This document shows, one piece after another, positions 1 to 43,260 of a DNA stretch of 43,260 nucleotides. Each line of letters starts with the position of its first letter. The stretch's first letter is position 1. Under the pieces are notes generated by a model. The model worked only from the letters and a program-made list of their open reading frames with translations, was not told the origin of the DNA and did not search any database. The DNA is from a virus. Where the stretch lies: the IMG/VR virus record IMGVR_UViG_3300034374_003686, positions 1 through 43,260 of that record; one strand, 5' to 3'. The position numbers were made by a program, and so were the translations under genes.

Positions 1-440
1 CGGCTAGTGGCAATGATACCGAAACCGGAGATACCGGTGACGGTCGAACCAGCGCCAAGCGTAACGTCAAAGTTCAGGTTCACGTCACCCGCCGAGACGG
101 AGGCATCAGCCTGAACGATATAGGTAGCCGCCGGGTCGTCGATGACGAACGCCTTGGGCTGACCGACAGCCGACGAAACTCCACTCGGGTAGTAATTCGA
201 GAAGACCGGCTGCTTCGTGGTCGGGTCGATGTACTCACAACCCTGAAAGACACCGACCGCATAGTCGGTGGTGGTGGCAATCGCCTTGATCACGCCACCG
301 TCGAGTTTCACCAGATCACCGGTAAAGATGTTACCGGACTGGGCATTGCCAATACGATACTGGCTGCTGCCGGTGCTGTTCGCACCAGAACCACGACGAC
401 GCGAGGGGACGAAGCCATTAAGTGCTTTGGTCAAAGCCAT
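1..440 (-). CDS. Putative head decoration/capsid-associated protein (3' end cut by window edge)
   Basis: The reading frame starts at ATG 440-438 and stays open through position 1, so at least 146 residues are visible and the C-terminus is missing. A GGAG ribosome-binding site lies about 8 bases upstream. The sequence begins with a basic Arg-rich stretch (SRRRGSGANSTG), followed by beta-rich, Gly/Thr/Val-rich sequence without cysteine clusters or membrane segments, as in small head-surface or capsid-associated proteins. It follows the scaffold-like gene and a 162-aa protein in the leftward block, where phages usually place capsid genes; the major capsid gene itself is probably just beyond the edge. 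The role is inferred from position and composition, not from a recognised domain. Confidence 0.6.
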   Translation of the reverse strand, partial: MALTKALNGFVPSRRRGSGANSTGSSQYRIGNAQSGNIFTGDLVKLDGGVIKAIATTTDYAVGVFQGCEYIDPTTKQPVFSNYYPSGVSSAVGQPKAFVIDDPAATYIVQADASVSAGDVNLNFDVTLGAGSTVTGISGFGIIATS

Positions 441-451
441 AATGTTGCTCC

Positions 452-940
452 TTAGTCGTTAAAGGACGGGGTACGTCCTCGGGTTACAGTCGATCTGGAA
501 TTGTTATGGATCGGCATTGCCGAGTTCGACTGACTCATCAACTGCTGATTCACGGCAGTGATCATGTCCCTCGACCGGTTCTCGTAGTATTCCTTGCGGG
601 ACGCCATCCGCTTGGCAGACGCCTGTGCAAGGGCTACGTCGCCCCGGACCACACAATTCTCAAACCTTCCTTCGCTCACGATACGAGAGGTTGCCATCAT
701 CTCGGGGACGTCGTTCGGATCGACAAAGGTCCAACCATCAGCCTGACGATCACCGACATTCTTGTAGTCGTCCTGACCGTTGATCTGAAAGCGGACCCAC
801 CGGAGTACCAGCCCCTGATCCCTGAATCGGTCGATGACCGTCCCGGGGATCGAGAGCCAGTTCGGCTCCGCAAAGTCTTCGTCAAATCGCTCTTCGTTCA
901 CTCGTCCCGTAGTCTCACGGCTTTTACGTGCTTCACTCAT
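452..940 (-). CDS. Conserved phage head-region protein, unknown function (162 aa)
   Basis: The start ATG is preceded by a strong GGAGG at good spacing. The protein opens with a charged segment, then a compact core with aromatic residues (PNWLSIP, LRWVRFQ, DGWTFV) and a DPNDVP turn, and ends in a Ser/Asn/Arg-rich tail. The core, in which a residue range is named and a replaced or removed residue stretch follows, resembles conserved proteins found beside scaffold and coat genes in marine podovirus-like phages. No catalytic motif, zinc site or membrane segment is visible. It lies 11 bases from the downstream head gene and 18 from the scaffold-like gene, so it is probably co-translated with them as a virion or assembly protein. 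The function is unknown. Confidence 0.75.
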   Translation of the reverse strand: MSEARKSRETTGRVNEERFDEDFAEPNWLSIPGTVIDRFRDQGLVLRWVRFQINGQDDYKNVGDRQADGWTFVDPNDVPEMMATSRIVSEGRFENCVVRGDVALAQASAKRMASRKEYYENRSRDMITAVNQQLMSQSNSAMPIHNNSRSTVTRGRTPSFND

Positions 941-958
941 AGTTTCGTCCTCCGCGTG

Positions 959-1969
959 TTAGCCGACCTGAATCGACGTGTAATCACCAACTGCCGAGGC
1001 ATTTTCAGCCTTGGCTTTCTCCTTGGCGTATCTCTCAAGTGGTATGTTCCACTTCTTGGCAAGTGCGATGTCATCCCGGGTCAACTTGACCTTTCGATTA
1101 CCGCCCTTCGCCGTAGACTCGGGGGAACCACGCGACTGTCCCCCGACCACCTGTTGCTGCTGCGGCTGTTTTACAGGGGCCGCTGCCTTGCCCTGAAACT
1201 TGTTCGGGAGTTCTGCCCGGAGACGCCGGTCTACCTCCCGGTAAAAATCGTCCGTGAACGGATCATAACCTTCGTTCTTCAGGGTGGCGTCGATTGCCAA
1301 CGCCGCCGCTGTCGCTACTTGGTCCTGACCAAACCACGAATTTTTTTCAGCCCACTCCACAGCTTTTTCATCATAGATCGGGGCAGACTGTTGAGGAATA
1401 TTATTAGCGGGGATAGGCTGGTTCGCAAGGTCTGTTGCGTATCGGTCAACTTCCTGACGACCCTGCCGGACCAATCCGATATTTTGTCGGGCATCAAACA
1501 TGGCCTCCTGTGCCGAGAGCATGGCCTCCTTGTCGCCGTCATCGTACGCACGGAGGTACGCCTGACGGGCAAGTTCTGCCTTCTCCTGTAGCTGTCGTTC
1601 GGTGACGTCGTAGTTCTTCCGGAATACCTCGACGTTCTTCTCCTCAGTATTCCGGAGTTGCGCCTGAAGCTGGGCGATCTGCTGCTGCTGGGCGATGATA
1701 TGTTCTTCGCGTTCCTTCCGCTGACGGACAAGCTGTCGGATACGCTTCTGTGCACCCTCCGTATCGACACCTGCAAGTTCCGGGGCGGACTCGGCAGGGT
1801 CAGGGTCAGGGGCAGCCGGGTCTACCTCGATGGTGTTATCCGCCTCCTCCTCGATTTCCAGAGGGGCTTTGGCAGCAGCTTCCTCGGCCCGGACTTCCTC
1901 GTCGATCTCGAAGTCTACCTCGGGTTCTGCGGCCTTCTTGACGTCAATCTGGCTCCAGTCATCACTCAT
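959..1969 (-). CDS. Scaffolding-like protein
   Basis: About 336 residues, starting at ATG 1969 because a GGAGAG motif sits directly upstream; a second in-frame ATG at 1981 would add four residues but overlaps that motif. Residues 1-75 are very acidic and rich in Ala/Pro/Glu, residues about 80-160 form a long predicted coiled coil (many Gln/Glu/Arg heptads, QQQQIAQLQAQL), and the C-terminus is Lys-rich. An acidic disordered N-terminus, a coiled-coil middle and a basic C-terminus are typical of phage capsid scaffolds, whose basic tail contacts coat protein. The position between portal and capsid-associated genes fits. The assignment rests on architecture and context rather than a domain match. 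Confidence 0.7.
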   Translation of the reverse strand: MSDDWSQIDVKKAAEPEVDFEIDEEVRAEEAAAKAPLEIEEEADNTIEVDPAAPDPDPAESAPELAGVDTEGAQKRIRQLVRQRKEREEHIIAQQQQIAQLQAQLRNTEEKNVEVFRKNYDVTERQLQEKAELARQAYLRAYDDGDKEAMLSAQEAMFDARQNIGLVRQGRQEVDRYATDLANQPIPANNIPQQSAPIYDEKAVEWAEKNSWFGQDQVATAAALAIDATLKNEGYDPFTDDFYREVDRRLRAELPNKFQGKAAAPVKQPQQQQVVGGQSRGSPESTAKGGNRKVKLTRDDIALAKKWNIPLERYAKEKAKAENASAVGDYTSIQVG

Positions 1970-2004
1970 ATCTCTCTCCATTCATTACGCTGATGAGGCG
2001 GGGG

Positions 2005-2421
2005 CTAGGCGATGTTAAACATCGGGTCGATGTCAGCCGGATTCTCCAGCCGCATGACGACCTGATCGTCGTAGAGCAGAATCATGTTCACGCCCTTGTA
2101 CCTGATCTTCTGACCGTTCATCTTCCCGTAACAGACAAAGTCACCGGTCTGGCACCACGGTCCGGCAGGGAACTTGTCCTTGTCGGCATATGCCAGATCA
2201 CCGACGGCGACGACACGTCCTACCGTGGTCAGGTAGTTCATATCGTCCCGGAAAGAATCGGGGAGCAGGATAGACCCCTTCGTCTTGCCCTGTACCCGCA
2301 TCGGGCGGACAAGGATTCGGTAGCCGGGGATTGTCGGGAGTGGGGCCGGGTCGGGGGTATCTTCGTCGGTAACCCAGTCTGCATTCATGATGGCACCAGC
2401 CATCTTCGGTTCCATAACCAT
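2005..2421 (-). CDS. GroES-like co-chaperonin (Cpn10 family)
   Basis: 138 residues; ATG 2421 overlaps the stop of the upstream gene (TAATG). After a Pro/Asp-rich leader, residues about 30-130 follow the Cpn10 pattern: PGYRILVRP near the start, then a loop with GSILLPDSFRDD, the GRVVAVG strand, GDFVCYGK and a terminal GVNMILLYDDQVVMR. Phage GroES homologues such as T4 gp31 replace or modify host GroES so that the host GroEL chamber can fold the capsid protein. Placement among capsid-assembly genes supports that role here. The predicted partner is host GroEL, since no GroEL gene is visible in the window. Confidence 0.85.
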   Translation of the reverse strand: MVMEPKMAGAIMNADWVTDEDTPDPAPLPTIPGYRILVRPMRVQGKTKGSILLPDSFRDDMNYLTTVGRVVAVGDLAYADKDKFPAGPWCQTGDFVCYGKMNGQKIRYKGVNMILLYDDQVVMRLENPADIDPMFNIA

Positions 2422-2609
2422 TAGTCTTCTTCTCCTTCCGCTGTACGTTTCTGAATCTCTGCGACAAGATTCCGGGACCACTCCAGCCCGGAGATGGTGC
2501 CGACGTATTGACGATAGGAAGGATAGTCTTCGGGAACACCCGATCCAAGAAGATTTTTATAGTCGGTGATCTGTGCGTCGATCAGACGTTTGAGGTCTTC
2601 GAAATACAT
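2421..2609 (-). CDS. Small phage protein, unknown function (62 aa)
   Basis: A 62-residue, mostly helical and acidic protein starting at ATG 2609. It has the pattern of a short coiled helix pair (FEDLKRLIDAQITDYKNLL, then VGTISGLEWSRNLVAEIQKR) and an acidic end (GEED). Its stop overlaps the start of the co-chaperonin gene, implying translational coupling. Similar tiny helical proteins sit between portal and scaffold genes in many podovirus-like genomes, often without a known role. No domain is recognised. Confidence 0.7.
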   Translation of the reverse strand: MYFEDLKRLIDAQITDYKNLLGSGVPEDYPSYRQYVGTISGLEWSRNLVAEIQKRTAEGEED

Positions 2610-2668
2610 AATGCCCGTGACGTGGGTTGGCGGTTTAGACTTGCTCGTAATAGAGGAGTTGGGTCGGC

Positions 2669-2803
2669 TTACTTACCCCGACCCTTCGCCTTAATCTTGT
2701 ACGTATCCGGCGGGGAGTTGCGGAGAACTTCCCGTTCAGCCCGGACACTGAAGTCGGACTGCGGAATCTTGGCAGTGTTGCCGTACGATTTACCTTTAGC
2801 CAT
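2669..2803 (-). CDS. Small basic protein, unknown function (44 aa)
   Basis: Starts at ATG 2803, preceded by AGAAAGGA at suitable spacing, and ends at TAA 2671-2669. The 44-residue product is basic, begins MAKGKSYGN and ends in a Lys/Gly/Arg-rich tail (KIKAKGRGK). It lies between two other tiny genes in the leftward virion block, is followed by a 59-base gap, and shows no recognisable domain. The basic ends could suit nucleic-acid or capsid-surface contact, but that is only a guess. Below about 60 residues the call rests on the ribosome-binding site, tight packing and orientation. Confidence 0.6.
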   Translation of the reverse strand: MAKGKSYGNTAKIPQSDFSVRAEREVLRNSPPDTYKIKAKGRGK

Positions 2804-2820
2804 AGTTAAGTCCTTTCTAG

Positions 2821-3045
2821 TTACTTGGGACACCGGGCTGCGCCGTAGCCGCGATACGACCGGCTGCCGACCATGCCACCCTTCGCTTTCATCACGACTT
2901 CCCGGGCTTTTGCTTTTTGATCTTCAGAAGCATCTTTAAGTACCTGCTTCGCATATTCTACGTCGTCCGGGTTCTCTTTCTCTTTAGACGTGCTGATGCC
3001 CATGGCTTCATAGACATCTGCCTGACTCCTTTTCTTACCAGCCAT
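2821..3045 (-). CDS. Small virion-block protein with C-terminal Gly-Gly motif (74 aa)
   Basis: A 74-residue highly charged protein starting two bases after the stop of the upstream DUF6496-like gene. Residues 1-50 are Lys/Glu/Asp-rich and probably helical. Residues 53-62 read KAKGGMVGSR and lead into a Tyr/Gly/Arg-rich end (SYRGYGAAR). Short C-terminal GG-M/V-x-R sequences of this type recur in small proteins of marine phages, and related motifs appear in five other proteins of this window. No enzymatic motif is seen; a structural or packaged protein is the likeliest role given the neighbourhood. Confidence 0.7.
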   Translation of the reverse strand: MAGKKRSQADVYEAMGISTSKEKENPDDVEYAKQVLKDASEDQKAKAREVVMKAKGGMVGSRSYRGYGAARCPK

Positions 3046-3213
3046 CTACTTCTTCCTCTTCTTGGCTTTGCTGATCCCTGCTTCCGACAGGGCAATAGCA
3101 ACAGCCTGTTTAGGGTTCTTCACCTTGGTCCCGGAGGACGATTTCAGGGTACCTTCTTTGAACTCGCCCATGACCTTGCGGACTTTGCGGGACTGCTTCT
3201 TTGTCTGCGGCAT
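3046..3213 (-). CDS. DUF6496-like small basic protein (55 aa)
   Basis: Starts at ATG 3213 and ends at TAG 3048-3046, immediately followed by the next gene's ATG. The 55-residue product is very basic (KKQSRKVRKVMGEFKEG at the N-terminus, KAKKRKK at the C-terminus) with a central NPKQAVAIALSEAG helix. The combination of RKVMxEFKxGxL, a short Ser/Gly loop and NPKQAxAIALSEA is characteristic of the DUF6496 family, found in many phages and bacteria with unknown function. It lies between the 381-aa protein and the 74-aa protein and is probably translated with them. Confidence 0.75.
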   Translation of the reverse strand: MPQTKKQSRKVRKVMGEFKEGTLKSSSGTKVKNPKQAVAIALSEAGISKAKKRKK

Positions 3214-3216
3214 GGG

Positions 3217-4362
3217 TTAGACCATTCGGTTGTAGTTATTAAGAATCTTATCACGCATGGTTCCACCGCCCATGCGACGAATAGGACCTCCGGCGTTATA
3301 AATACCCCTGCCGGGGAATCCACTACGAAAATCTTCGGCAGCCTTCATGGTTTTTTGCGCCGAAGAAGGCAAAGCAGTAGAAGGCATAGAAAGACCGGGA
3401 CGAGGAGCCGGTGGTGTTACGCCCGGCGCAGCACGGAAAAACTCTCGCATTTCTTTTACCACTGCTGCTGCAATTTCCGGACTACTTTGTTCAGCACTTC
3501 TAAGAGCCTGTGCTGCCTCTGCCGGAGTCCGGCTGTTGCCAATAATTCGGCCAATAAGAGGCATACGTTTCATCATATTCATCGTTCCAACTGCTGCACT
3601 GCCAACCGGTATGAGATTTAGAAGAATTTCACTTGCTGTGCCAATTGCGCCTTCCTTAAATCCTTCTGCCATATAATTAGCAAGTTGGGGGTCTTCGGCC
3701 CCAATCATATTAATAAGAGTATTGAGGTCATCATTCTGGCCTGTATTCAGACCCATTCCAGCGGCAATATTTTGAGCCGTCTCTTGGGAAATGCTTCCTC
3801 CCACACCACCAAGACGAGGTCTCTGACGAACTCGTCTTTGCACCAAGTCCGCCGCAGACATATTTTTTTCTGCCTGTTCTTCTTCATAACGCTTTCGTTG
3901 GTTTGCAATATCGCTCTGAACTCCGCGCCGGATCGAACCAAGTTCTTCAAGCGTTAGAATATCTTCTCTATTAAGCGATGGCAACGGAGAAACCTGAACT
4001 GGAGGTTCAGGTTTAGGCACCGGATTAGGAAGCTCTGTCCGGCGAATTTCATCCGACTTCATCGGGGGTTGAGGCTCTTCAGCCGGGGTCAGATAATACT
4101 TGGCAAGTTCGGTAGCCCGGGCATTCATAATACCGGGCTGGAACATCATAGCTTCCTCGACATTAGAGTAGCCCATACTCATTGCCTCGTTCTGGAGGAT
4201 CGACCGGGCAATAGGGGGCAGACTTTCGATAAAATCTAGTGAACGACGCTCCTCTCGGGCTGAGTCTCGGGCTGCCGTACCAATATCCTGTAATACACCT
4301 GAGAGACCGGAAGAGTCAGCGGCCCCACCAAGGGCTGAGAGAATATCGTCAAGAATTGCCAT
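3217..4362 (-). CDS. Putative virion protein, unknown function (381 aa)
   Basis: ATG 4362 is preceded by AGGGGAT. The protein has a Gly/Ala/Ser-rich start, a Pro/Glu-rich linker (residues about 93-135), a coiled segment with RKRYEEEQAEKN, a hydrophobic stretch around residues 245-275 (GTASEILLNLIPVGSAAVGTM), and a C-terminus with YNAGGPIRRM at about 355-364. The base composition is visibly more AT-rich than the portal gene next to it. Hydrophobic Ala/Gly segments combined with disordered linkers are common in phage ejection and internal head proteins. It sits directly downstream of portal. No family is recognised, so the virion role is inferred from position and the Gly-Gly motif shared with other virion-block proteins. 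Confidence 0.65.
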   Translation of the reverse strand: MAILDDILSALGGAADSSGLSGVLQDIGTAARDSAREERRSLDFIESLPPIARSILQNEAMSMGYSNVEEAMMFQPGIMNARATELAKYYLTPAEEPQPPMKSDEIRRTELPNPVPKPEPPVQVSPLPSLNREDILTLEELGSIRRGVQSDIANQRKRYEEEQAEKNMSAADLVQRRVRQRPRLGGVGGSISQETAQNIAAGMGLNTGQNDDLNTLINMIGAEDPQLANYMAEGFKEGAIGTASEILLNLIPVGSAAVGTMNMMKRMPLIGRIIGNSRTPAEAAQALRSAEQSSPEIAAAVVKEMREFFRAAPGVTPPAPRPGLSMPSTALPSSAQKTMKAAEDFRSGFPGRGIYNAGGPIRRMGGGTMRDKILNNYNRMV

Positions 4363-4402
4363 GGTAATCCCCTATGAGCGTCTTGTGAAATTATACTCTG
4401 AT

Positions 4403-6835
4403 TTACAACAAACCCAAGTCTGACGCTTGGGCCAGTCTATCAAGTTGTTTATCAGCCCGGGCTGCTGCCCTATCTTTGTCAGCCTGATCTATCTCTGTCG
4501 ATATTTTGACCCCATCTCGGACTGCATCTGCTGTCTGTTTTTCATCTTGCAGATCAAGCTGACGATTTTTCAGGGCAAGTCCGGCAGCGTCGGCAATCGA
4601 CTTCAGACCGATCCGTTCCTTCTCCAGTTCTAGTTTCTGACGCTCAAGATCAAGAAGCTGCTGTTCCGGGGACGCTGCCTGACCCATCTGCTGGTTCGCG
4701 TTTGCTACCTGCTGGGCAGCCATTGCCAGAATCTGATCCATGGCGTAAGACGCCCCCGCACCCTGCTGGGCCATCATCGCAGCCTGTTCCGGGGGCAGTT
4801 GGGCCATCTGCTGCTGGACGACACCCTGAATCTGTTCCTGATATCCGAGCATCATATGCTCACGGATGTTCGCCTGAATAGCCGGGGCAAATGGCTTGAG
4901 TGCTTCTGATGCACCACCCATCGGGTCCGACAAGAAAGCAGTCTTGACGGCGATGTGGGCCTGATGATCCTGACCGGGGAAGGCAGAGATAGGCATTCCA
5001 CGGGTCACCATCATCAGGTCTGTCATCGGGTCTTGCGGTTGTGCTTCCTGCGGCTTGGGGAGAATCTGGTCGATGTTCGGGAAGTCTGCCGCTTCGAGGA
5101 CCTGACGGACCAGTTCCGGGGTGTTGAACGTCCCCGGGGGAGTCTGGGCTGCCATCTGGAGGGCAAGACTTGCCAGAGACAGGCGGTGTGCCCGGGAGGG
5201 GATATTCGGGTCAGAGACCGGGAGAACGTCCACCCTCCCGTCGAAATCCTGCTGGAAGACGGTCATGTCGCCCTCGGGGGTCGCGTACGGGTAACCGTCG
5301 AGTGGGACAAAGTCTGCGTTGATCCGGGCCAGAATCTTGAACTGTTGACGCTGGGCATGGTGGAGACGCTTGTGGACGGCGGAGAAGAACTTGGCCGATG
5401 CTTCGAGGAGGGCCATTGTCGTCCCAACAGGGCCGTAGTTGTTCGCGTCGGAGACAATCTGGTCGGTCTGGTCGGCAAACTTCTCGGCAGCCCCGGTGAC
5501 GAAGCCGAGAAGCTGGAACAGGGTCTGGGACGGTTCCTTGTACGGGAGGTTCACGATGGCCTTGTTCAGGTCCATCCCGAGAGCCTCGACCTCCTTGAAC
5601 TCGCCGGGGCTGATCGGGTCCGAGTCGCCGACAACACGGACGCCTTTCGCCTTAAATCCGCCGGGGAGGTTGGCGAACTGACCGGCATCGACAAGTGCCC
5701 TCATCGCCGACGTTGCCGTCATGGTCAGGTTACCGATAAGCTGGATCAGGCCGAGACCGTAGAAGCCGAAGCCGGGGACGAACTTGTAGTGGGTGAAGTG
5801 GATCATCTTCTCGGCGGCGGGGTCGTCTTCCCGGTAGTTTCGGCGGATCGACAGGACTTGCCGGGAATCAGCCTCGACGGTGATGATGTACGGGAGTGCC
5901 GCCTCGTCATCATCAAGTTTCAGGATTACATGCTGTTCTAGCAGGGTGTACTCCGGGTCTTCACCACCGTCTGAGAAACCAAGAATTTCATCTACCTTCC
6001 CGGCCAGTTCCGAATCCTTCCGCCCGGTAGGGTCGGGGAGGTCGGCAACGTCCCGGTACATTCCGGCCCTGATGTCGGCCTGAAGGTCAGCCTTCGACTT
6101 GTAGATGACATGGGTGTACCGCCCGGCCCGTCGAAGGTCCGTGGCGGCGTAGTTGACGTAGAACTGGTCCATCGGGATGTGTTCGGCGACAGGACGGCCC
6201 ACGGTCCCGTCGTAGTACATCTTCATGATCGCCGAGCCGACAATCGGGAGATGGAAGAGCATCCGCTCCATCTCGTCGAAATACTCGGGCATCATCTCCG
6301 TCAGTTCGTAGTTCATAAACCGGCGGACACGGTTCGACTGCTGGACGATGTTCGAATCTGGGTCACCGATGATCTGCGTCCGGACAGGACCGTCAGCCGG
6401 GAGAAGTTCCTGAGATGCCTTCGACTGGAACTTGACAGCCGACTCGATGATCAGCGGGTGTGTCGCCGCACACGATCCGCTGAATGCCGTCCCTGTTTCC
6501 TCGAACCGGAGGCCGAGAAGGTCCAGACCACGGGTCAGCGTCTCGTCCCAGTCCGCCCTGCTTTCCCGGTCAGCCTCAAAGCCGTCGATGACACGACGGG
6601 CGACAGTCTCCAGTTCATCCTCCCCGATGTATTCGGCAAGGTTGGCGAAGTGGGGGATGGGGACATCGACTTCGAGTTCCATGTCTGCCGACAGGCTGTC
6701 GATGAACATCTGGTCCTCGGGGGACAGGCCCACACCCCCCATCTCGCCAAAGTCAAACTCTATTGCCGACTCGCCGCCATCGACATCAAATTCTACCCCC
6801 GGGGGGAGCATGTTCTGGTTTTCAATGAGTGACAT
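4403..6835 (-). CDS. Portal protein
   Basis: An 810-residue protein, within the large size range of P22/HMO-2011-type portals, which form the dodecameric DNA channel at one capsid vertex. Residues 1-60 are acidic; about 75-600 form the portal core, with segments such as SCAATHPLIIESAVKFQSKA, a dimer-like helix region and PGFGFYGLGLIQLIGNLT. The C-terminal 200 residues are Gln/Ala-rich helices (QQQMAQLPPEQAAMMAQQ) ending in a long coiled coil, matching the barrel helix of large podovirus portals. It follows the ART-methyltransferase gene with a shared ATG/stop junction and lies close to terminase, the usual head-packaging arrangement. Confidence is high from length, order and overall character. 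Confidence 0.88.
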   Translation of the reverse strand: MSLIENQNMLPPGVEFDVDGGESAIEFDFGEMGGVGLSPEDQMFIDSLSADMELEVDVPIPHFANLAEYIGEDELETVARRVIDGFEADRESRADWDETLTRGLDLLGLRFEETGTAFSGSCAATHPLIIESAVKFQSKASQELLPADGPVRTQIIGDPDSNIVQQSNRVRRFMNYELTEMMPEYFDEMERMLFHLPIVGSAIMKMYYDGTVGRPVAEHIPMDQFYVNYAATDLRRAGRYTHVIYKSKADLQADIRAGMYRDVADLPDPTGRKDSELAGKVDEILGFSDGGEDPEYTLLEQHVILKLDDDEAALPYIITVEADSRQVLSIRRNYREDDPAAEKMIHFTHYKFVPGFGFYGLGLIQLIGNLTMTATSAMRALVDAGQFANLPGGFKAKGVRVVGDSDPISPGEFKEVEALGMDLNKAIVNLPYKEPSQTLFQLLGFVTGAAEKFADQTDQIVSDANNYGPVGTTMALLEASAKFFSAVHKRLHHAQRQQFKILARINADFVPLDGYPYATPEGDMTVFQQDFDGRVDVLPVSDPNIPSRAHRLSLASLALQMAAQTPPGTFNTPELVRQVLEAADFPNIDQILPKPQEAQPQDPMTDLMMVTRGMPISAFPGQDHQAHIAVKTAFLSDPMGGASEALKPFAPAIQANIREHMMLGYQEQIQGVVQQQMAQLPPEQAAMMAQQGAGASYAMDQILAMAAQQVANANQQMGQAASPEQQLLDLERQKLELEKERIGLKSIADAAGLALKNRQLDLQDEKQTADAVRDGVKISTEIDQADKDRAAARADKQLDRLAQASDLGLL

Positions 6836-8103
6836 CAGATAGTCCTTGGTTGACGGCGGTAGGGGTCACGACTGACGACAGAGCCACCACGACGGTATTG
6901 TACTGGTTTGGTGGCGATAATAACATTGCCTTTTCTGCGGACGTTGTCAGGTCCAAATATTTCTTCAACTTCACCAATGTAGTCGGCTGTCTTTTTGTTG
7001 TTCTGAAATCCTTTGCTTGTCACCTTGCCTACGCCTGTACCGGCTCCTTCGTAAATTTGAAAATACGCTATACCACCCGGCTTAATATTCGTCATGGCCT
7101 GTCGGATGACATCAGTCCGGGCTTCTGGCTCTGCAATCACATTCAGAACATTAGCGGCTGTGGCTGTGTCGGCTGCTTCTGTCCGCATCCTGTCCATAAC
7201 AGCGGCATTATGTTCCGGGGAACGATTGTACGGATCGTAGACGAAGTTTTCAACACCACGTTCATCTGCCAGATACTTGGTACCTTCATCAAATCTTCCG
7301 CCACCAATATCAAAATTTGTACCGCCCTCCGGAAAGTCGATGTCTTGTTTCTTAAAGAGGGCAGGTACCTGACGAAGAGATGTGTCTGCGGAGGAGATAG
7401 CTTGTTTAGGTGCATCTAATGTCATCTGCTCTTTATTAAAAACTGCGTATACATTGTTTTTATATCGTTCGCCAATCCCTTCGTATACATTTTCTGCTAT
7501 TACTGAATCGAATCCTTCGGCTTTTGCCTTATTGATTACTTTTTGTTGATATGAAGAGTCGTCAATAAATTTTTGTGCCTCGTCACCTTTCAATGTAAAT
7601 GGATTCTTAATGTCTGTATAAATCTCTGTTACACTGCCGGGTTCAATTTCATTCCCAAAATCATCATAAAATTTTGGTTCCCCGTATTCACGCGGAAGCG
7701 TAAAAGTATATGCAACATCTTCGTTATCTGTTAAAAATGATGCACTTTTAGTTTCAACTGCTTTATTTGGGTCTGGAAGAATTTGGCCGCTAGTCGGTGA
7801 CCCGTGATATAATTTTTTAATTACACCGGCTCCAATGCCCGGTAGAGCCATTGCAAGGCCCGACAATCCGGCTTGGCCGTAGTTTCCTTCCTGCACGTCC
7901 TTAGTCATATGGGCAATATCTAGTCCTTCCCCAATTCCGGGAAGCATCGATAATAGCATTTCGGCTTGTTCAGTTTTGGATGCCGGGGTGTAGTTAGCAT
8001 ACAGACGTTCTTTCATCGGCATACGAAGACGTTCAGGCGCTTGATACTCAGTCCCGTAATCACGGATCAATTGATTTAGGGCAAGGATGTCGTCATCGGC
8101 CAT
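6835..8103 (-). CDS. ADP-ribosyltransferase-like/methyltransferase fusion protein
   Basis: A 422-residue two-domain protein. Residues 80-98 are a hydrophobic Gly/Ala/Leu segment. From about 97 to 225 the sequence resembles phage ART-PolyVal domains: LYHG (99-101), FLTDNEDVAYTFT (123-135), YTDIKNPFTLKG (162-173), KAEGFDSVIAE and a final VYAVFNKEQ. Residues about 260-395 look like a class I SAM methyltransferase: FDIGGGRFD (264-272), YDPYNRS (289-295), NVLNV (318-322), KPGG (341-344). The C-terminus carries YRRGGSVVSR (403-412). The ART half is conspicuously AT-rich. It lies between large terminase and portal, so it may be packaged and injected as a host-modifying enzyme. Domain calls are from recognisable motifs; substrates are unknown. 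Confidence 0.72.
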   Translation of the reverse strand: MADDDILALNQLIRDYGTEYQAPERLRMPMKERLYANYTPASKTEQAEMLLSMLPGIGEGLDIAHMTKDVQEGNYGQAGLSGLAMALPGIGAGVIKKLYHGSPTSGQILPDPNKAVETKSASFLTDNEDVAYTFTLPREYGEPKFYDDFGNEIEPGSVTEIYTDIKNPFTLKGDEAQKFIDDSSYQQKVINKAKAEGFDSVIAENVYEGIGERYKNNVYAVFNKEQMTLDAPKQAISSADTSLRQVPALFKKQDIDFPEGGTNFDIGGGRFDEGTKYLADERGVENFVYDPYNRSPEHNAAVMDRMRTEAADTATAANVLNVIAEPEARTDVIRQAMTNIKPGGIAYFQIYEGAGTGVGKVTSKGFQNNKKTADYIGEVEEIFGPDNVRRKGNVIIATKPVQYRRGGSVVSRDPYRRQPRTI

Positions 8104-8135
8104 CAGGCAGTTTCCTTGGGGCGGTAATCACCCGA

Positions 8136-9704
8136 TTATATGCGTCTGCCGGGGAGTACCCAATAAGAACCACGGGTCTTCTGTCGGCGGACTGGTTCGT
8201 CGTCCAGTTCAGGGTCGTCGGGGTGTTCTATCCGCCACGAATCACGGACGTACAGGATTGCCATGGTCATGGCGTCCACCATGTCGTCGTGACGACCACC
8301 GGGGAATCTGAGTGCTTGGTTCAGCAGATCGTCGGCCCAGTTTCTTCCTGCCGGTATCCAGATTCGGCCTGACTCCATGAACGGGGTGGATGCGTTGACC
8401 CGGGCTACCTTGTCCCGGTCAGGCATGTATTCCATGATCGGGAGACCGGCCCGGCGCAGGTCTTGGATCAAGGATTGTCCGGACGCCTTCTTCTCGATAA
8501 GCACAAGGTCGGGCCGGTGGTGGTCGTACTCTGCCTGTGCTAACGATCTGAGTTCCGGGTACTCCCACCGGCCATGCTCGTTCCCGAGGAGGATCAGGTT
8601 GGCGACAACCCTCTCCACCCCGGCTGAGTCTGTCGTTGCCCGGTGGAAGATGCCCCATGTCTGGAGGACTGACTCGTCGGCTGTCGATTTGGTCGAGAAA
8701 GCCGTGTCCATCGTCTGGAGGATGAACTCACAGTTCGGGGGTTCAGGGTCTGTCCATGGGGACAGATAGCCCATCTTGATGATACCGCCCTCGTCCGGGG
8801 TCGGGTTCTGCATGTACAGCGACTGCCAGTACTTGGCCCCGTTATTAGACCTGATCTCAGCCTCGTCCTGCCGGAGGAGTTCGTCAGTCTTCCATTCGGG
8901 GAAGTACGACGAGCCGACAGGGAGGCCGAGAAGTTCCGACGACTCCTCGTCTACCCATGCCGGAATCTTGATGACCTTCCACGGGGTCGTGTCAGGGTTG
9001 TCCTCGGCCCCTTGGTTACGGAGGAGCCACCCGCAGAGGTCATCGTCGTGGTACCGGGTGTTGATGATGACGATAGACCCGCCGGGCATGAGTCGGGTGC
9101 GGAGACCTGACGGGTACCAGTTCTTGATATAGGCCCTCCCGGCGTCCGAGAATGCGTCTGCCTCCGACATCGCATCGTCGATGATGGCTACGTGTGCACC
9201 CCGACCCGCAATCTGGGAGTTAACACCGGCTGCGAAGTACGATCCGCCCTTGTTCGTCTTCCATTTACCGGCTGCCTTCGCATCCTTCCGGAGACGGACC
9301 CCCTCGAATACCTCCTCGAAGACAGGGTGGGCGACAAGATCACGGACTGAACGGCCAAAGTCCGAGGATAGCTGTTCGTTATGACTGATAGTCAGGATTT
9401 CATGGGCTGGTTGTCGGCCCATGTACCACGAGGGGAACAGACGGCTGCTGATCAGGGACTTGGAGGACCGGGGAGGGAGGAAAATCATGATGCGCTGACC
9501 ACCCTCGTCCACGCACCGCTGTAGTTCCCGGCAGATTATGTCGATATGACGACCCCACTTGAAATCAGGGACGATGGTGGGGGCCATCAGACGGACATAT
9601 GCGGCGAAATCGTCCCGGGCCGACAACATTGCCCGGGCATGGAGCAGGGCTAGGTAGCTTTCCCGGGACTGCACGTCGGGGGAGATTTGAGTAATATCAG
9701 TCAC
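8136..9704 (-). CDS. terL: Terminase large subunit
   Basis: A 522-residue ATPase-nuclease that translocates phage DNA into the prohead through the portal. A degenerate Walker A (LPPRSSKS, residues 76-83) and Walker B (HVAIIDDAM, 171-179) mark the ATPase half; TRYHDDDLCGWL corresponds to the motif III region. The nuclease half begins near MDTAFSTKST and includes a late acidic motif (GRHDDMVDAM) consistent with the RNase H-like fold. The frame starts with GTG at 9704 and has only a weak upstream ribosome-binding site. Small terminase lies just upstream, and the ART/methyltransferase gene and portal follow. The length is normal for the family. Confidence 0.92.
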   Translation of the reverse strand: MTDITQISPDVQSRESYLALLHARAMLSARDDFAAYVRLMAPTIVPDFKWGRHIDIICRELQRCVDEGGQRIMIFLPPRSSKSLISSRLFPSWYMGRQPAHEILTISHNEQLSSDFGRSVRDLVAHPVFEEVFEGVRLRKDAKAAGKWKTNKGGSYFAAGVNSQIAGRGAHVAIIDDAMSEADAFSDAGRAYIKNWYPSGLRTRLMPGGSIVIINTRYHDDDLCGWLLRNQGAEDNPDTTPWKVIKIPAWVDEESSELLGLPVGSSYFPEWKTDELLRQDEAEIRSNNGAKYWQSLYMQNPTPDEGGIIKMGYLSPWTDPEPPNCEFILQTMDTAFSTKSTADESVLQTWGIFHRATTDSAGVERVVANLILLGNEHGRWEYPELRSLAQAEYDHHRPDLVLIEKKASGQSLIQDLRRAGLPIMEYMPDRDKVARVNASTPFMESGRIWIPAGRNWADDLLNQALRFPGGRHDDMVDAMTMAILYVRDSWRIEHPDDPELDDEPVRRQKTRGSYWVLPGRRI

Positions 9705-9738
9705 TTACGCGAATCCGTACCGGTATGCCCTCCTAGGC

Positions 9739-10398
9739 CTAATGCTGGACCTGATCAACCTTATATTTATCAACATGAGTATCAATGATGGTCTGATATC
9801 GGGCAATCTCACGGTCCAGTTCGTCTGCCGACATGGTAATTTTCTGTTCGACAAGCGACCGTTCGACAAACATGCCCAGATGTTTACCAAGATTCTCTAA
9901 TGCCCGGTTAGCATTCGTGAAATCCCCGGAGTCCATGGCCTGATTGTAGGTCGTCATGAACTTTTCGATGATGTCTTCTACCTTAACCACCAGCTTCTCC
10001 ATGGTCTTGTCCCTGATATAGTTGACGAATGCGGCTACTTTCGGTGTCTGGAGCAGTTCCTTCGCCTTCCCCCGAATAAGAAAGGGCTTCTTGTCCCCGA
10101 CAGAGTACCCGGCATTCATGTAAGCCTGATACGCATCCCCTGTTTCGATGAACTCGTACGCAAATTTGTACTGCATAGGCGACAGACGGAAGGGGAGGGC
10201 CGTCATCTGGGTCCTTCGCAGCTTGTCCCGGGGGTCGTTGAACCTCTGGGGACGGGAGAGGAACTCAGGTTCTGGCAGGTCGGCCAGTCGGCGGAACTCC
10301 TCGTCAGCCTCCAGACGCTTACGTTCACGTTCCAGAACCTCTGGATCGTTGTCGTACCCGTGAACAATTCTTGTCATTCGCGCATGATGTCCGGTCAT
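9739..10398 (-). CDS. terS: Terminase small subunit-like protein
   Basis: 219 residues; the first leftward gene after the divergent control region. Residues about 70-130 follow the small-terminase DNA-binding pattern (LSPMQYKFAYEFIETGDAYQAYMNAGYS, then a KAKELLQTPKVAAFVNYIRDK helix), and the rest is helical and charged, as needed for oligomerisation. Small terminases recognise the packaging site and stimulate the large subunit, whose gene follows after 34 bases. ATG 10398 gives the longest product, but an internal ATG at 10377 is possible; neither has a strong ribosome-binding site. Confidence 0.82.
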   Translation of the reverse strand: MTGHHARMTRIVHGYDNDPEVLERERKRLEADEEFRRLADLPEPEFLSRPQRFNDPRDKLRRTQMTALPFRLSPMQYKFAYEFIETGDAYQAYMNAGYSVGDKKPFLIRGKAKELLQTPKVAAFVNYIRDKTMEKLVVKVEDIIEKFMTTYNQAMDSGDFTNANRALENLGKHLGMFVERSLVEQKITMSADELDREIARYQTIIDTHVDKYKVDQVQH

Positions 10399-10690
10399 GG
10401 ACCAATAATAGGCACTCAGGGCTGTAAAACCAAGGAAATACCGCCGGGATAACCAGAGGTTGTGCGGGGATATACGCGCAACTATAGGTTAAAGTCTGAT
10501 TTTTCTAAAAATTTTTGGCGGGGTCCTTTTATATATAAAAAGGAAGGGCCTGATTTTCCCCCTCCCCCCTGAGTGTTACGGTATAACGTACCATTCGGCC
10601 AGCGTTATATTATAACATACGGTCCCGCCCGCCCGGCCAGCGCCGGTTTAGAATTATTCTAATTCCAAACTGCCCGCCGCGTCGCCTTGG
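10399..10690 (+). promoter_or_regulatory. Divergent control region with AT-rich palindromes
   Basis: This gene-free stretch starts the divergence between the leftward terminase operon and the rightward early genes. It contains AT-rich pockets inside GC-rich DNA: AAAAATTTTT at 10507-10516, CCTTTT-ATATATA-AAAAGG at 10525-10543, GTTATA-T-TATAAC at 10604-10616, and GAATTA-TTC-TAATTC at 10651-10665. No phage RNA polymerase gene is present, so host promoters and operators for both directions are expected here. The AT-rich palindromes could also help duplex opening at a replication origin. I see no convincing coding frame. The promoter role is inferred from position and composition. Confidence 0.55.
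10582..10620 (+). repeat. Repeated operator-like sites TATAACRTAC around a palindrome
   Basis: Two copies of a ten-base site, TATAACGTAC at 10582-10591 and TATAACATAC at 10611-10620, lie 29 bases apart and differ at one position. The second overlaps the perfect palindrome GTTATATTATAAC (10604-10616). Paired near-identical sites next to a divergent promoter region are typical of operators bound by a dimeric regulator; which protein would bind is unknown. Confidence 0.45.
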
Positions 10691-11620
10691 TGTACCTAGT
10701 TGCAGGGCGTGCACTACATGCAACTGTTAGGCGAATCGCGGATTGCCCCTAGGTGCCCTAGGATGGCGTGGGAAGCTGCCCAAGTTTTTCCGGTGCTGCC
10801 CTACCTGCCCGCGTTCCGGCGCTGTGCGGCGATCCTAGGGCGTTCTAGACTATGCCGACAAATAGTTTCGACTCGCTACTGTCTCGATCTGGTACTAATA
10901 TTCGACTAGCTATGCGCGGATTGCATGGGCCACCAGGGCATAGGTGCGACAATATGTCGCATGTACGGGACAGCCGATTTGTGCAACGCGCGTGCATTCT
11001 GTCGCCTCGGGCGAACCATGCGCCGGACGCATAGGTGCTATGCAGAATTGGCAATATACCCGTCCGGCCAAGGGTTTATTATCGGCGTTGGACATGGGCA
11101 GTCCATCGCCCCACATAGTCCCTCCGGTTCCCGTCGTGTGGCGGGCACTTGCGGAACGCGACAGCTCCCGCGCCGGACGTACAACTTGCGGCTTAGTAGC
11201 TCCGACTATGCGGGGGGAATTGAGCAAGGGGTGCAGACGATGGCGCGGGCATGGTTTCCGGATCGGGTTCCCCATAATGGGGCAGGGTTCCCAAAAACTA
11301 TCGACGCGCCAGAACACCAAAAACACTAGCGGCGGGCGGCGATAGGGGCAGGCAACATACCGTAGCTAAACGGCAGCCATTTGAACCTTGCGGGTGTCCC
11401 GGCTAACCCGTTTTAAATGCCGGCGGTTTCTGGACGGCAACGCCGCCGTCACCTAAGGAAACCGGCGCGAGCGGTCGCGCGAATAGCCGTAAGATATCGA
11501 CAGTCTAGGGTTGCAATTCCCGAATCATCGTCGGTCGGTATCAGGTTTCAATCAAAGCGCATGCAATCGGGCATAGTCCCGGCATGGCAGTGCTGATTGC
11601 GGCTTGATCCCGTCGCGTTT
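10691..11620 (+). other. Gene-free, hairpin-rich segment of the early region
   Basis: About 0.9 kb upstream of the first rightward gene, with no frame showing both a convincing start and phage-like sequence. Several strong inverted repeats are visible: GTTGCA...TGCAAC at about 10699-10725, GCGAC-AATAT-GTCGC near 10946-10960, GCATAG-GTG-CTATGC at 11029-11043, nested arms GGTTTC...GAAACC enclosing GACGGC...GCCGTC at 11425-11463, and GCGCGA-GCGG-TCGCGC at 11465-11480. The tetramer GCGC, nearly absent from most of the window, is common here. The segment may be an untranslated early leader, a structured RNA or imported DNA. I cannot name an RNA family. Confidence 0.45.
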
Positions 11621-11692
11621 CCCGCGTCTGACAAGCGCGGGATTGCGCCAAATGTGCATGCGAAATCGTGCATATTTGGGGCAATCCTGCCC
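11621..11692 (+). promoter_or_regulatory. RNA hairpin leader 1, upstream of the first early gene
   Basis: Three consecutive or overlapping stem-loops are visible. CCCGCG/CGCGGG (11621-11641) abuts a long hairpin at 11642-11685, whose arms ATTGCGCCAAAT and ATTTGGGGCAAT pair except for one G-G mismatch and extend through a U-rich/G-U central part. The last bases then form GGGCA-ATCC-TGCCC at 11679-11692, which competes with the long hairpin. A closely related leader lies at 12209-12284. The element ends 28 bases before the ATG at 11721, so it would be in the 5' leader. It may be an RNase III processing site, translational control element or protein-binding site. Confidence 0.6.
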
Positions 11693-11720
11693 GTTCACCT
11701 ATCAAAAATTGGAGTGTATC

Positions 11721-12197
11721 ATGGCCGTTTCATCCCTCAAGGTTCGCGTCACCAATGCAATCGTTTCCGCCCGCAACGGCAGCAAGGCTCAGCACGAATT
11801 GCTGGTCGATCTGCTATCCCATGCTGAAAAGCACGGCGACTATACCGAGCTTACCCGGCTGGTCGCCGGGCTGGCAGAAACCGGCTACCGGGTCAAGGCG
11901 ATAGTGGCATGGGTTTCGGCACACTCGCCCATCAATTTTGGCGAGGATAAGGAAACCGGCGCGGTTACCGCGTCTATTCCCAAGAAAGCGGAACGGCGTC
12001 GCCCGTGGATGCTCGCCGAGGCGGCAGAAGTACCGTATTGGAAGTTTACTGTCGAGAACGCGCCGAAACCGGTCGACATGGTCAAGTTGATCCTCGCCCT
12101 CGCCAAGAAAGCGCAGGGCGACGCCGAAAAGGTGGAAGCCAAGCCCGAGGAGCTGGCTGCGGCCATCGCCGAGTTGACTGCGGCTGTTTCCGCCTGA
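11721..12197 (+). CDS. Early protein of unknown function (158 aa)
   Basis: ATG 11721 is preceded by GGAG ten bases upstream; earlier in-frame starts lack that site. The protein is helical and Ala/Lys/Glu-rich: residues 1-60 read as two helices (TNAIVSARNGSKAQHELLVDLL, LTRLVAGLAETG), a central part has PYWKFTVENAPKPVD, and the C-terminal 35 residues are a Lys/Glu/Ala coiled helix. No known domain is recognised. It is the first rightward gene, where phages often place host-takeover proteins. Its DNA has frequent GCGC and GCC-rich codons unlike the genes after 12.75 kb, suggesting separate ancestry. The function is unknown. Confidence 0.7.
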   Translation: MAVSSLKVRVTNAIVSARNGSKAQHELLVDLLSHAEKHGDYTELTRLVAGLAETGYRVKAIVAWVSAHSPINFGEDKETGAVTASIPKKAERRRPWMLAEAAEVPYWKFTVENAPKPVDMVKLILALAKKAQGDAEKVEAKPEELAAAIAELTAAVSA

Positions 12198-12208
12198 ACC
12201 ATAGGTAC

Positions 12209-12284
12209 AATCCCGGTATCACCATGCCGGGATTGCGCCTTGTGCACATGGATTGTCCGTGTGCATGAGGGGCAATCCTGCCCA
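12209..12284 (+). promoter_or_regulatory. RNA hairpin leader 2, upstream of the second early gene
   Basis: A perfect inverted repeat AATCCCGG...CCGGGATT (12209-12234) overlaps by three bases a long hairpin at 12232-12276 with arms starting ATTGCGCC and ending GGGGCAAT. That hairpin keeps the same G-G mismatch as leader 1 and replaces the inner stem with different but still pairing bases (GTGCACATGG against CCGTGTGCAT, including G-U pairs). A short GGGCA-ATCC-TGCCC stem follows at 12270-12283. The overlapping stems are mutually exclusive, as in attenuators. The ribosome-binding site and ATG 12299 follow directly. Confidence 0.62.
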
Positions 12285-12298
12285 AATAGAGGGAAACC

Positions 12299-12733
12299 AT
12301 GACCTATTCATCGCTCCGTGAGAAAATCGCCGCCGAGTCCGCCGAACGGCAGGCCCGGTATCAGCAATACGAAACCGTCTGGGATGCCGCCGTCGAGGCA
12401 GGAAACCGGGCGGCGATGGCGGTGGTGCCGACGCCTATGGTTGTGCAGCAACACGACAGCCCGCTAGACGACAGCAGCCCCGTCGTCCGGCAATGGGTTG
12501 TCGATGACGGACCGTGCGGATTCGCCGAGGTCCGCCTGCCCAAGGGCAACACCAGCTTTGCACATTGGGCAAAGAAGAACGCCGGATTCCGCAAGCACTA
12601 TTACGGCGGACTGTCGTTCTGGGTTTCTGATTTCGGTCAGAGCATGGAACGTAAGTATGCGTTCGCCCGCGCCGCCGCCTCTATCCTGAACGAGAATGGC
12701 ATTGACGCCTATGCCTCGTCTCGTCTCGACTAA
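12299..12733 (+). CDS. Early protein of unknown function (144 aa)
   Basis: ATG 12299 follows AGAGGGA at good spacing and hairpin leader 2. The first 45 residues are a charged amphipathic helix (REKIAAESAERQARYQQYE). Residues about 60-144 form a compact domain with WVVDDGPCGFAEVRLP, SFAHWAKKNAGFRKHYYGGLSFWVSDF and an ARAAASILNENGIDAYASS ending that resembles small conserved phage proteins, but I do not recognise a family. It shares the GCGC-rich composition and the same leader type with the preceding gene, so both may form one acquired early cassette. No transmembrane or metal-binding motif is visible. Confidence 0.7.
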   Translation: MTYSSLREKIAAESAERQARYQQYETVWDAAVEAGNRAAMAVVPTPMVVQQHDSPLDDSSPVVRQWVVDDGPCGFAEVRLPKGNTSFAHWAKKNAGFRKHYYGGLSFWVSDFGQSMERKYAFARAAASILNENGIDAYASSRLD

Positions 12734-12755
12734 CCATACAAACCAGAGGGAAACC

Positions 12756-13508
12756 ATGACCATGAAGTACGATCTTCCGACTGCCAGCGTCGTGTACGCC
12801 TGCCATCCCGATCACAAACTGTATTATCAACTGAAGACAGGCCCAGACTTCAACCGAAAAACATCTACTGCTCATGTTGCTCGACTGAAACGAGCCATCG
12901 AGGAATCCGACTGCCTGTCCATCAATCCCATCATAGTGACGAAGGATTTATCCATCATCGATGGACAGCATAGGTATCAAGCCGCAACCGAAATGCGGCG
13001 AACATTCTACTTATGGTTTATCGAAACCTACGATGCACCAAAGGTTATGGTAGCCAAGAACTCCGATATTAAATCATGGTCGCTGCTAGACTACGCAAAA
13101 TACTTTGCCAACGTATGCGGTAATCCCTTCTATCAGAAGTTCCTTGAGAAACTAGAGTCGTATCCCCTGACCAGTCCCGGTGTCATGCTTGCGATATTCA
13201 CCGGACAAATCAACATGAAACAGGGTACAACCCCGTTCAAAAAGGGTAAACTAGCCAAGTCGATTATCTCGGACAGGCAGATCGAGAAGACGCTTGTTGA
13301 CCTGTACAAGTTCCACAACAGTTACGTTCTCCCCGAACGTATCTTCCGACGATCTGACTTCCAGCAAGCCATACTTGCCATCCGGCTTGGTAATCCACAG
13401 GACTTACCGAAACTGTTGAAGAAGCTGCCCCGAACCGAGCATTCGCTTGCCAGTAAGGGAAGGTTCCTCGACATCATTCAGGAATGCTCAGACATCATTC
13501 ACTCCTGA
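12756..13508 (+). CDS. ParB-like nuclease-domain protein
   Basis: 250 residues from ATG 12756, which follows AGAGGGAAACC; a longer frame from 12696 lacks a ribosome-binding site. Residues 57-80 contain the ParB/sulfiredoxin-like core (INPIIVTKDLSIIDGQHRYQAA), with the IDGQHRYxA signature of the nucleotide-binding and catalytic strand. The remainder is helical and Lys-rich and may provide DNA binding or substrate specificity. In phages such proteins act as nucleases, CTP-binding DNA proteins or host-defence modulators; which applies here cannot be told. From this gene onward GCGC disappears, marking the boundary of the compositional island. Confidence 0.8.
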   Translation: MTMKYDLPTASVVYACHPDHKLYYQLKTGPDFNRKTSTAHVARLKRAIEESDCLSINPIIVTKDLSIIDGQHRYQAATEMRRTFYLWFIETYDAPKVMVAKNSDIKSWSLLDYAKYFANVCGNPFYQKFLEKLESYPLTSPGVMLAIFTGQINMKQGTTPFKKGKLAKSIISDRQIEKTLVDLYKFHNSYVLPERIFRRSDFQQAILAIRLGNPQDLPKLLKKLPRTEHSLASKGRFLDIIQECSDIIHS

Positions 13509-13581
13509 CATACCAGCCATGTGCAGGTAGCACTGGACTCACCCCGGAATGTATCCATAATTCGCATCAACGGAGGTACTC

Positions 13582-14325
13582 ATGAAGTTCACCCAGTTCT
13601 TCTCGACGAGCAGCCACAAGGCTGCCCTTGCCAACCAGTACGGCTGGCTCGACGCAATCAACTACATGGCCCCGCACGATCTGTCCGGGACCAACCTGTG
13701 CCCATGGTCTACGGCAGGCTGTCGATCACTCTGCCTCGGTCACTACTCAGGGCAGGCAGGGATGGTCTCCGACGTCGAGACCGGGACTAACAAGGTCCGC
13801 GAATCACGGGTCCGCAAAGCCCGCTACTTCATGGACCAGCGTGCCGAATACATGGCCGAGATGGTCCACCATATCCGCCGTCTGGAACGGCAAGCTACCC
13901 GCAAGTCCATGCGTCTGGTAATCCGTCCGAACGGGTCAACAGATGTCCCGTACGAGCGGATCAGGGTCGGGGATCATCGGTCTATCATGCACGCCTTCCC
14001 CCATCTGCAATTCGTGGACTATACCAAGTCCGTGGACCGCATGTTCCGGGATCGTCCGGCCAACTACCATCTGGTCTATTCCGTGAACGAGGAAACAGAA
14101 GACGCCGATCTGTCCCGCATACTCGACGCCGGGATGCAGGCTGCCGCCGTCTTTGCCGTCCGAAAGAATCAGCCTATGCCCCACACCTACAAGGGCCACC
14201 CGGTCGTAGACGGGGACGTTCACGACCTGATCCATCTGCAACCCGCCGGGACTATCCTCGGTCTCCGCCCCAAGGGCCGCAAGGCATGGGCAGACCAGAC
14301 CGGCTTTATCATCAGGGAGTTCTGA
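13582..14325 (+). CDS. GP88-family phage protein
   Basis: 247 residues from ATG 13582, which has GGAGG upstream. The family signature is visible near residues 37-54: NLCPWSTAGCRSLCLGHYSG, a cysteine cluster followed by Gly/His/Tyr. Further recognisable pieces include RLVIRPNGSTDVPYE, FVDYTKSVDRM and a C-terminal GTILGLRPKGRKAWADQTGFII. These match the gene product 88 domain first described in mycobacteriophages and common in early regions of diverse phages; its function is unknown, although the conserved cysteines suggest a metal or Fe-S site. It lies in the early rightward operon just after the ParB-like gene. Confidence 0.82.
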   Translation: MKFTQFFSTSSHKAALANQYGWLDAINYMAPHDLSGTNLCPWSTAGCRSLCLGHYSGQAGMVSDVETGTNKVRESRVRKARYFMDQRAEYMAEMVHHIRRLERQATRKSMRLVIRPNGSTDVPYERIRVGDHRSIMHAFPHLQFVDYTKSVDRMFRDRPANYHLVYSVNEETEDADLSRILDAGMQAAAVFAVRKNQPMPHTYKGHPVVDGDVHDLIHLQPAGTILGLRPKGRKAWADQTGFIIREF

Positions 14326-14327
14326 GC

Positions 14328-14600
14328 ATGTCGGATTCATACATCAGCCACGGTCCCGGCGGGACATCATTCGTCGGACCGGACGCTACCCAATTGTTCC
14401 GGGCAGGCCAGATCAGGATGGCCCTGCGTCTCTGGCAGAAAGGTATCAAGATGAACAGGCAGACCCGGCTCAGATGGCTGTTGCTTGCCGCCGGGGGATA
14501 CACCGGGAAAACCTACAAGAACAAGGACATAGGGCAGGCTGTTGACGATCTGTCTGTCTGGATGTCGGCCATGCGTTCGGCACTCCCGGAGGTGTCGTAA
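14328..14600 (+). CDS. Small early protein, unknown function (90 aa)
   Basis: Starts two bases after the GP88-family stop, with GGGAG upstream. The 90-residue product has a Gly/Ser-rich N-terminus (HGPGGTSFVGPD), a basic helix (LRLWQKGIKMNRQTRLRWLLLAAGGYTGKTYK) and an acidic ending. The mix of a basic helix and Gly turns could suit a small nucleic-acid-binding protein, but no family is recognised. Its stop overlaps the start of the 29-aa membrane peptide (TAATG). Confidence 0.65.
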   Translation: MSDSYISHGPGGTSFVGPDATQLFRAGQIRMALRLWQKGIKMNRQTRLRWLLLAAGGYTGKTYKNKDIGQAVDDLSVWMSAMRSALPEVS

Positions 14601-14689
14601 TGTTGTTCATGATCAGCGGTATATTGGTCGTCGCGGTCGCGGTGATCGCACTCCATCAACTGTTTATCTTCTGGGACTGGGGAGAATAA
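14600..14689 (+). CDS. 29-residue membrane peptide
   Basis: A very short frame beginning in the overlapping TAATG. Its 29 residues are one hydrophobic helix (MISGILVVAVAVIALHQLFIF) followed by WDWGE, giving a single predicted transmembrane segment. It fills the gap between two neighbouring genes with start/stop overlap on the left and two bases on the right, which supports it being translated. Its role is unknown. Confidence 0.5.
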   Translation: MLFMISGILVVAVAVIALHQLFIFWDWGE

Positions 14690-14691
14690 CC

Positions 14692-14907
14692 GTGAGAACC
14701 TTCTGGACAATTCAACTTTCCTGCCGTGACTGTGACGGGGTAGGGGCGGTGTACCACCACCGCCGTGGCGAGGACATTGAATGCCCGTACTGTGACGGGA
14801 CCGGGACAGTCGAGGTACAGGAACCGGGGTCGTACTATGACGACAGCATAGATGTCCGGGCTGACTATCCCACGGCACACGCTGTTTATCTGGAGCATAT
14901 AACATGA
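14692..14907 (+). CDS. DnaJ-type zinc-finger protein (71 aa)
   Basis: Starts at GTG 14692, with GGGGAG upstream, two bases after the membrane peptide stop. Two zinc-binding repeats of the DnaJ central-domain kind are visible: CRDCDGVG and CPYCDGTG, each CxxCxGxG. The remainder is acidic, with a Tyr-rich segment (PGSYYDDSID). In DnaJ, four such repeats bind two zinc ions and unfolded protein; two repeats could form one zinc site. It is a standalone protein here. Marine phages of the HMO-2011 group carry a related partial DnaJ segment inside their DNA polymerase; this window's polymerase shows no such insertion. Its stop overlaps the next ATG. Confidence 0.7.
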   Translation: MRTFWTIQLSCRDCDGVGAVYHHRRGEDIECPYCDGTGTVEVQEPGSYYDDSIDVRADYPTAHAVYLEHIT

Positions 14908-15080
14908 CCGGACTACACCCTGACGAGATACCGGCGAAGCAGCGACGTCGTAGGGCTGCCCGCCGGAAGAACCATTACGCCAAGTCGCTGGCTGATGCGA
15001 AGTACAGGCCGAAGATTGTCGAAAGCAAGAAAGTCTACAGCCGTAAACAGGAGAAGATCGATGCAGATCACACGGACTAG
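14904..15080 (+). CDS. Small basic protein, unknown function (58 aa)
   Basis: ATG 14904 overlaps the TGA of the upstream gene. The product is very basic, with IPAKQRRRRAARRKNHYAK near the N-terminus and KKVYSRKQEK near the C-terminus, as in small nucleic-acid-binding proteins. The next gene's ATG at 15061 falls inside its last 20 bases, so the two frames overlap. No family is recognised. Confidence 0.55.
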   Translation: MTGLHPDEIPAKQRRRRAARRKNHYAKSLADAKYRPKIVESKKVYSRKQEKIDADHTD

Positions 15081-15270
15081 CATGCTGACCGGTATCACCC
15101 GGACCATCGACCTCCCTGTCACCCCGGGGCAGATCGCCCGGTGGCAGGGCGGCACCCTCATCCAGACGGCGATGCCTGACCTGTCTGCTGATGACCGTGA
15201 GTTCATCATGACCGGTATCACCGGGGATGAATGGGACGCACACTTCAATTCAGAGGAGGATCAGGGGTGA
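15061..15270 (+). CDS. Conserved small phage/bacterial protein (69 aa)
   Basis: The product from ATG 15061 contains the recognisable run TRTIDLPVTPGQIARWQGG, then LIQTAMPDLSADDREFIMTGI and a closing DEWDAHF. This arrangement is widespread in alphaproteobacterial phages and bacteria as a protein of unknown function. It is acidic and lacks cysteines. The stop overlaps the GTG start of the next gene, consistent with translational coupling in the early operon. Confidence 0.72.
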   Translation: MQITRTSMLTGITRTIDLPVTPGQIARWQGGTLIQTAMPDLSADDREFIMTGITGDEWDAHFNSEEDQG

Positions 15271-15470
15271 CCTGCCTGACCATCGAAACAGCAGATGCTG
15301 ACATCAACCGTCTGCACATCGTCTACGACAGGACAAGGGACAGCACGGCGAAGATCAGCGTGGACAAAGAATCCCTCGGTCGTGTCATCCGTGACCACCA
15401 TCGCATGGTCAGGATGCTGGAAGACTTACAGATCAAGATAGCCTATCCGGCAGGGGCATCAGATGATTGA
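15267..15470 (+). CDS. Small early protein, unknown function (67 aa)
   Basis: Starts at GTG 15267, overlapping the previous stop (GTGA), with GAGGAGGA upstream. The 67-residue product combines beta-like stretches (CLTIETADADINRLHIVY) with a helix containing GRVIRDHHRMVRMLEDLQIK. No domain is recognised. It overlaps the endolysin-type gene at 15463 by eight bases. Confidence 0.65.
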   Translation: MTCLTIETADADINRLHIVYDRTRDSTAKISVDKESLGRVIRDHHRMVRMLEDLQIKIAYPAGASDD

Positions 15471-15894
15471 GGCAGCATGTCTTGCCGTTGCTATCTACTG
15501 GGAGTCACGGGGAGAACCATTCGCCGGGCAGGTAGCAGTCGGTCAGGTCATCCTTAACAGGGTGAATGACGACAGATGGCCCGACAACATATGCGATGTC
15601 GTCATGGAAGGCCCGGTAAACCAGCGAGGCGTCCCCATCCGTAACCGTTGCCAGTTCAGTTTCTACTGCGACGGGCTGCCAGACGAGCCGGAGTATGGTC
15701 CGGCATGGGACACGGCCAGACGGGCAGCAGCCGTTGCTGTCCAGACAACTAATCTGTCGTTCGACATAACCGACGGGGCTACCCACTACCATGCGACATA
15801 CGTCAGCCCGTTATGGTCTGATCATCCACGGGTCGAGAGGACGGTCCGTATCGGTGGTCACATATTCTACAAAGAAACACGAGACACAGAATGA
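15463..15894 (+). CDS. Cell wall hydrolase, SleB-type (putative endolysin)
   Basis: A 143-residue protein with the hydrolase_2/SleB pattern: a catalytic Glu in AIYWESRGEP, VAVGQVILNRVNDDRWPDNICDVV, CQFSFYCDG and the late THYHATYVSPLW. This family cleaves peptidoglycan and serves as endolysin in many alphaproteobacterial and marine phages. No signal peptide or membrane anchor is visible, so release probably depends on the holin. It is unusual that it sits about 18 kb from the holin-like gene at 33698 and among early genes. The start overlaps the upstream gene; the stop overlaps the next ATG. Confidence 0.85.
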   Translation: MIEAACLAVAIYWESRGEPFAGQVAVGQVILNRVNDDRWPDNICDVVMEGPVNQRGVPIRNRCQFSFYCDGLPDEPEYGPAWDTARRAAAVAVQTTNLSFDITDGATHYHATYVSPLWSDHPRVERTVRIGGHIFYKETRDTE

Positions 15895-16454
15895 ACATCT
15901 TCTACCTAGACCATGATCCTGTCCGGGCTGCCCAGTATCATTGCGACAAGCACGTCGTCAAGATGATCCTTGAAACAGCACAACTACTGTCCACTGCCCA
16001 CCGTGTCATCGACGGGGACGCGGGGGCCGACGCCCACAGTCTCTACAGGGCGACACACCGCAACCACCCGTCTGCTGTCTGGGTCCGGGAAGGCCGGGCG
16101 AATTACATCTGGGCACACCAGCTACTGATCGCCCTGTGCACCGAGTATTCTCGCAGGTACGGGGACAAGGTACACAAGACGACAAGCCTGCTCGTCCCAC
16201 TGTCTGACGCCCCGGCAGGGATACCGACAGACCCGTGGTGCACCCCTGTCCGCCTTGCCATGCCTGACGAGTACAAGGTGGAGGCACCGGACGGATTCAC
16301 CGACGCTGTCGCCTCATACCGGGCCTACTATCAGGGGGCCAAGGCCGACATCGCCCGGTGGGACCGTGGGCCGACACCTGATTGGTGGGGGTCTGCCATG
16401 CAGAATCAGCATAACACACACCCGACCACTGTCTGTAGAATCACACACATCTAA
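15891..16454 (+). CDS. Conserved phage protein (YHCDKHVVKM family, 187 aa)
   Basis: The N-terminus (IFYLDHDPVRAAQYHCDKHVVKM, continuing into ILETAQLLSTAHRV) is characteristic of a widespread phage protein family, which automatic pipelines sometimes label pyrimidine-dimer DNA glycosylase-like. The visible conserved residues are His, Cys, Asp, Lys and Glu clustered near 15-30, with later NHPSAVWVREGRANYIW and PTPDWW. I cannot confirm an enzymatic role from the sequence. The start overlaps the endolysin stop, so it is in the same transcription unit. Confidence 0.7.
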   Translation: MNIFYLDHDPVRAAQYHCDKHVVKMILETAQLLSTAHRVIDGDAGADAHSLYRATHRNHPSAVWVREGRANYIWAHQLLIALCTEYSRRYGDKVHKTTSLLVPLSDAPAGIPTDPWCTPVRLAMPDEYKVEAPDGFTDAVASYRAYYQGAKADIARWDRGPTPDWWGSAMQNQHNTHPTTVCRITHI

Positions 16455-16468
16455 CCAAGGAGATTCAC

Positions 16469-16630
16469 ATGGCTGACCTGTCTGTCCATCGTATCGTTCA
16501 CGTCACCACCGAGGAGAAAGACTACGACACCTTCAAGACCATCACCGTCACTGCCACCGACGAGAACGGGGTAGAGACTTCCTTCACCATGTTCGTCAAC
16601 GACAAGACTACGGAGATTACCAATGTCTAA
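16469..16630 (+). CDS. Small protein, unknown function (53 aa)
   Basis: ATG 16469 follows AAGGAGA at ideal spacing. The 53 residues are beta-rich and Thr-rich (FKTITVTATDENGVETSFTMF), without cysteines. The last eight bases overlap the start of the HTH-like gene. No family is recognised; it looks like a small beta-sheet protein. Confidence 0.65.
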   Translation: MADLSVHRIVHVTTEEKDYDTFKTITVTATDENGVETSFTMFVNDKTTEITNV

Positions 16631-16913
16631 GCGTATCAATCCTTCCCCGAAGCTGACCTCTGCCCATCACCGGTACGATCTGAAGTCCCGCCTGCCCGGT
16701 AACTGGGTGACTGTCAAGGCTGCGTCCCGGATCACCGGGATGACGGCAAACGCTATCCATCAGGCTATCCACCTCCGCCGAGTAGATGCTATCCGGGCAG
16801 GACAGGGTGGCTGGGGTGCCGACCGACGTTACCACAACGAGGTACGCCTTGAGTCGCTCTACGACTACATCGCATCCAAGTCCACGTCAGGGCGGAAGGG
16901 AGCCAATGCCTGA
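16623..16913 (+). CDS. Helix-turn-helix-like DNA-binding protein (96 aa)
   Basis: A 96-residue basic protein. Residues about 28-60 read like an excisionase/MerR-type winged helix (WVTVKAASRITGMTANAIHQ, then an IHLRRVDAIRAGQGGWG turn), in which a first helix is followed by a recognition helix; a further RYHNEVRLESLYDYIAS helix follows. It lies in the early operon and is a candidate regulator of the operators near 10.6 kb or the AT-rich palindrome at 17.3 kb, but no binding site is proven. Weak point: the HTH call is by eye only. Confidence 0.55.
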   Translation: MSKRINPSPKLTSAHHRYDLKSRLPGNWVTVKAASRITGMTANAIHQAIHLRRVDAIRAGQGGWGADRRYHNEVRLESLYDYIASKSTSGRKGANA

Positions 16914-17100
16914 TAAGCTGACCAGAGAAAGCTATGTCGTCTCCATCTCCGGGGACGACAACCTTACCGACACAGACATCGACGAGTTCATCAGGGAATT
17001 AGAAGAATGGCTCACGGACCAGAACACCAGTGCAGTAGATGCGTCAGACCCGCAACCATCAGGACCAACCGACTCCTCTGGTGTGCAGTCTGCTGGTTAA
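16906..17100 (+). CDS. Small acidic early protein (64 aa)
   Basis: Starts at ATG 16906 with GGAAGGGAG upstream, overlapping the previous stop. The product is strongly acidic (DDNLTDTDIDEFIRELEEWL) with a Ser/Pro/Gly tail. Acidic early phage proteins often act as inhibitors or DNA mimics, but nothing specific is recognisable. It ends 13 bases before the next start. Confidence 0.6.
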   Translation: MPDKLTRESYVVSISGDDNLTDTDIDEFIRELEEWLTDQNTSAVDASDPQPSGPTDSSGVQSAG

Positions 17101-17113
17101 GGTACCACCGTTG

Positions 17114-17245
17114 ATGAAAGCAATCACCGGGGTCATGCTGGTGACAACAACCCCAGCCCTGATCCACATCCATCCTGTCATAGCCATGTTATCATTCCTG
17201 ATAGGACTTATCTGGATGACGACATCAGACCTTGACACGTTGTAG
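17114..17245 (+). CDS. Small two-helix membrane protein (43 aa)
   Basis: From ATG 17114 the product has two hydrophobic segments, AITGVMLVTTTPALIHI and VIAMLSFLIGLIWM, separated by a His/Pro turn, and ends TTSDLDTL. The ribosome-binding site is weak (AAGG about 10 bases upstream). It would be an inner-membrane protein of unknown role, possibly involved in host interference or lysis timing. It precedes the AT-rich palindrome region. Confidence 0.5.
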   Translation: MKAITGVMLVTTTPALIHIHPVIAMLSFLIGLIWMTTSDLDTL

Positions 17246-17270
17246 GGTGGACTTCGGACGACCATTAGGA

Positions 17271-17337
17271 TACCTACAAGGGATTAATACTAAGATATAA
17301 TCAGTAGATATATATTAGTAGATATCTCTTGTAGGTA
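17271..17337 (+). repeat. Long AT-rich interrupted palindrome (hairpin/cruciform)
   Basis: The outer arms are TACCTACAAGGGAT (17271-17284) and ATCTCTTGTAGGTA (17324-17337), pairing over 14 positions with one G-U. The inner arms are TACTAAGATATA (17288-17299) and TATATATTAGTA (17309-17320), pairing with one mismatch around a nine-base loop. The inner part is almost purely A/T, unlike the rest of the window. It lies in the 265-base gap between 17245 and 17511. It could be a replication origin, a transcription pause or termination site, or an operator; no U-tract follows. Confidence 0.6.
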
Positions 17338-17510
17338 GCTAGTCAGTAACTAAGATGTACTCCCCGGAAAACACGGATGCAATAGGACAAATTGTCGCAG
17401 GTCTAACCATCTGTAATCATTGGCAGTTTGTCGTCCCCTGCACACCCCCGACCAGTGATAGTCACGATCTGGGACTAATCTGGTGACGAACCACAACACG
17501 GAGAACTGGT

Positions 17511-17765
17511 ATGAGTGATGACGAATACGATCAGGAGGAGGACAGCACCGTTGTCTACCTCGACAAGTCTACCACCCTCCCGATCCCTGTCAGCAGGGTT
17601 CTTCAGGGTGCCCTCGAAAAGAATCTTGACATGGTTGTCGTCCTCGGGTACGAACAGGATGGCACCCCGTACGCCGCCGCATCTACCGGGGACGGGCGAG
17701 AAATACTCTGGGTCGTGGCATCCTTCCAGCACGACCTTCTGAGTGGATCACTTCTGGAGGATTAG
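17511..17765 (+). CDS. Small early protein, unknown function (84 aa)
   Basis: ATG 17511 has GGAGA upstream. The N-terminus is acidic (MSDDEYDQEEDS) and the middle is hydrophobic beta-like sequence (DMVVVLGYEQDGTPYAAAS), followed by REILWVVASFQHDLL. No family is recognised. It is the first gene after the AT-rich palindrome, so its transcription may start at or be affected by that element. Confidence 0.65.
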   Translation: MSDDEYDQEEDSTVVYLDKSTTLPIPVSRVLQGALEKNLDMVVVLGYEQDGTPYAAASTGDGREILWVVASFQHDLLSGSLLED

Positions 17766-17775
17766 GAGACTGACA

Positions 17776-17937
17776 ATGAAGGAGAGGATGACAATGAAGG
17801 AGATGGTTAAAGAAGATAACCAGATCTGGGTCAGAGTTGAGGCAGCCTTACTGCGGGGCAGCAGAGTGTTGACTCCGGCTGACAACCAGCATAAACTCGC
17901 CGAGAAACAACGACAGTCAGACACCAACAATAGCTAA
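17776..17937 (+). CDS. Small early protein, unknown function (53 aa)
   Basis: Starts at ATG 17776, 10 bases after the upstream stop, with AGGAG upstream. The N-terminus contains a short repeated pattern: the DNA GACAATGAAGGAGA occurs twice (about 17772 and 17790), giving MKERMTMKEM. The two ATG/GGAG blocks mean translation could also start at the second copy. The rest is charged and probably helical. The function is unknown. Confidence 0.5.
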   Translation: MKERMTMKEMVKEDNQIWVRVEAALLRGSRVLTPADNQHKLAEKQRQSDTNNS

Positions 17938-17952
17938 TCGTAGGAGCCTTCG

Positions 17953-18192
17953 ATGAGCAAGACGACAGTGAAGAAGTACAAGTGGCATGCCGATGGCTGT
18001 AATACAGAGTTGACAGCCGACGAGGTTCTCATAAAGCTAGGCCCTATCTTCTGCGGGGTGATGAAGACCATGAACGAATGCGACGGGGACATTTGGATGT
18101 CCGACTACCAGAAACTTATGGGCCTGTTCTGGAACCTACACCGGAATGATCTTGATGAAAGCAGCACTACTGATCAGTGTGTATCTCGTTAA
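17953..18192 (+). CDS. Small early protein, unknown function (79 aa)
   Basis: ATG 17953 follows AGGAGCC. The 79-residue product contains three cysteines (GCNTELT, FCGVM, NECDG), aromatic residues and an acidic ending (DESSTTDQCV). The cysteines could form a metal site but no known spacing is recognised. It is 12 bases upstream of the next gene, with AAAAGGAG in between. Confidence 0.6.
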   Translation: MSKTTVKKYKWHADGCNTELTADEVLIKLGPIFCGVMKTMNECDGDIWMSDYQKLMGLFWNLHRNDLDESSTTDQCVSR

Positions 18193-18204
18193 AAGGAGAA
18201 CAAA

Positions 18205-18465
18205 ATGAAGGTAGTTGTGAAAGAGGTTGAGGGTGAAGGTCTTGAGGCTCTGATGGGTCATCGGGTCACGCTGTTCTGCGGTGTCTACATCTACACTGGC
18301 CGTCTGGTCGGCGTTAATCAGACGTGCGTCAAGCTGGAGGACGCCGGGATTGTCTACGAAACTGGCCCGTTCAGCGACAAGAAGTGGAAGGACTGTCAGT
18401 CGTTGCCTAACGACTGGTATGTGGCAACTCAGAGCATCGAGTCGTTCGGCGTCCTGAAGTCGTAG
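18205..18465 (+). CDS. Conserved small protein, LSm-like pattern (86 aa)
   Basis: Strong AAAAGGAG upstream of ATG 18205. The product carries a recognisable conserved run: LMGHRVTLFCGVYIYTGRLVGVNQTCVKLEDAGIV in two pieces, then ETGPF and DWYVATQSIESFG. Similar proteins occur in proteobacteria and phages, and the alternating strand pattern (hydrophobic strand, Gly turn, VKLEDA) is reminiscent of small beta-barrel or LSm folds. RNA binding is therefore conceivable but not shown. It ends just before a possible terminator. Confidence 0.68.
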   Translation: MKVVVKEVEGEGLEALMGHRVTLFCGVYIYTGRLVGVNQTCVKLEDAGIVYETGPFSDKKWKDCQSLPNDWYVATQSIESFGVLKS

Positions 18466-18477
18466 GCAACATGGGGG

Positions 18478-18512
18478 GGAGGCGTTACGTTTTGTCTCCT
18501 CCTTTCCTTTTA
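18478..18512 (+). terminator. Possible weak intrinsic terminator
   Basis: GGAGG at 18478-18482 pairs with CCTCC at 18498-18502, separated by a loop, and flanking G-U pairs could extend the stem. A pyrimidine/T-rich tail (TTTCCTTTT) follows. The stem is short and the tail interrupted by C, so termination would be partial. It separates the LSm-like gene from the hexamer-repeat ORF. Confidence 0.35.
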
Positions 18513-18525
18513 AAGGATACGCACG

Positions 18526-18744
18526 ATGCCCACTAGAACAAAGCTGAATAAGTTTAGGTCTATGTCTTGGTCTAGGTCTGGGTATTGGTCTTGGTCTTGG
18601 TCTGAGTCTGGCTCTAGGTCTGGGTCTGGGTATTGGTCTGTGTCTGTGTCTAGGACCGGGCCTAGGTCTAGGTCTTGGTCTCGGTCTGGGTCTTGGTCTT
18701 GGTCTAGGTCTGGATTTTGGTTTAGGTCTATGAGCAGAGCATGA
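18526..18744 (+). CDS. Ser-X repeat protein (72 aa)
   Basis: ATG 18526 follows AAAGGA at eight bases. From about residue 12 the product is almost only Ser alternating with Trp, Arg, Gly or Tyr (SWSRSGYWSWSW and similar), because the DNA is a degenerate TCT-NGG hexamer repeat. Such a chain would be unstructured, positively charged and aromatic, and could bind nucleic acid or phase separate, but no family is known. The frame is intact throughout, which argues against junk. Antisense frames are also open because of the repeat and I regard them as artefacts. Confidence 0.45.
   Translation: MPTRTKLNKFRSMSWSRSGYWSWSWSESGSRSGSGYWSVSVSRTGPRSRSWSRSGSWSWSRSGFWFRSMSRA
18555..18738 (+). repeat. Degenerate hexanucleotide tandem repeat (TCTNGG)n
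   Basis: About 30 units of TCTNGG (equivalently GGTCTN), with the third codon family varying among TGG, AGG, GGG, ATG, GTG and GAG. A partial copy of the start of the tract (AACAAGTTTAGGTCTTGG) recurs at about 18758-18776, after the stop codon. The period of six preserves the reading frame. Slippage during replication could change the copy number. Confidence 0.85.
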
Positions 18745-18795
18745 GAACAAAACGGAACAAGTTTAGGTCTTGGTCTTGGCAAGGAGTTATGAACG

Positions 18796-18969
18796 ATGCC
18801 TGAAACTGATAGCATTGGTAATCTCTGGGAGAAGCGGCGGATGTCCCGGATCGACCCGGACTTTCACCCTGTCCGCAATCCCCCAGAGTTTCGTGACCTG
18901 TACGGTAAGTACTACGACCCGGAAGTCTGGGTCATCGTCGGGAAAGTCCACGACCAGACAGTTCGGTAG
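18796..18969 (+). CDS. Small protein, unknown function (57 aa)
   Basis: ATG 18796 has AAGGAG upstream (a four-codon frame starting at 18789 would be a decoy). The product is basic then aromatic (NLWEKRRMSRIDPDF, PPEFRDLYGKYYDPEVWVIVG), with no recognised domain. It precedes a 312-base region without convincing genes. Confidence 0.6.
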   Translation: MPETDSIGNLWEKRRMSRIDPDFHPVRNPPEFRDLYGKYYDPEVWVIVGKVHDQTVR

Positions 18970-19281
18970 TTGGGGCGATGATTCCCCCACGACACCGGCT
19001 GGTACTCAGACCGGATTTCCTTATCAGTAAATGTGACCGTTACGAACGGCAGCCGCAGCACGATGGGTTCCATAGTTCTGGATTCCTTTCCACAGTTTTT
19101 CCCACGTAAACAAAGGCTTACGGGGCTTTCTTGATGTCGGCATCATGTCGAAGACATCGAAGACAAGTGTAGACAACATGTAAGTCATGATGATATTCTC
19201 CGGGGAACTTCGTTCTACAGAGAATATAAGTCATCCCATTGTGCAGTGCAACATGAGGCCCCTGAGGGGCAGGAACCAGTG
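18970..19281 (+). promoter_or_regulatory. Leader/regulatory region before the replication genes
   Basis: No well-supported gene is visible; a 43-residue frame at 18978-19109 has poor spacing to a GGGG and is doubtful. The stretch contains a perfect tandem duplication of TCGAAGACA (19148-19165) and, just after it, TAGACA (19170-19175) with GATATT 16 bases downstream (19192-19197), a plausible sigma70 promoter for primase and polymerase. The direct repeat upstream could be an activator or repressor site. Confidence 0.4.
19170..19197 (+). promoter_or_regulatory. Candidate sigma70 promoter for the replication operon
   Basis: TAGACA matches five of six bases of the -35 consensus and GATATT four of six bases of the -10 consensus, separated by 16 bases. 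It lies about 85 bases before the primase-helicase ATG and just downstream of a tandem nine-base repeat. This is a weak call by eye, offered because no phage RNA polymerase is visible. Confidence 0.3.
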
Positions 19282-20958
19282 ATGTCAGATCACAAGTCAG
19301 AGATCGTCAAGGCACACATCCCGTGCCACAAGTGCGGATCGTCAGACGCAGGAGCCGTCTACTCCGACTCGCACTTCCATTGCTTCAGTTGTCTCACCAC
19401 AGAACAATCCTACACAGGGGACGAGGTGATCGTCCCGGAGGTACACAGCATGCCATCTGCCGCTATCCCGCTCGAACCACCACGCCTTGCATCCAAGCTG
19501 TCCGGCCTTGGCCCGGCAGCACTCCCCGACCGTAAGCTGTCGGCTGCGGTGCTGGAACGGTACAACGTGAAGGTCACCAACGACCGACACCTGTACCCGT
19601 ACTACGACGAGAACCGGCAGCTTGTCGGAATCAAGACCCGGTTCACGGCGAACAAGACGTTCTCGTGGGAGGGTACGTCAGGCAATACCTACCTGTTCGG
19701 TATCCAGAACTTCCCTCGTGCGTCAGCCAAGTCCATCACCGTCTGCGAGGGGGAGATCGACACGCTGGCTGCATTCCAGATGAACGGGGCCAAGTGGCCG
19801 GTCGTCGGTATCCCGTCCGCCACCGCACTCCGGGCCGTCAAGGATCATCTGGAGTACCTTAACTCGTTCGAGCATATCTATCTCTGCATGGATAACGACG
19901 AGGCAGGGAAGAAGGCGAAGAACGACATCGCCGCCCTGTTCGAGCCGGGCAAGTGCAAGATCGTTGACGTCTCCCCGCTGAAGGACGTCGGCGAATGGCT
20001 GGCCGGTGGCAAGGCAGAGGACTTTGTCCGCCGCTGGTGGAACGCCGTCGAGTACACCCCGGACGGTATCGTCCGAGGCTCCGGCCTGTGGGAGAAGCTG
20101 ACCACGGAGGACGACACCGTCTCCGTCCCCTACCCGTACGCCGGTCTTCAGGAACTTACTTACGGTCTGCGTAAGCATGAACTGGTGACGATCACCGCCG
20201 GGTCCGGGCTTGGCAAGTCGGCCTTCGTCCGTGAACTTATGTACCATCTGCTGAACGTGACCGAGGCCAACATCGGGTGCATGTTCCTCGAAGAAGGCGT
20301 CAAGCGGTCGGCCCTCGGCTTCATGTCGATGGCTGTCAACAAACCGCTCCATCTGCCCGACACCGAGTACACCCCGGAGGAGTTCCGCCGGGCATTCGAC
20401 GAGACGTTGGGGACAGACCGTATCTTCTTCTACGATTCGTTCGGGTCGAACACGCTGGAGAACATCATCAGCCGGGTCCGACACATGGCGAACGGACTCG
20501 ACTGCGAATGGATCGTCCTCGACCATCTGTCCATCATCGTCTCCTCGCAGGAGAACGGGGACGAGCGGAAGGCTATCGACGAGATCGTGACGAAGCTGCG
20601 GACCCTGATTCAGGAGACGAAGGTCGGGCTGATCATGGTGTCGCATCTCCGCAGACCGCAAGGTCAGGGCCATGAGGATGGGGCAGAGACCAGCCTGTCA
20701 CAGCTTCGAGGGTCTGCTGCCATCGCCCAACTGTCCGACATGGTCATCGGGCTGGAACGTGACGGTCAGCACGAGAACGAGATCGTCCGCAACACGACCC
20801 GTGTCCGTGTCCTGAAGAACCGCTTCTCCGGGACGACAGGCCCGGCCACCCACCTGTACTACGACAAGGCGACAGGACGCTTGACAGAGATCGACGATCC
20901 GACTAGCGTTACCACCCCGGTCATGGACGGCTCACCACTGGCGGACTTTACTTCGTGA
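19282..20958 (+). CDS. DNA primase-helicase (T7 gp4-like)
   Basis: 558 residues from ATG 19282, chosen because GAGGGGCAGGAACC precedes it; a GTG at 19246 would add 12 residues. An N-terminal zinc site (C15, C18, C34, C37) is followed by the primase domain with TOPRIM pieces CEGEID (155-160) and MDNDEAGKKA (203-212). The helicase has Walker A GSGLGKS (307-313), an EEG acid after it, VLDHLSII as Walker B and SHLRRP with QLRGSAAIAQ further on. It unwinds DNA and lays RNA primers at the fork. Length and order match T7 gp4. The last four bases overlap the polymerase start. Confidence 0.92.
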   Translation: MSDHKSEIVKAHIPCHKCGSSDAGAVYSDSHFHCFSCLTTEQSYTGDEVIVPEVHSMPSAAIPLEPPRLASKLSGLGPAALPDRKLSAAVLERYNVKVTNDRHLYPYYDENRQLVGIKTRFTANKTFSWEGTSGNTYLFGIQNFPRASAKSITVCEGEIDTLAAFQMNGAKWPVVGIPSATALRAVKDHLEYLNSFEHIYLCMDNDEAGKKAKNDIAALFEPGKCKIVDVSPLKDVGEWLAGGKAEDFVRRWWNAVEYTPDGIVRGSGLWEKLTTEDDTVSVPYPYAGLQELTYGLRKHELVTITAGSGLGKSAFVRELMYHLLNVTEANIGCMFLEEGVKRSALGFMSMAVNKPLHLPDTEYTPEEFRRAFDETLGTDRIFFYDSFGSNTLENIISRVRHMANGLDCEWIVLDHLSIIVSSQENGDERKAIDEIVTKLRTLIQETKVGLIMVSHLRRPQGQGHEDGAETSLSQLRGSAAIAQLSDMVIGLERDGQHENEIVRNTTRVRVLKNRFSGTTGPATHLYYDKATGRLTEIDDPTSVTTPVMDGSPLADFTS

Positions 20959-22706
20959 CAGACATCATCGTTGACATCGAGACAGACGATCTCGACGCCA
21001 CCGTAATCCATGTAGCTGTAACACAGGAGATAGAATCCGGGGACCAGACGGTCTTCACCGGGGCCAACATGGATGACCTGCCTGCCGTACTCCGGTCTGC
21101 CCGGACGATCTACGGTCACAACGCTGTCGCCTTCGACATCCCGGTGATCAACCGGCTTCTCGGTGCCGGGATCGACACCGCCAAAGTCCGGGACACAATG
21201 CTGATCAGCCAGTTGCTATGGCCTGACCGTCCCGGCGGACATTCGCTCCGGGCTTGGGGTGAACGTATCGGGTCGTCCAAGATCGACTTCCACGACTGGA
21301 GCCTTGGCGAGTCGGCAGAGATGATCGAGTACTGCCGACAGGATGTCAGGCTCACCGGCCTTGTCCTCCGCGAGTTACAGGCAGAGGCTGCCCGGATGGA
21401 CCGACGCGGTGGCGGCTCTAGGTGGAAGACAGCCCTCGACACAGAGCATCGTGTCCGGGCTATCATGAACGAGGTCGAGGCTGCCGGGTACCTGCTCGAC
21501 GTTGCGACTGCGTCTGCCCTTGTCGCCCGGCTGACAACCGAGATCGCCGAGATCGAGGTTGACGTACTTGCCGAGACTCCGCCGATACCCAAGCCGAAGC
21601 GTGTCGTCCAGCCCCGGTACAAGAAGGATGGCAGCCTGTCCACCATCGGACTACGCCATCTGGGGGACGACTGGGAGTGTTGTGGGGGAGACCACACGGC
21701 AATCGACTGGGTGGTCTTCAACCTCGGCTCCCGTCAGCAGATCGGGGAACGCCTGATCCGGGAAGGCTGGAGACCGGAACGGTTCACCGAGCATGGTCAG
21801 CCGATGGTTGACGAGGGGACGCTGTCCGGTATCGACCTGCCGCTTGCCCGGAAGATCAGCCGGTATCTGCTGCTCCAGAAACGTGTATCCCAGATCACGT
21901 CGTGGATCGACAAGGTTGACAACGATAGCCGTGTCCGCTGCCACTACATGACACTGGGTGCTATCACGCACCGCATGTCGTGCAACACCCCCAACCTCCA
22001 GCAAGTCCCCGGACCACAGTCCGAGTACGGGTCGGAGTGTCGGGCTGTCTGGACTGTCCCGGCAGGTCGTCAGCTTATCGGTACCGACCTTGCAGGTATC
22101 GAACTGCGCTGCCTTGCCCACTATCTCAACGACCAGAAATACACAGAGGAACTGATCCATGGCGACGTTCACACAAGAACTCAGGAACTTGCTGGACTCC
22201 CTGACCGTGCTGGAGCAAAGACTTTCACGTACGCGCTGCTTTACGGGGCAGGAGATGCCAAGCTGGGAACAATTGTCGGAGGAGGAGCAGCAGATGGCGC
22301 TGCTATTAGGGCAAGGTATCTCCGTAACATGCCATCATTTGCTAACCTACAGCGGTCAGTTACCACAGCCGCCCGGACAGGGTTCATCCGGGGGATCGAC
22401 GACCGGGTTCTCCGGATCAGGTCGGAACACGCTGCACTGAACACGCTTCTCCAGTCCTGCGCTGCTGTCGTTGCCAAGCGATGGCTGATCAGGATGTACG
22501 ACCTGATGTCCGAATCAGGACTTGACGCGACTATCATCGCCATGATACACGACGAACTCTGCATCGAGGCAGCCGGGTCTGTCGATCCGTCCGTCATCGG
22601 TGAGATGTCAAAGACTGCTGTCCGTCAGGCAGAGGCAGACCTCAACTTCAACTGTCCGCTCGACTGCGACTGGAAGGTTGGACACAACTGGAGTGAAACA
22701 CATTGA
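20955..22706 (+). CDS. DNA polymerase, family A (T7-like)
   Basis: 583 residues starting at GTG 20955 inside the primase stop. The 3'-5' exonuclease has VDIETD (D7, E9), GHNAVAFD (D61) and YCRQD (Y126-D130). Polymerase motif A is GTDLAGIELR (D378), motif B AKTFTYALLYGAG (K422, Y426) and motif C MIHDELC (D533, E534). Tyr at the E. coli Pol I 762 position, as in T7, is linked to fast, lytic replication in marine phages. The protein is shorter than T7 gp5, and no DnaJ insertion like that of HMO-2011-type polymerases is evident. Processivity factor (host thioredoxin in T7) is not identifiable. Confidence 0.94.
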   Translation: MTDIIVDIETDDLDATVIHVAVTQEIESGDQTVFTGANMDDLPAVLRSARTIYGHNAVAFDIPVINRLLGAGIDTAKVRDTMLISQLLWPDRPGGHSLRAWGERIGSSKIDFHDWSLGESAEMIEYCRQDVRLTGLVLRELQAEAARMDRRGGGSRWKTALDTEHRVRAIMNEVEAAGYLLDVATASALVARLTTEIAEIEVDVLAETPPIPKPKRVVQPRYKKDGSLSTIGLRHLGDDWECCGGDHTAIDWVVFNLGSRQQIGERLIREGWRPERFTEHGQPMVDEGTLSGIDLPLARKISRYLLLQKRVSQITSWIDKVDNDSRVRCHYMTLGAITHRMSCNTPNLQQVPGPQSEYGSECRAVWTVPAGRQLIGTDLAGIELRCLAHYLNDQKYTEELIHGDVHTRTQELAGLPDRAGAKTFTYALLYGAGDAKLGTIVGGGAADGAAIRARYLRNMPSFANLQRSVTTAARTGFIRGIDDRVLRIRSEHAALNTLLQSCAAVVAKRWLIRMYDLMSESGLDATIIAMIHDELCIEAAGSVDPSVIGEMSKTAVRQAEADLNFNCPLDCDWKVGHNWSETH

Positions 22707-23200
22707 GGAATACGCTGACAGAGGAAGAGACCAAGACAGCAACAGAAGTTGGTCTCGCCAGATATACCAGCAGCCGACGCCACGGGGTGACGGACAGGCT
22801 TGTTGCCAACCTGTCTACCGATGGCAGAAAGTGGTCCGACATCTGGGGTGCACGGGCTGAACTCTGGTTCTCCATCATCAGCGGCCTGCCGTGGACTGGA
22901 CGGACATCGCTGGTGGCGGACGTGGGTGACGACATCGAGGTTAAGACGACAGAGTACAGGGACGGACATCTGATTGTCAGACCGAAAGATCATAAAGATG
23001 ATCCGACGGAGTATATCCGGACTCATACCTACGTTCTTGTAACTCACGACCGAAAGTCCGGCACGTTCAATTATGCGGGATACATTCACGGGGCTGACGC
23101 TATGGACGACCAGTACTGGCATCCGGGCGATGCTTGGTGGGTACCACAATCTGCTCTTCAGAAGGAGATGCCCAATGTGGATCGTACAGCAGCAGAGTGA
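22703..23200 (+). CDS. Putative PD-(D/E)XK nuclease-like protein
   Basis: 165 residues from TTG 22703 overlapping the polymerase stop (TTGA). The notable run is RAELWFSIISGLP, then ADVGDDIEVKTT: an acidic residue followed by D-x-E-V-K, the active-site pattern of PD-(D/E)XK nucleases. A later VLVTHDRKSG and GYIHGADAM follow. Such small nucleases in phage replication blocks are often recombination or Holliday-junction enzymes. The assignment relies on one motif, and the TTG start with weak ribosome binding is uncertain. Confidence 0.6.
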   Translation: MRNTLTEEETKTATEVGLARYTSSRRHGVTDRLVANLSTDGRKWSDIWGARAELWFSIISGLPWTGRTSLVADVGDDIEVKTTEYRDGHLIVRPKDHKDDPTEYIRTHTYVLVTHDRKSGTFNYAGYIHGADAMDDQYWHPGDAWWVPQSALQKEMPNVDRTAAE

Positions 23201-23336
23201 CGGACTGTGGCGTGACGTCTGCCGGTTCGATGACGAGACCGACGCAGAACTCTACGCCATGCACATGGTTGACACGTGCCGGATTGTGTACTACAAAACC
23301 GGACACCAGATGGACATTGAGGAGTACCTGTCGTGA
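23175..23336 (+). CDS. Small protein, unknown function (53 aa)
   Basis: ATG 23175 follows AAGGAGA and overlaps the end of the upstream gene. The product is aromatic and acidic (DGLWRDVCRFDDETDAELYAM) with a Tyr-rich end. No domain is recognised. It overlaps the next gene by four bases (GTGA). Confidence 0.6.
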   Translation: MWIVQQQSDGLWRDVCRFDDETDAELYAMHMVDTCRIVYYKTGHQMDIEEYLS

Positions 23337-23734
23337 AGATTGAAGTTGAACTTCACAGTGACTTTGCGGATGACCTTGTCATTGCCTCCCTGAAACAAAG
23401 CCTGTCGTATCTGAGGCATGAGCATGACGAATACATGCGACGCTGCGTCCTCCAGACTTTGTCGTTCTACATGAACTCCGAGGAGTTCGCGACCTTTGAA
23501 CTCAGTCTGACCGGGGACAACGCCGAGGACATTGAGGAAGCCCTCCGTGTTCAGGCGAAGGAGATTGAACTAGACAGCACCTATCCGCCGGATGCACCGT
23601 CTGACTTCCCGAAGGAAGATACGCTGGAGTGGAAGGCTGCCGAGGAAATCCGACGACTCCGCCTGATGGTTGACGAACTGACCAATCACAGGTGGGAAGA
23701 AAAGATTGTCAACGATTCACGATTTGATGGTTGA
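23333..23734 (+). CDS. Acidic protein, unknown function (133 aa)
   Basis: Starts at GTG 23333 overlapping the previous stop. The protein is acidic and largely helical: ADDLVIASLKQSLSYLRHEHDEYMRR, then EDIEEALRVQAKEIELD and a C-terminal EWKAAEEIRRLRLMVDEL coil. No enzyme motif is visible. A related arrangement is common for small phage replication accessory proteins, but this is inference only. Confidence 0.65.
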   Translation: MKIEVELHSDFADDLVIASLKQSLSYLRHEHDEYMRRCVLQTLSFYMNSEEFATFELSLTGDNAEDIEEALRVQAKEIELDSTYPPDAPSDFPKEDTLEWKAAEEIRRLRLMVDELTNHRWEEKIVNDSRFDG

Positions 23735-23814
23735 CATGTGCGGGAGAATCGTCTAGGTTCTCCCCCTGCACGTAACCGGGACTTCGTGCACCCACAAACC
23801 CGAAAGGAAAACAT
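23731..23814 (+). promoter_or_regulatory. Candidate promoter and leader hairpins upstream of SSB
   Basis: TTGACA at 23731-23736 is a perfect -35 hexamer and TAGGTT 17 bases later is a weak -10. The transcript would carry GGGAGAA...TTCTCCC (7-bp stem, about 23742-23764) and TGCACG...CGTGCA (about 23767-23790), followed by AAAGGAAAA before ATG 23816. The arrangement suits a strongly expressed SSB with a structured leader, but the -10 is poor. Confidence 0.4.
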
Positions 23815-23815
23815 C

Positions 23816-24310
23816 ATGGCTGCATTGCGTGGAAAGTGCTACTGGGCGAAGGTTCATGAGCCGGAACCGAATTACTTCGACCCGGAGAAGGTTGAGTACT
23901 CGATCAACATCGGTCACCTGACCGACGATGACAAGGCTCTCCTTCAGAGTCTGAATCTTGGCGACAAGATCAAGACCGACAAAAAGGATGTCATGGGCGA
24001 CTTCATCCAGTTCAAGGCGAAGAACGTCAAGACTATCTACAATCGCGAGACCGGGGAGCGTGACGAGATTGAGAACACGATCATGGTCGTGGACGCTGAT
24101 CTGAATCCTGTTCCCACGGACGTACTTATCGGTAACGGTTCCGAGGTTGTGGTCTCCTTCCAGCCGATCCACTACAAGAAGCTGAAGAAGTGGGGGGTTG
24201 AACTCCTCGGCGTTCAGGTTATTGAACTGAACGAGTACAGCCCGGGTGCTGATCCGATGGCTGACTTCAAGGCCGCTGCCTCCGGCAGTGAGTCTGCGTT
24301 CGCAGCATAG
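23816..24310 (+). CDS. Single-stranded DNA-binding protein (gp2.5-like)
   Basis: 164 residues from ATG 23816, which follows AAAGGAAA. The OB-fold pattern of podovirus-type SSBs is recognisable: RGKCYWAKVHEPEPNYFDPE at the start, GDFIQFKAKNVKTIYN, GNGSEVVVSFQPIHYKKL and GVELLGVQVIELNEYSP. It coats single-stranded DNA during replication and recombination. The C-terminus is less acidic than T7 gp2.5 (ESAFAA) though it keeps a terminal aromatic followed by Ala. It lies immediately upstream of the exonuclease gene and has its own candidate promoter. Confidence 0.8.
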   Translation: MAALRGKCYWAKVHEPEPNYFDPEKVEYSINIGHLTDDDKALLQSLNLGDKIKTDKKDVMGDFIQFKAKNVKTIYNRETGERDEIENTIMVVDADLNPVPTDVLIGNGSEVVVSFQPIHYKKLKKWGVELLGVQVIELNEYSPGADPMADFKAAASGSESAFAA

Positions 24311-24319
24311 TACATTGCC

Positions 24320-25159
24320 ATGAAGAATATCGATACCATCACTGATGATCTACAGACGATGTTCGACTTTGGGGTCTCGTCTCCTGATCCCCAGAATGTC
24401 GAGCGGTTCCTGACTGACGTCAAGGAATCGGTTCTCCGGTCTATCGGGGAGACAACGTCTGGCCCGTCCAATCTTCGGATGTCTAATCTTGGGCGGAAAG
24501 ATCGTCAGCTTTGGTACGATATTCGACGTGGCAGGACCGGGGGCCTCCAGTATTCAACCCGCATCAAGTTTCTGATGGGGCATATCATGGAGGCCCTCGT
24601 TCTTTTCCTCCTGAAGGAGGCAGGACATACCGTCGAGGACGAGCAGAAGACGCTGGAGGTTGATGGTGTCGTCGGGCACATGGATGCCCGGATCGACGGG
24701 GTCATCACCGACGTTAAGACTACGTCCCGATTCGGATTCCGAAAGTTTGCAGACGCCGAGACGCTGACATCCGACGATCCGTTCGGCTACATCGGGCAGG
24801 TGTCTGCCTACGCTCATGCAGAGGGGGACAGCCGGGCTGCCTTCCTTGCAATCAACAAGGAATCGGGGGAGATCGGCGTCTGCACTGTCTCCGGTAATCA
24901 GATGATCAATGTCCCGGAGCGAATTGCCCATGTCAAATCCGTACTCGATTCTGATGATCCTCCACCTCGGTGTTACGATCCGGTCCCAGACGGGGCGTCA
25001 GGGAATATGGCGTTGCCAAAGGCGTGTTCGTTCTGTGATCACCGATCTGAGTGCTGGGCCGATGCAAATGGCGGTCGAGGTCTACGAGGATTCGCCTACG
25101 CCGGAGGAGTGAAGTACCTCACCCACGTATCCCGTGAACCAAATGTCCCGGAAGTCTAA
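24320..25159 (+). CDS. PD-(D/E)XK exonuclease (Cas4/RecB-like)
   Basis: 279 residues. Motifs of the PD-(D/E)XK superfamily are clear: GHIMEALVLFLLKEAG (acidic Glu in a helix), GHMDARIDGVITDVKTTS (D and DVK catalytic pattern, about residues 113-130) and GQVSAYAHAEG. The C-terminal part has cysteines (CYDP, then CSFCDHRSEC) like the Fe-S cluster of Cas4/AddB-type nucleases. In podovirus-like phages this enzyme degrades 5' ends during recombination and host DNA breakdown. It follows SSB and precedes the GIY-YIG gene, forming a recombination cluster. Confidence 0.85.
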   Translation: MKNIDTITDDLQTMFDFGVSSPDPQNVERFLTDVKESVLRSIGETTSGPSNLRMSNLGRKDRQLWYDIRRGRTGGLQYSTRIKFLMGHIMEALVLFLLKEAGHTVEDEQKTLEVDGVVGHMDARIDGVITDVKTTSRFGFRKFADAETLTSDDPFGYIGQVSAYAHAEGDSRAAFLAINKESGEIGVCTVSGNQMINVPERIAHVKSVLDSDDPPPRCYDPVPDGASGNMALPKACSFCDHRSECWADANGGRGLRGFAYAGGVKYLTHVSREPNVPEV

Positions 25160-25601
25160 CCTAGGTCATTGGAAAAATCCCGGAAGGCTGAAGCTAGACC
25201 CTGAAGAATCCTTCGGCTTTGTCTATCTGATTGTAAACACGCTGACCGGGCGGCGGTACATCGGGAAGAAGCAGTATCACCGATACTCGAAGGGACGTCG
25301 TCGTGGTGTGTCGGACTGGAGGACATACACCTCGTCATCCCGGGAGGTGAACGAGGACATCACCCGGCTTGGGAAGAAGAACTTTCACTTCGAGATACTG
25401 GCAGAGTTTCAGACCCGTGGCGGGCTGACGTACGGGGAGACGAATCTACAGCACGTAGCCGACGTGCTGACACTGGCTGACGAGAACGGTAACCGGATAT
25501 TCTATAACGCATTCATCGACAAGATACGTTTTATCCCGGGAGAGTTCCTCTCTGACGCCGACAAACAGAGAGTTGTTCGCCGTGTCAGAAATTACAGTTG
25601 A
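25143..25601 (+). CDS. GIY-YIG-type endonuclease
   Basis: 152 residues from ATG 25143; GTG 25134 would add three. The first strand pair reads FVYLIVNTLTGRRYIGKK (GIY-YIG equivalent), followed by KGRRRGVSDWRTYTSSSREV, then GKKNFHFEILAEF and YGETNLQHVADV with the late Glu/Asn. GIY-YIG nucleases cut branched or specific DNA; in phage replication blocks they often act on recombination intermediates or as homing enzymes. Here it lies inside an operon without an intron, favouring a repair or recombination function. The start overlaps the exonuclease stop. Confidence 0.75.
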   Translation: MSRKSNLGHWKNPGRLKLDPEESFGFVYLIVNTLTGRRYIGKKQYHRYSKGRRRGVSDWRTYTSSSREVNEDITRLGKKNFHFEILAEFQTRGGLTYGETNLQHVADVLTLADENGNRIFYNAFIDKIRFIPGEFLSDADKQRVVRRVRNYS

Positions 25602-25932
25602 CGATGGATTCCTCGATCTGCTATTAGACGAGGCAGCCCGGGACAACAGGCAGGACCCTCACCGTCTGCTCTTCCTTGCGGTAATCTTTCAGGCACTCCT
25701 TGACGCAACCAAGCCGGAGAACGAGAATGAGTCGGCAGAAGCGGTACTGGCCCGGGACAGGGCGAAGGGATGGTTCTTCGCCCCGGCTGGGGTCACGGCC
25801 ACAGATTTCGAAACAGTCTGTGACCTTGCCTCCGTCGATCCCATGCAGGTCAGAACCTATGCAACCCGGGTTCTCCGGGACGGGACAGAAACATTTGTCA
25901 GAAGGAAGATCAATGCGATCCTCAACCACTAA
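25582..25932 (+). CDS. Conserved phage protein, unknown function (116 aa)
   Basis: Starts at GTG 25582 overlapping the previous stop region; a TTG at 25573 is an alternative. The protein is helical and acidic with a conserved-looking middle: HRLLFLAVIFQALLDATKP, SAEAVLARDRAKGWFFAPAGV, FETVCDLASVDPMQVRTYATRVL. Proteins with this arrangement occur in other alphaproteobacterial phages with unknown function; the last part resembles a small HTH or helical bundle. No catalytic motif is visible. Confidence 0.65.
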   Translation: MSEITVDDGFLDLLLDEAARDNRQDPHRLLFLAVIFQALLDATKPENENESAEAVLARDRAKGWFFAPAGVTATDFETVCDLASVDPMQVRTYATRVLRDGTETFVRRKINAILNH

Positions 25933-26272
25933 GACCAAGTCTGACGGCTGGTCTACCGACTACTACGAACTGCCCCCGGGTGCCCGGGAACTTCAGGACC
26001 TTATCGAGTACAGGGAGATGAACTTCTCTGTCGGTAATATCTTCAAGGCTGCGTACCGCCTTGGCCGGAAGGAGGGGGCTGACACGCTCTACGATCTGCG
26101 GAAGATCATGTGGTACGCCGAGCGGGAGATAGCCCGTCTGTCGTCCGTGGCGGACAACAAGTACTGCCTGTTCTGTGACGAACGACACGCCGGTCCCTGC
26201 CCGTACGAGGGGACTGAGATGAGCGAGTACAACGATCTTTACGAGGACACCGACAAATATGAACAGCCCTGA
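25913..26272 (+). CDS. DUF3310-family protein (T7 gp1.7-like)
   Basis: 119 residues from ATG 25913, with GAAGGA upstream, overlapping the upstream gene. Residues about 14-78 match DUF3310: YYELPPGARELQDLI, NFSVGNIFKAAYRLGRKEG, DTLYDLRKIMWYAEREIARL. T7 gp1.7, of this family, is a nucleotide kinase acting on dTMP/dGMP. A C-terminal CLFCDERHAGPC segment adds a small zinc-ribbon-like pattern. It lies in the nucleotide-metabolism part of the operon, consistent with supplying precursors for replication. Kinase activity is inferred from the family only. Confidence 0.78.
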   Translation: MRSSTTKTKSDGWSTDYYELPPGARELQDLIEYREMNFSVGNIFKAAYRLGRKEGADTLYDLRKIMWYAEREIARLSSVADNKYCLFCDERHAGPCPYEGTEMSEYNDLYEDTDKYEQP

Positions 26273-26888
26273 ACGCACCCTCCATCTTCCTGCGTCTGAC
26301 TCCCACTTTGCCGGGGCAGGGTGGGATTACCAGAAGCCGCAGCGTGAGGCTGCCATCGCTGCCTGTCGTCAACACCGGACTGCCGTCGATGTCGGTGCAC
26401 ACGTCGGTATCTGGACCCGCCGTTTCGCCGAGGTCTTCAAGTCTGTCTGGTCGTTCGAGCCGTGCCCGGAGAATCTTCTCCCCCTGTACCGGAACACTGA
26501 CGGGCTGAAGAACGTGGTTGTCAACGATGCAGCCATTGCAGAAGGTCCGGACGTCCTTGCCCTGAAACGACTCAGGGCGGACAACTCCGGCATGTGGCGT
26601 CTGGCCGCACCCGGGGAGGAGATCAAGTCTAACTCCTACTTCGTCCGTGTCGTTGCCCTTGACGATCTCCAGATTCCTGATGTTGACCTGATCAAGATCG
26701 ACGTGGAGGGGGTGGAGCCTCGTGTTCTACTCGGTGCCCGGCAGACGATCCAGACGTACCGGCCTGTCCTCTGTATCGAGGCGAAAGAATCCGATTCTGA
26801 GGAACGGATCAATATGGTTCTTGACTACTTCGAAGTTCCGTATAAGATGAGCCGGGTCGGATCAGAAGCTATCTACATCCCGGAGTAA
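26259..26888 (+). CDS. FkbM-family methyltransferase
   Basis: 209 residues; ATG 26259 overlaps the upstream gene. The SAM-binding pattern is clear: TAVDVGAHVGIWTRRFAEVF (motif I), VWSFEPCPENLLPLYRN, then VDLIKIDVEGVEPRVLLGARQTIQ and PVLCIEAKES, typical of FkbM methyltransferases that act on sugars or small molecules. It could modify carbohydrate made by the glycosyltransferases at 29.9-32.3 kb, or a host or phage surface component. The true substrate is unknown. The rest of the operon has overlapping or near-overlapping genes, consistent with co-expression. Confidence 0.85.
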   Translation: MNSPERTLHLPASDSHFAGAGWDYQKPQREAAIAACRQHRTAVDVGAHVGIWTRRFAEVFKSVWSFEPCPENLLPLYRNTDGLKNVVVNDAAIAEGPDVLALKRLRADNSGMWRLAAPGEEIKSNSYFVRVVALDDLQIPDVDLIKIDVEGVEPRVLLGARQTIQTYRPVLCIEAKESDSEERINMVLDYFEVPYKMSRVGSEAIYIPE

Positions 26889-26891
26889 ATC

Positions 26892-27035
26892 ATGGCAAAG
26901 AAGATGACTGGGTTTGAGAAGCAGCGCATTCTCAAGACCCACACCCGTCGGCGCAACAAGCCGCACGGGCGACGACACGCGAAGAAGATGACCCCCAAGT
27001 CTGGTATCCGTAACAAGCGAGGCTTCTATCTGTGA
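26892..27035 (+). CDS. Small basic protein, unknown function (47 aa)
   Basis: ATG 26892 is three bases after the FkbM stop; the last four bases overlap the ThyX start. The 47-residue product is exceptionally basic, with MAKKMTGFEKQRILKTHTRR, RRNKPHGRRHAKK and GIRNKRGFYL. A ribosomal-protein-like or nucleic-acid-binding role is possible; no family is recognised. Its perfect fit between two genes supports translation. Confidence 0.55.
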   Translation: MAKKMTGFEKQRILKTHTRRRNKPHGRRHAKKMTPKSGIRNKRGFYL

Positions 27036-27682
27036 AGGCTACATACATATCTCATATGGGCGACGATAGCCTTGTTGTTGACGCTGCGCGTGTGTCCTTC
27101 GCCCGGAAGGCAGCCGAGTTCACCCCGGCGCAGAACGACAAGCTGATCAGGTACCTTGCCCGGCACGGCCACTGGACACCGTTCGGGCATCCGCAGATCA
27201 CCATTCATATTGAGGCACCGATCTTTGTCGCCCGTCAGCTTGTCAAGCATCAGGTCGGCCTTGTCTGGAACGAGGTGTCCCGCAGGTACATCGACAGCCC
27301 ACCGACGTTCTTCACCCCCCGGTCGTGGCGTCCCCGGGCTGCCAACAACAAGCAGGGTTCTGTCCGGGACGATCAGATCGGGGACATGAGGGCTGCGTAC
27401 ACCGTCTATCAGGACACCGTCCGTGTTCTGGTCGATGCGTACGACGATCTTCTGGCCCTTGGCGTTGCCCCTGAACAGGCCCGGATGATCCTCCCCCTGT
27501 CGTCCATGACCGAATGGTACTGGACCGGCAGTCTGGCAGCATGGGCACGGGTCTACCGGCTCCGTTCCGGGGAGGATGCACAGGCAGAGACGTCCGAGAT
27601 TGCGGAGGACATCGGGGATATTCTCCGCGAACTTTACCCCGTATCGTGGGCAGCACTCACAGGAGAAGCAGATGCGTCGTGA
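27032..27682 (+). CDS. thyX: Flavin-dependent thymidylate synthase
   Basis: 216 residues from GTG 27032. ThyX makes dTMP from dUMP using FAD, methylenetetrahydrofolate and NADPH. Diagnostic pieces are VVDAARVSFAR, YLARHGHWTPFGHPQITI and the ThyX signature region KHQVGLVWNEVSRRY (72-86), followed by SSMTEWYWTGSL. The canonical RHR is replaced by KHQ and one extra residue lies before NExSxRY, as in ThyX of several marine phages. It supplies thymidine nucleotides beside NrdJ and DUF3310. The stop overlaps the next gene by 11 bases. Confidence 0.92.
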   Translation: MKATYISHMGDDSLVVDAARVSFARKAAEFTPAQNDKLIRYLARHGHWTPFGHPQITIHIEAPIFVARQLVKHQVGLVWNEVSRRYIDSPPTFFTPRSWRPRAANNKQGSVRDDQIGDMRAAYTVYQDTVRVLVDAYDDLLALGVAPEQARMILPLSSMTEWYWTGSLAAWARVYRLRSGEDAQAETSEIAEDIGDILRELYPVSWAALTGEADAS

Positions 27683-27860
27683 ACCACAAGATTATATCGG
27701 AAGCAAATTGGCGTCGCAGCGGCTGGTCCGTAGGATCAAAGATTACTACGCCAATCGTGGTGTCCAGAATGTCCGTGTCTGGGTGGAAGAATTTCAGCAC
27801 GGAAATCAGACATACTATCAGGTCCGCTCCAACTTGAGGTTCGAAGTTCCCCATGTCTAA
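27672..27860 (+). CDS. Small basic protein, unknown function (62 aa)
   Basis: ATG 27672, with AGGAGAAGC upstream, overlaps the ThyX end. Its product (MRREPQDYIGSKLASQRLV, then a RRIKDYYANRG helix, WVEEFQHGNQTYYQVRS) is basic and beta-like at the end. It overlaps the NrdJ start by eight bases. No domain is recognised; the position suggests a small partner or regulator of nucleotide enzymes. Confidence 0.6.
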   Translation: MRREPQDYIGSKLASQRLVRRIKDYYANRGVQNVRVWVEEFQHGNQTYYQVRSNLRFEVPHV

Positions 27861-29754
27861 TCATCTGCCAACCCAATACCAACAGTTCATTGCCCTGTCC
27901 CGCTATGCCCGGTGGCTCCCCGATGAGGGACGCCGGGAAACATGGTCGGAGACGGTTGACCGATACATCGACAATGTCGTCCGCCGGGCTATCCCCGGGG
28001 AGGATACGGTTGTCAACAACATCCGGGACGCTATCCTGTCCCTGTCCGTCATGCCGTCCATGCGGATGATGATGACGGCAGGCCCGGCCCTCGACCGGGA
28101 CAACACTGCCGGGTACAACTGCTCGTACATTGCCGTGGACGATCCCAAGGCATTCGACGAGGCCATGATGATCCTGCTCTGCGGGACCGGCGTCGGCTTC
28201 TCTGTCGAACGACAACACATTGCCCGTCTCCCGGAGGTCCCGGAGAAGCTGTTTGATGCGGAGGACGTGATCGTCGTCCACGACTCGAAGGAAGGATGGG
28301 CGAAGGCGTACCGTAAGCTGGTCGCCATGCTGTACGCCGGGGAGATTCCCCGGTGGGATGTATCCGGTGTTCGCCCGGCGGGTGCCAAGCTGAAGACGTT
28401 CGGGGGCAGGGCATCAGGCCCGGAGCCGCTGGTCGATCTGTTCCGGTTCACCATCGACATCTTCCGGAAGGCTGCCGGTCGTCGGCTGAACAGCATCGAA
28501 TGTCACGACATCATGTGCAAGATCGGGGACATTGTCGTTGTCGGTGGCGTCCGCCGGTCGGCCATGATCAGCCTGTCGAACCTGTCGGACGACCGGATGC
28601 GACATGCCAAGTCGGGCCAGTGGTGGGAGGGGAACGCCCAACGTGCACTGGCTAACAACTCGGCTGTCTATACCGAGAAGCCTGACGTCGAATCCTTCCT
28701 CCGCGAATGGACTGCACTGGTCGAGTCGAAGTCTGGCGAACGTGGTATCTTCGCCCGGTACGCTGCCGAGGCACACGTCGCCTCCCGGGGTCGTCGGGAG
28801 ACTGGTCATGAATGGGGGACGAACCCCTGCTCCGAGATCATTCTCCGGTCGAACCAGTTCTGTAATCTGACGGAGGTTGTCGTCCGGGCCGGGGATACCC
28901 GGAAGACGCTGGAGGAAAAGGTCCGTCTTGCCACGATCCTTGGGACGATCCAGTCTACCTTCACCAAGTTCCCGTATCTTCGCCGGGTCTGGACGAAGAA
29001 CACGGAGGAGGAACGTCTGCTGGGTGTAAGCCTGACCGGTATCATGGACAACCCGATCACCTCGGCCCCTGACCCGGAACTGCTCCGTCATCTGCGTGAC
29101 GTAGCCGTGGACACCAACAAGGCATGGGCCTCGATGCTTGGCATCCCTGCCTCGGCAGCCATTACCTGCGTGAAGCCGTCCGGGACTGTCTCCCAGCTTG
29201 TCGATGCAGGGTCCGGTATCCATGCCCGACACAGCCCGTACTACATCCGGACTGTCCGGGGCGACGTGAAGGACCCGCTGACGACCCTGATGAAGGACGA
29301 GGGCGTCCCGTGGGAGCCGGAAGTTTTTCACCCGGATTCGACTGTCGTCTTCTCGTTCCCGCAGAAGGCACCCGGCGGGGCTGTCACCCGGAACGACATG
29401 ACTGCCATCGAGCAGCTAGAACTGTGGAAGACGTACGCCCTCAACTGGTGCGAACACAAGCCGTCTGTGACGATCAGCGTCAGGGACGAGGAGTGGGTGG
29501 ACGTCGGGGCGTGGGTCTACCGTAACTTCGACATCTGCTCCGGGATCAGCTTCCTCCCGCACTCGGATCATACGTACCAACAGGCCCCGTATCAGGACTG
29601 TGACAAGGCTGCGTACGATGAACTGCTGGGCCGTATGCCAGTGACCATCAACTGGGGACGGCTTGGGGAGTACGAGTCGGACGACAATACATCGGGGATG
29701 CAGACTCTCGCATGTACCGGGGGAGTGTGTGAAATTGTCGATCTCACCAAATAA
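27853..29754 (+). CDS. nrdJ: Adenosylcobalamin-dependent ribonucleotide reductase (class II)
   Basis: 633 residues, the size of a monomeric class II ribonucleotide triphosphate reductase, which reduces ribonucleotides to deoxyribonucleotides using B12. Active-site NPCSE (N324, C326, E328) has the thiyl Cys and its partners; C90 in AGYNCSYIAV and C337 form the redox pair, and C621/C626 (CTGGVC) are the C-terminal reducing pair. GTGVGFSVER and VKPSGTVSQL are also typical. B12 use suits oligotrophic marine hosts that make or take up cobalamin. The DUF1289-type gene follows, overlapping its stop. It is the main source of dNTPs here with ThyX. Confidence 0.93.
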   Translation: MSNHLPTQYQQFIALSRYARWLPDEGRRETWSETVDRYIDNVVRRAIPGEDTVVNNIRDAILSLSVMPSMRMMMTAGPALDRDNTAGYNCSYIAVDDPKAFDEAMMILLCGTGVGFSVERQHIARLPEVPEKLFDAEDVIVVHDSKEGWAKAYRKLVAMLYAGEIPRWDVSGVRPAGAKLKTFGGRASGPEPLVDLFRFTIDIFRKAAGRRLNSIECHDIMCKIGDIVVVGGVRRSAMISLSNLSDDRMRHAKSGQWWEGNAQRALANNSAVYTEKPDVESFLREWTALVESKSGERGIFARYAAEAHVASRGRRETGHEWGTNPCSEIILRSNQFCNLTEVVVRAGDTRKTLEEKVRLATILGTIQSTFTKFPYLRRVWTKNTEEERLLGVSLTGIMDNPITSAPDPELLRHLRDVAVDTNKAWASMLGIPASAAITCVKPSGTVSQLVDAGSGIHARHSPYYIRTVRGDVKDPLTTLMKDEGVPWEPEVFHPDSTVVFSFPQKAPGGAVTRNDMTAIEQLELWKTYALNWCEHKPSVTISVRDEEWVDVGAWVYRNFDICSGISFLPHSDHTYQQAPYQDCDKAAYDELLGRMPVTINWGRLGEYESDDNTSGMQTLACTGGVCEIVDLTK

Positions 29755-29902
29755 ACCTGCCGCCCCGGGGCCTCACGCTACCCAGTGCTGTAAGACCTGC
29801 CGCCTCGATGAGAACAAAGAGTACTGTGTCGGGTGCGGCAGGACAGTCGAGGAAATCAGGCAGGCTTACGAGGACTACAAAAATTCCCTTGTGAAGAAAT
29901 AA
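29729..29902 (+). CDS. DUF1289-family zinc-binding protein (57 aa)
   Basis: GTG 29729 lies inside the last 26 bases of nrdJ, with GGGGGAG upstream. The product has the DUF1289 pattern CKTCRLDENKEYCVGCGRT followed by VEEIRQAYEDY; four cysteines suggest a zinc or Fe-S knuckle. DUF1289 proteins are common small proteins in alphaproteobacteria, often near nucleotide or fatty-acid genes, with unknown role. Its presence in the phage operon directly after nrdJ is unusual and may reflect capture from a host. Confidence 0.75.
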   Translation: MKLSISPNKPAAPGPHATQCCKTCRLDENKEYCVGCGRTVEEIRQAYEDYKNSLVKK

Positions 29903-29937
29903 GGGTCCGACAAAGATGGGGGTGGAGGTAATCTGCC

Positions 29938-30717
29938 ATGAAGCCAACCATCCCTATCTTTGTCGGGTACGACGCATCAACTGCCGAGGCATTCCTTGCC
30001 TGTGCCGGGTCCATCACTGAGAACACCAAGGACTCGGCCCCGGTAATTCACCCGCTCCAGCACCGCAATCTCCGTCGTGACGGCCTGTTCTATCGCCAGT
30101 GGGACATCGACGAGGTCGGCCAGTACTGGGACAAGGAAGACGGCAGACCGTTCTCGACAGAGTTCTCCTTCTCCCGGTTCTGCACGGTGGACTGGGCCAG
30201 ACGGATGGGTTACACCGGGTGGGTCATGTTCTGTGACTCGGACTTTATCTTTCTGTCGGACTTGACGAAGCTGTTCGACTACGCTAGAAAGTATCCCGAC
30301 AAGGCCCTGCTCACCGTCCAGTTCGACTGGCAACCTGCCGAGGAGATGAAGATGGACGGGCGTATCCAGTCCCAGTACAACAGGAAACTCTGGTCGTCCC
30401 TGATGATGTTCAACATGGATCATCCTGCTAACGCCGGGCTGACGACACAGCTTGTCAACACGGCATCAGGGTCTGATCTGCACCGCTTCTGTTGGTTGTC
30501 AGACGATGACATCGGGGAACTACCCGGCGGTTGGAACTGGATCGAGGGTATCAGCCCAGACCACCAGACCCCGTTTGCTGTTCATCATAGCCACGGTCTC
30601 CCCATCCACCCGGGATATGAGACTTCCCGGTACGCAGAAGAGTGGGACGGTTATCTCCGGCGTCATCTGCGTCGCCTATCATCCCGGAAGAAATTGCCTG
30701 AAGGAATCCTCTCATGA
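29938..30717 (+). CDS. Glycosyltransferase (GT8-like, DSD motif)
   Basis: 259 residues; a strong GGTGGAGG precedes ATG 29938. The GT-A fold features are a nucleotide-sugar-binding start (IPIFVGYDAS), FSFSRFCTVDWARRMG, then VMFCDSDFIFLSDLTKLF with DSD as the metal-binding D-x-D equivalent, and a late HSHGLPIHPGYE segment. It would transfer a sugar from a nucleotide donor to an unknown acceptor. Together with the fused protein next to it and the methyltransferases it could decorate virion, DNA or host glycans. The next gene starts inside its stop. Confidence 0.75.
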   Translation: MKPTIPIFVGYDASTAEAFLACAGSITENTKDSAPVIHPLQHRNLRRDGLFYRQWDIDEVGQYWDKEDGRPFSTEFSFSRFCTVDWARRMGYTGWVMFCDSDFIFLSDLTKLFDYARKYPDKALLTVQFDWQPAEEMKMDGRIQSQYNRKLWSSLMMFNMDHPANAGLTTQLVNTASGSDLHRFCWLSDDDIGELPGGWNWIEGISPDHQTPFAVHHSHGLPIHPGYETSRYAEEWDGYLRRHLRRLSSRKKLPEGILS

Positions 30718-32330
30718 GAAAGTATGTAGCCGTCACGTCGATGAACAAGGCAGGGTACGATCTGTACGGCAGACAGATGCTGGAGTCTGTCGCCCGTCAC
30801 TGGTCCCCGGAGATTGACTTCTACGTCTGGTACCACGACTGGGACATCCTGTCGGAGCCTGACCTGCCCGGGACAGACGTCCTAAACTTCCGCAGCCTGA
30901 ACAAGGTAGGCGATCTGCTGATCTTCCGTGAACGGATGGCCGACCATAAGCCTGACAACTGGCGGATGGATGTCGTCCGCTTCTGTCACAAGGTCTATGC
31001 GATCTCCGAGACTGCCCGTCAGCTTGTCTCTGACATCGACGACGAGACGGACTATCAGCTTCTCTGGCTGGACGCTGACACGATCACAAAGGAGGACGTC
31101 GATCCGGCGTGGCTTGACAGTCTGTTAGGTTCTGCCGACATCTCCCTTCTTGAACGGAGGGCGGCTGATTACGCCGAGACATCGTTCATGCGGTTCGACC
31201 TTCACCACAGTCGGTCGGCAGCGTTCGACGTTCTGGAGGATGTCAGGGCTGCGTACGACACGCTGGAAGTCCGTGGTTACCGTGAATGGCACGACGGCTT
31301 CGTCTTCCAGCGGATCATCAATCTGCATGTCAACCACACGCTGGAGGTGGAGAATCTGTCGCCGGACGCCAATACCCTTGATGCGTTCCACACCAGCCGT
31401 CTTGCCGAGCGGATAGAGCATTTCAAGGGGGCAAAGAAGGAGGCACCCCGGGAAATCCCGATCATGGTGCAGCCGAAGGATTCTGTCCCTGACGAATACA
31501 TCAGGGATAACATCATTGCGAACAACGAACTCATCGGCATGTGGGTAAGCCGGTGCAGACCACACGCACTCCCCGGCATCATCCTGTCTGCCGGACCGTC
31601 GCTGAACACGGAACAGATTCGTCACGACTATTACTACGGGAAGAAGGTGACGGGGACCAAGCTGCTCTGTGTCAAGCACAGTCTGCCCCGCCTGATGGAG
31701 GCAGGGATTGTCCCGTGGGGATGTACCGTCCTCGACCCTCGCCCGGTGGACGGTATCTCGACGCACGGTGTTCTCCGGAAGGACCTGTTCCGGGACATCG
31801 ACCCACGGACCACGTTCTTTGTCGCCTCCATGACGGACCCGTCAGTCACCCGTCTGCTGCTCGACCGGGGTGCAACGGTTGTCGGCTTCCACGCATACTC
31901 TCAGGCCATTCAGCGGGTCGCCAACGATCCTGCTTACCCGCTCTCCCCCGACACCGTGTACATCACCGGGGGTACGTGTGCTGCCACCCGATCTATCGGG
32001 CTGCTCCATACTCTCGGGTTCCGTGACATCACCCTTGCCGGATTCGACGGGTCTGTCCCTGAACCTGCGGACTCGGAGAAGGAGGACACAATCGTCAGCC
32101 ACGACGGGAAGGAGCGGGAGAAATACCTGAAGGTGAAGATTAACGGGAAGGAGTTCTGGACGACCGGGGAACTTCTTGCCTTCGCGCAGGACTGTGAGCG
32201 GATGTTCGACAAGGTGGACATGGACACTGAACTCTCCTTCATCGGGGAGGGTACGCTCTGTGCCGAGACGTGGGTGAACAGGAAGATTCGTCCTCTGTCC
32301 AACCTTCAGGATATTGTCAATGGGTATTGA
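30714..32330 (+). CDS. Glycosyltransferase-like / MptE-like fusion protein
   Basis: 538 residues in two parts. Residues 1 to about 250 look like a GT-A glycosyltransferase: YVAVTSMNKAGYDLYGRQM, then LLWLDADTITKEDVD with a DAD metal-binding motif. Residues about 280-538 resemble MptE/DUF115 (6-hydroxymethylpterin pyrophosphokinase MptE-like, related to flagellin-modifying MAF proteins): GIILSAGPSLNTEQIR, KLLCVKHSLPRLMEAGIVPWG, VYITGGTCAATRSIGLL and GFRDITLAGFDGSV. Such domains transfer sugar or nucleotide-linked groups, so the fusion could build a glycan in one protein. ATG 30714 overlaps the preceding gene. The substrate is unknown. Confidence 0.72.
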   Translation: MRKYVAVTSMNKAGYDLYGRQMLESVARHWSPEIDFYVWYHDWDILSEPDLPGTDVLNFRSLNKVGDLLIFRERMADHKPDNWRMDVVRFCHKVYAISETARQLVSDIDDETDYQLLWLDADTITKEDVDPAWLDSLLGSADISLLERRAADYAETSFMRFDLHHSRSAAFDVLEDVRAAYDTLEVRGYREWHDGFVFQRIINLHVNHTLEVENLSPDANTLDAFHTSRLAERIEHFKGAKKEAPREIPIMVQPKDSVPDEYIRDNIIANNELIGMWVSRCRPHALPGIILSAGPSLNTEQIRHDYYYGKKVTGTKLLCVKHSLPRLMEAGIVPWGCTVLDPRPVDGISTHGVLRKDLFRDIDPRTTFFVASMTDPSVTRLLLDRGATVVGFHAYSQAIQRVANDPAYPLSPDTVYITGGTCAATRSIGLLHTLGFRDITLAGFDGSVPEPADSEKEDTIVSHDGKEREKYLKVKINGKEFWTTGELLAFAQDCERMFDKVDMDTELSFIGEGTLCAETWVNRKIRPLSNLQDIVNGY

Positions 32331-33009
32331 GACAGCCACGTACAAAGTTCTTCAGGGACTCCGGGGTCGGGTGTCCTCGATTCTCTGCCTCGGATACCCG
32401 GACCTTCTTGTCGATCCTGCCGAGATCAGGGGGACATACACGGAGCGTGATGATGCCGACAAAATCAGACAGTGGCACCGCTGGTCAGGACCAGTCTACG
32501 ACACAGAGGAAGTACTCCGAGACGAACTTGGACTACTGGAGATCGAGTTCGCAGATGTTGTGGCCCACCGAGGACCGGAGCGTCTGGTTGACCTCAATCA
32601 GTATGTCGAGTGGGGCAGGACCTATGATGTGGTTCTGGATGGCGGGACTGCTGAACACTGCTTCAATATTGGACAGGTCTTTGACAATATACATCGGGCT
32701 GTCGGCAAGTTTGTCATCCATGTTAATCCGCTGAACATGATTAACCATGGCTTCTGGAACGTCAGCCCGACTTCGTACCACGATTTCTACGACCAGAACG
32801 GATACATCATCATGTCTGCCGGGGTCATGTACGGACATCCCGATACGCGGTACTATGATAATCTGAACGAGAAGGCCATGGTCGGCAGGTTTCAGCCGCG
32901 CAAAGTCGTGGAGATGACTAACCTCTTCGTTGCCGAGAAGGTGCGGGGGGATACAGGTCCTACTGTCTGGCCTGTTCAGCACAAGTATAAGGGTATGATC
33001 CATGAGTGA
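32320..33009 (+). CDS. Class I methyltransferase-like protein
   Basis: 229 residues from ATG 32320, with CAGGA eight bases upstream (a TTG at 32314 would add two residues). The sequence lacks a typical glycine-rich motif I but contains YDVVLDGGTAEHCFNIGQVF, then GKFVIHVNPLNMINHGFWNVSPTSYHDFYDQNG, a pattern found in SAM-dependent methyltransferase-like proteins of marine phages and bacteria. It overlaps the fusion gene by 11 bases and the next gene by eight, so the three sugar/methyl genes form one translational unit. Its activity and substrate are not established. Confidence 0.6.
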   Translation: MGIETATYKVLQGLRGRVSSILCLGYPDLLVDPAEIRGTYTERDDADKIRQWHRWSGPVYDTEEVLRDELGLLEIEFADVVAHRGPERLVDLNQYVEWGRTYDVVLDGGTAEHCFNIGQVFDNIHRAVGKFVIHVNPLNMINHGFWNVSPTSYHDFYDQNGYIIMSAGVMYGHPDTRYYDNLNEKAMVGRFQPRKVVEMTNLFVAEKVRGDTGPTVWPVQHKYKGMIHE

Positions 33010-33292
33010 CGACAAGATCGTGTATATCAACAAGGCTCAGTCCCCGGAAGTACAGGAGGAGGAGAAGGCCGAGGCTTTGCAGACTATGCTTGAGTGCCTT
33101 AAAGTAGTTGGTGACAAGGTACTTGCAGACGAAGTTGAAGGGTTGATCGTCATAACCTTCAACCGTAACAATACGTCAGAAGATTATCTGACGGGTATGC
33201 TTAATATGGCGCAGGTTACCCACGTACTTAATTGTCTCCTTGTCAACAATATCCTGATGACTCAAATCCAGCTAAAGGATTTTGAGGAGTGA
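33002..33292 (+). CDS. Small acidic protein, unknown function (96 aa)
   Basis: ATG 33002 overlaps the upstream stop. The protein is acidic with a helical start (PEVQEEEKAEALQTMLECLKVVG) and hydrophobic strands (EGLIVITFNRNN, THVLNCLLVNNIL). No domain is recognised. It is followed by a hairpin at 33298-33319. Confidence 0.6.
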   Translation: MSDDKIVYINKAQSPEVQEEEKAEALQTMLECLKVVGDKVLADEVEGLIVITFNRNNTSEDYLTGMLNMAQVTHVLNCLLVNNILMTQIQLKDFEE

Positions 33293-33297
33293 TGTAT

Positions 33298-33319
33298 TAA
33301 CCTCGACTTATCGAGGTTA
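33298..33319 (+). repeat. Perfect hairpin before the lysis genes
   Basis: TAACCTCGA (33298-33306) and TCGAGGTTA (33311-33319) form a nine-base-pair stem with loop CTTA. No U-tract follows, so it is not a classical terminator; it may be a processing or pausing hairpin that separates the glycan genes from the membrane/lysis genes. Confidence 0.6.
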
Positions 33320-33344
33320 CATTCATACAGAAGGTACCGGCAAG

Positions 33345-33701
33345 ATGACCGCAAAACTTAGTGAGGCGACTGAGTTAGCGATTCCGCTCAAAAACATCAT
33401 CGGTATGCTTGTCGCCGTCTCTGTCGGTACCGGGGCGTACTTCTCCCTTGTTGAACGCATCAACATCATTGATCATGCGATTGCAATGTTGCAGGTGGAT
33501 ACAAAACTCAACTCAGAGTTCAGGATTAAATGGCCTCGGGGAGAACTTGGGTCTCTCCCGGCAGATGCCCGGCAGGACCTGCTGATGGAGGCTATGCAGG
33601 AGCAGATTGACAGGCTGGAGAAACGACTTGAACGTGTGGATGATCTTCAAGTCCGGGTTAAACTGGCAGAGCAGCGGCTTGAAGGAAAGGAGACACAATG
33701 A
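33345..33701 (+). CDS. Membrane-anchored coiled-coil protein (118 aa)
   Basis: ATG 33345 chosen because AGAAGG lies upstream; the longer TTG frame is unsupported. An N-terminal transmembrane helix (IPLKNIIGMLVAVSVGTGAYFSLV) is followed by an IDHAIAMLQV helix, a conserved-looking FRIKWPRGELGSLPADARQ and a long coiled coil to the C-terminus. Proteins with this FRIKWPRGE segment occur beside lysis genes in marine phages. The layout would suit a spanin-like or lysis-accessory protein, but this is not established. It overlaps the holin-like gene. Confidence 0.6.
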   Translation: MTAKLSEATELAIPLKNIIGMLVAVSVGTGAYFSLVERINIIDHAIAMLQVDTKLNSEFRIKWPRGELGSLPADARQDLLMEAMQEQIDRLEKRLERVDDLQVRVKLAEQRLEGKETQ

Positions 33702-34141
33702 TCGGCGGTATCCCACTCGAACTTATCACGATGCTTGGCTCCGGATTGCTGGGCGGCATCATGACCCTCTGGTCTCAGTCTATGAAGTCGAAGCAGGAGG
33801 CTTTCCAACGGGCTATCGACGGACTGGCTGCCCAGTCTAAGGCTACCGACATGGCCCGGCGGTACGAGAACCACGGGTTTCAGGTAACCCGCCGGATCAT
33901 CGCCCTGTCTGCCATCGGGGCTATCATCGTCTGGCCGAAAGTTGTGCCAATATTCTGGCCCGAGATTCAGGTCGTGGTCGGATGGACCCAGTGGAACCCC
34001 GGCTTCCTTTTCCTCGGCGGATCGGAGGAGACGTTGTGGAAGACCATGACTGGTCTGGTTCTGACACCGCTGGATACTCATCTGGTGTCGGCGATTGTGG
34101 GTCTGTACTTCGGTGCTTCGATGGTGAAGAACGCAAAATGA
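33698..34141 (+). CDS. Holin-like protein (three membrane helices, GTA-holin type)
   Basis: 147 residues with three hydrophobic segments: PLELITMLGSGLLGGIMTLW, IIALSAIGAIIVWPKVVPIF and THLVSAIVGLYFGASMV, separated by charged loops. The N-terminal LELITMLGSGLLGG pattern is typical of GTA_holin_3TM proteins found in marine phages and gene transfer agents, which open the inner membrane for endolysin. No adjacent endolysin is found; the endolysin-type SleB gene is at 15.5 kb. The start ATG overlaps the previous stop. Confidence 0.75.
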   Translation: MIGGIPLELITMLGSGLLGGIMTLWSQSMKSKQEAFQRAIDGLAAQSKATDMARRYENHGFQVTRRIIALSAIGAIIVWPKVVPIFWPEIQVVVGWTQWNPGFLFLGGSEETLWKTMTGLVLTPLDTHLVSAIVGLYFGASMVKNAK

Positions 34142-34182
34142 TACTGCTTGATGTGATACTAGCTATCCTAAAGCTGTTGTAA
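34138..34182 (+). CDS. Possible 14-residue membrane peptide
   Basis: A frame from ATG 34138, overlapping the holin-like stop (ATGA), encodes MILLDVILAILKLL. It is one short hydrophobic helix. It is too short to be convincing, but the exact start/stop overlap and the empty last gap before the convergent genes make it worth listing. Confidence 0.25.
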   Translation: MILLDVILAILKLL

Positions 34183-34187
34183 TTTTA

Positions 34188-37100
34188 TTAGTCTGTTAGA
34201 AGTGCCTCCGGAGGAGATTCTAGGTTCTTGCCATCGTATCGATTTTCAATGGCTGCCATTGCCTGTCTGAATTTGGATACCGGAAATGTCGGATTCTCCT
34301 GAATAATATCTTTCCACAACTGCTTGTTGGTAGACAGTCGGCGAATCGCGGACCTGTTATACAACAGGCGTCCTCGTTCCCTCTTTGATCTGGGCATTGC
34401 ACTGCGGAGATCAGCATCATTCATGATCTCGTTCATCGTACGTCGGTCATTATCCGTAAGTTCTTTAAGATCGCTGAGTAGATCAGAGATGGTCCCCTGC
34501 ACGGCAAACTGTCTGGCAAGTTCCGCCTCATAATCTTGGAACAGTTTGTCGTAATCAACCCTGTCGATGTTAGCCGGATTCTCCAGCAGCGTCTTCATCC
34601 GCGTCGTAAAGGCTGTCGCACCGTCTTGAAACTCACGAGATTGGGATCGCAGGGCAAATCCTGTCGTTGCATCGATATCAAACGTCTCTTTCTTTACAGC
34701 GCCGACCACGCCTTTTCTGGCAAGGAAGGTCAAGAAATCTTCCGGGTCAATATCCTCACGCCGTCTGCCGAAATACTGGGGAGCCAACCAAAGTTCCGTC
34801 TCCGGGGAGAACGCCCCGGTCTCAACAGCAAACTCACGACCAAGTTTGGCGAAGCCCGGCTCTGTCAGGCGGATGAATTTACCAAGAGAATCCGAGAACG
34901 CATCATCAGTCGTCGCCGTAAAAAGATTCTTCAGTTCAAAAGCAGCCTGTGATGCAAGACTCGGATCGACAATTGGGCCGATAAATTGCAGCATTGCCGG
35001 GGCAAGATATTCGTCCATTGTTTCGTCGAAAGAACGACCCTCGATAGCCCCTGCCTGTACTGCGGAAACAAGCTGCATGATAGGGGCAAACGGGTTCAGG
35101 TAGCCAAGGTCATAGAAATCAAACTTGGCGTCCTTCCCGGTTCCTTCTTTCGGGAGAACGACAAGAGGATTAAACTTTCGCCAATCTTCCAGATATCCGG
35201 TCATTGCCTCCCGGATATCAGATGTCCCATTCATCTCATTTAGTGTGTATGCCGCCGCCGCAAAGCCCCCGTTTATGGCAGCCATTGAAGCAAGACGATT
35301 AGCCCCCGAAGCAATCAGAGCCTTGTTACCTGTCGCAAATCCTTCAACCATTTCATCTTGGGAGAAGCGCATCGCCTTAACAAAATTTCGTATGATATCT
35401 AGCGCATACGCCATAAAGTTACCAACGATGGGAACACCTCGCAGATACTCGGTAAACTGCGGGACACGACTATACGTCGGCATAATATTTAATGCGCGAC
35501 GAGCAGCAAGTTCAGTCAGGATTTCATCTTCCGAAACTTTTGTCTTCCCCAGAAAATTTTTGATATCGTCTTCTATCTGGAGACGACGGTCCGGGGTATA
35601 GCCTTTCCAGATACCCTTCATCCGTTCTTTCTCAGAGAGAAACGTAAATATCTTTCCTATATCATCATAGGATTGATACATCTTACGGAAGAACTCGCCC
35701 GGTTTTCCGCCCCGGGCAATCGTATATGCAGCCTGTGCCATCCCGCCTGATGGGCTGCGACCAGACTGAAAATCAGGACCAAGACGATTCAGAATCTGAC
35801 GCATCGTTGTTGATGTATTGGTTACACCGAGTCGCTGCATAGTCTCTGCAAATTCTTTGTCGCCTATTTTCTGGAACGCAGTCACAGCGCCTTTCAGACC
35901 TGACGGGCTAAAAAGATTTCCCATTGCCGCCAACTGAAGACCGGAACCAACGACGGCTCGTGGGTGGGCAACGGGAGAGTATACTGTCTTGCCAAGTTTG
36001 ATGGTTCCTTGCAGGAACGACATAACATCAAGTGCACCGCCAAGAACACCATTCTTTGTTGCTTCCCGGATAGACGGGTTCGTCAGCGTTAGACGCAGCC
36101 TGTTGGCAAGTTGATCATCGACAAAATATTTCAACTCGTCTGGTCCGCGCAGTCCACGCTTTACCGGGAACGTACCTTCGTACAGGCTTTTCAGCTTACG
36201 AGCATCCGGGAGCGTCCCTGTTTTATTGAACAACAGCGAGGCTGCCTCGTCGGCGTCCTTAGCCAGAATCGCCTGTCCTCTCGATTCCAGTATCCGACCA
36301 ACCTCGTTAGCCAGATGAAGCTGCGAGATAGGCTCGATAATACCCCGGGTCGTGGCAAACACCGTGGACGCAGGGTCCGCATTACGCCCAAAAATTTCCT
36401 GAAATACTTTCGGAAATTCTTCTTCCTGTTTTCGTTTCCGCATCAACGCGCCGGAGTATTCGTAATCTCCAAGTTTTCCTTCGTACATATCACGGGCAAC
36501 AGATTTTATCTGCGGAATATAGGAGGTGGGCAGCGATTTATTCTGCGACAGAAAATCTTTCGGGATGCCGAACTTTTCAAAAAATTTATTGGTATCCCCT
36601 TCCGGAAGCAGAGCATCCTTCCGGATAGTATCGTACAGATCAGTCAGTGTGTTTGGCTTTGTCGCCAAGAAATCATCAAACTTTATCTTACGACTCGGTC
36701 CTTTTTCGAACGCATCGTACGTAAGTCTGGAGTAGAACGGATTATACTTTGGGTTCAGCTTGTCAAAGTTCTTAGACACGTTGTCGGACAGACCAGAGAC
36801 AGCCCCTGCGTACTGCTGTAGTTGGCCGACAAGAGTTCGATAATCCTTGAACAATCCGGCAAGGTCTTTATCTTGTGCCTCAATCTTAGCAATATCCTCT
36901 GGACGTCCTTCAAACGCAGCCCGTAGTGCGTCGTTCTCGCCTTTTTCTGCAAGGTCTTTATACGTTGCGTTGTTTCTAAATTTTGTCTCAAGTTTCTGTG
37001 CACGGTCTGCAAAGGCAAATCGATCACCGGCAATCATCTCCGAGCGTCTGAGAATATCCTCGCCAAGACCACCACCGGGCTGAATAAGAGGAATACCTTT

Positions 37101-37835
37101 TTGAATCAAAGAGACACTACGATTCAGCGACCGCTGCATGTTTACCGGGAGTGCGTCGTACGCAGCCTTGGTAATCGCCCCACCAGCCTTGCCAACGCCA
37201 CGGGCACCAAGCGCCAAACCAGAACCGGCGAGTACGGCGGCAGGTCCTTCAATTGCCCCGGCCAAAGCAATCGAGCCGAGGTCTTTCTCGTCCCGAATAC
37301 CAAGGTCTTGTTCGACGTTCTGTATCTCGTTCTCACGGACGACGCCGCCCGTAGCCCCGGCAAGAGAATCTACAGCATATGTCCCCAGCAAAGCCTTTGC
37401 CCGGTTCGACAGAACACTTTTGGCAGTCTGTTGTAGTGCTACCTTGCCGCCAGTAACAGCAGCAGTACCAGCCCCGAAACTGAAAGCACCGGCAAGAAGA
37501 CCGAGAAGGTTTGTCGGGTCGGCGACAGAGTACTTGAGATGGTCAAAGATAGCATCCCCGACAGGGGCAGACCCTTCTTCAAATATAGTCGGGAGTGCAT
37601 CTACCTGTTGTAGGGCGTATCCTGCAAGAATTTTGCCGTTGTCTGACAGGCTTGTAAGACTGCTGCCAACATCAAACGTACCGTAAAGATTATCTTCAAA
37701 GTAACGCTTCGTTGACAGAAAATCATCAACAAGTTCTTTCCGTGTCTCCGGAATGTCTTTGCCCATTTCTGTGTAAATGTGATACACAGAGTCTGCAAAA
37801 AGATCATCATTCAGAAGTTCGTCATATGTAGGCAT
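34188..37835 (-). CDS. Large internal virion protein (1215 aa)
   Basis: A 1215-residue, relatively AT-rich gene at the end of the right-hand leftward block. It is mainly helical and contains hydrophobic Ala/Gly stretches (NLLGLLAGAFSFGAGTAAVTG, LAGSGLALGARGVGKAG) and many charged segments, as in podovirus ejection proteins that leave the head and form a channel in the host envelope. No lytic transglycosylase motif is recognised. Its start ATG overlaps the stop of the upstream 570-aa gene. The C-terminus converges with the rightward operon with about five bases between them. Confidence 0.72.
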   Translation of the reverse strand: MPTYDELLNDDLFADSVYHIYTEMGKDIPETRKELVDDFLSTKRYFEDNLYGTFDVGSSLTSLSDNGKILAGYALQQVDALPTIFEEGSAPVGDAIFDHLKYSVADPTNLLGLLAGAFSFGAGTAAVTGGKVALQQTAKSVLSNRAKALLGTYAVDSLAGATGGVVRENEIQNVEQDLGIRDEKDLGSIALAGAIEGPAAVLAGSGLALGARGVGKAGGAITKAAYDALPVNMQRSLNRSVSLIQKGIPLIQPGGGLGEDILRRSEMIAGDRFAFADRAQKLETKFRNNATYKDLAEKGENDALRAAFEGRPEDIAKIEAQDKDLAGLFKDYRTLVGQLQQYAGAVSGLSDNVSKNFDKLNPKYNPFYSRLTYDAFEKGPSRKIKFDDFLATKPNTLTDLYDTIRKDALLPEGDTNKFFEKFGIPKDFLSQNKSLPTSYIPQIKSVARDMYEGKLGDYEYSGALMRKRKQEEEFPKVFQEIFGRNADPASTVFATTRGIIEPISQLHLANEVGRILESRGQAILAKDADEAASLLFNKTGTLPDARKLKSLYEGTFPVKRGLRGPDELKYFVDDQLANRLRLTLTNPSIREATKNGVLGGALDVMSFLQGTIKLGKTVYSPVAHPRAVVGSGLQLAAMGNLFSPSGLKGAVTAFQKIGDKEFAETMQRLGVTNTSTTMRQILNRLGPDFQSGRSPSGGMAQAAYTIARGGKPGEFFRKMYQSYDDIGKIFTFLSEKERMKGIWKGYTPDRRLQIEDDIKNFLGKTKVSEDEILTELAARRALNIMPTYSRVPQFTEYLRGVPIVGNFMAYALDIIRNFVKAMRFSQDEMVEGFATGNKALIASGANRLASMAAINGGFAAAAYTLNEMNGTSDIREAMTGYLEDWRKFNPLVVLPKEGTGKDAKFDFYDLGYLNPFAPIMQLVSAVQAGAIEGRSFDETMDEYLAPAMLQFIGPIVDPSLASQAAFELKNLFTATTDDAFSDSLGKFIRLTEPGFAKLGREFAVETGAFSPETELWLAPQYFGRRREDIDPEDFLTFLARKGVVGAVKKETFDIDATTGFALRSQSREFQDGATAFTTRMKTLLENPANIDRVDYDKLFQDYEAELARQFAVQGTISDLLSDLKELTDNDRRTMNEIMNDADLRSAMPRSKRERGRLLYNRSAIRRLSTNKQLWKDIIQENPTFPVSKFRQAMAAIENRYDGKNLESPPEALLTD

Positions 37836-39547
37836 TACTTAGCCTGTGTTTGAGTTGCCCCGGCCTCTGCTGCCTTGCGGCGGAGAACTTCGTCGGCTGC
37901 TGCTGCTATACCACGCTTGTGTTGTTTCGCCGAAGTAGAACCACCAGTAGACGGCGGAATAGGCACTGCTGTATCTTCCTGACCTATCATCGGAATCCCG
38001 GTTCTGTCTACGATAAGTTTGCTCAGGCCGGGAAGAATTTTACCAATTTCAGCCGCCTGTGCAGCCGACACAGGATCAAACGCCTGACTCAGGGCAGACT
38101 GTTGAGAAACTAACGAACCATACAATTTAATCAATGGTTCATACTCAGCTACTTTAGCTTCCCGCATTTCTTTTTCAGATTGCCGCATTTCTTTTGCAAC
38201 ATCAAGGGCAGACTTCAGATTTTCCTGAGTTGTCTTTTGACGGGCTGCGCGTTTGGCAGCGAGTTGCTTCTCGTATTCAATGTCTTGTTCTGCCTTTGCA
38301 CCAAACCCGCGAGTAATAGCCTCAACAGCCTGTCCGAAACGAGTCGTCTTTTCGGTAGGCTGCATAATAGCCTCCCCGATACGCTGTGCTTCAAGGGCCG
38401 TCCGATCTGGGTCGGTGACGCCGAAGAGTTGATATGACCATGATTTTTCAAGGGCGGCTTTCTCGGCAGCCTTCCGTTGCTGTTCCGCCAGTGCATCAGC
38501 AAGATAAGCCTCTGTTGCCTGTTTAATAGATGCCTGTTGCAGGTCCTTGATCTGATCCTCAGTGGTAGACCGACCACCGGCGTTAAGTCGGACAATCCTG
38601 CCGCCATTTGCCCGACGAACAATGGACGACAAACCGCCGACTTGACCTCCTTGGTTGAATAACCCTCCCACTAAATTGCCTATGCTCTGTATACCCTGAA
38701 CTGCCTTTGGAACAGCGCCGAGAAGGTTAATGCCAGTACCAATAGCTTGTGAGATACCAGATGGTTTTTCCGGCTGTATGACAGTATCCGTCCGTCCTGA
38801 ACCCGGCTGACCAAGAAATCCGGTATATTGGCTGAATACAGCCTCCGGATAATTAAGAGCAGCCACCTCCTGACCAAGCTGTGCCTGACGGAGAGCATCT
38901 GCCATGGTACGCTGCGTCTCGCCGACACCTGACAAGAGACCCAGACGCTGCACATCAGCCTCAAAACCAGATTGCCCTAGCTGGGCGTACTGTGGGGCAG
39001 CCTGAAGCATTCGATTCCGTTCAGCCTGTGCAGCGGCGATGGCCTGTTCGTACGCTTTCTGAAGACCCGTGGCTTCAATATCTGCCAAGTTTCGACCTAG
39101 TCCTTCATACGCCTGACTACGTTCGATAGCCGCCCGTGAACCGCGAAGACCACCCTCTGATGTTGCCCGGGTCATAAGAGGCTGCATGGTCGTCCGTTGA
39201 AAATCTTCGACAGCCCGACGTTTTGCAGCCTCTGTCACCCCCGACATGTACGGCGACATCAGGCGGCTAATGTCTACCTCGCCGATAGGGGCTGCGGCCA
39301 TCCCGGCCATCTGCTGACCAAATTGGTAGCTGGGAGTTGCCCCGGGACCACGGGCCAGAGCCGATATACCTGCCATAGACTGTAGTTCTTCGGCAGAGAA
39401 AGGGGTCACCAGCGGGGTTGTCGGAGTGATATAACCCTCGGCAAGTCTCTTCTGAAATTGAGGGACTGTGGCCCCGTATACGGCTTCGGCCAGTGGCTTG
39501 AGTTCTGTCGCAAACTCAGGTTTCTGAACTGTCGTGGTGTCAACCAT
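37835..39547 (-). CDS. Internal virion-like protein (570 aa)
   Basis: 570 residues, Ala/Gln-rich and largely helical (residues 150-230, AYEQAIAAAQAERNRML). A flexible segment at about 297-325 has three Gly-Gly motifs (FNQGGQVGGL, RRANGGRIVRL, NAGG). The C-terminal half is a long charged coiled coil followed by a Ser/Thr/Gln-rich tail. Its position just upstream of the 1215-aa protein, the Ala/Gln composition and the coiled coil fit an ejection or internal core protein. No catalytic motif is visible. Its last bases overlap the next start. Confidence 0.68.
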   Translation of the reverse strand: MVDTTTVQKPEFATELKPLAEAVYGATVPQFQKRLAEGYITPTTPLVTPFSAEELQSMAGISALARGPGATPSYQFGQQMAGMAAAPIGEVDISRLMSPYMSGVTEAAKRRAVEDFQRTTMQPLMTRATSEGGLRGSRAAIERSQAYEGLGRNLADIEATGLQKAYEQAIAAAQAERNRMLQAAPQYAQLGQSGFEADVQRLGLLSGVGETQRTMADALRQAQLGQEVAALNYPEAVFSQYTGFLGQPGSGRTDTVIQPEKPSGISQAIGTGINLLGAVPKAVQGIQSIGNLVGGLFNQGGQVGGLSSIVRRANGGRIVRLNAGGRSTTEDQIKDLQQASIKQATEAYLADALAEQQRKAAEKAALEKSWSYQLFGVTDPDRTALEAQRIGEAIMQPTEKTTRFGQAVEAITRGFGAKAEQDIEYEKQLAAKRAARQKTTQENLKSALDVAKEMRQSEKEMREAKVAEYEPLIKLYGSLVSQQSALSQAFDPVSAAQAAEIGKILPGLSKLIVDRTGIPMIGQEDTAVPIPPSTGGSTSAKQHKRGIAAAADEVLRRKAAEAGATQTQAK

Positions 39548-39554
39548 GGCGTAA

Positions 39555-40031
39555 CTATACCCTTCTTAGCTTGGGCAGAAAAGAACCTCCTGCGGCGGCA
39601 GTAAGGGCACTCATCAAGCCCCCACCATTTGCCGGGGGCTGATTAGTATGCCCGTACTTATTCTGTCGTACCTGAGAAACAAACTGATCTAGCATCTCTG
39701 ACCCAGCCCCGGACGAGCCGTCGCCAAGCTGGGAGACGACATCAGCCGGGAGGACGTATTCATCCCGCGACAGAAGGGCCGGTTGCTGCCCCTCGATAGA
39801 GAACGGAACAGAGTCCGACATGCCGGTACCTGCCCCCGGGACCATACCTTCGAACGCCGGGTTACCGTACCCGGTAGGCGCTGTGTCGCCCCCGTACGCA
39901 AGAGCAGAGATACCGCCGCCCTGTGCAAACCGTCGATCATAATGAATAATCTGCATTAAGTCTGCAAGGCCCGGAATTTCTTGACGAGGGGAAGTAATGT
40001 CTAGAATGACATTAGCCAAATCAGTTCGCAC
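39555..40031 (-). CDS. Small virion-block protein (158 aa)
   Basis: The start chosen is GTG 40031, because AAAAGGAG sits six bases upstream; a longer in-frame open stretch overlaps the preceding gene and lacks a site. Residues 34-43 read RFAQGGGISAL, then Gly/Pro-rich sequence follows. A recognisable stretch is LLSRDEYVLPADVVSQLGDGSS, which recurs in virion proteins of marine phages as (D/G)E(Y/F)V(L/V)PADVVS. The C-terminus is Gly-rich and basic. It is probably a virion protein of unknown role. Confidence 0.7.
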   Translation of the reverse strand: MRTDLANVILDITSPRQEIPGLADLMQIIHYDRRFAQGGGISALAYGGDTAPTGYGNPAFEGMVPGAGTGMSDSVPFSIEGQQPALLSRDEYVLPADVVSQLGDGSSGAGSEMLDQFVSQVRQNKYGHTNQPPANGGGLMSALTAAAGGSFLPKLRRV

Positions 40032-41454
40032 AACGCACTCCTTTTGGAAGTTTAGTGTAATCAACTTTTAGATAGCCATCGACAACACTGACAGCGTCGG
40101 CATACTTTGTTGTAAGCAGTTCGTGTGCCATTACACCAATTTTCTTTGGACCACCCCACTTGTATGTCCAACTATACTGATTCAACCCATCAATATTTTT
40201 TATGTATTTAACGTCTTGTTTTAGACGAATATCTGACCAGTCGTCACCAACATCCCCACCAGAATTATCTCCGCCACTACTCGTAGAACCTGAATTGCCG
40301 TCGGAGTTACCGGGGTCATAGGGACCATAATCTTGAGAGTAATCAACAGAGTAACCATAGCCACCGATCTCGTCAGCAGTTGTCATACCGGACCCAAACG
40401 CATCCTCTTTAGCTTGGGTCTCCGCCGCCTTCGCCGCTACATCCCCTATCGCCGCTGCCGTAGCCATTTCAGAGCCGCGCGGATTACCGTATTTATCAAT
40501 ATTCTGATTTCCAAATCCATAGATTTGCGTCTGTCCGGTAACTGGGTTATTCGCAGTAAATCCAAGAACATCAGCGATTGCTCGACCGACAGGCCCAGTT
40601 ACCTGCCGGGCACGAGCATCCGCACTCATTTGTGCTTTTGCGATTTGTTCTGCCGTGCGTGTCAGCTTGTTACCGAATATATTCTTTGGGCCGGTGATTA
40701 GGCCGGTAATGCTTAGTGGGCTGGTAAATAGCCCTTCAAGAGCAGGTTTAGCTGCAAGTGCAAACGCGGACGTCGGGCTTGTCGGACCCAGTCCTAGACC
40801 CATTCCGACCGCCGAGGCAAGGCCACCAAGGGCACCGTACTGGCTCTCATATTCTGCGGTTGCAGGGGGTCCTTCCGACTCAGAACCGGCTTCCTGACCA
40901 GCAAGTCGCTGTCTTTCACGCTGTGTAAGAATAGCGTTAATAGCTTCTGGTGTTAATGAAATCGGGGCTTCTGCCAGTGCAGATGTAACAGACTGAGAAA
41001 CCACCGGGGCAAATTGATTCGGGACAGAAATTTGAGACGGGGTACCTGCAAGTGGGTCGCCTCCAGAGGTAAGCGCGGAAAGTCCCGGCTCAATTACAGG
41101 ACCATAAAATGGAAGGTCTATGCTTGGGAAAGAGGCGCGTGATATTGGCGGCGTCGCTACCGTATAATACGCCCCCGGATAGGTGTACCGACGACGTAGT
41201 CCGGCAAGACCACCTTCTGCCATTCTTTGAACAGGCGGCTGCGTCCCAGTCATCTGCTGACCGGCCCCCATCAATGCAGCAATTCCAGTCATAGCAATAT
41301 TTTCCGGCGTATCAGGCAAGACAGATGCACCCATCTGCGGCAAAGAGGGGACCGGCTGCGGCTGGGAAAGCCCAGCTATACCAGTCATGCCGCGAATAGT
41401 GTTCGCCGCTTGGGCAAAATCTGCAATACTATCGGATGGAGAATATGTGTACAT
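40021..41454 (-). CDS. Virion protein with C-terminal S74-like chaperone domain
   Basis: 477 residues. Residues 77-86 contain RMAEGGLAGL. The middle is Gly/Ser/Ala-rich with hydrophobic stretches (YGALGGLASAVGMGLGLG) and a Ser/Gly/Asp-rich linker at about 375-405. From residue 407 the sequence SDIRLKQDVKYI begins a domain with S407 and K412 spaced as the Ser-Lys dyad of S74 intramolecular chaperones/autoproteases, followed by WGGPKKIGVMAHELL and YLKVDYTKL. S74 domains help fold trimeric fibre proteins and then cleave themselves off. Whether this one cleaves here is unproven. Confidence 0.7.
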   Translation of the reverse strand: MYTYSPSDSIADFAQAANTIRGMTGIAGLSQPQPVPSLPQMGASVLPDTPENIAMTGIAALMGAGQQMTGTQPPVQRMAEGGLAGLRRRYTYPGAYYTVATPPISRASFPSIDLPFYGPVIEPGLSALTSGGDPLAGTPSQISVPNQFAPVVSQSVTSALAEAPISLTPEAINAILTQRERQRLAGQEAGSESEGPPATAEYESQYGALGGLASAVGMGLGLGPTSPTSAFALAAKPALEGLFTSPLSITGLITGPKNIFGNKLTRTAEQIAKAQMSADARARQVTGPVGRAIADVLGFTANNPVTGQTQIYGFGNQNIDKYGNPRGSEMATAAAIGDVAAKAAETQAKEDAFGSGMTTADEIGGYGYSVDYSQDYGPYDPGNSDGNSGSTSSGGDNSGGDVGDDWSDIRLKQDVKYIKNIDGLNQYSWTYKWGGPKKIGVMAHELLTTKYADAVSVVDGYLKVDYTKLPKGVRCAN

Positions 41455-41470
41455 TGTCAGATTATATCCG

Positions 41471-41746
41471 TTAGTGAAAGTCTACCCAACCAGTACCCGG
41501 GACAAATCCTTGGTATTTGGCGGTTGCCCTGTTGTACCTGACTGACCCTGCCGCTGCCCCCTGTACGTCTGCTGTGTCATTGACCGCAGCAATCGTATCA
41601 GCCGGTGTCGAATCGATCTGGTCGTCCCGCTGAGACAGGGCAAGGTTCAGATTCGAGACATAGTCGGAGAGAATCCGGTGTAGTTCGATGATCTGCTGAT
41701 CACTGAACTGGTTGAACGTCCCCAGAAGATCAGGATAGATAGCCAT
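41471..41746 (-). CDS. Small virion-block protein (91 aa)
   Basis: A 91-residue protein between two larger leftward genes. An N-terminal helix (LLGTFNQFSDQQIIELHRIL) is followed by an Asn/Asp/Gln coil and a C-terminal Gly/Tyr/Phe region (KYQGFVPGTGWVDFH) that could pack as a beta hairpin. It lies two bases from the upstream gene's stop. No family is recognised; structural by context. Confidence 0.65.
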   Translation of the reverse strand: MAIYPDLLGTFNQFSDQQIIELHRILSDYVSNLNLALSQRDDQIDSTPADTIAAVNDTADVQGAAAGSVRYNRATAKYQGFVPGTGWVDFH

Positions 41747-41748
41747 CC

Positions 41749-43260
41749 CTATCGTTCCCCGTCAGGCTGTATCTGGAGTCGGAGGCTGCCGTACTTCCAG
41801 TCGGTACCCCCGACAGAGGTCTCCAGACGAATACGGGCCTGTCGTCCCCGGGCACGGAAGTCAATCTTCTGAGTCCCCGGCTGAATCTGGTACGGACCCT
41901 TGACAACCTCCTCCGTAGCCTGTGGGTACCGCTTTGTCGTCATGGTGAAGCTGACGGCACCGCCCGAAGAGATCGACACGTCCGGGACCATTCGCCGGAT
42001 CAACATCATCTTGTTACCATCCTCAATTTCAAACGCAGCCGACTCGATGTACGAGGTCATCGGGTTCCCGTCTGCCGTGTAGAGACCAGCCGGTTCGTTG
42101 TTGTACAGGTACGAATCAGACCCGCCGGTAATCACGTTGTCGTAGATGCCCTTGTCGTCCCAGACGGTGAACTTCCCGGTCCCGTAGACCCAGTAGTTTT
42201 CGAGCGGGTTGTAGCTGACGTACCTGTCACATTCTGCCGAGGATGCCGAGGGGTACAGCCATGTAATCTCGTTGAACTCGGAGTTAATACCCCCGAAAAT
42301 CTTGTCGGCCTCTGTGGTGTTCAGATCGTCGTAGACATACCGGCGGACAGTACAGTCCAGCGTCCGGACAGAGCCGCCATCCCACATGAAGAAGTTCGAA
42401 TCGCCCATCCAGAACGGGATACCGTTGAACTCTGCTGCTGCGTGAGGGCCGATCAGGCCCGTTGCATCACCGACATGCCTGAAGCGGAAGACGAACGGGG
42501 CACCGACATACTGCATCGTATGTGTCGCCGTGTCCGTCCAGATCATGACAGCCTGTCGGGAGTGCATTCCCCCGATGATCCTCGACCCGGTACCGATAGG
42601 GTTAGACCCGGCAGTGTTTGTCGCCGAGGCAGTCCAATCGTTGAAGTCCTCCTGCGAGGACCAGCGGACCAGCAGCGGGTCGTAGTCACCGACCTCGTTC
42701 GTGCATCCAAGGCTGATGGCAAACTGCGAATCAGGGGTGACCAGAATTTGGTTGTTGATTGTCGGGGATGCTGTCACCAGAACAGCCCGGGTCCCGGTCC
42801 CGCCTGTCGCATCCCAATGGTAAATCCTGCCCCCGCGAGGACAGGCAAGAAGGTCTTCGCCCCAGTTCTCCATAGACCACTGACGAATCTGGATGGTGAT
42901 GTTGGACGTTGTCCGGGGCGTCCCGTACGTGGACAGGCCGTACGTACCGGCAGACCAGCCAAAGCCCGGCTGGGCAATCGAAGTACCTGCGGGGAGTAGA
43001 CGGTGCAGGGTCACGTCACCCCCGGCAGAGGCAGACGTGGCAGCAGCAGTTGTAGTTACATCGACGGCGAACGAATTAACATCAATCGTCGAGACAAGGT
43101 ACGACACACCGATGTTGTCAAGGAGAATGTTGCCCCCGACAGTCGCGGTCTGAGACGTGAAGGCGACATAGTTCCCGTCCTCGATACCGATGCCGGTGGC
43201 CGAGACGACAATCCGGGTAGACCCGGCGGTGGTATTCAGAACGTCCGTCACCGTTACGAC
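41749..43260 (-). CDS. Tail or DNA-stabilisation-type protein, 5' end cut by window edge
   Basis: The frame is open through position 43260, so the N-terminus is missing; about 503 residues are visible. A GTG at 43251 exists but the frame continues upstream without a stop. The sequence is beta-rich with Ile/Thr/Ser repeats near the start (VLNTTAGSTRIVVSATGIGIEDG) and many WxWD, YxY and DGG turns, resembling podovirus beta-propeller-like connector or head-completion proteins. Motifs such as GTGSRIIGGMHSRQAVMIWTD and HVGDATGLIGPHAA are typical of that conserved phage family. Its exact role cannot be fixed here. Confidence 0.65.
   Translation of the reverse strand, partial: VVTVTDVLNTTAGSTRIVVSATGIGIEDGNYVAFTSQTATVGGNILLDNIGVSYLVSTIDVNSFAVDVTTTAAATSASAGGDVTLHRLLPAGTSIAQPGFGWSAGTYGLSTYGTPRTTSNITIQIRQWSMENWGEDLLACPRGGRIYHWDATGGTGTRAVLVTASPTINNQILVTPDSQFAISLGCTNEVGDYDPLLVRWSSQEDFNDWTASATNTAGSNPIGTGSRIIGGMHSRQAVMIWTDTATHTMQYVGAPFVFRFRHVGDATGLIGPHAAAEFNGIPFWMGDSNFFMWDGGSVRTLDCTVRRYVYDDLNTTEADKIFGGINSEFNEITWLYPSASSAECDRYVSYNPLENYWVYGTGKFTVWDDKGIYDNVITGGSDSYLYNNEPAGLYTADGNPMTSYIESAAFEIEDGNKMMLIRRMVPDVSISSGGAVSFTMTTKRYPQATEEVVKGPYQIQPGTQKIDFRARGRQARIRLETSVGGTDWKYGSLRLQIQPDGER

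What the first reader, a model, noticed from the sequence alone, without database searches (positions are those of the whole stretch)
6835..8103. ADP-ribosyltransferase/methyltransferase fusion between terminase and portal, a candidate injected effector
The gene combines ART-like pieces (LYHG, FLTDNEDVAYTF, YTDIKNPF) with a class I SAM fold (FDIGGGRFD, KPGG). Packaging and portal genes are normally contiguous, so its place here and its own C-terminal Gly-Gly motif suggest the protein is packaged into the virion. ART plus MTase in one protein resembles described polyvalent proteins injected by phages and plasmids to counter host defence or modify transcription.
Basis: partly seen in the sequence, partly recalled or inferred. 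Interest (0 to 1): 0.78.

Follow-up and report, generated by a model that had tools for sequence, protein, structure and literature searches.

The report
Tagged, swappable phage cargo gene
An uncultured phage carries, in the gap between its DNA-packaging and portal genes, an ADP-ribosyltransferase/methyltransferase that is one payload of a swappable cassette: about 30 kinds of otherwise different phage proteins end in the same roughly 17-residue tag, which probably marks them for loading into the virus particle.

Summary
A 422-aa gene (8103..6835) lies between large terminase and portal. Residues 93-227 match Pfam ART-PolyVal above its curated cut-off, with candidate catalytic residues H100/Y132/D199. 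Residues 236-400 are a class I SAM methyltransferase (model confidence 95-98; the listed fold matches are methyltransferases), related to the phosphorothioation-associated family TIGR04096 and usually found inside giant phage polyvalent proteins.

The larger finding is the slot itself. In the window's clade the TerL-portal gap is empty (5 loci) or holds a cargo gene (13). Payloads are swapped (ART, acetyltransferase, ParB-like, unknown) and AT-rich, between N-terminal modules and one constant C-terminal tail, [KR]xGGS[VI][VI]ERxPYxxYxPKAI. All 13 occupied slots carry it. A DNA-pattern scan of IMG/VR found 106 matches; 105 sit exactly 17-18 residues before a stop, on proteins of about 30 architectures including a virion-type lysozyme. 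The same scan of 257 Gb of prokaryotic genomes found 15 matches, none showing the full tag.

Best reading: a polymorphic cargo system in which a C-terminal tag loads diverse effectors into the head for injection, resembling T4 internal proteins but with the signal at the other end. Packaging and injection are inferred, not shown.

The parts
6835..8103 (-). Cargo gene: N-terminal module + ART + SAM methyltransferase + C-terminal tag (422 aa)
   Evidence: ORF, translation; 99.8-100% identical copies in L002, L003, L004
7810..8103 (-). Constant N-terminal module, residues 1-98: MADDDI..LN.LI.DYG.EYQ.P, then a Gly/Ala-rich hydrophobic stretch (43-98)
   Evidence: 49-62% identical in L015, L017, L031, L032, L034, L035, which have unrelated payloads; predicted helices; a 73-residue match in a 1604-aa phage protein, L009
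7423..7827 (-). ART-PolyVal ADP-ribosyltransferase domain, residues 93-227; candidate triad H100, Y132, D199
   Evidence: PF18760 above its cut-off; triad columns in alignment A5; low-confidence model matches PARP/tankyrase ART domains
6904..7398 (-). Class I SAM methyltransferase domain, residues 236-400 (DIGGG, DPYN, NVLNVI, FQNNK motifs)
   Evidence: Alignment A3, pLDDT 95-98, Foldseek methyltransferase matches, TIGR04096 in 18 of 40 relatives
6838..6894 (-). C-terminal GG tag, residues 404-422: RRGGSVVSRDPYRRQPRTI
   Evidence: Same tail on 13 of 13 occupied slots of the clade and on about 30 architectures in IMG/VR
8136..9704 (-). Terminase large subunit, upstream border of the slot
   Evidence: Terminase_6C and Terminase_6N matches
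4403..6835 (-). Portal protein, downstream border of the slot
   Evidence: SU10_portal PF23899

Best explanation
The gene is one allele of a polymorphic cargo cassette. An N-terminal module with a hydrophobic segment and a short C-terminal GG tag stay constant while enzymatic payloads are exchanged between them by recombination. I infer that the tag is recognised during head assembly, probably by portal, scaffold or core proteins, so that a few copies are loaded into the head. The protein would then be ejected with the DNA, helped by the hydrophobic N-terminal segment. In this phage the payload would ADP-ribosylate a host protein (ART) and methylate DNA or another nucleic acid (methyltransferase related to TIGR04096), to blunt early defence or redirect the host. 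Shown by sequence: the domains, the slot, the payload swapping and the tag. Inferred: packaging, injection, activities and targets.
For: Slot variability: TerL-portal gaps range from about 0 to 3 kb with unrelated proteins. Swapping: the same N-terminal module occurs with different payloads and the same payload with different N-terminal modules. Payload GC is 42-46% against 52-60% in the flanks in all 10 loci measured; in the window ART 36%, methyltransferase 47%, tail 59%. Tag: 13 of 13 occupied slots in the clade; all 20 matches among 457 called ORFs are slot genes; 0 of 91,400 shuffled tails match. Pattern scan: 105 of 106 matches lie 17-18 residues before the stop, on about 30 architectures. 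Prokaryotic genome control: 15 matches in 257 Gb, none with the full signature. Selection acts on the protein: pS 0.51 against pN 0.14 within the tag, though pattern choice lowers pN. The tag also occurs on pairs of genes in one genome and after the portal. One tagged protein matches baseplate-hub/tail lysozyme (E=1.8e-13) and, weakly, internal virion lysozyme (E=0.0012) PHROGs. Payloads include ART-PolyVal, GNAT and ParB-like domains, kinds described in polyvalent proteins (PMC5512222). Tag density is 1-2 copies per record.
Against: No virion proteomics or packaging assay; all tagged phages found are uncultured. Four cultured relatives examined (HTVC027P, CRP-902, GB2A, DSL-LC04) lack this tag and a search of cultured phages with the tag found nothing. 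In the window's clade the last codons overlap the portal's ribosome-binding region, so part of the DNA conservation there has another cause. Many slot proteins of wider relatives lack the GG tag, so the slot does not require it. The ART model is low confidence (pLDDT 66). No target is known.
Confidence: 0.6

Rival explanations
1. The conserved tail is not a protein signal but a cis element: a homology arm for recombination and/or the translational coupling and ribosome-binding region of the portal gene.
For: In the window's clade the last ~20 nt before the portal start are nearly invariant DNA and contain a Shine-Dalgarno-like AAGG.
Against: Elsewhere the tagged gene ends 60-250 nt or more before the portal, or lies after it, and some genomes carry two tagged genes; codons vary synonymously while residues hold.
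Confidence: 0.12
2. The tagged proteins act inside the infected cell and are not packaged; the tag is an interaction, stability or processing signal for late expression.
For: No direct evidence of packaging; the slot proteins include enzymes that could work after synthesis.
Against: Position in the late packaging module, ART-PolyVal and other polyvalent-type domains, and a tag-bearing protein related to virion lysozymes.
Confidence: 0.17
3. The tagged proteins are structural head or connector components in which enzyme-like folds are used only for structure.
For: Location next to portal; Foldseek also lists, at rank 15, a chain of the cyanophage A4 pre-ejectosome against the ART model.
Against: The slot is empty in 5 of 18 window-clade loci and in 33 of 72 wider loci, so the gene is dispensable; domain families are swapped freely; the catalytic motifs are kept.
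Confidence: 0.08

Closest known systems
T4 internal proteins (IpI-III) with the N-terminal capsid targeting sequence
   Same: A diverse set of small injected anti-restriction proteins united only by a short packaging signal (PMC3012670, PMC12373910).
   Different: Signal at the N-terminus, T4-like myoviruses, inhibitors of restriction enzymes; here the conserved signal is C-terminal, the phages carry an SU10-type portal and the payloads are mostly enzyme-like. Packaging is shown for T4, not here.
MuF polymorphic toxins of temperate phages
   Same: Variable payloads on a constant part, encoded next to portal (PMC5576092).
   Different: The constant part is a MuF domain at the N-terminus, the gene lies immediately downstream of portal, and a small putative immunity ORF usually follows. 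Here there is no MuF match, the gene is upstream of portal and no immunity gene was seen.
Polyvalent proteins of phages and conjugative elements
   Same: ART-PolyVal, ParB-like, acetyltransferase and methyltransferase domains combined and predicted to be injected (PMC5512222).
   Different: Those are described as not following the constant-part/variable-toxin plan of secreted toxins; here both ends are constant and the middle varies.
DNA phosphorothioation-associated putative methyltransferase (TIGR04096)
   Same: 18 of 40 relatives of the methyltransferase domain match, best E=8.5e-11.
   Different: The window's own domain does not match at E up to 1; dnd genes were not looked for systematically; substrate unknown.
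Phage T4 Alt
   Same: Injected ADP-ribosyltransferase that acts at the start of infection (PMC5512222).
   Different: Alt belongs to the R-S-E clade; this domain has the H-Y-D arrangement.

Membership tests
ART-PolyVal (PF18760) | Profile match above the curated cut-off | tested here: met
   37.3 bits against 31.2, E=5.7e-9
ART-PolyVal (PF18760) | H (strand 1), Y (strand 2), D (strand 5) active site | tested here: met
   H100, Y132, D199 align with slot ARTs; D invariant in 7 sequences, H replaced by R in two of them
ART-PolyVal (PF18760) | ADP-ribosyltransferase fold | tested here: inconclusive
   Model pLDDT 66, pTM 0.59; top matches are PARP-type ART domains, best E=8e-4, TM-score about 0.44-0.49
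ART-PolyVal (PF18760) | NAD+-dependent ADP-ribosylation | not testable with these tools
   Needs an assay
Class I SAM methyltransferase | Rossmann-like fold with DxGxG motif I and acidic motif II | tested here: met
Class I SAM methyltransferase | Pfam methyltransferase profile above its cut-off | tested here: not met
   Methyltransf_23 at 18.6 bits (20.8 for the domain alone) against 27
Polyvalent proteins | Two or more domains of disparate activity in one polypeptide near late genes | tested here: met
   ART plus methyltransferase between TerL and portal
Polyvalent proteins | Injected with the DNA | not testable with these tools
   Virion proteomics needed
T4-type internal proteins | N-terminal capsid targeting sequence and packaging into the T4 core | not tested
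   No T4 CTS comparison was run; the conserved signal here is C-terminal
MuF polymorphic toxins | N-terminal MuF domain | tested here: not met
   No MuF family among Pfam matches up to E=1
TIGR04096 dnd_rel_methyl | NCBIfam match of the protein itself | tested here: not met
   No NCBIfam match up to E=1 for the window protein or its domain, although 18 relatives match

The most novel reading that the evidence does not exclude
A clade of uncultured phages uses a C-terminal capsid-targeting tag, at the opposite end from T4's signal, to load a recombining library of effectors encoded in a dedicated slot between terminase and portal. Any protein given the tag would be packaged and injected.
Probability: 0.5. 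Interest if true: 0.87.

Novelty: new variant of a known kind. Interest (0 to 1): 0.74.

Why it matters
If the tag is a loading signal, it would let injected phage effectors be found by sequence alone, as the T4 signal did for internal proteins. It would expose many uncharacterised early-acting enzymes in uncultured phages and give a short portable handle for putting chosen proteins into phage heads. It would also make the long-standing prediction that polyvalent-type proteins are injected directly testable.

Tried and rejected
tblastn of the 21-aa tag against cultured phages found nothing. Slot genes of four cultured relatives do not carry this tag. Single-sequence and ART-only scans recovered few or only identical copies and no ART relatives, and an iterative profile search from the ART domain did not spread, so the ART alignment is small and diverse. 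A full-length alignment that included ART rows placed them over the methyltransferase and was discarded. No PADLOC match. Considered and judged less likely: spurious ORF; homology arm or ribosome-binding artefact only. Two literature searches for a conserved C-terminal packaging motif or a terminase-portal cargo slot found nothing; most subscription papers are not held, so this does not prove novelty.

Full report
WHAT IS THERE. The interval 6835-8103 encodes a 422-aa protein on the minus strand. Large terminase (8136-9704) ends 32 nt before it and its stop codon overlaps the start of an SU10-type portal gene (TGATG). Residues 93-227 match ART-PolyVal above Pfam's cut-off; H100, Y132 and D199 fall in the H-Y-D positions described for this clade (PMC5512222). 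A low-confidence model of the ART region (pLDDT 66) has PARP/tankyrase ART domains as best structural matches. Residues 236-400 form a class I SAM methyltransferase: pLDDT 95-98, methyltransferases as best fold matches, and a 40-member family with invariant or near-invariant DxGxG, DP, NVLN and Q motifs. That family occurs alone (about 165-240 aa) and, more often, inside phage ORFs of 815 to over 3,500 aa; 18 of 40 members match TIGR04096.

THE SLOT. Thirty-nine loci with a related portal and 80 with a related TerL show that the TerL-portal gap is a variable slot. In the window's clade (portal at least 65% identical, 18 unique loci) it is empty in 5 and occupied in 13 (adding L028 and L029, whose tails are variant forms). 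The first ~98 residues of the window protein are kept at 49-62% in L015, L017, L031, L032, L034 and L035, whose payloads are unrelated. Payloads recur with different N-terminal modules, e.g. L016/L046, L015/L023 and L014/L031. Payload GC is 42-46% between flanks of 52-60% in all ten loci measured; in the window ART is 36% and methyltransferase 47%, while TerL, portal and the tail are all near 59%. These are the marks of a recombining cassette.

THE TAG. Every occupied slot of the clade ends in the same kind of tail, whatever the payload: RRGGSVVSRDPYRRQPRTI in the window, KKGGSVVERSNNYEPKAI or close variants elsewhere. This set was collected through portal and terminase, not through the tail, so it is not biased towards it. 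Among 457 called ORFs of at least 100 aa on these loci the tail occurs 20 times, only on slot genes (several are copies of one contig); shuffled tails gave 0 of 91,400. A pattern scan of IMG/VR for GG[S/T]V[V/I/M]xRNPY with third codon positions largely free gave 106 matches, 105 of them exactly 17-18 residues before a stop. Positions left free by the pattern are conserved too (E at 8, Y at 14, K/R at 17), and the final Ile is near-universal, which did not require it. The bodies fall into about 30 architectures by 70% mutual coverage, some of them fragments and many sharing single modules. The same pattern in 257 Gb of prokaryotic genomes gave 15 matches, none with the full signature. Of 77 non-redundant C-terminal cases, 57 lie between TerL and portal or beside the one that is on the contig, 5 after the portal and 15 on stretches without either. 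Several genomes have two tagged genes (L098, L180, L199, L225, and L070 with a variant tail). Within the tag, pS is 0.51 and pN 0.14; because part of the residues were fixed by the search, pN is biased low, but the synonymous variation is real and argues for protein-level constraint.

MECHANISM. Tagged payloads include ART-PolyVal, GNAT and ParB-like domains, and a lysozyme that matches baseplate-hub/tail lysozyme PHROGs (1.8e-13) and, weakly, an internal virion lysozyme family. A virion-type lysozyme, polyvalent-type enzymes, late-operon position and 1-2 tagged genes per record fit a low-copy cargo signal. I therefore propose that the tag loads these proteins into the head and that they are ejected with DNA. 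T4 sets the precedent: its internal proteins are diverse and share only a capsid targeting sequence (PMC3012670; PMC12373910). The hydrophobic N-terminal segment may help membrane passage; this is inference. For this payload I expect ADP-ribosylation of a host protein and methylation of nucleic acid, but neither activity nor target is shown.

COMPARISON. The cargo works like T4 internal proteins and MuF polymorphic toxins (constant addressing part, variable payload), and its domains are those of polyvalent proteins, but it fails the MuF membership test (no MuF match; upstream rather than downstream of portal) and its constant signal is at the C-terminus. I therefore file it as a new variant of a known kind.

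LIMITS. No tagged phage is cultured; four cultured relatives have slot genes or gaps without this tag (DSL-LC04 has a PcfJ-like protein in the slot). In the window's clade the last codons overlap the portal's ribosome-binding region, which explains part of the DNA conservation there but not the tag on genes placed elsewhere. Wider relatives often fill the slot with proteins lacking the GG tag. Literature coverage was partial.

Noticed in passing
L059, L065, L066, L077, L079, L123, L126 (TerL-portal slot proteins): Slot proteins without the GG tag often end in another short motif, roughly [FL]xxLLxxIYGP near the C-terminus; others (L058, L074, L080, L113, L119) end in a GhsxxEAxxMLG-like motif. 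These may be alternative cargo tags.
   Followed up: no
window 3217-4362 (-) and the homologous ORF after portal in L014, L028, L029, L031, L043: The ORF after portal diverges fast but keeps a different GG-containing C-terminus (GG..RDxIMxxYxRM); a small ORF next to it (about 2820-3075, -) also ends in a GG-rich tail (KGGMVGSRSYRGYGAARCPK).
   Followed up: partly
L240, L241, L242, L244: Polyvalent ORFs of 815-951 aa with the same methyltransferase end in AAGGSVIDDPLDVLSKLRR or a near copy, another GGSVI tail on a different polyvalent ORF.
   Followed up: no
L005:2-2670: The C-terminal part of the cargo is 99% identical to the window's while the portal is 89% and a later ORF 41% identical, a possible sign of recent recombination around the slot.
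   Followed up: partly
ART model m510367f8f7e6 against 9k3a_B: Rank 15 among PDB fold matches is a chain of the cyanophage A4 pre-ejectosome (E=3e-3), a possible ART-like domain in an ejection protein.
   Followed up: no
window 29938-33009 (+): ORFs that look by eye like sugar-transfer and SAM-binding proteins in the non-structural block; not searched.
   Followed up: no
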